This document shows positions 1 through 36,750 of a DNA stretch of 36,750 nucleotides, one piece after another. The stretch is from Peptococcaceae bacterium CEB3 (GTDB lineage: Bacteria; Bacillota; Desulfitobacteriia; Desulfitobacteriales; Desulfitobacteriaceae). The notes beneath the pieces are model-generated. The model was not told where the DNA came from. It searched no databases and saw nothing but the letters and a program-made list of their open reading frames with translations. The translations under genes and the position numbers were made by a program. Numbering within the stretch: the first letter of the stretch is position 1; every line of letters starts with the position of its first letter. The DNA lies in assembly GCA_001029295.1 (NCBI GenBank), contig LDXJ01000029.1, forward strand, positions 1-36,750, read 5' to 3'.

Positions 1-147
1 ATTCAGCACCGTATGGGCGAAAAGGCACTGTCAGCCGAGCGTATAGCCAGAGCGTTGGGTGTCGCGACATGTCAGGTTTTGAAGGGCGGCATCAATTCAC
101 CTCGAACGATGTCGGCGGTGCGATCGCGTTCCAAAAGGTCCCAGTGA
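1..147 (+). pseudogene. C-terminal fragment with helix-turn-helix-like segment, unrecognised
   Basis: An open frame enters from the left window edge and stops at 145-147. Its readable part contains LSAERIARALGVAT, which has the spacing and residue pattern of a helix-turn-helix, followed by a basic Ser/Arg-rich tail. The family is not recognised. A second open frame (83-310) begins inside it in another phase and continues downstream, so the two may be pieces of one gene split by a frameshift. The left edge of the window prevents a decision. Low confidence that this is a translated product. Confidence 0.25.
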
Positions 148-310
148 CAAGAAAAGGCAAAACTTGTGGATACGCTGGCAATTTTCGGACGAAGATGAAA
201 TCGCGCTGGACTACAAGTTAATTCAGGATACGTACGACACAGATTGCTACAACATCTATTTTCGGCAGGAGGTGTTTAATAAGTTCCTGAAGAATATCTC
301 CTTAGCATAA
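83..310 (+). pseudogene. Unrecognised C-terminal protein fragment
   Basis: The frame is open from just after a stop at 80-82 to TAA at 308-310 and has no convincing start codon or ribosome site. The translation has a Cys-x-x-Cys pair near the beginning, a Trp-rich stretch (LWIRWQF), an acidic patch (SDEDE) and an ending rich in Tyr and Phe (NIYFRQEVFNKFLK). This reads like genuine protein rather than random sequence, and a good terminator follows 28 bases after its stop. It is probably the tail of a gene whose 5' part lies in the neighbouring frame or outside the window. I do not recognise the family. Confidence 0.35.
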
Positions 311-337
311 CAAAATTCAAATACGGTCATATCAGAG

Positions 338-370
338 AAAAGCCCGTAGTTTCAACACCTATGGGCTTTT
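338..370 (+). terminator. Rho-independent terminator
   Basis: A 12-bp stem (338-349 with 359-370, one G-U pair) begins with AAAAGCCC and ends with GGGCTTTT, has a 9-base loop, and is followed by CGCATTTTT. It closes the unrecognised fragment at 83-310. The start of the spoIVFB remnant lies immediately beyond it. Confidence 0.75.
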
Positions 371-389
371 CGCATTTTTCAAACTGTAA

Positions 390-635
390 AAGTCAGGGCA
401 CAAGAAGGAGGACCTGGTACGCAGGGGGCTGATGCCCAGCCGTTGGCTGACCGTGCACAGGGAAGTTCCCCTGGTCCGGGTCGTGGAAGAGTTGACTCCG
501 GATACTTATGCGCTGGTTTCCCTGGCCGGGCCTGAATTTGACGCGGCGGGAACCTTGACGGAGACGGAAATTTTGGAGGGAATGATTCGGGAGGGGATTC
601 ATTATCCCGTAGGCAAGCTTTATGAAACGAGATAG
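390..635 (+). pseudogene. spoIVFB: C-terminal remnant of SpoIVFB-like M50 zinc metallopeptidase
   Basis: The frame is open from 390 (stop at 387-389) to TAG at 633-635, 81 residues. The translation (RGLMPSRWLTVHREVPL, then TPDTYALV, then a TETEILEGMIREG segment) matches my memory of the cytoplasmic CBS-like tail of Firmicute SpoIVFB/M50 site-2 proteases. In many relatives such a gene sits directly upstream of the TIGR03960 radical SAM gene, as here. The membrane part with the HExxH zinc motif is absent: the upstream sequence is the foreign terminator at 338-370. The AAGGAGG at about 404-411 is codons of the remnant (Lys-Glu-Asp), so an ATG at 432 should not be read as a designed start. Either a real rearrangement severed the gene or the assembly joined unrelated pieces. 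The family call is from pattern memory. Confidence 0.5.
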
Positions 636-639
636 TTGT

Positions 640-648
640 GTTATAATA
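640..648 (+). promoter_or_regulatory. Extended -10 promoter for the radical-SAM/rng operon
   Basis: TGTTATAAT at 640-648 is a perfect extended -10 element (TGn followed by TATAAT), 78 bases before the ATG of the radical SAM gene. No good -35 is seen at the matching distance, as is common for extended -10 promoters. Its position just after the spoIVFB remnant would let the housekeeping operon survive loss of the upstream gene. Confidence 0.55.
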
Positions 649-725
649 TATAGCCACAACAGACGCAACAGACAAGCCGGCTGTCCAAGCCCAGGCGAAA
701 AACTACGGGAGGATATTCAAGCAGA

Positions 726-2582
726 ATGTGTGAACAGAACGCCGCGGAGATCCGGCGAAAGGTAGATCGTTTTTTGGCGCGAGTGTTGAAACCGGGGCGT
801 TATCTCGGCGCGGAATGGAATTCTATTCATAAGGAGTGGGAGAGTACCCGGGTCCATATGGCGTTTGCTTTTCCGGATGTGTACGAAGTGGGTATGTCCC
901 ATCTGGGGACGCGGATCCTTTACCACCTGGTCAATTCGTTTCCGGATTTTCTCTGCGAGCGCGTGTTCGCTCCTTGGGTGGATATGGAAGCACGGTTGCG
1001 GGAAAACGGGGTGCCTCTGTATGCCTTGGAATTTTTCCGGCCTCTCAAGACTTTTGACGTCTTGGGTTTTACCCTGCAATACGAACTGAGCTTTACCAAT
1101 GTCCTCAACATGTTGGATTTAGCGGGTATTCCCCTGCGGGCCGGGGAACGCAAGGCGGGGGACCCTTGGGTGATCGCGGGAGGACCTTGCGCCTTTAACC
1201 CCGAGCCGCTTGCTCCCTTTATCGATTTCTTTTTGCTGGGTGAGAGCGAGGAGCAGCTGCCACAGGTTTTGGACCTGGTGGCGGAACAGAAGGAAACCCC
1301 CCGGCCGAGGGCGGACTTTTTGCGGCGCGTGGCTCAGGTCCAAGGTGTCTACGTCCCGGAGTTTTATCAGGTCAGTTATCGGGAAGACGGGCGCCTGCAA
1401 GGGATCGAGGCAGAACCCGGGGTACCCCGGGTCGTGGAAAAGGCCATTGTCAATAATCTGGATCAGGCCTTTTTTCCCACGGAGCCGATTGTACCTTACC
1501 TGGAGATCATCCATGACCGGATGATGCTTGAGGTGATGAGGGGTTGTTCCCGGGGTTGCCGTTTCTGTCAGGCCGGGATGATTTATCGGCCCGTGCGGGA
1601 ACGGTCCCCGCAGACGCTCTTGGGACAGGCCGAAAAACTGGTGCGTTCCACCGGTTATGAAGAGATTTCCCTGACCTCACTGTCTTCGGGGGATTACTCT
1701 TGCATCCGGCCGGTCGTGGGCGACATTCTGGCCCGCTACGGCGGGGAGTGGGTGGGGGTATCCCTCCCTTCCCTCCGGATCGATTCCTTTGACGTAGAAT
1801 TGGCGGCAGAGGTTCAGAAAGTTCGCAAGTCGGGTCTGACTTTCGCGCCGGAGGCGGGAACCCAGCGCCTGCGCAACGTGATTAACAAGGGAGTCACGGA
1901 AGAGAACCTGATGGAAGCGGTGGGGGCGGCTTTTCGCGCCGGCTGGTCCGGAATTAAGCTCTACTTCATGATAGGGCTGCCGACGGAAACCCAGGAAGAT
2001 TTGGACGGGATTGCGGATTTGGCTGCCAAGGTCTTGGATCTGGGCAGGCGGCTGGGAGTTCGCAATGTGCGGCTCACGGTTTCCGCCAGCTCTTTTGTGC
2101 CCAAGAGCCACACCCCTTTCCAATGGGAGCCCCAGGAGGCTCAGGCTTCCTTGGCGCAAAAGCAGCAGTATTTAAAAGAACGTTTGCGAGACCGGCGGAT
2201 CAAGTACAATTATCACGATGTGGCGACCAGTTTTTTGGAAGCGGTGTTTGCCAAGGGGGACCGCCGTTTGGCCGACGTGCTGGAACACGCTTACCGGGCC
2301 GGGTGCCGTTTTGACGGCTGGACGGAGCAGTTTCGTTACGGGCTCTGGCAGGAGAGTTTCCGCGGGCTGGGGCTGGACCCCGGCTTCTACGCCAACCGGA
2401 CTTTGGATTACGACGATGTCCTGCCTTGGGATCATTTGGAGTCGGGTGTGAGCAAAGAGTTTTTGAGGCGGGAACACTGGAAAGCCCTCCGGGAAACAAA
2501 TACGCAGGACTGCCGGTTCGCGGAGTGCACCGGCTGCGGGGTCTGTCCGGGGAGAGGGGTCAGGATCGATTTGAAAGGGTGA
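726..2582 (+). CDS. TIGR03960-type B12-binding-like radical SAM protein
   Basis: This is a 618-residue protein of the radical SAM family that usually precedes a TIGR03936 protein and rng in Firmicutes. The N-terminal third (about residues 40-190) is a Rossmann-like cobalamin-binding-type domain without an obvious DxHxxG motif. The radical SAM core begins at the CxxxCxxC cluster Cys274-Cys278-Cys281 (GCSRGCRFCQAG), which would ligate the 4Fe-4S cluster that cleaves SAM. The C terminus carries another Cys-rich segment (ECTGCGVCPG) that could bind an extra cluster. The ATG follows AGGAT-type ribosome-site sequence by about 10 bases. Its stop is 5 bases before the next gene, so the two are probably co-translated. 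The substrate is unknown; RNA modification is a frequent guess for this family because of its neighbours. Confidence 0.9.
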   Translation: MCEQNAAEIRRKVDRFLARVLKPGRYLGAEWNSIHKEWESTRVHMAFAFPDVYEVGMSHLGTRILYHLVNSFPDFLCERVFAPWVDMEARLRENGVPLYALEFFRPLKTFDVLGFTLQYELSFTNVLNMLDLAGIPLRAGERKAGDPWVIAGGPCAFNPEPLAPFIDFFLLGESEEQLPQVLDLVAEQKETPRPRADFLRRVAQVQGVYVPEFYQVSYREDGRLQGIEAEPGVPRVVEKAIVNNLDQAFFPTEPIVPYLEIIHDRMMLEVMRGCSRGCRFCQAGMIYRPVRERSPQTLLGQAEKLVRSTGYEEISLTSLSSGDYSCIRPVVGDILARYGGEWVGVSLPSLRIDSFDVELAAEVQKVRKSGLTFAPEAGTQRLRNVINKGVTEENLMEAVGAAFRAGWSGIKLYFMIGLPTETQEDLDGIADLAAKVLDLGRRLGVRNVRLTVSASSFVPKSHTPFQWEPQEAQASLAQKQQYLKERLRDRRIKYNYHDVATSFLEAVFAKGDRRLADVLEHAYRAGCRFDGWTEQFRYGLWQESFRGLGLDPGFYANRTLDYDDVLPWDHLESGVSKEFLRREHWKALRETNTQDCRFAECTGCGVCPGRGVRIDLKG

Positions 2583-2587
2583 GCTTT

Positions 2588-3313
2588 ATGCGGCTGAGAA
2601 TTGCCTATTCCAAAATGGAAGCGGCCAGATTTATTGCGCATTTGGATTTAGCCCGGGTTTTTGAAAGGGCGATGCGGCGGGCGCAGATCCCTGTGGCTTA
2701 TTCGGAGGGATTTAACCCGCACCCCAAGATCTCTTTTGGTTCGGCTTTGGCAGTGGGAGTTGAGGGGCAAAAGGAATATGTGGATATTGAACTCAGGCAG
2801 GAGATGGATATCCGGGAGATCCTGGGAAGGCTGCAGGAACAGCTGCCTTCCGGAATCCGCCTGCTGGAGGGAAGTGTCATGGCGCCGGGGAGCAAAGCCT
2901 TGATGGCCATTCTCAATTCTGCCGGTTACCTGATCCGGGTGCCCATGGCTCTGCCCATTGGGCCGGAACGGTTGAGGGAGGGGGTTCAGGCTTGGCTGGG
3001 GCGCGAACATGTTTCCTATGCCCGCTACACTAAAAGGGGCCCGACTGAGAAAGATATCCGACCCTGGGTCAAGAGGCTGACGGCTGGGATCGAGGGAGAG
3101 GAAGTCGTGCTGGAATTGGAGGTGGAGGTGGGCAACAGCGGGGGTGTCCGCCCGGAGGAAGTACTGGCCAGCCTGCGGGAGCTCGAAAATCTCCCCTTTG
3201 ACCTTGACGCGGCTCGCGTCCGGCGAACGGGGATCTATGTTCAGTACCGGGGGCAGAACTATTCCCCCTTGGATACAGCCAAGGGGCCGGGATCGAAGTC
3301 GGAGGCCCGTTAG
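2588..3313 (+). CDS. TIGR03936 / DUF2344 radical-SAM-linked protein
   Basis: This 241-residue protein begins MRLRIAYSKMEAARFIAHLD and contains the family's hallmark segment FNPHPKISFGSALAVGVEG at about residues 41-59. The family almost always lies next to, or is fused to, the TIGR03960 radical SAM protein, and here it starts 5 bases after that gene stops. The open frame extends upstream to 2426, but this part overlaps the radical SAM gene. The ATG at 2588, preceded by GAAAGGGTGAG, gives the normal family N terminus. It probably acts with its radical SAM partner. The reaction is unknown, and no catalytic residue can be named from the sequence. Confidence 0.88.
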   Translation: MRLRIAYSKMEAARFIAHLDLARVFERAMRRAQIPVAYSEGFNPHPKISFGSALAVGVEGQKEYVDIELRQEMDIREILGRLQEQLPSGIRLLEGSVMAPGSKALMAILNSAGYLIRVPMALPIGPERLREGVQAWLGREHVSYARYTKRGPTEKDIRPWVKRLTAGIEGEEVVLELEVEVGNSGGVRPEEVLASLRELENLPFDLDAARVRRTGIYVQYRGQNYSPLDTAKGPGSKSEAR

Positions 3314-3350
3314 ATCCGGCGGGCGAAAACGAAAGGAAGGAACCGGTTTC

Positions 3351-4598
3351 TTGAGGGAAATTATTCTCCAGGGGCAAGCAGAGAAGCTGCGGGCCGCGCT
3401 GTTTGAAGATAACGGGTTGGTGGAAGTGTTTGAAGGGGACGAGTCCGGCGGCGGCCTGGTCGGAAATATTTACCTGGGCAGAGTTGAGAACGTTCTTCCC
3501 GGGATGCAGGCCGCCTTTGTGGATATCGGCCTGGAGAAAAACGCCTTTCTTTATGTGGGAGACGCGGTGCCCCCCCACACTCTTGACGAAGAAGAGCGGC
3601 CGGTCGTCCCGCCCGACGTTCGGGTCGAACAGGTTTTGCGGCCGCGCCAGCAGCTTCTGGTACAGATCATGAAAGAGCCTGTGGGGAACAAGGGAGCTCG
3701 GGTGACGACGAATCTGACTCTGCCGGGGCGCTACACGGTCTTGGTTCCGCAGGTGGACTATGTGGGAGTGTCCCGTAAGATCTTGGACCCGGAGGAGCGC
3801 GAACGCTTAAGAAGTCTGGCGGCCGAGGTTCGGCCCGACCGTATGGGAGTGGTCGTGCGCACCTTGGCGCAAGGCGCTGCCCGGGAAGAAATCCGGGAGG
3901 ATCTCGGGCGTTTGGCCGGGCTGTGGCGGCGCTTGCGGGAGAAAAAGTCAACGGCACCGGTTCCCGGATTGCTGCACAGGGACCTGGAATTGATTTTACG
4001 TCTGGTTCGCGATCTGGTCGACCAAGAAGTCACGAAAATCATCGCGGACCGGGAAGAAGTGGCCGAGGTCATGCGCGAGGCCTTGGCTGATATCGGGCAT
4101 CCGGCTTCAAGGGCTGTCTCGGTTGACCCGAGCGGCAGCCTTTTTTCCCGTTATGGGGTCGATGATGAGGTGCGCAAGGCCCTGCGCCCGAAAGTATGGC
4201 TGAAAAGCGGCGGCTATTTGGTCGTCAACAGTACGGAAGCCTTGGTCGCCATTGATGTCAACACCGGAAAGTATGTCGGGAAGCGGTCTTTGGCAGAGAC
4301 GGTCTTGCGCACGAATCTGGAGGCGGCGAAGGAGGTTGCCCGGCAGCTGCGCCTGCGCAACCTGGGAGGTATCATCATTATCGACTTTATTGACATGGAT
4401 GCGGCCGCGGACCAAGAGCGGGTCTTGCAGGCCTTGGAGGAAGCCTGCCTTCCGGACCGGATTAAATGTCACATTCTGGGTCTTACCCAGCTGGGGTTGG
4501 TGGAGATGACGCGCAAGAAAGTCGGGCGGACGCTGGCCGCGCGCTTTACGAAACCCTGTCAGGCCTGTGACGGGCATGGATATCTGACTATGTACTAA
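3351..4598 (+). CDS. rng: Ribonuclease G/E family endoribonuclease
   Basis: This is a 415-residue endoribonuclease of the RNase E/G family, which cleaves single-stranded RNA and functions in rRNA maturation and mRNA turnover. An S1 RNA-binding domain is near the N terminus (GNIYLGRVENVLPGMQAAFVD). The metal-binding aspartates are Asp302 (AIDVNTGKYVG) and Asp345 (IIIIDFIDMD), one residue off E. coli RNase E Asp303 and Asp346. The zinc-link motif is Cys403-x-x-Cys406, again one off the E. coli cysteines. The long C-terminal scaffold of RNase E is absent, so this is an RNase G-like length. The start is TTG 3351, chosen because AAGGAAGG lies about 10 bases upstream and because earlier in-frame codons overlap the preceding gene. 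Confidence 0.95.
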   Translation: MREIILQGQAEKLRAALFEDNGLVEVFEGDESGGGLVGNIYLGRVENVLPGMQAAFVDIGLEKNAFLYVGDAVPPHTLDEEERPVVPPDVRVEQVLRPRQQLLVQIMKEPVGNKGARVTTNLTLPGRYTVLVPQVDYVGVSRKILDPEERERLRSLAAEVRPDRMGVVVRTLAQGAAREEIREDLGRLAGLWRRLREKKSTAPVPGLLHRDLELILRLVRDLVDQEVTKIIADREEVAEVMREALADIGHPASRAVSVDPSGSLFSRYGVDDEVRKALRPKVWLKSGGYLVVNSTEALVAIDVNTGKYVGKRSLAETVLRTNLEAAKEVARQLRLRNLGGIIIIDFIDMDAAADQERVLQALEEACLPDRIKCHILGLTQLGLVEMTRKKVGRTLAARFTKPCQACDGHGYLTMY

Positions 4599-4659
4599 TT
4601 GAGCCTACTTTCCGGCACTCTTGGGTCAACGAGCGGCTCTGCAGTGCACCGCTTGGCGT

Positions 4660-4689
4660 TTGACAAGATAGAAGAAAGCGTGTTAAAAT
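4660..4689 (+). promoter_or_regulatory. Sigma-A-type promoter for rplU operon
   Basis: TTGACA at 4660-4665 and TAAAAT at 4684-4689 are separated by 18 bases, a near-consensus vegetative promoter. It lies after the rng stop and would produce a leader of roughly 125 bases before the rplU start. Confidence 0.75.
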
Positions 4690-4696
4690 AACAAAA

Positions 4697-4820
4697 TGTG
4701 GTGGGTTCTCTGCCGCAACCGCGCGCAACAGGTCGACAATAGTTTTTTCCGCCCGGGGTCTCTCTCGGCGCGGGAAGAATTAACCTGCTCAGGCGAGTCT
4801 GGGATAGAGGAGGTGTTAGA
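4697..4820 (+). promoter_or_regulatory. Probable L21 leader (autoregulatory 5' UTR of rplU)
   Basis: About 125 bases lie between the promoter and rplU, containing GC-rich complementary blocks (for example CCGCGCG near 4727 and CGGCGCGGG near 4768) and an intervening T-run. Firmicute rplU operons commonly carry a structured L21 leader RNA at this position, through which L21 is thought to control the operon. The assignment rests on position and general appearance; I could not match a covariance model. Confidence 0.4.
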
Positions 4821-5132
4821 ATGTATGCAGTGATTGAGACCGGAGGTAAGCAATTCCGGGTTAAACAAGGGGATACTCTGAAGGTGGAGAAACTGAAGGC
4901 CAATGTCGGTGACATCGTGACGATAGAGAAAGTCCTGCTCGTCGAGCAGGATGGCGTGGTCAAAGTGGGAACCCCCGTTCTTGCCGGCGCAAAAGCCCTC
5001 TTGAAGGTTGTTGAACATGGCAAAGGGGAGAAGATCATTGTCTTCAAATACAAGCCCAAGAAGAACTACCGCCGTAAACAAGGACACCGGCAGCCTTACA
5101 CAAAGGTCCTTGTCGAGGCGCTCGAAGCGTAG
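4821..5132 (+). CDS. rplU: 50S ribosomal protein L21
   Basis: This 103-residue protein is typical full length for L21, a 23S rRNA-binding protein of the large subunit. Recognised from [20 protein letters not shown] at the N terminus and the basic C-terminal [17 protein letters not shown] segment. The ATG is preceded by an excellent site, GAGGAGGTG. It is the first gene of the conserved rplU-prp-rpmA operon; the next gene's inferred start lies 1 base after its stop. Confidence 0.98.
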
Positions 5133-5133
5133 G

Positions 5134-5526
5134 TTGGGCGTCCCAGGGGAGAACTGCCGTACCCGATCCCAAGCCGGACCCCAGGGGCTCCGTTTTTCCG
5201 TCTGGCTTGATTCCCAAGGGCTTATCCATGGGTTTGAGCTGAGCGGCCATGCGGGATTTGCCGACCCCGGCGAAGATGTTGTCTGCGCGGGGGTTTCGGC
5301 TTTAAGCATCGCCGCGGTCAATGGTTTGGAACATTTTCTGAGTGTTCCCCCGCAGGTCCGTGAGGAGACGGGGTTTCTTGCCTGCAGCCTCGGTCAGGTG
5401 AGCGGGGAGGAACTTTCCCGGGCTCAGTGGATCCTGGAAACCCTGAGGCTGGGCCTGGAGGGGATCCGGGCGGCTTATGGAAACGAATACCTGATGATTG
5501 AACAGAGGAGGTGGACTCCGTGTTGA
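5134..5526 (+). CDS. prp: Ribosomal-processing cysteine protease Prp (YsxB)
   Basis: Prp removes the N-terminal extension of ribosomal protein L27 in Firmicutes and relatives that keep this extension, and lies between rplU and rpmA as here. The catalytic dyad is visible as His39 (LSGHAGFA) and Cys51 ([12 protein letters not shown]). With TTG 5134 as start the protein has 130 residues, about 20 longer than usual. Family members normally begin close to the RFSVWLD strand at residue 21, but no ATG, GTG or TTG occurs exactly there, so the start is uncertain. The stop overlaps the beginning of rpmA, indicating translational coupling. Confidence 0.9.
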
Positions 5527-5819
5527 GAATGGACCTGCAGCTTTTCGCTCATAAAAAGGGAGTGGGAAGCTCTCGTAACGGCCGTGACAGTGCGGCCCAG
5601 CGCCTTGGCGTGAAACGGGGCGACGGTCAATTTGTTTTAGCGGGAAATATCATTGTGCGTCAGCGCGGCACGAAATTTCACCCGGGTAAAAATTGCGGCC
5701 TCGGCAGAGACGATACTCTCTTCGCCTTAACCGACGGCTACGTGAAATTCGAACGCAAGGATCGCAAACGCAAACAGGTGAGCATTTATTCTGAACGCCC
5801 GGTTGCTCAAGCACAATAA
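5520..5819 (+). CDS. rpmA: 50S ribosomal protein L27 with cleavable N-terminal extension
   Basis: This 99-residue protein of the large ribosomal subunit sits near the peptidyl-transferase centre. After MDLQLFA comes [14 protein letters not shown], the conserved mature N terminus, so the Prp cleavage motif (LQLFA before HKKG) is intact and matches the Prp gene just upstream. GTG 5520 is chosen because AGGAGG at 5506-5511 lies 8 bases before it. GTG 5511 overlaps the ribosome site and ATG 5529 is a weaker alternative. The start overlaps the prp stop by a few bases. Confidence 0.95.
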
Positions 5820-5830
5820 CCCGAAAATCT

Positions 5831-5860
5831 AAACCCCCGGGATAGCCCCCGGGGGTTTTT
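5831..5860 (+). terminator. Rho-independent terminator after rpmA
   Basis: AAACCCCCGGG at 5831-5841 pairs with CCCGGGGGTTT at 5848-5858, a perfect 11-bp GC-rich stem with a 6-base loop, running into a T-tract and a further TTTTT. It ends the rplU-prp-rpmA transcript. Confidence 0.9.
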
Positions 5861-5944
5861 CGGTTTTTCTCACTCTACTTTGTCAACGGATAGTTTGTGA
5901 TTGTTTCTTTATGTTTTGTGTTTTGGGATCGCGTGAGGAAGGGT

Positions 5945-6532
5945 ATGGCTATGGATAGGGCGACGGATAGGGTTATGGATAGCGACGAGCGCTTGGCGGA
6001 GAAACTTCTGGTTGAGCAACTGGCATGGTACCGGTTGCAGCGGCATGATCTTATGAACCACTGGCAGGTAGTTATGGGGTATCTGCAGCTTAAACAGGCG
6101 GATAAGGCCTTAGCCTACCTGAGAGGCATCGCGGATTACCAGAGAGCGGAACAGCGGCTCGGCCAGATCCCGGAGCCTTATGTGGCGGCGGTTCTGCTGG
6201 GGCTCGTTTTGGGCCTGCGCCAAGAAGAGATAGCTTGCGAAGTGGAGTTGGCGGAAGAACTGCAAGGGGATAAGTTTTGGCAGGCACCCCGGCAGCCCGG
6301 GTATGCCGAGTCTTTGTACGGGTACACTACTGAGTGTCTGGCTTTGGGGCGCTCCTATCTCCCGGCCGGTTCTTCCCTGGAGGCCCGGGTCATGCTTACG
6401 GCCGCCGGGAAGGAACTGGAGGCCTCCTTTGAATTGTATCGCCGGGAAAAGCACGGCGAAAGCCGGGGAGAGAAGATGGGGGAATGGCTCGCCGGGAAAA
6501 AGTGGCGGCAGAACCGGCCGGCGGATCTTTAA
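5945..6532 (+). CDS. spo0B: Spo0B-like sporulation phosphotransferase
   Basis: This 195-residue protein occupies the position between rpmA and obg held by spo0B in Firmicutes. In Bacillus, Spo0B relays phosphate from Spo0F to Spo0A. The alpha-helical Spo0B segment is recognisable at residues 30-55: RLQRHDLMNHWQVVMGYLQL, with His34 as the expected phosphorylation site. The rest is divergent, as is usual for this family, and the C-terminal domain shows no clear ATP-binding motifs. Start ATG 5945 lies 6 bases after GAGG; ATG 5951 is the alternative, and a GTG at 5897 lacks a ribosome site. Confidence 0.75.
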   Translation: MAMDRATDRVMDSDERLAEKLLVEQLAWYRLQRHDLMNHWQVVMGYLQLKQADKALAYLRGIADYQRAEQRLGQIPEPYVAAVLLGLVLGLRQEEIACEVELAEELQGDKFWQAPRQPGYAESLYGYTTECLALGRSYLPAGSSLEARVMLTAAGKELEASFELYRREKHGESRGEKMGEWLAGKKWRQNRPADL

Positions 6533-6670
6533 GAGACGCGGGTTCTGGTGCCGCAGCGGTGCCGGCGTCGGATGGGCAATGGCATGCGGATCCCGCTGGG
6601 GCAACGACACTGCCACTGGGTCGTTTCAGGCCGCGGACGCGCAGACGACGCGTTAAGCCTCGCTGACCGC

Positions 6671-6693
6671 GTCAGTCCGCGGTGGGGACTGAC
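6671..6693. other. Perfect hairpin in the spo0B-obg gap
   Basis: GTCAGTCC at 6671-6678 pairs perfectly with GGACTGAC at 6686-6693 across a 7-base loop. It lies in the 207-base gap before obg, with no T-tract after it, so it is not an obvious terminator. The rest of the gap is GC-rich and shows no gene I can support. Confidence 0.35.
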
Positions 6694-6739
6694 TGCAAAT
6701 GCGCCCGGCAGGGAAAAAAAGGTAGAGGAGCCTCAGAAA

Positions 6740-8017
6740 ATGTTTTATGATCAGGCCGAAATCTATGTCAAGGGCGGGGATGGCGGGGCCGGAGCGGTGG
6801 CTTTCCGCCGCGAAAAATATGTGCCCGAAGGCGGCCCGAGCGGCGGGGACGGCGGCCGTGGCGGCAGCGTCGTTTTGGTGGCTGACCGGGGGCTCAGGAC
6901 TCTGGTGGATTTTCGCTATAAACGCCATTACAAGGCGGAGCGGGGCGAGCACGGCCAAGGCAAGAACATGCATGGTAAAGGGGCTGAGGACCTCTGTCTG
7001 CGCCTCCCGTCGGGAACCTTGGTGAAAGACGCGGAGACCGGGGAAGTGCTGGCCGACTTGGTCGAAGACGGGCAGCGGGCAGTGGTGGCTCAGGGCGGAC
7101 GAGGCGGGCGGGGAAATGCCCGCTTTATGAGCAATACCAACAAGGCCCCGACTTTTGCCGAAAACGGAGAACCGGGCAAGGAACGGCGGCTGCTTCTGGA
7201 GCTCAAACTCTTGGCGGACGTAGGCTTGGTGGGTTTTCCCAACGTGGGCAAGTCGACCCTCATTGCCAAAGTATCGGCGGCCAAGCCCAAGATCGCGCCT
7301 TACCATTTTACGACTCTCGTGCCGAATCTCGGGGTGGTTCGTCTGGCTGACGGAGAAAGCTTTGTCATGGCTGATATTCCCGGGCTGATCGAGGGAGCTC
7401 ACAGCGGGGCGGGTTTGGGATATGAATTCCTGCGCCACACCGAGCGGACCCGCCTGCTCTTGCATGTCTTGGATGTTTCCGGTTCGGAAGGGCGTGATCC
7501 CTTGGAGGACTTTCGCCTGATTCAGGGCGAACTGGTTCAGTACAGTTCCTTTTTGGCCGAACGTCCCATGATGATCGTCGCCAACAAAATGGACATGCCG
7601 GGGGCTGAGGACAATCTGGCACGACTCAAGACAGCTTTGGGCCCAAGTTATGAGATATTTCCGATCTCCGCTCTGACCGGGGAGGGACTGGGAGAACTTC
7701 TGGGTCGAGTCGGGCAACGGCTCCCCGGGCTTCCGGTGCCGGAGCCGGTGGTCCGAGTTGAGGAGGGGCATCGTTTGACCAAAGCCGACCCGGCGGACAG
7801 GTTCGAAATCGGACGGGATGAGGATGGCGTTTTCGTCGTCCGGGGCCGCGAGGTCGAACGCCATGTGGCCATGACTCACTTTGAAAGCGAAGAAGGCGTT
7901 TACCGCCTGCAGACTATCCTGCGCGTCATGGGGGTGGACGAGGCTCTGCGGGAGCGGGGCATTCGCACAGGTGATAAAGTACGGATCAAAGGATTGGAAT
8001 TCGAGTGGCAGGATTAG
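6740..8017 (+). CDS. obgE: Obg family GTPase
   Basis: This 425-residue essential GTPase is involved in 50S ribosome maturation and stress responses. The glycine-rich Obg fold is at the N terminus ([19 protein letters not shown]). The G domain follows with G1 at residues 165-173 (GFPNVGKST), G3 as DIPGLIEGA and G4 as NKMD. The C-terminal OCT domain follows (about residues 340-420), as in Gram-positive Obg. ATG 6740 is preceded by GAGGAG about 9 bases upstream. The frame is open further upstream but only in gap sequence. Confidence 0.96.
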
Positions 8018-8057
8018 GAGTAGGGGAAACAGCAAACGGTTGGGCGCTTGGATTGCC

Positions 8058-8113
8058 TTTTAATCCCGTTTTAATGTGGGTTTCCTTATATTTTAAGAGA
8101 AATCAGATACAAT
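8058..8113 (+). promoter_or_regulatory. Pho-box-like direct repeats and -10 upstream of asnB
   Basis: TTTTAAT occurs at 8058-8064 and again at 8069-8075, and TTTTAAG at 8091-8097. With a degenerate copy at 8080-8086 this gives four positions at an exact 11-bp period. A good -10, TACAAT, is at 8108-8113, 10 bases after the last repeat, and no proper -35 is present. This is the arrangement of PhoB/PhoP-type activator sites that replace the -35. The same motif pair lies upstream of the two-component operon at 10127. The regulator identity is inference. Confidence 0.55.
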
Positions 8114-8147
8114 ATCCTCTAGGGGTGTTAAAAAGGAGGATCATTGT

Positions 8148-10082
8148 ATGTGCGGAATTTGTGGGCTTCTGACCGGCACTCAACGGGTTGATATGCCGTT
8201 GCTGCGGGTGATGACCGGTTCGCTGCAACATCGCGGGCCGGACGAAGAAGCCTTCTATGTGGGAAGAAACATCGGCTTGGGGTTTAGGCGCCTGGCGATT
8301 GTGGAGCGGGGGACCGCACACCAGCCGTTTCAAAATGAAGGGGGCCAAATTCGCGTCGTTTTCAACGGGGAAATTTATAATTATAAATCCCTCAAGGAAA
8401 GTTTAATCAAGCGTGGGCATCGTTTCAGCCAGGGTGGGGACGGAGAAGTTATTGCTCACCTGTACGAGGAGTACGGATTCACTTTTCCGGCCCATTTAAG
8501 GGGGACCTTTGCCTTGGCGCTCTGGGACGGGCGCCGGCGGCGTTTGCTGCTCAGCCGGGATCGACTGGGGGTTAAGCCTCTCTATTTTTATCTGAACGGG
8601 AGTCGCAGCGATCTCAGCTTCGCCTCGGAGTTAAAGGCTTTACTGCACGGAGTGGAAGACCCTCAAGTGGACTTGGGCGCTCTGGACCAATACCTGAGTT
8701 ACCGTTACGTCCCGGCACCCTATACTCTTTTCAGACACATTCGCAAATTGGAGCCCGGGACCAGCCTCATCGTCGGCTGGCGGGGCGAGCATTTGGATGC
8801 CCGCCGGGTGAGATACTGGCGTTTGCCGGAGGAATCCCTGGCTCTGTCCATGTCCGAGGCCGTGCGGAGAGTGGACGAAGCCTTGAACGATGCCTGGGAG
8901 ATCCGCTGGCCCGAGGAGGTGCCCGCCGGGTACTTTTTCAGCGGCGGACTTGATTCGGCCGGGCTGGCGGCCTTGCATCAAAAATCGCGCGGAGAGCCCG
9001 CGCGCACCTATGCGGTGGGTTTTGAGCAGCCGGAGAAGACGCGTGATTACCGCTATTTCTCGGAACTGGAGCAGGCCAGGGCCGCGGCCAAGGTCCTGGG
9101 GACGGTGCACAGGGAACGGCTTGTGACCCGGCGTGAAGTCGAGGAGAGACTGACCGAGGTCATTCTGGCAATGGATGAGCCGATTGCCGATCCGACCGCG
9201 CTGCCGCTTTATTTTCTGGCGGAATTTGCCGCCGCCGCGGGAGAGAAAGTGATCTTTTCCGGTGAGGGGGCAGATGAACTTTTCGGCGGCTACACGGTCT
9301 ATCGGGAACCGCTGCAATGCCGGCGCTACCGGGCCCTGCCGGGCTGGCTGCGCGCTTGTGCCGAAGGTGCTTTTCCCGCGCAGACGAGGCGCTTCAGTCT
9401 CAGCTTGCCGGAAAGGTATTTCGGTGTGGGCGGGCTGCTGCGTCCGGATCACAAAGAGGGGCTGTACCGGCCGGATGTCTGGGCCGAACTGCGAGTGAAG
9501 TCCTTCCACGGTTTGGAAGAGTTAGGGGATGAACATTGGCCTGAGGAACAGCGAATGCTGCGCTTTGACCTGCTCTCCTGGCTGCCGGAGAATACACTCA
9601 TGAAATCGGATAAGGTGACCATGGCCCATAGTCTGGAAATGCGCCTGCCGTATCTTGACCATCATTTGGTCGAACTTGGCGTCGCCCTGCCTCTCAATTT
9701 CAAGGTTTCCCAGTGGGAGAGCAAAACCGTGCTCAGACAGGCTTTGGCGGCTTATCTGCCTCGGGAGATCAGCCAGCGGCCGAAGAACGGCTTCCCGGTT
9801 CCGGTCACCGCCTGGATGCAGGGGGAATGGCGGGAGAAAATGCTGGAGGTTATTTTAGATCCGGCGGCCGGTATCGGGCGCTATTTCAGGTGGGATGCCC
9901 TGGCAGATCGCTTCACGGGTCGGCTCTCTTCCCGGTCGGCCCGTCTTATGTGGGCTTTGTACACCCTGGAGGTTTATCTGGGGTTTGTGCGCTCAGAGGC
10001 GCGGGCCCGGAGAGAGAGCTTGTCTTCGGGACGGCGGCAGGAGGAAAAAAGCCGGCGAGAGCTTGTTCTGTCAGAGGGTTGA
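8148..10082 (+). CDS. asnB: Asparagine synthase (glutamine-hydrolysing)
   Basis: This 644-residue enzyme makes asparagine from aspartate, ATP and glutamine. The N-terminal glutaminase domain starts with the catalytic Cys2 (MCGICGLL) and contains the RHRGPDE-like segment QHRGPDE and the FNGEIYNY motif. The C-terminal synthetase domain has the ATP pyrophosphatase loop YFFSGGLDSAG, plus FSGEGADELFGGY and YLDHHLVELG. The start is fixed by the need for Cys at position 2 and by AAGGAGG 8 bases upstream. The last about 25 residues are a charged tail. It is a single-gene unit preceded by the Pho-box-like repeats. Confidence 0.96.
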   Translation: MCGICGLLTGTQRVDMPLLRVMTGSLQHRGPDEEAFYVGRNIGLGFRRLAIVERGTAHQPFQNEGGQIRVVFNGEIYNYKSLKESLIKRGHRFSQGGDGEVIAHLYEEYGFTFPAHLRGTFALALWDGRRRRLLLSRDRLGVKPLYFYLNGSRSDLSFASELKALLHGVEDPQVDLGALDQYLSYRYVPAPYTLFRHIRKLEPGTSLIVGWRGEHLDARRVRYWRLPEESLALSMSEAVRRVDEALNDAWEIRWPEEVPAGYFFSGGLDSAGLAALHQKSRGEPARTYAVGFEQPEKTRDYRYFSELEQARAAAKVLGTVHRERLVTRREVEERLTEVILAMDEPIADPTALPLYFLAEFAAAAGEKVIFSGEGADELFGGYTVYREPLQCRRYRALPGWLRACAEGAFPAQTRRFSLSLPERYFGVGGLLRPDHKEGLYRPDVWAELRVKSFHGLEELGDEHWPEEQRMLRFDLLSWLPENTLMKSDKVTMAHSLEMRLPYLDHHLVELGVALPLNFKVSQWESKTVLRQALAAYLPREISQRPKNGFPVPVTAWMQGEWREKMLEVILDPAAGIGRYFRWDALADRFTGRLSSRSARLMWALYTLEVYLGFVRSEARARRESLSSGRRQEEKSRRELVLSEG

Positions 10083-10126
10083 TGGGGAAACTTTCTTCTC
10101 CCTTTCTTCACTGAAGTTTCACGGGC

Positions 10127-10160
10127 TTTTAATCGAGTTTTAATCTGCGCAGTGTATCCT
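10127..10160 (+). promoter_or_regulatory. Pho-box-like direct repeat upstream of zinc-ribbon/TCS operon
   Basis: TTTTAAT at 10127-10133 and 10138-10144 repeat with an 11-bp period. TATCCT at 10155-10160, 10 bases after the second copy, is a possible weak -10. The geometry equals that in front of asnB. The downstream operon encodes an OmpR-family regulator of the type that binds such repeats, so autoregulation is plausible. Confidence 0.45.
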
Positions 10161-10264
10161 TATCAGCAAACACATGATGGACATAAAGAACGAATAAGCG
10201 CCAATAATCTTGTCAATATATGACGAAATGAACATTTTCCGTTCTTTTGCAGGAGGTGGATGGC

Positions 10265-10441
10265 TTGAAGTGCCCATTGTGCAACGGACATAATTCGGGT
10301 CGGATCGGCCGTGATCGTTATTTTTGTCACGACTGCTGTCATGAATGGACGGAAAAAGGCAAAAGGATCCGCGTTTTTCGGATTGCCGAGGATGGGCGGG
10401 TCGTCCGGGTTGCCGTTAAGAGGAAACTGGTGACCGCATGA
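10265..10441 (+). CDS. Small zinc-ribbon protein
   Basis: This 58-residue protein begins LKCPLC and carries a second knuckle FCHDC, a CxxC-x16-CxxC zinc ribbon, followed by a basic tail. Start TTG 10265 lies 8 bases after AGGAGG at 10251-10256; the earlier in-frame TTG at 10247 precedes the ribosome site. Its TGA overlaps the ATG of the response regulator (ATGA), so it is translationally coupled to the two-component system. It could bind nucleic acid or modulate the regulator. I do not recognise the family beyond the zinc ribbon. Confidence 0.8.
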   Translation: MKCPLCNGHNSGRIGRDRYFCHDCCHEWTEKGKRIRVFRIAEDGRVVRVAVKRKLVTA

Positions 10442-11148
10442 GCGGAGGGCCGGAGGGTGAAATATCCCTAAATGTTTTGTTGGTCGAAGACGACCGTGCC
10501 ATAGCTAAAGTGATCAGTATGGAACTGCAGCACCAGGGGCATCAAGTGAGCCTCGCGGCCGACGGTAGGACGGGCCTGAGCCGGGCGCTGGAAGCGGATT
10601 GGGACATTATCCTGCTCGACATTATGCTGCCGTACCTGAGCGGATACGAAGTTTGCCGGGAGATCAGGCTGAAAAAAGACATTCCGATTCTCTTGCTGAC
10701 GGCGAAGGGTGAAGTAAGGGATAAGGTCCTGGGCTTGGATCTGGGTGCGGACGATTACCTGACCAAACCGTTTGCCATGGAGGAGCTCTTGGCCAGGATG
10801 CGAGCGGTGTTGCGGCGCAAAAACCCCCAGCCGCCGCAAGAACAGGGCAATCTCAAGTTTCGCGAACTGGAGCTGGATCTTTTGGCTTACCGGGTCTATT
10901 TTTCCGGGCAGGAGATCCATTTGACCAAGAAAGAGTTCGAACTGCTCACTTTTTTTATGGAGCATCCGCAGCACGTGCTCTCCCGGGAAATGATATTGGA
11001 AAATGTCTGGGGTTATGATTACTATGGCGATACGAATATCGTCGACGTCTACGTGCGTTTTTTGAGGGGTAAGCTCGACGAGCCGTTTCAAGTGCGTTAT
11101 CTGCAGACGGTGAGGGGAGTGGGCTATGTCCTCAGAGCGGAGGAATGA
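10438..11148 (+). CDS. OmpR/PhoB-family response regulator
   Basis: This 236-residue regulator has a receiver domain with the acidic pocket VEDD near residue 18, the phospho-acceptor Asp61 (ILLDIMLP) and the conserved Lys of TKPF. A C-terminal winged helix follows (KEFELLTFFMEHPQHVLSREMILENVWG, then DVYVRFLRGKLD). This type binds tandem 11-bp half sites. The gene overlaps the zinc-ribbon gene by 4 bases and the kinase gene by 23, so the three are one operon. The Pho-box-like repeats at 10127 are a candidate target. PhoP, or another OmpR-family paralogue, cannot be told apart by eye. Confidence 0.93.
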   Translation: MSGGPEGEISLNVLLVEDDRAIAKVISMELQHQGHQVSLAADGRTGLSRALEADWDIILLDIMLPYLSGYEVCREIRLKKDIPILLLTAKGEVRDKVLGLDLGADDYLTKPFAMEELLARMRAVLRRKNPQPPQEQGNLKFRELELDLLAYRVYFSGQEIHLTKKEFELLTFFMEHPQHVLSREMILENVWGYDYYGDTNIVDVYVRFLRGKLDEPFQVRYLQTVRGVGYVLRAEE

Positions 11149-12589
11149 CCGGGTCAAGGCGCGCTCTTTGTTAGACCGTCCGAGGCTGGGCCTGGTTTGG
11201 AAAATCACGTTTTGGTATATGCTCTTGCTCTTGGTGACGGTGCTGATGCTCTCCGCCCTGACTTTTTGGGTAAACCGGGAAGCTTTGCTGCAAGAGAAAA
11301 GGCAGGCCTTGGAGACCGCCGTGAGCCAGGTTATCAGCGGCCTGAATGAAGGGCGGGACGGTCAGGTGACGGATATCCGCGACCCGGATGCTCTGAAAGG
11401 AAAAGTCCCCAAAGGGGCGGTGATTCAGCTGACTTACCCGAACGGAACTCTGATCCAGAAAAGCGGCAGCCTCAGGTTGCAGCTCCCCGTGGTCGCAAGC
11501 GAAGGGCCGGAGATCCGTATCCTGCACGGGCAGGACGTCTATTATATGGCCCGTCCGGTTTTCTCGGGGCGCAAAGAGGTGGGTTGGCTGCAGGCGGCTA
11601 TTGACTTGGAAGAAATCGAGCTGGCCGAAAAAGTCCTGTTCCAACAAATCTTCTGGTTAGTGGGGTCAGCTTTGATGCTGGCGGTGATCGGCGGCTTAAT
11701 TCTTTCCCGCCAGGTCTTGCATCCTTTAGGCGACTTGAACCGGGAAATTTCCCGCTTGACGGCGGAGGACCTCGACCGGCGCCTGCCCCTGCGGGGGAAT
11801 GGCGATGAATTGGATCAGCTGGGCCGGAATTTCAACCAGATGTTGCAGCGCCTGGAGAGATCCTTTAAGCAGCAGGAACAGTTTGTGGCCAATGCCTCAC
11901 ATGAGTTGAGGACCCCCTTGATGGTGATCAGCGGACACGCCGATATCCTGAGGCGCTGGGGGGCCGAGGAGCCCGAAGTGGTGCGCGAGTCGGCCAAGGC
12001 CATCGGGGAAGAGAGCAAGGTTATGGCTAAATTGGTAGAGGGTCTTTTAACCTTAGCGAGAGAGGATATGCGCTTGAACAGGGTTAAGTTGAATCTGGGC
12101 GAGGTGGTGGCGGAGGCGGCTGAAAATCTGCCGTTCCTCAGAACCCGGCACTTGGAGTATCGGTTGGACGATGTGGACATTAGCGGCGACGCCCTTTATC
12201 TCAGACAGTTGATCCGGATTCTCTTGGAGAACGCCGCCAAATATGTTCCGGAAGACGGAAAGATATTGTTATCCGTGTTAAAGGAGAAAGAAGAGGCCCG
12301 ACTGACGGTCGAGGACAATGGCCCCGGGCTGCCGCCGGACGCGCTGGAACGGATATTTGACCGTTTCTACCGGGTCGACAAAGCCCGCTCGCGTGATGTG
12401 CCCGGTTACGGTTTGGGGCTGAGCATCGCGAAGAAAATTGTGACGGCGCACGGCGGACGCATTTGGGCGGAGAACGTGATTCCGCAGGGGGCGCGTTTTT
12501 GTATAGAACTGCCGCTGGGTGGTACGGCGGAGCCCAGAAATCAGAAGCATGAGAGGCATGACAAGCGGGAGATGGGAAGTAAAAAGTGA
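11126..12589 (+). CDS. Sensor histidine kinase with HAMP domain
   Basis: This 487-residue membrane kinase is the partner of the overlapping response regulator. Its first membrane segment is at about residues 24-46 (FWYMLLLLVTVLMLSALTFW) and an extracytoplasmic sensing domain of about 120 residues follows. The second membrane segment is IFWLVGSALMLAVIGGLILS, then comes HAMP. The HisKA H-box has His259 (NASHELRTPL). The ATPase domain shows the N-box NAAKY, G1 DNGPGLP and G2 GYGLGLSIAKK. ATG 11126 follows a GAGGGGAG site, although it overlaps the regulator by 23 bases. The last 15 residues are a basic tail. Confidence 0.93.
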   Translation: MSSERRNDRVKARSLLDRPRLGLVWKITFWYMLLLLVTVLMLSALTFWVNREALLQEKRQALETAVSQVISGLNEGRDGQVTDIRDPDALKGKVPKGAVIQLTYPNGTLIQKSGSLRLQLPVVASEGPEIRILHGQDVYYMARPVFSGRKEVGWLQAAIDLEEIELAEKVLFQQIFWLVGSALMLAVIGGLILSRQVLHPLGDLNREISRLTAEDLDRRLPLRGNGDELDQLGRNFNQMLQRLERSFKQQEQFVANASHELRTPLMVISGHADILRRWGAEEPEVVRESAKAIGEESKVMAKLVEGLLTLAREDMRLNRVKLNLGEVVAEAAENLPFLRTRHLEYRLDDVDISGDALYLRQLIRILLENAAKYVPEDGKILLSVLKEKEEARLTVEDNGPGLPPDALERIFDRFYRVDKARSRDVPGYGLGLSIAKKIVTAHGGRIWAENVIPQGARFCIELPLGGTAEPRNQKHERHDKREMGSKK

Positions 12590-12653
12590 CGGTCTCACCA
12601 TTGGAGGAAAGCGGAAACAGACGGGCATAAAATCATGGAGATGGGAAGGGAAA

Positions 12654-13859
12654 ATGGAGCAATATCGAAGGACGGCTGCGAGTTACCCGGAAAGTACGGA
12701 TACGCTTGGGCGAAACTACTCGGTTCAGCGCAAAAGCGCCGGATTGCGGGGGCGGACTCCACTGCCGCGGGAACACTATAAACGCAAGCACACAGGGTTC
12801 AGAAAGATCCTGGTCTGGGTAGTCATCGGTCTCCTGTGGCAGGTTCCCCTGTACTATTTTCTCAATCGGCAGGTCGCCCAGGTGATGTTTCCCTCCACGG
12901 CCGGGCCGGGATTGTTTGCGCCTCGGAAGGCGGTCTTTCCTTTGCCCGCCGCGCAGGTGACGGATCCCCAGGTTTCGTACAATGACCGTTATCTGGCCTT
13001 CCAAAATAACTCGACTTTAAACATTTATGATTTTCAGCAAAAGAAGGTCGTTTGGCAGGCAGCCCCCCGCCCTAACGGCAAACTCATGGCTTATCAATGG
13101 CTCCCCGACCGGGAGGCGCTCCTCCTCTTTGAATCCGGGGTAGGAGCCGATCCCAACCGTCCGGGGCATATGGGCGTCGGGATCTATAGCGTGGAAGTGG
13201 CGGCTGGGCAAAATGGGGTTAACGAGCGCTATGCGGCGACTCTCCCTCCCGACTTGCAATGGGATAAAATCACTCAGGTTTCCTTGTCCACAGCTACCAA
13301 TCTCCTGTTCTTCTCGGCTGAAAATCAGGGGCAAAACCGTCTCTACGAAGTCGATGTCATGAAGAACGTCAAGGTCGTGAGCTGGCGGGGAGAGCAGGTG
13401 GCTCACCTGGCGGTTTCCCCGGACAGAGGAGCGATTTATTACGATGCCCTTGACAATCATCGCTGGCAGGTCGTCGCGCAAAAGGCCGGTCAAAGGGTTC
13501 AGGTCGCCTCTAATCCTCTGGACAAAGTCTTGGGGGTTTGGAACAAGAAGCTTTACATGGGTACGGTTCAAAACGGGTATCTAATTAAAGTTTGGACGAT
13601 CACCGACAACCAGCCTTGCCCTCAACGGCCGGATTATTCCCTGCATTGGCAAGGCAAGGTGCCCTGGGACAGTGACTCAAGTGTGAGCATGTCGGGGCAG
13701 GGTCTCCTGGTGAGTTCCCGCAGCGGAGTCTATCGGATCAACTCTCAGGGAAGCGCTCTCTTGGCTCAAGGGGCCAACTTCTTTTCTCCCTCCGGCAAAT
13801 ATTACTATACGGTCAAGAACGCCCCTTCCGGAATGGAGATTGAGCGTAACCTTGTGTGA
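12654..13859 (+). CDS. Membrane-anchored WD/beta-propeller-like protein, function unknown
   Basis: This 401-residue protein has a basic cytoplasmic N terminus, one membrane segment at about residues 50-70 (ILVWVVIGLLWQVPLYYFL) and a long extracytoplasmic region. The region shows repeating units such as VSYNDRYLAFQN, LHWQGKVPW and a late FFSPSGKYYYTV. These recall beta-propeller blades that resemble TolB/YncE-like repeats. There are no catalytic motifs. It starts 64 bases after the kinase gene with AAGGGAAA before the ATG, so it is probably in the same operon and may sense or modulate envelope signals for the kinase. I do not recognise the specific family. Confidence 0.7.
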   Translation: MEQYRRTAASYPESTDTLGRNYSVQRKSAGLRGRTPLPREHYKRKHTGFRKILVWVVIGLLWQVPLYYFLNRQVAQVMFPSTAGPGLFAPRKAVFPLPAAQVTDPQVSYNDRYLAFQNNSTLNIYDFQQKKVVWQAAPRPNGKLMAYQWLPDREALLLFESGVGADPNRPGHMGVGIYSVEVAAGQNGVNERYAATLPPDLQWDKITQVSLSTATNLLFFSAENQGQNRLYEVDVMKNVKVVSWRGEQVAHLAVSPDRGAIYYDALDNHRWQVVAQKAGQRVQVASNPLDKVLGVWNKKLYMGTVQNGYLIKVWTITDNQPCPQRPDYSLHWQGKVPWDSDSSVSMSGQGLLVSSRSGVYRINSQGSALLAQGANFFSPSGKYYYTVKNAPSGMEIERNLV

Positions 13860-13901
13860 GCGTGAGGGACCGCTATCTGTTTGGGCGGTGCCAAAGATCT
13901 G

Positions 13902-13935
13902 AGCCAGGACGTCCCCAACTGGGGGCGTCCTGGCT
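13902..13935 (+). terminator. Hairpin terminator after two-component operon
   Basis: AGCCAGGACGTCCCC at 13902-13916 pairs with GGGGGCGTCCTGGCT at 13921-13935 (one G-U pair). The stem is very stable, but no long T-run follows. A wider inverted repeat, GGCGGTGC near 13884 and GCACCGCC near 13965, encloses it. Confidence 0.6.
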
Positions 13936-14216
13936 GACTTGTTCTATCGCTATCGCTGACCTTGCACCGCCGGCTAAACGTCAGAGCGGGGATTAACGAC
14001 TGTTGAACCCGGAAAATCAACCTTTGGGGCTGAAATTATACCGGCTGAAAAGAAGATGTTTTATAATAAGTCTGAAAAAGTTGACGATTGATTCATATCT
14101 CATCCGTTGCCCAAACCGGTAAAGGCGGCATAGTTTCCGAGAAACCGGCCCCACAGGCAGGAAAAACGTGCCTCCGAGAGACTTTCGCGTACTTGTCGCG
14201 CCTTTGGGCCCAAAAG
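13936..14216. other. Intergenic region without a supported gene
   Basis: A TATAAT at 14062-14067 could be a -10 box but has no good -35. A small hairpin (AGGCA near 14156, TGCCT near 14170) is present. A 60-codon open frame across 14088-14270 lacks a ribosome site and family resemblance and is not called. The stretch is probably the leader and promoter region of the KAS III-like gene. Confidence 0.4.
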
Positions 14217-14239
14217 TTGATAAGTGAGTCAGTATTCAA
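14217..14239. promoter_or_regulatory. Imperfect palindrome, possible TetR-family operator
   Basis: TTGATAAGTGA at 14217-14227 and TCAGTATTCAA at 14229-14239 form a 23-bp palindrome matching at 8 of 11 pairs around G14228. It lies about 30 bases before the KAS III-like gene, between any promoter and the ribosome site. Its outline (TTGA...TCAA) resembles operators of FadR-type TetR repressors that control acyl-CoA genes, and a TetR gene is in this cluster. Confidence 0.35.
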
Positions 14240-14269
14240 TAACCACCGGTTGGTTGGAGGTTACAGCTG

Positions 14270-15295
14270 ATGCAGGAAACCATCCCAATTGGGATCATGG
14301 GCACGGGGCTCTATATTCCGGAGCATTTTATGACCAGCGCTGAGGTGGCTAGCGCCAGCGGCCTTCCGCGGGAGGTCGTTGAGCGGAAATTGGGCTTTCG
14401 GCGCAAACCCGTGCCCGGACCCGGCGATCATACCTGTCAGATGGGAATTTGGGCCGCGGAGCAGGCCTTGGCGGAGTCGGGAGTCAAGCCCGAAGAGATA
14501 GATCTGATTATTTCTGTCAGCGAAGAACATAAAGAGTATCCCATTTGGACTGCCGGCATCAAGCTGCAGAAGGAGATTGGGGCCGCGCGGGCCTGGGCTT
14601 TCGATGTGGCTTTGCGCTGCGGCACGACCATTTTGGCCTTGAAGCTGGCCAAGAGTTTGATGCTGACCCATACAGATATTGAGACGGTCCTGGTGGCGGG
14701 AGGTTACAGGAATTCGGATTTGGTGGATTACCGCAATCCGAGAGCGCGTTTTCTCTATAATTTGGCTGCCGGCGGGGCCGCTGTCCTTTTGCGTAAAGGA
14801 TATACCCGTAACCGGGTTCTGGCGAGCAGCGTGGTTACGGATGGCGCCTTTTCCGAGGATGTCGCCGTAGTGGCGGGCGGAACAAAGGTTCCTATAACGG
14901 TGGAGGCCTTGGCCAAGCGGCAAAATTACCTGGACGTGTTTGACCCGGAGGGCATGAAGAAGAGGTTAGACGCAAAATCCATGGCGAACTTCGTCCGGGT
15001 CGTACGGGAATCGGTCAGCCAAAGCGGTTATGAAGTGAGTGACATCGCCTACCTGGCGATCCTCCATATGAAGCGTTCAGCTCATGAGAAGGTCTTGCGG
15101 GAATTGGGTTTAAGGGAAGAACAGGCCGTCTATCTTGAGGACTACGGGCATTTGGGTCAAATAGACCAGGTGCTCTCCCTCCGCCTGGCCTTGGCCCAAG
15201 GCCGGATCAAAGACGGGGATGTGGTGGTACTAGTCAGCGCGGGCATAGGGTACGCTTGGGATGCCGTGACCATTCGTTGGGGGGGTACTTCGTAA
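14270..15295 (+). CDS. KAS III-like (thiolase-fold) condensing enzyme, atypical active site
   Basis: This 341-residue protein of the 3-oxoacyl-ACP synthase III / OleA / HMG-CoA-synthase-like thiolase fold is expected to form C-C bonds or transfer acyl groups from CoA or ACP. The nucleophile is Cys117 (FDVALRCGTTI). His266 (LAILHMKRSAHEK) occupies the place of the catalytic His. Where FabH has the catalytic Asn (in GNTSAAS), this protein reads DYGHLGQID, with His294 instead of Asn, so standard FabH chemistry is doubtful. The C terminus (VVVLVSAGIGYAWDAV) is the usual family end. ATG 14270 follows TTGGAGG. The gene leads a cluster of hydrolase, regulator and ligase genes. Confidence 0.82.
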   Translation: MQETIPIGIMGTGLYIPEHFMTSAEVASASGLPREVVERKLGFRRKPVPGPGDHTCQMGIWAAEQALAESGVKPEEIDLIISVSEEHKEYPIWTAGIKLQKEIGAARAWAFDVALRCGTTILALKLAKSLMLTHTDIETVLVAGGYRNSDLVDYRNPRARFLYNLAAGGAAVLLRKGYTRNRVLASSVVTDGAFSEDVAVVAGGTKVPITVEALAKRQNYLDVFDPEGMKKRLDAKSMANFVRVVRESVSQSGYEVSDIAYLAILHMKRSAHEKVLRELGLREEQAVYLEDYGHLGQIDQVLSLRLALAQGRIKDGDVVVLVSAGIGYAWDAVTIRWGGTS

Positions 15296-15402
15296 ACCAC
15301 TTCGCTGAATCTTCTTCCCGGCAAAAGTCGGGGGCAGGCGGCTGAGCCTTTAAGTCCAAGGGTTGTGCGATAATTTCAGGGTTCCAAGGGAGGGGGATTA
15401 AA

Positions 15403-16251
15403 ATGCCCAGATGCCGGGCCAACGGAATTGAACTCTATTACGAAATCCACGGATCAGGGGAGCCGGCTCTTTTGATCGAGGGTTTGGGCTATGCGAGCTG
15501 GCAATGGTTTCGCCAGGTTGACGCCTTGGCGCGGTCGCATCGGACAATTATCTTTGATAACCGAGGGGTGGGGGAGAGCGACAAGCCGGACGAACCCTAT
15601 TCCATCGACCTTATGGCCGATGACGCCGCCGCCCTTCTCAGCCGATTGGGTTTTGCCAAAGCTCATATTCTGGGTACATCCATGGGAGGTTTTATAGCGC
15701 AGAAATTGGCTTTGCGCCATCCGGAGCGGGTTTGCAGCCTGGTTTTGGCTTGCACCTCATTCGGAGGGCCGCACAGTCTGCCGATTACTCCCGCAGCTTT
15801 GGAGAGCATGCAAAAGATCGCGGCTTTAACGCCGGCCCAGGTTATCCGTCAGGGCTTCCGGGCTGCTTTTTCCCCAGGGTTTATGGCCCGGGAGCCGAGT
15901 CTCGTCGAGCAATTGGTTGACCGCCGCCTCAATAAACCCACACCGCGCTTTGCCTGGGAAAGGCAATTTGCGGCGGGAGCGGTTTTCGACGTCGAAAAGG
16001 ATCTGGGCCAAATCCGGGTTCCGACCTTGGTACTCACAGGGTCAGAGGATATCGTGATACCGCCGCAAAACTCCGTTTTACTGGCGGAACGAATTTCCGG
16101 GGCGCGCTTGTTTACTTTTCCGGGGGCGGGGCACCTCTTCTTTATCGAACAGGCGGAGGAGTTTAACAGGCAGGTTCTGAGCTTTTGGCGTGAATCGGGG
16201 TGTGGTAGTGAACTCGTTCGGCGGACGCCGGACGCGGAGTCTTGCGATTAG
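15403..16251 (+). CDS. Alpha/beta hydrolase
   Basis: This 282-residue serine hydrolase has its nucleophile Ser93 in the elbow GTSMGG, the acid probably the Asp in LTGSEDIVIP, and His244 in GAGHLFFIEQ. The usual HG oxyanion-hole motif after the first strands reads LLIEGLGY, with Glu replacing His. Some enol-lactonase-like members vary here too. ATG 15403 follows AGGGAGGGGG. The gene sits 107 bases after the KAS III-like gene and before the TetR gene. Likely substrates are esters, thioesters or lactones produced or consumed in the same pathway; the exact reaction cannot be read from the sequence. Confidence 0.87.
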   Translation: MPRCRANGIELYYEIHGSGEPALLIEGLGYASWQWFRQVDALARSHRTIIFDNRGVGESDKPDEPYSIDLMADDAAALLSRLGFAKAHILGTSMGGFIAQKLALRHPERVCSLVLACTSFGGPHSLPITPAALESMQKIAALTPAQVIRQGFRAAFSPGFMAREPSLVEQLVDRRLNKPTPRFAWERQFAAGAVFDVEKDLGQIRVPTLVLTGSEDIVIPPQNSVLLAERISGARLFTFPGAGHLFFIEQAEEFNRQVLSFWRESGCGSELVRRTPDAESCD

Positions 16252-16281
16252 ATCAAATGACATAACGATGAGGTGAGTGCT

Positions 16282-16923
16282 TTGACACATATAGCAGAAA
16301 ATGAGGTGGCGGGAAAAAGGACTGGGAACACATTCCAGGCCAAAACGGTAAAGGGGGAGGCGACGCGGCTAAAACTCCTGAGTGCGGCGGAAGAAGTGAT
16401 CGGAAGCAAAGGGTACTTTCGCACGTCGGTCGTGGATATTACTTTGAAGGCGGGAGTGGCCCAGGGTACGTTTTACGTCTATTTTCCCGGCAAACAGGAT
16501 ATCTTCGAACAATTGGTCCGCGACCTGAGCCACAATTTGCGCCGGGAGGTGAGTCAGGCTTTGGTAGGAGCGCAGGGGAGGAGGGAGGCTGAGGAAAAAG
16601 GTTTGGCGGCTTTCTTCTCTTACGTGAAGAAGCACCGAAATCTCTACCGGATCGTTCAGGAAGCGGAATTTGTCGACGAGGAACTCTATAAATGGTACTA
16701 TCGGCGGCTCGCCAAGGGGTATGTGCACGGACTGCAGGCCGCGATGGAGAAAGGCGAATTCCGCCCCCTGGATGCGGAGACCGTGGCCTATGCCCTGATG
16801 GGTATCGCGGATGCCTTGGGCATGCGGTGGATCCTGTGGGAGGAAAAGGATGTGCCTAAATCCGTCATAAACGACGCCATGACGATGATCATGGAGGGCC
16901 TGAGCGCGAGAGAGGGGAGGTAG
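16282..16923 (+). CDS. TetR-family transcriptional regulator
   Basis: This 213-residue repressor has a typical N-terminal helix-turn-helix at residues 30-75 (AAEEVIGSKGYFRTSVVDIT, then GVAQGTFYVYFPGKQDIF). The C-terminal ligand domain is divergent and resembles fatty-acid-responsive FadR/YsiA-type members. TTG 16282 is favoured because GATGAGGTGAG lies 7 bases before it; GTG 16273 overlaps that site. Its stop is 1 base before the acyl-CoA ligase start, so it is probably cotranscribed and would sense an acyl-CoA made by the ligase. The palindrome at 14217 is a candidate operator. Confidence 0.9.
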   Translation: MTHIAENEVAGKRTGNTFQAKTVKGEATRLKLLSAAEEVIGSKGYFRTSVVDITLKAGVAQGTFYVYFPGKQDIFEQLVRDLSHNLRREVSQALVGAQGRREAEEKGLAAFFSYVKKHRNLYRIVQEAEFVDEELYKWYYRRLAKGYVHGLQAAMEKGEFRPLDAETVAYALMGIADALGMRWILWEEKDVPKSVINDAMTMIMEGLSAREGR

Positions 16924-16924
16924 G

Positions 16925-18433
16925 ATGCCGATGTATGCGGTGGACTGGCTGCTCCGGCGTGCCGAACTTTCGCCCGAACGCCTGGTCGTCATTGACACGG
17001 TCAGCGGGGAGCGTCTGACATATTCGGCGTTAAACGAGCAGAGTGAGAAGCTGGCGGCATTCCTTTATCACGAGGCAGGGTTGCGGGAGGGGGAGCGCTT
17101 GGCGATCCTGGCTCCGAATCGTCCGGAGCACCTACTCGCTTTGTTTGCCGCGCAGAAGTTGGGGGCGGTCCTTGTGCCCGTAAACTTCCGTCTCAGCCGG
17201 GGCGAATTGGAGTACATTCTGCGGGATAGTGCCCCTCGCGTTCTCCTCTACGATCCGGGTCTGAAGGAGGCGGCAGCCATCCGGGCCGCGGCGGAGATAG
17301 AACGTTTTATTGCCCTGGCCGCGGAGAAGACGGAAGATTCCCTGTTTTCACAAATCATGAACGAACCGTTCGCCGGGGATTTTCCGCGCCCCTGGCGTTC
17401 GCTCGAAGTCCCCTGGCTGCTTCTCTATACCGGGGGTACGACCGGTTTCCCCAAGGGGGCTCTTCTCTCCCAGCGCATGATTACCTGGAATGCCGTGAAT
17501 ACGGCGATCAGCTGGGAACTTAATTCCTCGGATATTGCTCCTATTTTCACCCCCTTTTTCCATACCGGCGGCCTCAATGTCCTGACAACCCCTTTAATCC
17601 ATTTGGGCGGAACCCTCCTCTTGCCGGGAGCCTTTCAAGCGGCCGGAGCCATCAAACTGATCAACGAGGAAAAGGCGACGATCGTGTTCATGGTTCCGAC
17701 CATGTTTCAGATGATGGCGGCCGAAGAGGACTTTGCCGGCACGGACTGGTCTTCCGTACGTTTCTGTATTTCCGGCGGGGCGCCGTGCCCGCCAGCTGTC
17801 TACGAAACGTACTGGCGCAAAGGACTTACCTTTAAGCAGGGATATGGCTTGACGGAAGTGGGGCCCAACTGCTTCGCCCTAAATTCGGCCGATATGCGCC
17901 GCAAAATGGGTTCTGTCGGCAAACCAGTTTTCCACAGTGCGGTAAAAATCATCTCCGCGGACGGCCCGGAAGCGGGGGTGAATGAAGTGGGCGAACTGCT
18001 GATCAAAGGGAACCATACTTGCCTGGGCTATTGGCACAATGCGGCGGCGACGGAGGCATCCTTTGAGGACGGATGGTTTCGCACCGGAGACTTGGCCTGC
18101 CGGGACGAGGAAGGCTACTATTTCATCGTGGACCGCAAGAAAGATCTGATTATCAGCGGGGGTGAGAACATTTACCCCGTCGAGGTGGAAACAGTGCTTT
18201 ACAGCCATCCGGATATCCAAGAAGCAGCTGTCGTCGGCCTGGCTCATGAAAAATGGGGGGAAGTGCCGAAGGCTTTCCTCGTGCTTAGACCCGGAGCCAA
18301 CCTGACGGCCGAGGAGGTGATGGCCTACTGCCGCACGCGCCTGGCGGGGTACAAGGTGCCCAAAGAAGTGGAATTCCGCCCTTATCTGCCGCATAGTGCG
18401 GCCGGAAAAATTCTGAAACGGGAACTAAAGTAA
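16925..18433 (+). CDS. Acyl-CoA ligase (AMP-forming)
   Basis: This 502-residue class I adenylate-forming enzyme activates a carboxylic acid to its CoA thioester through an acyl-AMP. Motifs seen are the phosphate loop YTGGTTGFPKGA, GYGLTEVGPN, the adenine-binding DGWFRTGDLA, the hinge DRKKDLIISGGENIYPVEVE, and the C-terminal catalytic Lys in AAGKILKREL. Length and motif order are those of medium/long-chain or aromatic acyl-CoA ligases. The start ATG follows GAGAGGGGAGG, one base after the TetR stop. In context it would activate an acid imported by the downstream ABC transporter or released by one of the hydrolases. Confidence 0.94.
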   Translation: MPMYAVDWLLRRAELSPERLVVIDTVSGERLTYSALNEQSEKLAAFLYHEAGLREGERLAILAPNRPEHLLALFAAQKLGAVLVPVNFRLSRGELEYILRDSAPRVLLYDPGLKEAAAIRAAAEIERFIALAAEKTEDSLFSQIMNEPFAGDFPRPWRSLEVPWLLLYTGGTTGFPKGALLSQRMITWNAVNTAISWELNSSDIAPIFTPFFHTGGLNVLTTPLIHLGGTLLLPGAFQAAGAIKLINEEKATIVFMVPTMFQMMAAEEDFAGTDWSSVRFCISGGAPCPPAVYETYWRKGLTFKQGYGLTEVGPNCFALNSADMRRKMGSVGKPVFHSAVKIISADGPEAGVNEVGELLIKGNHTCLGYWHNAAATEASFEDGWFRTGDLACRDEEGYYFIVDRKKDLIISGGENIYPVEVETVLYSHPDIQEAAVVGLAHEKWGEVPKAFLVLRPGANLTAEEVMAYCRTRLAGYKVPKEVEFRPYLPHSAAGKILKRELK

Positions 18434-18487
18434 AAGAAAAAGGAGAAAAGGGAAGAGAACGTGGGACGTGTTTTGTTTCAGTGGGGA

Positions 18488-18727
18488 GTCTCGGCACGTA
18501 TGAGCAATCTTGGGTAGGTCTCGGCACGTATGAGCAATCTTGGGTAGGTCTCGGCACGTATGAGCAATCTTGGGTAGGTCCCGGCACGAATGAGCAGTCT
18601 TGGGTAAGTCTCGGTACGTATGAGCAAGGATCTGTAAGTGTAGGTACGCACGAGTAAGTATTGGTGAGAATCTCAGTGAGTAGCGATGAAGCGGTGAGTA
18701 TCAGCGGGTATCGACAAGTATCAGTGT
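18488..18727. repeat. 30-bp tandem repeat array, three perfect then decaying copies
   Basis: Units of 30 bases begin at 18488, 18518 and 18548 and are identical (GTCTCGGCACGTATGAGCAA plus ten bases). Unit 18578 differs at 4 positions and unit 18608 at more. Units 18638, 18668 and 18698 keep only the GT.../GTA rhythm. The array fills most of the 355-base gap between ligase and transporter genes. There are no spacers, so it is not CRISPR. It ends 60 bases before the lipoprotein gene. Function unknown. Confidence 0.9.
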
Positions 18728-18788
18728 ATGGGAAAGTTCCGGCGAATATTTACCGTTTCAGGGAGCGCGAGCAAAAGGAGGGCTTAAG

Positions 18789-20018
18789 TTGAGGAAAACC
18801 TTCAAGAAGGCACGGATCGGAATCGTTCTTTTACTGGCGGGTCTTTTGGTTCTGACCGGCTGCGGTTCGCAGCCGTCCGCCGCCGGAGGCGGGCAAAACC
18901 CGTCGGCCAAAGCCCCGATTAAAATCGGGATCGTGACTTCGCAGACAGGCGCGCTGGAAGCCTACGGCCAGCAAAGCATCCGAGGCTTCAAATTGGGCAT
19001 CGACTATGCCACGAAAGGCACCAATGAGGTGGCGGGGCACCCGATCGATGTCATCATTGCCGATTCGCAAACGAAACCGGATGTAGCCAAACAACAGGCG
19101 ATTAAACTCCTGGAAGACAAGAAAGTGGACATTTTGGTGGGGTGTGCCAGCTCAACCGACGCTTTGGCTATCTTACCCCTGGCCAAGCAATACAAGAAAG
19201 TCATGGTGGTGGAACCGGCCGTGGCCGATGCCATCACAGGTTCACAGTGGAACCGCTACATTTTCCGGACGGGCCGTAATTCCTCCCAGGATGCTGTTGC
19301 CGGGGCGGCGGCCATCGCCAAGCCGGGAGTGAAAATTGCCGTGCTGGCACCGGACAGCGCCTTTGGGCGAGACGGAGAAAAGGCCTTCAAGATTCAAGCC
19401 GAAAAGCTGGGGGCTAAAATTGTGGCGGAAGAATTTCCGGCCGCCAATGCCACCGACTTTACCGCCAACATCCAGCGCATTATCAATGCCAAGCCAGATT
19501 ACCTCTTCGTGATCTGGGCCGGAGCTAATACGCCCTGGCAGCAATTGGCTGACATGAAGGTGGCGGACAAAGGAATTAAACTTTCCACCGGGGCGCCGGA
19601 TATTGCGGCGTTGAAAACCATGTGGAACGCGGTCGGCATGGAAGGGTTCTGCGTCTACTATTACGGTTTGCCCAAGAACCCGATTAATGATTGGCTGGTC
19701 AAAGAGCACCTGAAGAAATACAACGAGCCTCCCGATCTTTTCACAGCCGGAGGCATGTCGGCCGCCATGGCTATCGTCACCGCCCTGAAAAAGACGGACG
19801 GAAACGCCAACGCCGACAAGCTGATCAGCACCATGGAAGGAATGTCTTTTGAGACCCCCAAAGGTGAGATGACTTTCCGCAAACAAGATCACCAGGCTTT
19901 GCAGACGATGTACGCTATCCGCCTGGAAAAGGAAAAGGGTGTGGACTGGCCCGTGCCTGTGCTGATGCGGACGATGACTCCGGCGGAGACCGCTCCGCCC
20001 ATTCAAAACGGCAGGTAG
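18789..20018 (+). CDS. ABC transporter substrate-binding lipoprotein (LivJ-type)
   Basis: This 409-residue extracytoplasmic solute-binding protein belongs to the branched-chain amino acid/amide family (periplasmic-binding fold type I). A lipoprotein signal sequence ends in the lipobox LTGC, so Cys25 would be lipidated. The mature domain begins KIGIVTSQTGALEAYGQQ and contains the typical SSTDALAILPLAKQYKKV and NRYIFRTGRNSSQD segments. TTG 18789 lies 6 bases after AAAGGAGGGC. The other subunits follow at 21099-24586, separated by a hydrolase gene. The family transports amino acids, amides, urea or aromatic and aliphatic acids; ligase and hydrolase neighbours favour an organic acid or ester. Confidence 0.92.
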   Translation: MRKTFKKARIGIVLLLAGLLVLTGCGSQPSAAGGGQNPSAKAPIKIGIVTSQTGALEAYGQQSIRGFKLGIDYATKGTNEVAGHPIDVIIADSQTKPDVAKQQAIKLLEDKKVDILVGCASSTDALAILPLAKQYKKVMVVEPAVADAITGSQWNRYIFRTGRNSSQDAVAGAAAIAKPGVKIAVLAPDSAFGRDGEKAFKIQAEKLGAKIVAEEFPAANATDFTANIQRIINAKPDYLFVIWAGANTPWQQLADMKVADKGIKLSTGAPDIAALKTMWNAVGMEGFCVYYYGLPKNPINDWLVKEHLKKYNEPPDLFTAGGMSAAMAIVTALKKTDGNANADKLISTMEGMSFETPKGEMTFRKQDHQALQTMYAIRLEKEKGVDWPVPVLMRTMTPAETAPPIQNGR

Positions 20019-20129
20019 GAACATTGAGTTCGTGCGGACAGGGGCGAAACCTTCGATTGTTGCAGTTTTGAGAGAACTCCGGTTCGCACCTCTTTTAGTT
20101 CTAATTTCTCAAAGAGGGAGGGTTGAAAG

Positions 20130-20999
20130 GTGGAGAAGCCAGAAGTAAAACGGGTGCAGCTGGCGAATGGGGAGACATTAGGTTACCGGGTCTGCGGCCA
20201 GGGTGAGAGGACTATTGTCCTGATTCACGGTAATCTGGTTTCCTCGAAGTATTGGGAACGATTAATGCCTGCCTTCCCATCTCAGTATACGGTTTATGCG
20301 CTGGATATGCGGGGGGTGGGAGAGTCCTCCTACAACAGGCCCATCAACTCAGTCTGGGACTTTGCCGATGATGTCAGGCAATTCATAGAGGGTATGAATC
20401 TGAAAAGGTTTATTCTGGTAGGTTGGTCCATGGGTGGCGGAGTATCTCAGCTTTTTACTGCCCAATATCCCGCTTTGGTCGAGAAACTGGTCCTGCTGGA
20501 TTCTGTGTCGGTCAAAGGATTTCCTTATCCCGACCCGGATAATGGCAAGTATCTCAAGACGAGAGAAGAAGTTCTGACCAAAGGCGCGGGAGATCTGGCT
20601 GCACTCCTCGTGCAAGGCAGTGCCGAGGGGTTCCGGGCGGTTTGGGATATGGCGGTTTTCAACGTCATCCAACCGGATGAGGATTGGTACAAAGAACTGA
20701 TCGACGACATACTCACTTGCCGGTTCTTTCCTGATTCGGCCTGGGCGATGCATAACTTTAACTTGTCCAATGAAAACAATGGAGTTCTGAATGGGAACGG
20801 CCTTGTGGACAGGATAACGATGCCGGTGCTGGTAATCCGGGGCGACAACGACATGATCGTCACTCAGGAAATGGTTGATGAAACGGTGGGGGCGCTGGGA
20901 CCCACTGCACAGCTTCAAGTTATGGCGGATTGCGGTCACGCGGTGTTCATCGATAAGCCTAAAGAATTCATGTCTCGTTTTGAAGCGTTCGTGGAGTGA
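20130..20999 (+). CDS. Alpha/beta hydrolase
   Basis: This 289-residue serine hydrolase has the oxyanion motif LIHGNLVSSKYW, nucleophile Ser100 (GWSMGG), probable acid in VIRGDNDMIV and His in DCGHAVFIDKP. Here the HG motif is intact, unlike the hydrolase at 15403, so the two are not simple duplicates. GTG 20130 follows AGAGGGAGGG. The gene is inserted between the solute-binding protein and the ABC ATPases, which argues that it acts on the transported compound. Candidates are an esterase or an acyl-thioesterase/lactonase; the substrate cannot be read from sequence. Confidence 0.9.
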   Translation: MEKPEVKRVQLANGETLGYRVCGQGERTIVLIHGNLVSSKYWERLMPAFPSQYTVYALDMRGVGESSYNRPINSVWDFADDVRQFIEGMNLKRFILVGWSMGGGVSQLFTAQYPALVEKLVLLDSVSVKGFPYPDPDNGKYLKTREEVLTKGAGDLAALLVQGSAEGFRAVWDMAVFNVIQPDEDWYKELIDDILTCRFFPDSAWAMHNFNLSNENNGVLNGNGLVDRITMPVLVIRGDNDMIVTQEMVDETVGALGPTAQLQVMADCGHAVFIDKPKEFMSRFEAFVE

Positions 21000-21098
21000 C
21001 GACCCGAGATTTGACACACGACAGAGCTTATGGGGAGGCCGGGCCTCCCCATCCCGGGAGTCTGCACCCAAGGCGTCAACGTATCCCAGGAGGTGAGT

Positions 21099-21857
21099 AT
21101 GACCGAACCTATTATTCGCACGGAACAACTCACAATAAACTTCGGCGGGCAGGCGGCTGTTGATCAGGTGAGTCTGGATGTCGCCGCCCACACTTTTACC
21201 TCGATCATCGGGCCGAACGGAGCGGGTAAGACCACGTTCTTTAACTTACTCAGCGGGGAGCTTCAACCGTCCGGGGGGAGGATCTTTTTCAAAGGGCAAG
21301 ATATCACCCGCCTGCCGGCTCATGAGCGCACGCGCCGGGGTCTGGGCCGCACTTTTCAGATCACCAATGTGTTTCCCAACTTGACGGTACGGGAAAACGT
21401 CCGCTTGGCGGTTCAAGCCCGGGCGGGAGTGCACTACCAGATCCTGCGCCACCACCGTAAATACAGGCAGTTTGCCGAGAAAGCGGAGGATCTGCTCGAA
21501 TCCGTCTATCTGGGCGATAAAATGGACCTCCCGGCCCGGGCTCTGGCCCATGGGGACAAACGCAAATTAGAGTTCGCGATTATCTTGGCTCTGGAGCCGG
21601 AAGTCCTGCTTTTAGATGAGCCCACGGCCGGTATGGCGGTCGAAGAGGTGCCGGGGATTCTCGAGCTGCTGGGACAGCTGAAAGCCGGGGGGGAGCACAC
21701 CATCCTGCTCGTCGAACACAAGCTGGACATGGTCCTCTCCCTATCCGACACTCTGGTGGTTCTCGTCAACGGGCGTTTGCTGGCAACAGGGGAACCGCGG
21801 CAAATCATGGAAAACGACACGGTCCAGGCCGCTTATCTGGGAGGGACACCCCTATGA
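21099..21857 (+). CDS. ABC transporter ATP-binding protein (LivG-type)
   Basis: This 252-residue ATPase of the branched-chain-amino-acid-type importer shows Walker A GPNGAGKTT, Q-loop region TFQITNVFPNLTV and Walker B VLLLDEPTAGM. The family signature LSxGQ is replaced by LAHGDKRKLE, a known LivG-type variation. ATG 21099 follows CCAGGAGGTGAG. Its last 4 bases overlap the start of the second ATPase, which implies coupled translation. It works as a heterodimer with the LivF-type subunit on the cytoplasmic face of the permease. Confidence 0.93.
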   Translation: MTEPIIRTEQLTINFGGQAAVDQVSLDVAAHTFTSIIGPNGAGKTTFFNLLSGELQPSGGRIFFKGQDITRLPAHERTRRGLGRTFQITNVFPNLTVRENVRLAVQARAGVHYQILRHHRKYRQFAEKAEDLLESVYLGDKMDLPARALAHGDKRKLEFAIILALEPEVLLLDEPTAGMAVEEVPGILELLGQLKAGGEHTILLVEHKLDMVLSLSDTLVVLVNGRLLATGEPRQIMENDTVQAAYLGGTPL

Positions 21858-22585
21858 TATTAGAACTCAAGCAGGTTAAGACCCACATCGGTCAATTTCG
21901 GATCTTGCAAGATATCACTTTCGCGGTTCCGGAAGGAAAGGTCACGGTCATTCTGGGCCGTAACGGGGCGGGTAAGACGACGACCCTGCGCAGCATTATG
22001 GGTCTGACCCCTCCGACCGAGGGAGAGATCCTGTTGGACGGAAAACGGATCGAGGGTCTGCCTCCTCACGTCATTGCCCGGAAGGGAGTGGGTTTTGTGC
22101 CGGAGGATCAGGCGGTTTTTTCCGCCTTAACGGTGAACGAGAATCTGCGTCTGGCCATGCGGGGGCGGGATCAGTCCGCGGAGGAACGATTGACCTTCGT
22201 CTTGGATGTCTTTCCCGACCTCAAAGAAAAGCTCAGCCGCAAAGGCGGGGGTTTGAGCGGGGGGCAGAAGCAAATGCTCGCCATCGGCCGGGCCCTCGTC
22301 CGGGACAACCGGGTGCTTTTGGTGGACGAACCGAGCAAAGGTTTGGCCCCGATCATGGTGGAAAAACTGGCCCGGGCCCTGCGGGTGATCAAAGATCAGA
22401 CTACGGTCGTGCTGGTCGAACAGAATTTTGCCTTGGCCAGTGCCGTGGGAGAACGCTATGTCATCATCGACGATGGGCACACGGTGCGTGAGGGGATCCT
22501 CTGCGAATTGGAACAGGATCGGGAACTGCTCCGCCGTTACTTGGGTATCAGTCCGGCGAACGGTGAGAGGGGGAGGGCGGGATAA
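21854..22585 (+). CDS. ABC transporter ATP-binding protein (LivF-type)
   Basis: This 243-residue second ATPase of the importer shows Walker A LGRNGAGKTTTLRSIMG, signature LSGGQKQMLAIGRAL and Walker B VLLVDEPSKGLAPIM. It overlaps the previous gene by 4 bases and the permease gene by 1 base (TAATG). The C-terminal segment NFALASAVGERYVIIDDGH is the usual LivF ending. Confidence 0.94.
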   Translation: MILELKQVKTHIGQFRILQDITFAVPEGKVTVILGRNGAGKTTTLRSIMGLTPPTEGEILLDGKRIEGLPPHVIARKGVGFVPEDQAVFSALTVNENLRLAMRGRDQSAEERLTFVLDVFPDLKEKLSRKGGGLSGGQKQMLAIGRALVRDNRVLLVDEPSKGLAPIMVEKLARALRVIKDQTTVVLVEQNFALASAVGERYVIIDDGHTVREGILCELEQDRELLRRYLGISPANGERGRAG

Positions 22586-23454
22586 TGGGCATGGGAACTT
22601 TTGTTAACTTAACTGTAAACGGCCTGTCCACCGGGATGATGATCTTCCTCCTCGCTTCCGGTCTCTCTCTCATCTTCGGTCTCATGGGGGTTCTCAATTT
22701 TGCCCACGGGAGTCTGTTCATGCTCGGGGGGTATACCGGGGTGGTGGTCTTTGCCCACAGCGGCAGTTTCATCCTGGCCCTTGTCAGCGCGATGCTGGTG
22801 GGGCTCTTGGTGGGCTGGGTGGTCGAGAGGCTGACCGTACGGCGAGTTTACGGCAATGCCATTGCCCAAATCCTGGTCACCACGGGGGTGATGATCGTCC
22901 TCAATGAATTGGTTAAGGCCGTCTTCGGGCCGGACATCATCGCCACTCCGGTGCCGCCGCTCTTGGCGGGCAGCTGGGCTATCGGCAGCGTCATCCTGAT
23001 CAAGTATCGGCTTTTCACCCTGGCGGTGGGACTGGTGGTAGCGGTCGCGGTCCATCTCCTTCTCACCAAGACGCGCCTGGGCATGGTCGTCCGGGCCGGG
23101 GTGGAGAATCCCGAAATGGTGCAGGCCCTGGGCATCAATATCCGGCAGGTGTTCAGCCTTGTCTTCGCTTTCGGAGCCGCCTTGGCGGCCCTGGGCGGTG
23201 TGATGATGGCCCCGGCGGTTGGCGCGGTCAACCCGGACATGGGCTTGCAGAACCAGATGCTCGCCTTTATCGTGGTTGTCATCGGCGGGATGGGGAGTTT
23301 CCTCGGCTCGGCTCTGGGCAGTATCCTGGTGGGTCTGGCCGGGGCCTACACGGCCTGGTTTCTGCCGGAAGCCTCCCTGGCCGTGAATGTCCTCCTCATG
23401 GCGGTGGTCCTCCTGCTGCGGCCCAACGGCTTATTTGGGATGGGGGGTGAGTGA
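22585..23454 (+). CDS. ABC transporter permease (LivH-type)
   Basis: This 289-residue integral membrane protein is the first permease of the importer. It begins with the family-typical GLSTGMMIFLLASGLSLIFG and LNFAHGSLFMLGGY and has about eight hydrophobic segments. ATG 22585 overlaps the upstream stop; ATG 22591 is an equally placed alternative. Confidence 0.93.
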   Translation: MGMGTFVNLTVNGLSTGMMIFLLASGLSLIFGLMGVLNFAHGSLFMLGGYTGVVVFAHSGSFILALVSAMLVGLLVGWVVERLTVRRVYGNAIAQILVTTGVMIVLNELVKAVFGPDIIATPVPPLLAGSWAIGSVILIKYRLFTLAVGLVVAVAVHLLLTKTRLGMVVRAGVENPEMVQALGINIRQVFSLVFAFGAALAALGGVMMAPAVGAVNPDMGLQNQMLAFIVVVIGGMGSFLGSALGSILVGLAGAYTAWFLPEASLAVNVLLMAVVLLLRPNGLFGMGGE

Positions 23455-23455
23455 A

Positions 23456-24586
23456 ATGAGAGATGAAAGGGGGGAACGGGTGAGAGCGGAGTGGCCTGGA
23501 CCATCCGGATGGCGGGGACTTCTTGGACGGCCGGGACACTATGGGTGGCAAGAGGCCAAAGGATTGTCCTTAGCGTCCGGGCTGCCCTGGCTCGTCGTCC
23601 TGATCCTGGCCGCGCTGCCTCTCCTTATTTCTTCTTACGCGGTTTTCAACCTCATGGACCAGATTCTCATCCTCGGTGTCTTTGCCATGAGCTACGATAT
23701 CCTCTTGGGCTATACGGGGATCGTTTCCTTCGGCCATGTTCTCTTCTTCGGCACAGGTGCTTACACGGTAGCTATCATCCTCAAGCATACCGGGCCGGGC
23801 TTGGGTTTTTTGCTCCTGGCGGTGTTCGGCACGGTGCTCATTTCCTTGGTGATTTCCCTCGTGATTGGGTATTTGTCCCTGCGCGTTAAGGACGTCTACT
23901 ATGCGATGATCACGCTGGCTTTCGCGGAGCTCTTCGCCATCATTGCCGAGAAATGGCGGGCGGTCACGAACGGGTCGGATGGGTTCAGTTTTTCGATTCC
24001 CCATTTCTTGGAGGACCCCACCCTCTTTTACTACTTAATCTTGGTTTTTGCGGTCCTGACCGTGATTTTGGTGCGGCGGTTTATTCACTCCCCGACCGGC
24101 AGGGTTTTGCTCTCGATCCGGGAAAATGAGAAACGGGCGGAGTTTCTGGGCTATAACGTGATCCGCTTCAAACTGATTTCCACCTTGGTAGCGGGAGTGG
24201 TGGCCGGCCTGGCCGGTATCGCCTGGGCCTTGCAACAGGCCTTTGTCAGCACGGGGGTGATGGCGACGGACAAAACGATCGACGCCTTGCTCATGACGAC
24301 CATCGGTGGGACCGGAACACTTTACGGGGCTTTCATCGGCTCGGGGCTCACCAATTTTGCCAGTGACCGGCTTTCCAGCCTGGCTGAGCACTATCCTCTC
24401 TTGCAGCGCTGGCACCTTATTTTCGGTTTGTTGTACATCCTGATCGTCCTGTTTTTCCCCGGCGGCATCCTGGGTTTCTTCCGGGGGAAACGGTGGGGAA
24501 GAGGGCACGGGGCTGCAGAAAGGGGTTACAGAAGGGTCAAAGGTGAGCGGGCCGATGGGCCGGTTAACGGCGGGGGCAAGGACTAA
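23456..24586 (+). CDS. ABC transporter permease (LivM-type)
   Basis: This 376-residue second permease shows the family core YDILLGYTGIVSFGHVLFFGTG and the cytoplasmic loop SIRENEKRAEFLGYNV that contacts the ATPases. ATG 23456 is 1 base after the livH-type stop. The N terminus carries an extra hydrophilic 50 residues before the first membrane segment and the C terminus a basic Gly/Arg-rich tail of about 35 residues. Both are longer than usual. It completes the transporter. Confidence 0.92.
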   Translation: MRDERGERVRAEWPGPSGWRGLLGRPGHYGWQEAKGLSLASGLPWLVVLILAALPLLISSYAVFNLMDQILILGVFAMSYDILLGYTGIVSFGHVLFFGTGAYTVAIILKHTGPGLGFLLLAVFGTVLISLVISLVIGYLSLRVKDVYYAMITLAFAELFAIIAEKWRAVTNGSDGFSFSIPHFLEDPTLFYYLILVFAVLTVILVRRFIHSPTGRVLLSIRENEKRAEFLGYNVIRFKLISTLVAGVVAGLAGIAWALQQAFVSTGVMATDKTIDALLMTTIGGTGTLYGAFIGSGLTNFASDRLSSLAEHYPLLQRWHLIFGLLYILIVLFFPGGILGFFRGKRWGRGHGAAERGYRRVKGERADGPVNGGGKD

Positions 24587-24785
24587 AAAAGCCCGAGGGG
24601 CTGTGGTCCTTTAAGTCGCGCCACAGGTTGACTACAGGTGTTGCCCAGAAGTTTGGCGCGGTAGCGAAACCGGCGAGTACGCGGCTCCGGCTCGCGGTAA
24701 GCGTGCTGTGCAGTGGCAAGGCAACCCGCTATTTGGGGAAATTTCTAAGCGCTGAATAGTAACCAGAATTTTAAGCGGGGGGTGA

Positions 24786-24962
<177 letters not shown>

Positions 24963-24963
24963 T

Positions 24964-25016
24964 GATCGCCAAGATTTGAAGACCGCCAAAGATTTGAAGA
25001 TCGCCAAGGTTTCGTA
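24964..25016. repeat. Three 17-18-bp tandem repeats before the Amt-kinase gene
   Basis: GATCGCCAAGATTTGAA (24964), GACCGCCAAAGATTTGAA (24981) and GATCGCCAAGGTTTCGTA (24999) follow one another directly. The first begins 2 bases after the stop of the SDR remnant. The second and third copies hold the candidate -35 of the next gene. Confidence 0.7.
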
Positions 25017-25023
25017 GTATGAT
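24994..25023 (+). promoter_or_regulatory. Candidate promoter for the ammonium-sensing operon
   Basis: TTGAAG at 24994-24999 and TATGAT at 25018-25023 are 18 bases apart, matching sigma-A consensus at four and five positions. It lies about 70 bases before the ATG of the Amt-kinase gene, inside the small tandem repeat. Confidence 0.45.
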
Positions 25024-25093
25024 AGGGGCAATGTCAGCCGTTCCGCGGAAGTGCGCCGGCTCGGCAAGGCAAAACGAGGAGCATGAGCGGTTC

Positions 25094-27031
25094 ATGGAAG
25101 TCAATCTCAATCATCTCTGGCTGATCGTCAGCGCCTGCTTCGTTTTTTTTATGCAGGCGGGTTTCGTCTGCTATGAGGTCGGATTCATCCAATCCAAAAA
25201 CGTCGTCAGTGTGGCCATTGAAAATATCCTGACCTTTATCATCACCACTTTGGTTTTCTCCTTCTTGGGTTTTGCGCTCATGTTCGGCCCCGGCCCTTGG
25301 GGTCTCTTCGGCGGGCATTACTGGTTATTGAATAACCTGGCCCAGGCTCATAATTCCCTGGGCTTTGTCTTTGTCTTCTTTGAGCTGATGTTTGCGGGTA
25401 CGGCGGTGACCATTGTCTCGGGCAGCATGTCTGAGAGAACCCGCCTCCTGCCTTTACTGCTGGCGGCGGTTTTCCTGGCGGGGTTTATCTATCCTCTCTT
25501 CGGACATTGGGTCTGGGGGGACCTTTTTCAAAATCAATCCGCCTGGTTAAAAAACCTTGGGTTTATGGATTTCGCCGGAGCGACGGTGGTCCACGCGACC
25601 GCGGGCTGGGTCTCTCTGGCTGGGATCATCGTGGTCGGACCACGCAAAGATAAATGGGATGAAGAAGGAAAGATCAAGAAACTGGGCCGATCCAATATTC
25701 CTTTTGCGGCCTTGGGCACGTTTATTCTCTGGTTCAGCTGGTTCGGTTTCAACGGGGGCAGTCTGCTTGAATTCAATGATCGGATCGGGCTGATTCTCTT
25801 AAATACAAACTTCTCGGCGGCGGCCGGCGTGGTCGGCGCCATTTTGACGACGCGCTTCTTTATCCGGGACCACAGCTATATGGAGGCGATTTTTGCCGGT
25901 GCCCTGGGCGGTCTGGTCGCCATCACCGCCAGCTCAAACTACCTGGAGCCGTTAGCTGCGGTCATGGTGGGTTTCATCTCCGGTTCCGTCGTCGTTCTGG
26001 CCGGGTTGCTGCTGGAAAAATTAGGCCTGGATGATGCTGTGGGCGCGGTGCCGATCCACGGTTTCGGCGGGGCGGCTGGCACGATCTTATTGGCCTTTTT
26101 CGCCTCTCCGCAATTTCTGGGCGGGCAGTCGCGCTGGGTAAAGTTTCTCGTACAATTGCTGGGCGTGACGGTAAACTTCGTTTGGTCCTTCGGCTTAGGC
26201 CTCCTCATGTTTTACCTGATTAAGAAAAAGTTTGGCCTGCGAGTGACGGAGGAAGAAGAGGAGAAGGGGCTGAACATCGTCGAGTTTGGCGACATCTACT
26301 CCTGGCAGGAATATTTGAAAATCACGCACTACGAGAATTTGACCCAGGACCTGAGCGGCAAGATTCAACAGCAAAACCAGCTGTTGCAGAAACAGGCTAA
26401 GCTTTTAGCGGAAACCCAGGAGCATGAACGGGTGAAATTAGCCCGGGACCTGCATGACGGTGTCGGCCAGTCCCTGGCGGCGCTCAAGTTGCAATTAGGC
26501 CTGATTGCCAACAAGGTCAGAACGGAAGAAAAGGATCCCGCGTTGAGTGAACAGGTCGAACGGACCGTCCGCCTGACCACGGAAACCATTGAGGAGATCC
26601 GGGGGGTTCTCTTTAATTTGAAACCGGGCATTCTGCAAAAAAGAGGGTTAAAATCAGCGATCGAAGAGCTTTTGAAGACTTTGGGCAAGACGAGCGGGAT
26701 AAGGTATGAGTTCAGCCTGTCGGCGGACCTGCCCCCCTGGGAAGACACCGCGCAGCTCAATCTTTACCGGGTCATCCAGGAATGTCTGGCAAACATTTTG
26801 AAACATGCCGAGGCAACGGAAGTCATGCTTCACTTTTCCCGGCTTAGGAGCGATCTTTACCTCTTTCAAATCAGCGACAACGGGCGCGGTTTCAATCCGG
26901 ATGAGATTCACACCGGTTTGGGCCTCAGCTCTATGCAGGAGAGGCTGAAGATGTTGGGAGGGAGATTGCAAATTATCACGGCAGAAAGCCGAGGGACGAG
27001 TATCCTGATGGAGGTACCTTATGACGGTTAA
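25094..27031 (+). CDS. Ammonium transporter domain fused to histidine kinase (ammonium sensor)
   Basis: This 645-residue protein has residues 1 to about 385 as an Amt/MEP/Rh channel with eleven likely membrane segments. Pore residues are retained: FELMF for the outer Phe gate, HWVWG, Asp159 and His167 (MDFAGATVVH), SWFGFNGGS, and His322 (VPIHGFGG). These equal E. coli AmtB Asp160, His168 and His318. A coiled linker (about 415-445) leads to a HisKA_3 dimerisation domain with phospho-acceptor His454 (ARDLHDGVGQS) and a NarX-type ATPase domain (ECLANILKHAEA, then DNGRGF and GLGLSSMQERL). Start ATG 25094 is preceded by GAGGAG at 13 bases; upstream ATGs at 25019 and 25031 have no ribosome site. 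It overlaps the regulator gene by 11 bases. Amt-kinase fusions are known, for example from anammox bacteria. Confidence 0.93.
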   Translation: MEVNLNHLWLIVSACFVFFMQAGFVCYEVGFIQSKNVVSVAIENILTFIITTLVFSFLGFALMFGPGPWGLFGGHYWLLNNLAQAHNSLGFVFVFFELMFAGTAVTIVSGSMSERTRLLPLLLAAVFLAGFIYPLFGHWVWGDLFQNQSAWLKNLGFMDFAGATVVHATAGWVSLAGIIVVGPRKDKWDEEGKIKKLGRSNIPFAALGTFILWFSWFGFNGGSLLEFNDRIGLILLNTNFSAAAGVVGAILTTRFFIRDHSYMEAIFAGALGGLVAITASSNYLEPLAAVMVGFISGSVVVLAGLLLEKLGLDDAVGAVPIHGFGGAAGTILLAFFASPQFLGGQSRWVKFLVQLLGVTVNFVWSFGLGLLMFYLIKKKFGLRVTEEEEEKGLNIVEFGDIYSWQEYLKITHYENLTQDLSGKIQQQNQLLQKQAKLLAETQEHERVKLARDLHDGVGQSLAALKLQLGLIANKVRTEEKDPALSEQVERTVRLTTETIEEIRGVLFNLKPGILQKRGLKSAIEELLKTLGKTSGIRYEFSLSADLPPWEDTAQLNLYRVIQECLANILKHAEATEVMLHFSRLRSDLYLFQISDNGRGFNPDEIHTGLGLSSMQERLKMLGGRLQIITAESRGTSILMEVPYDG

Positions 27032-27665
27032 GGTTTTTTTGGCAGATGACCATAAAATACTGCGGGAATCCCTGGTAATTTTGCTTCAGCAAGAAAGGGA
27101 CCTGGAGGTCGTCGGCGAGGCGGCGGACGGTCAGGAGGCGATCCGGGAAATTCTGCGTTTGCAGCCGGACATAGCGATTCTCGATATTTCTCTGCCCAGG
27201 CTCAATGGTTTGGATGTGGCGGCACGACTGAAACGTGAGCGGCCGGAGACCAAGATTATCATTTTGACCATGCACAAGAATGAGGAGTTTGTCGCCCGTG
27301 CTTACCAACTGGAAGTCAACGGCTATGTGCTGAAAGAAAATGCCCTGGAGGAACTTCTTGACTCTATCCGGACTGTTCAGGCCGGGGGAATTTATATTTC
27401 GTCGGATATTACGTCGACGATCGTCGCCGGCTTCGTGGAAAACTTCAGCCAGAAAAAGAGCAAACCCGAGCTGATTTCCGCCAGGGAGAGGGAAGTCGTG
27501 CAGCTCTTAGCTGAAGGAAACAGCAACAAAGAGATCGCCCGCATCCTGAATTTGAGCTTGAAGACCGTGGAAACTCACCGGGCTAACATCATGCGCAAAC
27601 TCGGGTTTAAGAGCATTACGGATTTGGTCCTCTATGCCGTACGCAATCACATGATTGAGCCGTGA
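27021..27665 (+). CDS. NarL/LuxR-family response regulator
   Basis: This 214-residue regulator has a receiver domain with acidic residues ADDH at the N terminus, phospho-acceptor Asp55 (IAILDISLPRLNG) and the conserved Lys in YVLKENALEE. A C-terminal LuxR helix-turn-helix follows (SAREREVVQLLAEGNSNKEI, then LSLKTVETHRANIMRKL). The ATG overlaps the Amt-kinase gene by 11 bases, so it is that kinase's partner. The Amt gene 206 bases downstream is the obvious candidate target, but no repeated operator is recognisable in that gap by eye. Confidence 0.94.
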   Translation: MTVKVFLADDHKILRESLVILLQQERDLEVVGEAADGQEAIREILRLQPDIAILDISLPRLNGLDVAARLKRERPETKIIILTMHKNEEFVARAYQLEVNGYVLKENALEELLDSIRTVQAGGIYISSDITSTIVAGFVENFSQKKSKPELISAREREVVQLLAEGNSNKEIARILNLSLKTVETHRANIMRKLGFKSITDLVLYAVRNHMIEP

Positions 27666-27871
27666 AAATACGGGTAAGGAAAAAACAGGCAGCGCTCGGC
27701 ATTGAACAGTGGGAGATTGGCAGCTAAAACCCAAAACAAAGAGTGATGGCTGCCGCGGGGAAAAATACAGAGATAATTGTATCGAAATACGGAAAAACCC
27801 TGATTAACGGAAACACTGCCCTGTCTTAAGCTATGTATGTACGCAATTATTAGACAGTGGGGGGTTTCGTT

Positions 27872-29089
27872 ATGATCAACAGCGGAGATACGGCTTTTGT
27901 CCTCATCAGCGCCGCCTTGGTTTGTCTCATGACACCGGGACTAGCTTTTTTTTACGGCGGACTGGTGCGCAAAAAGAACGTTTTGACCATCATGATTCAA
28001 AGCTTCGTTTCCATGGGAATCGTTACAGCCATCTGGGTCTTGGGCGGGTTCAGCCTTGCTTTTGGCCCGGATTATCACGGGATCATCGGCAATCTTCAGT
28101 ATTTCGGTTTGCAGGGCGTGGGCATGGCTCCCAACCCGGCGCACGGGCCCACGATACCGTTCTTGGTCTTTTTTGTCTACCAGGAAATGTTCGCCATCAT
28201 TACCCCGGCCTTGATCACGGGTGCTTTTGCCGACAGGGTCAGCTTTAAAAGCTACCTTAAGTTTCTGGTTCTCTGGAGCATATTGGTGTACATCCCTCTG
28301 GCCCACTGGATCTGGGGCGGAGGATTTCTGGCCCAAATGGGGCTGGTCGATTTTGCCGGCGGCATCGTCGTGCACGTGAGTGCCGGAGTCGCCGCTCTTG
28401 CTTCGGTCTTCTTTGTCGGCAAACGGGTTCTGGCCCCCGGGGAAAGTGCCGGACCGCACAACATCGCCTTTGTCGCCTTGGGAACCGGACTTTTGTGGTT
28501 TGGCTGGTTCGGTTTCAACGGAGGGAGCGCCCTGGCGGCCAATGGGGTCGCGGCGACCGCGTTCGTGAATACCGATATTGCCGGGTCCATGGCCATGATC
28601 ACCTGGCTCCTCATCTCCTGGGTGCATGAGAAGAAACCGACTATGGTGGGAGTCCTCACAGGCGCGGTGGCCGGTTTGGCGACCATCACTCCGGCGGCGG
28701 GTTATGTTCGCCCTTGGGCCGCGCTGATTATCGGCGTTTTGGCGGCGATCGTCTGCTATGTGGCGGTACGGGTCAGGATCAAGCTGGACTGGGACGACGC
28801 GCTCGATGTCTGGGGAGTGCATGGAGTCGGCGGCATTCTCGGTTCCATCCTGGTCGGGGTATTCGCAGTGTCCGCCGTGAATCAGACCAGCGGTTTGATT
28901 CAGGGCAACGTGCACCAGTTTCTCGTTCAGGTGCTCGGTGTGGCCTTTGCCACTCTTTATGCTTTCGGTGTCACTTATTTAATCCTGAAAGTGATCAATT
29001 TCTTTGAACCCGTCCGCGTGTCCAAGGAAGTGGAGATTCAGGGTCTTGATAGTGCCATTCACGGCGAAACAGCGTATGATCTCCAATAG
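27872..29089 (+). CDS. amt: Ammonium transporter (Amt family)
   Basis: This 405-residue channel conducts ammonium. Matches to AmtB along the chain include TPGLAFFYGGLVRKKNVL, HWIWGGGFLA, VDFAGGIVVHVSAG with the Asp and first pore His, GWFGFNGGSA, and VWGVHGVGGILG with the second pore His. The outer Phe-gate region reads VYQEMF, so the first Phe is Tyr. The C terminus (GLDSAIHGETAYDLQ) is the standard cytoplasmic tail that contacts GlnK in other species. No glnK gene is adjacent. ATG 27872 lies about 8 bases after GGGGGGT. The gene is separate from but adjacent to the Amt-kinase operon. Confidence 0.95.
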   Translation: MINSGDTAFVLISAALVCLMTPGLAFFYGGLVRKKNVLTIMIQSFVSMGIVTAIWVLGGFSLAFGPDYHGIIGNLQYFGLQGVGMAPNPAHGPTIPFLVFFVYQEMFAIITPALITGAFADRVSFKSYLKFLVLWSILVYIPLAHWIWGGGFLAQMGLVDFAGGIVVHVSAGVAALASVFFVGKRVLAPGESAGPHNIAFVALGTGLLWFGWFGFNGGSALAANGVAATAFVNTDIAGSMAMITWLLISWVHEKKPTMVGVLTGAVAGLATITPAAGYVRPWAALIIGVLAAIVCYVAVRVRIKLDWDDALDVWGVHGVGGILGSILVGVFAVSAVNQTSGLIQGNVHQFLVQVLGVAFATLYAFGVTYLILKVINFFEPVRVSKEVEIQGLDSAIHGETAYDLQ

Positions 29090-29213
29090 TCCGCGCTGTA
29101 GACCGGCGTATCTGCCGTACTCAGCTCAGAAAGCGGACACCCCATCAGCTTGACAACGACCGTTTGGTATACGATGCTTCTGACTATTTTGTTGCTAAAA
29201 AAATTTTCTTATA

Positions 29214-29246
29214 AGAATCAGCCCCGGTTTTTCCAGGGCTGATTCT
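29214..29246 (-). terminator. Terminator for the small minus-strand gene (possibly bidirectional)
   Basis: AGAATCAGCCC at 29214-29224 pairs perfectly with GGGCTGATTCT at 29236-29246, an 11-bp stem with an 11-base loop. On the minus strand the stem is followed by TTATAAGAAAATTTTTTT, a good terminator tail. On the plus strand the T-tract is missing, though it could also stop amt readthrough. Confidence 0.7.
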
Positions 29247-29320
29247 CACTGCCTTGGCGGCAGTCATCCCAGTGCTTAGGTTTCTGCCGTGCCCTTTTGT
29301 CAGGGAAAGGGTGTTGACGG

Positions 29321-29503
29321 TCAAAAGATTATTGCCAGGGCGATAAGGATCAAGATTGCAATCGCGATGATGGCCACGCCGATCCCGGCACCCGTGAAAG
29401 GGGTCGCGATCACGGGGGGACAGCAGGGACCCGTTATGGGTGCGATATGCGGTGGGGCGCCCACCGGAGAAATATGAGGAAAGTGACCGCAGCGTCCGAA
29501 CAT
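29321..29503 (-). CDS. Small Pro/Cys-rich protein with C-terminal membrane segment
   Basis: This 60-residue protein begins MFGRCGHFPHISPVG, has a CCPP motif in the middle, and ends in an uninterrupted hydrophobic helix (GVAIIAIAILILIALAIIF). The ribosome site is excellent: AGAAGGAGGATG about 7 bases before the ATG on the minus strand. A terminator lies about 75 bases downstream. It resembles in style the tiny tail-anchored sporulation proteins of Firmicutes (YjcZ-like), but I cannot assign a family. It is the only minus-strand gene I support in the window. Confidence 0.65.
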   Translation of the reverse strand: MFGRCGHFPHISPVGAPPHIAPITGPCCPPVIATPFTGAGIGVAIIAIAILILIALAIIF

Positions 29504-29929
29504 AGAATTTCATCCTCCTTCTCAGAATACGATTACCAGGGCGTTTAGCAATAAGATGATAACGACCTGGGCTTTCCCAGTCGGCTGCCTGTAATTTCCC
29601 GGAATGAGATAGGTGTCGGACTTCTAGTCTACTGTATGTCCCTGTGCCAGTTATTGCCACAGGGAAGGGTAAAGATTTGTGTGAAAGTATTCGTTGTAAG
29701 TAAGAGCAGCTCGGGCGTGCCGCAGTAACCTTGATCGGTATTTTATGGATGGTAATAATTGGACTGGTAGGGAAGGAGCGGATACGAAGCTGGCAAAGGC
29801 CCGACTTGTATTATTACATTGATAGTAACATAATATTACATAGAGTATAATACGAAATGCAGGCGAAAAAGCCAATCACCCAGGGTGGAGTAAACGACAT
29901 CCGCATTCTTACGAGGGGTGTAATGATGT
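29504..29929. other. Intergenic region, hairpin and possible promoter only
   Basis: No supported gene. A perfect 8-bp hairpin (TCCCTGTG at 29639-29646 with CACAGGGA at 29658-29665) is present. An AT-rich stretch at about 29805-29855 contains repeated TTACAT-like words and a TATAAT at 29846-29851. It could be a promoter for the ATPase remnant, although no well-spaced -35 is seen. Base composition shifts from GC-rich to AT-rich here. Confidence 0.4.
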
Positions 29930-30079
29930 TTGAAAAAAGAGCATAATCCCAATGAAAATAAACGGGCCGTGGATTTCTTACTAAACCGAGGGATCATTGA
30001 AAAAACCTCGCATGGGCGCTATGCTTTTGTGGAGCCAATGTTCAGGGATTATTTGGCCAAGGACAGCAGTAATAACTAA
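29930..30079 (+). pseudogene. C-terminal fragment of an AAA-type ATPase
   Basis: This 49-codon frame starts at TTG 29930, 9 bases after GAGGGGTG, and ends at TAA 30077-30079. The translation (AVDFLLNRGIIEKTSHGRYA, then FVEPMFRDYLAK) resembles the winged-helix end of prokaryotic AAA ATPases of the COG1672 type, which finish with a DP-(M/L)FR-x-(W/Y)L motif. The whole ATPase domain with Walker motifs is missing, so this is most likely a remnant that happens to have kept or acquired a start. It directly precedes the IS605-like right end. Confidence 0.45.
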
Positions 30080-30099
30080 AGGAATAGAAGAGATGATAC

Positions 30100-30235
30100 C
30101 CTGTCAACCCTTTAGTGAACTCGTTCAGCAGAAACTGAACATCGAGTCTTCGGTGGAGGAGTCTGCCCCCACCGAAGCAGAGCGCCACTACTACTTGTAG
30201 AAGTGGGAGTCTCACACTTGGATGATGAGAGGAAA
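30100..30235 (+). mobile_element. Orphan IS200/IS605-type right end with omega-RNA-like structure
   Basis: Four hairpins follow each other: GTTCAG/CTGAAC (30123-30140), CTTCGGTGG/CCACCGAAG (30148-30177), CCAC-CTAC/GTAG-GTGG (30185-30206) and GTG-GAG/CTC-CAC (30203-30217). An open frame through them ends at TAG 30198-30200 with SSVEESAPTEAERHYYL, like the 3' tail of TnpB genes of this kind. In such elements the tnpB 3' end plus right end is transcribed as the omega-RNA, whose guide is the flanking DNA. No tnpB body remains upstream. Identity is from structure and remembered similarity. Confidence 0.5.
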
Positions 30236-30372
30236 AGCGGTTTTGTAACAAGCACGCATAGGCGCGGACTAATGTGGAAATAGCTATTTTTGAATAACAT
30301 GGCTGAACAACGTGTCTATAAGGGGGACTGGCTCTTGTTCAAACAGGTAACCCTGCTAAAGATCATTTTCCA

Positions 30373-30417
30373 TTTGTAATGCATGTTACAAATTAGCTCG
30401 CGAATATGCGCTATAGT
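30373..30417 (+). promoter_or_regulatory. CRP-family operator and class II promoter of the regulator gene
   Basis: TTTGTAA at 30373-30379 and TTACAAA at 30386-30392 form a perfect 7-bp-arm palindrome with 6 bases between. The -10 box TATAGT is at 30412-30417. With +1 set 7 bases after the -10, the palindrome centre is at -41.5, the class II position of CRP/FNR activators. A hairpin GGCATT-AGA-AATGCC follows directly (30421-30435). The same set occurs upstream of the arylsulfotransferase-like gene. Confidence 0.75.
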
Positions 30418-30550
30418 TAAGGCATTAGAAATGCCAATTACTGTCAAGGCTTAGCCTTTTTGGCCCTTTTTGCGATGTTTTGAACAAATTTGAGCGGTAA
30501 TTGGAAGTTCCTCAGAAGAGCTTTAGGCAATATTGAGGAGGTGTTCCGAT

Positions 30551-31273
30551 GTGTGTATTAATAAAAAGGAATTAAATGAACACATTACTACTTCAATGAT
30601 GATTGATGAGACGACCCTTGCCGCGGAAGGATTAACACCAAAGATTTGGGATAAGTATTTGACGCAAAGTTCCGGCAAAAAGCTCAAAAAAAGCGGCGAA
30701 AGCATCATTCGGATCGGGGAAAATTTAAATGGCTGTTACTTTGTAAAAAAAGGCAGGATTAAAACGGTTTTTATTGGCAAAGACGGTACGGCTAAGGTAA
30801 TCTCCATTAACGGCGAAGGGGCAATCTTTGGTGATCAGTTTGTTTTCCATAGCCAACCGGGTTTATTTGAGGGAATCGTTATATCTGACGCGGAAGTATA
30901 TTTCTTCACCAAGGAGATTATCATGGAGCTTTGTCAGAAGGATTTTGAAATCAGCCTTTTCCTTATGAAGTCCCTGGCGATTAAGTCAAGAATGTTGGCA
31001 GCCCAGCTCGAGGACGTTTCTGTTCGCAATACATTGCAGAATCTCTGCAGAATTCTCTATTGCTTGTATTGTTATGAGAAAAGTAAAGGGCAGCCCCAAG
31101 ACGCAGTTGTCATTCGTTTGACCCATGAAGAGTTGGCCAATACGCTCGGGGTTCACAGGGTAACAATTACGAAGATACTCAATAAACTCAAAGCACTTGG
31201 GGTGTTGGAATACAAGTATGAAAGGATTACGCTCATAAATTATCAAGATTTAAAAGAATATGCTTTTGAATAA
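30551..31273 (+). CDS. CRP/FNR-family transcriptional regulator (CprK-like)
   Basis: This 240-residue regulator has an N-terminal cyclic-nucleotide-binding-type beta-barrel (about 45-140: GENLNGCYFVKKGRIKTVFI and EGAIFGDQFVF), a long dimer helix, and a C-terminal winged helix (LTHEELANTLGVHRVTITKI). The layout resembles CprK/FNR-like regulators of Desulfitobacterium. No N-terminal FNR cysteine cluster is present; the single early Cys is residue 2. The effector is unknown. GTG 30551 lies 8 bases after GAGGAGG; a TTG at 30533 would precede that site. The palindrome 160 bases upstream suggests autoregulation. Confidence 0.9.
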   Translation: MCINKKELNEHITTSMMIDETTLAAEGLTPKIWDKYLTQSSGKKLKKSGESIIRIGENLNGCYFVKKGRIKTVFIGKDGTAKVISINGEGAIFGDQFVFHSQPGLFEGIVISDAEVYFFTKEIIMELCQKDFEISLFLMKSLAIKSRMLAAQLEDVSVRNTLQNLCRILYCLYCYEKSKGQPQDAVVIRLTHEELANTLGVHRVTITKILNKLKALGVLEYKYERITLINYQDLKEYAFE

Positions 31274-31319
31274 GCCTTCTTACGTGTTTGGCAAAAATAC
31301 CGGAGGTTTTCTTTACCAA

Positions 31320-31364
31320 TTGTAAGCGTTGTTACAAAGTTTCAACCAGAACGCGGTATAAAAT
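31320..31364 (+). promoter_or_regulatory. CRP-family operator and promoter of the gcvH-like operon
   Basis: TTGTAA at 31320-31325 and TTACAA at 31332-31337 repeat the palindrome with the same 6-base spacer. TATAAA at 31357-31362 or TAAAAT at 31359-31364 is the -10, placing the centre within about 1 bp of -41.5. Confidence 0.7.
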
Positions 31365-31410
31365 AAGGTGAATCTTATCTAGCAGTCACAGGAGAGGATG
31401 ACGAGAGGGA

Positions 31411-31830
31411 ATGACACAAAGCAAGAAGAGGATCGAGGAAATCATATTTGAGGAGCGAATTTCCTATGATTCAAGACATGCCTGGGTAAAAATAGAAGAT
31501 CACGGAGCCATAATCGGCATTTCCGACTATGCGCAAGACCAACTGGGAGATTTGGTTTTTGTCGAGCTGCCCTCAATAGGCGATGTTTTTGGACGAGGAG
31601 AGGTATTCGGTCAGGTGGAATCGGTAAAGTCGGTGTCTTCTTTGATAATGCCCATCGGTGGAACAGTAACCGCTATAAACGAGGAGTTGGAGGATGATCC
31701 GGAATTATTGAACCGTTCGCCCTATAGTCAGGGCTGGATTATTAAGGTTGAGCCAAAAAGTTTAGAAGAACTTGAAGAACTACTCACGTCCCGACAATAT
31801 GCCGACTATTTAAAAACGACGGAGGGGTGA
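31411..31830 (+). CDS. GcvH-like lipoyl-domain protein
   Basis: This 139-residue protein has a biotinyl/lipoyl hammerhead fold like the glycine cleavage H protein. The motif VESVKSVSSLIMPIGGTV places the lipoyl-accepting lysine at residue 73, and the family's DLVFVELPSIGD and SPYSQGWIIKVEP segments are present. A 25-residue basic/acidic N-terminal extension is longer than usual. No other glycine-cleavage gene (gcvT, gcvP) is nearby, so it is probably a special-purpose lipoyl carrier, as known for LbpA in sulfur oxidation. It overlaps no gene but ends 4 bases before the next start. It is controlled by the palindrome at 31320. Confident in fold, not in role. Confidence 0.85.
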   Translation: MTQSKKRIEEIIFEERISYDSRHAWVKIEDHGAIIGISDYAQDQLGDLVFVELPSIGDVFGRGEVFGQVESVKSVSSLIMPIGGTVTAINEELEDDPELLNRSPYSQGWIIKVEPKSLEELEELLTSRQYADYLKTTEG

Positions 31831-31834
31831 CAGC

Positions 31835-32674
31835 ATGAGTCTGGTGATCTTCACGGCGACGGGTTGTACGCGCTGCAAAATTGTAAAGCATTATATGGAT
31901 CAACGGCAGATTAAGTATGTGGAAAGAGATATGAAGGCTGAAGGGAAAGAGGAATTTCAGAACTTTTATAAAATGAATCGCAGTGCGGTTTTTCGAGGTC
32001 CGGAAGGCATAGAGTTTCCGATTATTGTTGACGGGAGCAATATTCGGCAAAGCATTGGCGCAGCTATTGCCTATCTTCACGCGGGAGAAAAATTAGACGG
32101 ATTTTTCGGCGTGGGGACATTGCACCAGGAATGGGTCGATGGAATCCATTTGTCGCAAGGCGACCCAGCCTACGGGGATGAATTGATCCAAGTCTTGCAA
32201 TATCTTAAGAGCAATCAGCTGAAACTGCAAGTCGATACGGACGGTCGCAATAGTGAAATACTGGAGCGGGTCATTGATGAAGGTCTTGCCAATGTTCTGA
32301 TCATGAATGTGCTGGGGCCCCTTGAGCTATATCCTCAAATATTGGAACAGGATGTAGACGGGCAGGATATCCGCAAAAGCTTAGGTTTACTCTGTCGATG
32401 TCAGGAGGCTAGACTGCAAACGACTATTCGGGCCGTGAAACGCAAGGACGGCAGCCTGTCCTATCTAACTCCGGCTGAACTAGCCGCAACGGCAGAATTC
32501 ATTCAAACAACAACGGGAAGTAATAAATGGCGTTACCTGATTAAGCACTTACCGCCGGGAGAGAGCGCGGATAATGTACGACAGGGAATCAAAGCTCTCC
32601 AGTGGAGTGAGCTGTTCCCTTACCGCGCCAAGGCGAGAGATTACCAAGTTTATACTGAAATAGAAAGAACGTAA
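31835..32674 (+). CDS. Glutaredoxin-like domain fused to degenerate radical-SAM-like domain
   Basis: This 279-residue protein has residues 1-84 as a glutaredoxin/thioredoxin-fold domain with redox pair Cys11-x-x-Cys14 (TATGCTRCK). Residues about 90-270 resemble the later half of pyruvate-formate-lyase-activase-type radical SAM barrels: LSQGDPAYGDELIQVLQYL matches the GGEP strand and helix, LQVDTDGRNSEIL the DTNG strand, and LIMNVLGPLELY the next strand. No CxxxCxxC cluster motif is present; only an isolated CRC at about 189-191 occurs. Thus SAM radical chemistry is unlikely unless the cluster comes otherwise. ATG 31835 follows GGAGGGGTGA, coupled to the GcvH-like gene. I do not recognise the composite family. 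Confidence 0.7.
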   Translation: MSLVIFTATGCTRCKIVKHYMDQRQIKYVERDMKAEGKEEFQNFYKMNRSAVFRGPEGIEFPIIVDGSNIRQSIGAAIAYLHAGEKLDGFFGVGTLHQEWVDGIHLSQGDPAYGDELIQVLQYLKSNQLKLQVDTDGRNSEILERVIDEGLANVLIMNVLGPLELYPQILEQDVDGQDIRKSLGLLCRCQEARLQTTIRAVKRKDGSLSYLTPAELAATAEFIQTTTGSNKWRYLIKHLPPGESADNVRQGIKALQWSELFPYRAKARDYQVYTEIERT

Positions 32675-32683
32675 TTTCTTAAT

Positions 32684-32716
32684 CAATTGCCAGCTCATGA
32701 TACGAGCTGGCAATTG
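32684..32716 (+). terminator. Hairpin after the gcvH-like operon
   Basis: CAATTGCCAGCTC at 32684-32696 pairs perfectly over 13 bp with GAGCTGGCAATTG at 32704-32716, with a 7-base loop. No T-run follows, but its position 10 bases after the stop suggests a transcript end or 3' stabilising structure. Confidence 0.6.
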
Positions 32717-32784
32717 AATCTAAAAGGTAAGACATAAAATTCTACCCTGCCAAAAAATGATATGCGGTTAAGAAACTTTTCCAC

Positions 32785-32828
32785 TTGTAGTGAACGCTAC
32801 ACATTAATACTTGGGTTTGCGATATAGT
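32785..32828 (+). promoter_or_regulatory. CRP-family operator and class II promoter of the arylsulfotransferase-like gene
   Basis: TTGTAG at 32785-32790 and CTACAC at 32797-32802 form a slightly degenerate copy of the palindrome, with the same 6-base spacer. TATAGT at 32823-32828 is the -10, so the centre is again at -41.5. Surrounding bases (32777-32880) are clearly homologous to 30365-30467. Confidence 0.7.
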
Positions 32829-32834
32829 TAAGGT

Positions 32835-33074
32835 ATTAGAAATCCTAATCGTTCACATAAGGAAAACTTAGCCTTTGCTGGATCAAAACTTGTTGAAATG
32901 CGGCGAGGCAAGGTTCCGTGGAAGAAAAAGTGGGGTGAAAGTGGCGGCACACTACTGCATTCTGGGGAAACCCTGATAAATGCGTGGGCATTTATCGTAA
33001 GAACTCTTGTGAAAGGAAACATTAGAACAAGAGGGCCAAAATCTCTAGACGATGTATCAAAGGAGGATTTAAGA
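32835..33074 (+). promoter_or_regulatory. Long structured leader of the arylsulfotransferase-like gene
   Basis: About 240 bases separate the inferred transcription start from the ATG. A perfect 9-bp hairpin (GATAAATGC at 32975-32983 with GCATTTATC at 32988-32996) is present, plus GGG-AAA-CCC just upstream and a purine-rich stretch. A 59-codon open frame in phase with the gene begins at ATG 32898, but without a ribosome site. No known riboswitch class was matched by eye. Confidence 0.4.
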
Positions 33075-34565
33075 ATGGGAATTCCAACCGTATATCCATC
33101 GGGTACCACAGTCTATGACCCGAAAAAGGCCAGCAATGGCTACACGATCTTCCAAGCGCATCAACTCGGAGCCCTGCTGATTGATATGAATGGAAGGGAA
33201 GTTAAGCTATGGAAGGGACTACATGGTTTTCCTAACAAAATGCTTCCGGGTGGTTATGTCCTTGGACATCGCGGAACTCGGGATAACAAGTTTGGTTATC
33301 AGGACTATACTGACCTGGTCCAGGTGGACTGGGACGGAAATGTAGTCTGGGAATTCAATAAGTATGAGTATGTAGAAGATCCGGGCCATAAACCGCAATG
33401 GATGGCCAGGGTACACCACGACTATCAGAGGGAAGGGAACCCGGTAGGATACTATGTACCCGGGATGGCTCCCAAGGTGGATAGCGGAAACACCTTGATC
33501 ATGTGTCATAAAAATGTGGTAAATCATAAGATCTCGGATAAACCCCTGCTGGATGACGCCATTATTGAAGTGGATTGGGAAGGAAATATTGTTTGGGAAT
33601 GGCTTTTAAGCGAGCATTTTAATGGATTAGGCTTTTCGGAAGCAGAGAAAAACGTGCTCTTCCGCGACCCGAACACGCATGAGACGGGTGGGGTGAGCAT
33701 TGGAGACTGGATGCATCTGAATGCCATGTCCCCGTTGGGGCCTAACAAATGGTACGACCAAGGGGATGAGCGCTTCCATCCGGATAATATTATCTGGAGT
33801 GCCCGTGAAACCAATATCATGGCCATTATCAGCAAGGAAACCGGCAAAATTGTCTGGAGACTTGGCCCGGATTATAGTTCCAGCAAGCAATTAAAAAGGC
33901 TCGGGATTGTTATTGGGCAACATCACGTTCACATGATCCCTAGAGGCCTTCCCGGAGAAGGGAATATCCTCATCTTTGACAATGGCGGTTGGGCCGGTTA
34001 CGGGCTGCCCAGTATGGTGAGCCCTTATGGAGTAAAAGCTTATCGCCGGGATTATTCGCGGGTACTGGAAATCGATCCGGTCACATTAAAAATCATATGG
34101 CAGTATACGCCGACTGAAGCCGGTCGTTTACAACCCTTCCACTCCCATTATTTTTACAGTCCTTTCATCAGCAGCGCCCAAAGAATGCCGAATGGGAACA
34201 CTGTGATTACGGAAGGATCCGGAGGGAGAATTTTTGAGGTCACCCAAGAGCATGAATTGGTTTGGGAATATATCTCTCCCTATTGGGATAAGAAGCACAC
34301 GCTTAATATGGTTTATCGCGCCTATCGGCTGCCGTATGACTGGGTTCCGCAATTAGAGAAACCCAAAGAAGTTCCCATTGAACAGCTCGATGTGACCCAA
34401 TTCAGACTGCCGGGGGCAGCGCCAATGGGTTGCGGCAACGTCGTCGAAGTGGCAGGAACTTTGGGTTACAGTGAGGGCGGCGGTTTCTGTGTTGCGGCTG
34501 AAGGAGAGACGCCGGTAGATAAAGATGACGAAAATGATCAATACAGCGGTATAGTTCGCCTCTAA
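33075..34565 (+). CDS. Arylsulfotransferase (ASST)-family beta-propeller protein
   Basis: This 496-residue protein resembles the arylsulfotransferase family, enzymes that move sulfate from aryl sulfates to phenols without PAPS. Repeated blade-like units of the type V(D/E)WDGNVVWEFN, VDWEGNIVWEWL and ISKETGKIVWRLG end in the xxGxxVWx pattern. Candidate active-site regions are GDWMHLNAMS, GQHHVHMI (His283, His284, His286), NILIFDNGG and FHSHYFYSP. Characterised bacterial ASSTs are periplasmic with signal peptides, but none is visible here, so it may be cytoplasmic. ATG 33075 follows AAAGGAGG by 8 bases, rejecting the longer in-frame start at 32898. Reaction and substrate are uncertain. Confidence 0.82.
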   Translation: MGIPTVYPSGTTVYDPKKASNGYTIFQAHQLGALLIDMNGREVKLWKGLHGFPNKMLPGGYVLGHRGTRDNKFGYQDYTDLVQVDWDGNVVWEFNKYEYVEDPGHKPQWMARVHHDYQREGNPVGYYVPGMAPKVDSGNTLIMCHKNVVNHKISDKPLLDDAIIEVDWEGNIVWEWLLSEHFNGLGFSEAEKNVLFRDPNTHETGGVSIGDWMHLNAMSPLGPNKWYDQGDERFHPDNIIWSARETNIMAIISKETGKIVWRLGPDYSSSKQLKRLGIVIGQHHVHMIPRGLPGEGNILIFDNGGWAGYGLPSMVSPYGVKAYRRDYSRVLEIDPVTLKIIWQYTPTEAGRLQPFHSHYFYSPFISSAQRMPNGNTVITEGSGGRIFEVTQEHELVWEYISPYWDKKHTLNMVYRAYRLPYDWVPQLEKPKEVPIEQLDVTQFRLPGAAPMGCGNVVEVAGTLGYSEGGGFCVAAEGETPVDKDDENDQYSGIVRL

Positions 34566-34574
34566 GAAGCTCAT

Positions 34575-34608
34575 ATCATGCAGGGGGCCTTTGTGTCCTC
34601 TGCATGAT
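34575..34608 (+). terminator. Hairpin after the arylsulfotransferase-like gene
   Basis: ATCATGCAG at 34575-34583 pairs with CTGCATGAT at 34600-34608, with additional G-C pairs inside. It lies 10 bases after the stop and lacks a T-run. Confidence 0.6.
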
Positions 34609-34676
34609 TATGTGAAGAACTGGGATTGTCATATTGTATTTTGAGGAGGACAGGGCGATAAGGGGATGGTAAGACG

Positions 34677-35645
34677 ATGATAAGAGGATTTCAGAAGATA
34701 CCATTAGCTATTTCTGGATTAATGTTAGGATTGGCATCTGGAGGAAATTTAGTAGGAGTTTACGGGGGGATATATAAATGGTTATTTGGGTCAATCTCGG
34801 CCTTAATTGGAATTTTATTAATCCTGAAATTTATAAATTTCAAGGATTTTATAAGAGAAGTTAAAAACCCTTTAGGGGTAGGTACTATTGCAACTTTCCC
34901 CATGGCACTGATGGTTTTAGCAACTTACGTACCTTTGCGTTTTCATACAGTTGGATATGGAATTTGGTTAATAGGGTTGCTAATACATTGTTTAATAATT
35001 GCTTCTTTTTCAACGAAATTCATCGTTTCAAGTTTCACTGTAAAGAATTTTTTCCCGAACACCTTTGTTGTTTACGTTGGGGTAGGTGTGGCAAGTATTA
35101 CTGCTCCGAATTTTGGCCTAGAAGGTATTGGGCAGGTTGTTTTTTGGTTTAGCACAGTCTGTTATTTGTTGTTATTGCCAATAATCATATATAGAGTGAC
35201 CATTATAAAAGAAATTTCAGAACCGGTAAAGCCGACTATGACTATTTTTATAGCTCCGGGGTTCCTGTGTTTGGCGGGATATCTTAGCGCATTCAAGGTA
35301 GCCGATATTAATATTATACTAACAGCTCTTCTTTTTACTATGTCACTAATAACCTTTTCCGTCTTTATTTTGATATATTTCTTTAGAGTGATTAAATTGA
35401 GGTTTTACCCAAGTCATGCCGCGTTAACATTTCCCTTTGTAATCAGTGCAATCGCCACAAATAAGGCAGTAACTTATTTCACCGGGATGAGCATTAAAAC
35501 GGTTCCGCTGCTGAGATATTTTACTGACGCAATAAGGATATTAGCAATTTTGGTTGTAATTGGTGTTTTACTGGGATATCTATTTAGTTTATTACGATAC
35601 CTGCAAAGAATCAATTATGGTAACACCCGTAAATGGGCCAACTAA
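34677..35645 (+). CDS. TDT/SLAC1-family permease (TehA/Ssu1-like)
   Basis: This 322-residue protein has about ten membrane segments. The N terminus KIPLAISGLMLGLASGGNL is the hallmark of the tellurite-resistance/dicarboxylate transporter (TDT) family, which includes TehA, malate permeases, plant SLAC1 anion channels and the Ssu1 sulfite exporters. Next to a sulfotransferase-family gene, export of sulfite or a sulfonated or organic anion is a reasonable guess, but not shown by sequence. The DNA is strikingly AT-rich (13 G+C in the 60 bases at 34801-34860) compared with the left of the window. ATG 34677 lies about 8 bases after AGGGGATGG. No CRP-type palindrome was seen before it. Confidence 0.8.
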   Translation: MIRGFQKIPLAISGLMLGLASGGNLVGVYGGIYKWLFGSISALIGILLILKFINFKDFIREVKNPLGVGTIATFPMALMVLATYVPLRFHTVGYGIWLIGLLIHCLIIASFSTKFIVSSFTVKNFFPNTFVVYVGVGVASITAPNFGLEGIGQVVFWFSTVCYLLLLPIIIYRVTIIKEISEPVKPTMTIFIAPGFLCLAGYLSAFKVADINIILTALLFTMSLITFSVFILIYFFRVIKLRFYPSHAALTFPFVISAIATNKAVTYFTGMSIKTVPLLRYFTDAIRILAILVVIGVLLGYLFSLLRYLQRINYGNTRKWAN

Positions 35646-35671
35646 GTTATAGAACGTGCGCGGGAAAACCT

Positions 35672-35686
35672 CGGAATTCGATTCCG
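35672..35686. other. Short hairpin, possible left-end structure of the tnpB element
   Basis: CGGAAT at 35672-35677 and ATTCCG at 35681-35686 form a perfect 6-bp stem with a 3-base loop, about 137 bases before the tnpB start. IS200/IS605 elements have subterminal hairpins near both ends. The real left boundary cannot be fixed here. Confidence 0.25.
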
Positions 35687-35822
35687 GGGATGAGAGCGCT
35701 TCCCCAAAGAATTTCAAACTATTGTCCTCCCTTTGTGGTAGAATATGGCCATGAACAGTCATCATAAGACACGACATGCCAACGAAGAAGGCCAAGATCG
35801 CTAGCGAGGGGGTGAAAAAGAA

Positions 35823-36750
35823 ATGTTCGCTACTCAGAAAGTACGGATTAAAGGGCTTACGCAAGCAGAATATGAGATGCTATGTCTGCTCCACCGGTAT
35901 GCCAAAAACCTCTGCAATGTGGCGCTCTATGCTCTGCGCCAGCACTTTTTTGCGACGGGAAGACTGCTAAGCTTCAATAAGCTTTACCATCAGTGTAAAA
36001 CAAATGAGAATTACCACTTGATCCAAGCCGGAGTAAGTCAGCAGATTCTAAAGAGGGCACATGGAAATATGAAATCGTTTCTGGCACTCGGCACAAAAGC
36101 GGCATTGGGGCAATATCCAGCGGAGAAAGTCAAGATTCCCAAGTATCTACCCAAGGACGGCTATTCCCAGCTTCTTTGTTCGACTAATGCGATCACTGTT
36201 CACGACGGCTATTTTCAGATACCCATGTCCAATCGGTTCATGCAGGAACATCCCGGCTTAACCATCAAAATTCGTGTGCCGGATCGTATAGCTAAGCAAC
36301 CTCTCCGTGAGGTACGCCTAAACCCTCTCCACCATGCCCGCTTCTTGGAAGCGGAGTTTGTGTATAAAACAGCAGATAAGGCCCAGCCTGTAGGGGAGCC
36401 GGAAACTTTAGCTCTGGATCTTGGGGTAAATACCCTGGCAGCCGGTATTAGTACTACTGGAACCGCATTTTTGATCGACGGGAAGCGGCTGAAATCAGTC
36501 AATCAATGGTACAACAAGGAACGTTCCAGACTCCAATCAATAAAAGACCTGCAAAGGATCAAAGGCGAAACCAATAAACTGGCGTTAATCGCCTACAACC
36601 GGGAAAACTTCATGCGCGACTACCTGAGCAAAGCCGGTCACTTGATTTTGCAGCATTGCCTCGACAACAAAATCGGGCGGGTAGTGGTGGGTGTGAATCC
36701 CGGCTGGAAGCAAGCAATCAAAATCGGTCATGTGAACAATCAAAACTTTG
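35823..36750 (+). CDS. tnpB: IS200/IS605-family TnpB (OrfB), 3' end outside window
   Basis: The frame is open from ATG 35823 (after GAGGGGGTG) to the window edge, 309 complete codons without a stop. It is an RNA-guided nuclease of the TnpB family, ancestor of Cas12, encoded alone without tnpA. The N-terminal domain starts QKVRIKGLTQAEYEML. RuvC-I is TLALDLGVNTLAAGIS with catalytic Asp199. The expected RuvC-II region reads IGRVVVGVNPGWKQ (about 284-297), where canonical TnpBs have a Glu; here no Glu is in place. RuvC-III and the zinc finger lie beyond the edge. Many clostridial elements share the GxNxGWKQ form. Confidence 0.9.
   Translation, partial: MFATQKVRIKGLTQAEYEMLCLLHRYAKNLCNVALYALRQHFFATGRLLSFNKLYHQCKTNENYHLIQAGVSQQILKRAHGNMKSFLALGTKAALGQYPAEKVKIPKYLPKDGYSQLLCSTNAITVHDGYFQIPMSNRFMQEHPGLTIKIRVPDRIAKQPLREVRLNPLHHARFLEAEFVYKTADKAQPVGEPETLALDLGVNTLAAGISTTGTAFLIDGKRLKSVNQWYNKERSRLQSIKDLQRIKGETNKLALIAYNRENFMRDYLSKAGHLILQHCLDNKIGRVVVGVNPGWKQAIKIGHVNNQNF

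Follow-up and report, generated by a model that had tools for sequence, protein, structure and literature searches.

What does a glutaredoxin domain do when it is joined to a radical SAM barrel lacking the cluster cysteines, in a protein encoded between a GcvH-like lipoyl protein and an arylsulfotransferase-like enzyme? The question is raised by a 36,750-nt stretch of the Peptococcaceae bacterium CEB3 genome (contig LDXJ01000029.1), analyzed at its full length and termed the window below. The gene under study (termed the Grx-barrel gene) and its surroundings are as follows.

30374 to 30391, no strand: perfect inverted repeat TTGTAA-N6-TTACAA, upstream of the regulator gene
30533 to 31273, plus strand: CRP/FNR-family regulator (cNMP_binding and HTH_Crp_2 domains)
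31320 to 31337, no strand: second copy of TTGTAA-N6-TTACAA, 73 nt before the GcvH-like gene
31411 to 31830, plus strand: GcvH-like lipoyl protein (TIGR00527), with the lipoyl lysine K73 conserved
31835 to 32674, plus strand: Grx-barrel gene, a glutaredoxin domain followed by the post-cluster part of an activase-type radical SAM barrel, without cluster cysteines
32683 to 32717, plus strand: perfect 14-nt inverted repeat directly past the Grx-barrel gene
32770 to 32849, plus strand: 80-nt element with a degenerate operator and TATAGTTAAGGTATTAGAAATCCTAAT, 74% identical to 30359-30438
33075 to 34565, plus strand: arylsulfotransferase-like enzyme (PF05935, 9.3e-24)
34677 to 35645, plus strand: SLAC1/TDT-family anion channel or exporter (PF03595, 1.2e-15)

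The coordinates and frame of the Grx-barrel gene proved correct: it starts with ATG, encodes 279 aa, and begins 4 nt after the stop codon of the GcvH-like gene. The Grx domain covers residues 1 to 84. Pfam entry PF00462 matched residues 4 to 38 with 22.3 bits, marginally below the cut-off of 22.9, NCBIfam entry NF041212 (glutaredoxin-like) matched at an E value of 1.3e-5, below the family cut-off, and a nine-row profile of the Grx-barrel family matched a PDB glutaredoxin at 0.0014. C11 and C14, together with E60-F61-P62, were invariant in 19/19 members, and P62 falls at the position expected for the cis-proline of a glutaredoxin active site. The barrel part covers residues 96 to 270. Positions 60 to 154 (of 193) of the NrdG2 activase model TIGR02495 aligned with residues 98 to 190 at an E value of 2.2e-11, below the cut-off. 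We then compared a profile of the 19 full-length members (A5; window included, the damaged loci L035 and L076 left out) with a profile of 13 CxxxCxxC-bearing activases from the phylum of the window (A6), and HHalign paired Grx-barrel residues 96 to 270 with activase residues 61 to 223 of 231 (99.6%, E value of 1.2e-24, 162 columns). This match begins past the activase cluster loop, so the part of the activase that bears CxxxCxxC is the part replaced by glutaredoxin. In other words, the protein resembles NrdG2-type activases (TIGR02495, PF04055) in the barrel that follows the cluster loop, and differs from them in having a glutaredoxin for the loop and the first part of the barrel, and in the loss of E75, K125, E159, and R161. 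The same architecture recurred in the 19 full-length loci, with 48 to 69% identity to the window protein, so that neither a frameshift nor an assembly artefact accounts for it. An N-terminal CxxC redox domain and the second half of an activase-type barrel without CxxxCxxC were what the sequence-only reading had described, and both domains, the latter by sequence profile, and the missing motif were borne out.

The loss of radical SAM residues went well beyond the cluster motif. CxxxCxxC was present in 0/19 full-length members, where C11 and C14 were the only invariant cysteines. Among the positions invariant in 13/13 activases, several were kept (G74, T100, G102, and M122 in 19/19 members, P127 in 18/19, D118 and T162 in 17/19), charged positions were gone (E75, K125, and E159 in 0/19, R161 and R62 in 1/19) or mostly gone (K97 and D123 in 3/19), and D99 was D in 12 members and E in 7. 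The position of the GGE-type SAM-binding glutamate (activase E75) held D, N, or S instead. Judged by these residues, the Grx-barrel protein reads as a retired pseudo-radical-SAM barrel and not as an enzyme of the radical SAM class; its homology to the superfamily is that seen by sequence profile. AlphaFold models of the whole protein and of residues 85 to 279, each based on an alignment of three sequences, were of low confidence (mean pLDDT of 52.0 and 54.6). In the fold comparison that the sequence-only reading had proposed as a check, these low-confidence models matched mixed TIM barrels in the PDB, radical SAM enzymes such as viperin included, and Foldseek also returned Grx/Spx matches amid many others.

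We searched for the family in the class (82 genomes) and in 398 genomes drawn evenly from the phylum. In the class, full-length genes were found in G000, G009, G016 (two copies), G017, G018, G027, and G028 and a fragment in G015. In the phylum draw, 11/398 genomes carried the gene: G000, G113, G228 (two copies), G230, G278, G302, G333 (damaged), G374, G378 (two copies), G438, and G453. With duplicates merged (L001 is L028; L002 and L036 are L077), this made 21 loci, 19 full-length with the window included, plus the damaged L035 and L076. A genome scan with the single protein as query gave 2 loci. The weaker matches of both searches were also inspected: of 22 tried, 8 on the minus strand were left out and 14 were read as proteins, all 14 being CxxxCxxC activases (13 of them form A6). 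The plasmid search gave no match, and in G001, a genome of the same genus, neither a Grx-barrel gene nor a sulfotransferase was found. In L035 (9622-10191, G015), the barrel half without the Grx half lies beside tryptophan-synthesis-like genes and is probably a relic. In L076 (9324-10187, G333), the Grx-barrel is fused in frame to transporter-like sequence past residue ∼207, which looks like the result of a deletion; a search of that genome at an E value of 1e-30 gave no member of the window sulfotransferase family. A remnant of a second cluster occurs in L033 (5790-6219, G028), where a C-terminal piece of a sulfotransferase adjoins a Grx-domain piece with an internal stop.

We then looked into the neighborhood of the Grx-barrel gene in the 21 loci. 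An arylsulfotransferase-like gene lay within 6 kb in 17/21, at a distance of 36 to 91 nt in 8 of these 17 (L033, L066, L068, L069, and L071 to L074). A GcvH-like gene was found in 13/21 loci and was missing in 8/21, relatives of the CRP-type regulator were found in 13/21, dihydrolipoyl dehydrogenase (Lpd) in 8/21 (the three Lpd scanned were all above the TIGR01350 cut-off), and a DASS-type transporter in 6/21. The GcvH-like protein of the window scored 139.2 bits against TIGR00527 (cut-off of 115.85), and K73 was invariant in 7/7 GcvH-like proteins. No Lpd gene lies within range of the Grx-barrel gene in the window. Other neighbors relate to organosulfur compounds: L030 has an alkyl sulfatase, L034 a full AssT with PF17425, and L028 a TauE exporter; the SLAC1/TDT protein of the window is a possible transporter of sulfite or an organosulfate. 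In L077, a 4-hydroxyphenylacetate decarboxylase is encoded 4.5 kb from the Grx-barrel gene.

The sulfotransferase-like protein of the window scored 84.5 bits against PF05935 (cut-off of 24.2). Its true start is probably at 33075, as in its relatives, not at 32898. For the Escherichia coli enzyme (EcAST), the part of a 2026 review available to us lists His436, which forms the sulfated intermediate, and His252, His356, Asn358, Arg374, and Thr501 (PMC13426309). The AssT of L034 served as a bridge: the EcAST residues were located in it and then, by HHalign (95.9%, E value of 5.8e-9), in the window family. Counted from the probable start at 33075, the residues that correspond to H356, N358, R374, and H436 are H214, N216, R244, and H283, and these positions were invariant in 16/16 sulfotransferase-like proteins. 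H252 lies outside the aligned stretch, and its pairing with an invariant HHD was made by eye; T501 is not kept, the position found by eye being Ile in 14/16 proteins and Val in 2/16. As far as alignment can tell, the window enzyme is thus one with retained active-site residues. A search of PDB sequences with the profile of the family gave no AssT at E values up to 1, so the family is distant from AssT. It shares PF05935 and the four equivalent residues with the PAPS-independent aryl sulfotransferases (AssT; PDB entry 3ELQ; PF05935) and differs from them as follows: the protein has no match to the Ig-like N-domain (Pfam) and, in the alignments, begins at the first conserved residues of its family with no hydrophobic leader, and its gene has a dithiol partner adjacent. 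Members of the sulfotransferase family were found in 24/398 phylum genomes and 15/82 class genomes.

The regulatory sequences link these genes further. TTGTAA-N6-TTACAA is a probable CRP/FNR-type operator, and its exact form occurs at 2 places in the 5.3-Mb genome, both within the window cluster (the pattern read backwards, used as a control, occurs at 1 place). The 80-nt element precedes the sulfotransferase gene, and the segment that it matches, 30359-30438, stands before the regulator gene. Only 4 of the 57 stretches scanned contain the exact operator, namely the window, L030, L031, and L091; in the last three it stands before the sulfotransferase gene, and it also stands before the Lpd gene in L030 and ∼450 nt off that gene in L031. 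In the lineage of the window, the sulfotransferase, Lpd, and the GcvH-like/Grx unit may therefore be under one regulator. The 14-nt inverted repeat possibly marks the end of the transcription unit formed by the GcvH-like and Grx-barrel genes.

Grx-barrel genes also kept company with dissimilatory sulfite reductase (Dsr). DsrA (TIGR02064) was detected in 55/398 phylum genomes, each time above the family cut-off, and is encoded by an open frame in the genome of the window. It was present in 11/11 Grx-barrel carriers (one with a damaged copy) versus 44/387 noncarriers, with a hypergeometric probability, in which shared ancestry is not fully allowed for, of 1.4e-10 by genome and 6e-7 by family. 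The family-level figure rests on hand counts of 7 carrier families and 21 DsrA families and on a total of ∼140, the highest family code seen. Among the sulfotransferase-bearing phylum genomes, DsrA was found in 17/24 and was missing in 7/24.

Sulfotransferase genes without a Grx-barrel gene within 6 kb were examined for other thiol partners. There were 37 such genes, with two stretches that are repeated in other loci counted once, the two-piece gene of L115 counted as one, and the fragments G230:C202, G065:C44, and G065:C28 left out. A thioredoxin, searched with a model built from L031, L080, L081, L085, and L094, all among the loci surveyed, was encoded within 6 kb or fused in 10/37 cases, several contigs ending within that distance. 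A thioredoxin-reductase-like gene was present in 10/37, either of the two in 11/37, and neither in 26/37. For comparison, 6 thioredoxin matches were counted across the 5.3 Mb of the window genome, which gives an expectation of ∼1.5% per 13.5-kb stretch. Thioredoxin was also found in 2 of the 17 loci where the sulfotransferase is partnered by a Grx-barrel (L031 and L034). Three genomes (G017, G018, and G028) have a second sulfotransferase flanked by thioredoxin and its reductase, and G317 encodes a fusion of the sulfotransferase-like enzyme with a thioredoxin domain (PF00085, 5.8e-21), 15 nt downstream of a thioredoxin-reductase-like gene. In a tree of 52 sulfotransferase rows (rows of up to 440 aa were left out), the three partner labels required 10 changes versus a mean of 22.1 upon shuffling (0/200 as low), and the Grx-barrel label required 4. 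The two main Grx-barrel clades included five rows without an adjacent Grx-barrel gene (L090 to L094), and the genomes concerned carry one elsewhere.

Two minor observations concern these loci. The G317 fusion (L080, 10606-12420) is a good candidate for an assay of thiol-dependent sulfite release with a single protein. In f53 genomes, large proteins resembling type I phosphodiesterases/nucleotide pyrophosphatases are encoded near the sulfotransferase (L082, 1367-3400; L083, 17539-19581; L087, 6745-8808), by PF01663 for L082 and by resemblance for L083 and L087; possibly they act as sulfatases or esterases in the sulfotransferase pathway.

From these genomes, we infer a function whose every chemical step, reductive direction, substrate, and scaffold role are part of the same proposal: the Grx-barrel protein would be a dithiol reductant dedicated to the cytoplasmic arylsulfotransferase-like enzyme, with which it would convert a sulfate ester into sulfite without ATP. 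We give this reading an even chance. In its favor are the neighborhood counts, the co-occurrence with DsrA, the retained sulfotransferase residues, the thioredoxin-linked relatives, the organosulfur neighbors, and the operator. Against it count the 26/37 sulfotransferase genes near neither thioredoxin nor its reductase, the two Grx-barrel loci with an additional thioredoxin, the 7/24 sulfotransferase-bearing genomes lacking DsrA, the missing Lpd in the window and the missing GcvH-like gene in 8/21 loci, the absence of both genes from G001, the failure of the sulfotransferase profile to reach AssT in the PDB, the loss of T501, and the rarity of the exact operator; moreover, the counts are not independent in phylogenetic terms. 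In a first step, the active-site histidine of the sulfotransferase would take the sulfuryl group of an organic sulfate ester and free the alcohol or phenol. The sulfuryl group would pass to the CxxC of the Grx domain as a cysteine S-sulfonate (step 2), which the second cysteine would attack, so that sulfite leaves and a disulfide stays behind (step 3). The dihydrolipoyl group of the GcvH-like protein would reduce this disulfide and would itself be recharged by Lpd and NADH (step 4), and the sulfite would be handed to Dsr (step 5). The dead radical SAM half-barrel would serve as a scaffold on which the partners dock. In part of the remaining sulfotransferase family, thioredoxin and thioredoxin reductase would replace steps 2 to 4, and in loci without a nearby Lpd or GcvH-like gene (Lpd in the case of the window), the task would fall to housekeeping copies. 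Reduction is easier for an aryl sulfate than for free sulfate, so NADH or thiols could suffice while Dsr holds sulfite low. PAPS reductase with thioredoxin offers a precedent, as there a dithiol takes the sulfuryl group and sulfite is released. The dithiol-sulfuryl chemistry that we propose for the Grx-barrel would be the same, but with an organic sulfate ester as the donor, no ATP spent, and an enzyme of an unrelated family. More tentatively, and at somewhat less than even odds in our estimate, the sulfotransferase and its dithiol partner together would constitute a sulfate-ester reductase, a previously undescribed route of sulfur respiration. The part of the dithiol partner would then fall either to the Grx-barrel, aided by Lpd and the lipoyl protein, or to thioredoxin and its reductase, and organic sulfates would yield sulfite without a sulfatase, ATP sulfurylase, or APS reductase.

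Of the alternatives, the one that survives best, itself unlikely, is that of the sequence-only reading: a lipoyl-specific oxidoreductase in which the barrel holds the GcvH-like protein, the sulfotransferase being merely coregulated. The GcvH-like gene does adjoin in the window, with the gap of 4 nt, and one is present in 13/21 loci. Against this reading, six loci have a sulfotransferase and no GcvH-like gene (L029, L034, L071, L073, L074, and L075), which makes the lipoyl protein the less constant partner. The converse arrangement, a GcvH-like gene with no sulfotransferase nearby, was seen in L067 and L077, and both genomes have a sulfotransferase elsewhere. Because the sulfotransferase is the more constant partner, thiol-dependent sulfuryl chemistry is a more likely function than lipoyl redox per se. 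Of the earlier proposal of a repurposed barrel acting with the lipoyl protein, the repurposing agrees with the lost cluster motif and charged residues and the partnership with the 13/21 loci, but this partner is not a constant one; the proposed dithiol link between CxxC and the lipoyl group is possible, and lipoyl redox alone is a less likely function. Glycine cleavage as the main role was considered and is not favored, as the window genome has its own GcvT-GcvH-GcvP1-GcvP2-like operon on another contig (GcvT by its translation only). The separate GcvH in that operon makes the GcvH-like copy of the window a paralogue, which may still contribute to glycine cleavage. GcvP was present in 17/17 Grx-barrel carrier genomes searched and so does not discriminate.

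Next in likelihood, and improbable, is a maturation or repair factor that would keep the sulfotransferase reduced or correctly folded, much as DsbA serves periplasmic AST in the oxidizing direction, and take no part in turnover. According to the consulted part of the review cited above, AST genes are known next to dsbA (PMC13426309). The sulfotransferase considered here has no hydrophobic leader, so oxidative folding is not expected, and a chain of reductase and lipoyl protein would be heavy equipment for repair. Third in order, and also doubtful, is the reverse reaction, in which sulfite would be trapped on the dithiol or lipoyl group as an S-sulfonate, from which the sulfotransferase would pass it on to an alcohol or phenol while Lpd delivers the electrons to NAD+; the role would then be sulfite detoxification or sulfate-ester synthesis. 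Exporter-like neighbors (TauE in L028 and SLAC1 in the window) are in line with this direction, as is the fact that Lpd usually runs towards NADH. Relatives without the Grx-barrel argue against it. The sulfotransferase gene of G319 has thioredoxin, sulfite reductase, a PLP enzyme of Cys/Met metabolism, and an NMT1-type binding protein as neighbors, and the presence of the sulfite reductase and the Cys/Met-metabolism enzyme fits sulfite release. So does the position of the sulfotransferase beside an NMT1-type ABC uptake system in five f25 genomes, which lack DsrA and have no thioredoxin in range (the ABC system was assigned by Pfam in one genome and by similarity in the others). The carriers themselves have Dsr, a consumer of sulfite. 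Finally, an active radical SAM protein with its cluster on other cysteines or on a partner, to which the barrel homology might point, is very improbable, given two invariant cysteines only and the loss of the GGE glutamate (0/19), K125 (0/19), and R161 (1/19).

How does the proposed sulfate-ester reduction compare with published systems? According to the portions of the literature at hand, lipoate-dependent sulfur oxidation (sHdr/LbpA) likewise places a lipoyl protein in dissimilatory sulfur metabolism, whereas the Grx-barrel setting is proposed to be reductive. Organosulfonate respiration by isethionate sulfite-lyase likewise produces sulfite for respiration, through a glycyl radical cleavage of the C-S bond, unlike the S-O cleavage proposed here. 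For sulfate reducers that use organic sulfate esters, the alternative in print is a sulfatase followed by sulfate reduction, as for the Desulfatiglans SAGs (PMC6129605); in contrast to our proposal, hydrolysis yields sulfate, which then needs activation, and that text makes no use of the word sulfotransferase. The physiological role of bacterial aryl sulfotransferases is described as poorly understood, with natural acceptors unidentified for most, in the pages of the 2026 review that we could draw on (PMC13426309). Among the matches listed for open-licence PMC articles, seen as titles and the starts of abstracts, none joined an arylsulfotransferase with Dsr, a lipoyl protein, or a Grx-barrel protein, none reported thiols as sulfuryl acceptors of the aryl sulfotransferase family, and none contained the sulfate-ester reductase reading; "arylsulfate sulfotransferase" and "dissimilatory sulfite reductase" together gave nothing in open-licence PMC text.

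Were the acceptor a thiol, the members of this sulfotransferase branch would in effect be reductases, and sulfate reducers living on organosulfates could save the ATP that the activation of sulfate costs. Bacterial aryl sulfotransferases would gain a physiological role, lipoyl proteins would have a second use in dissimilatory sulfur metabolism, here a reductive one, and the Grx-barrel would be a clear case of a radical SAM barrel that has given up catalysis and now forms the body of a redox carrier.

Elsewhere in the window, two features were noted. The region 25019-27665 encodes, judging from its translation only, an ammonium-transporter-like protein of 670 aa whose C terminus resembles a NarX-type histidine kinase. 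Next come a NarL-type response regulator and, at 27857, a second ammonium transporter (both also from translation only). A minus-strand frame at 18285-18587, after an AMP-ligase-like gene, contains P(G/R)PTQDCSYV three times in tandem, possibly a small intergenic repeat array.
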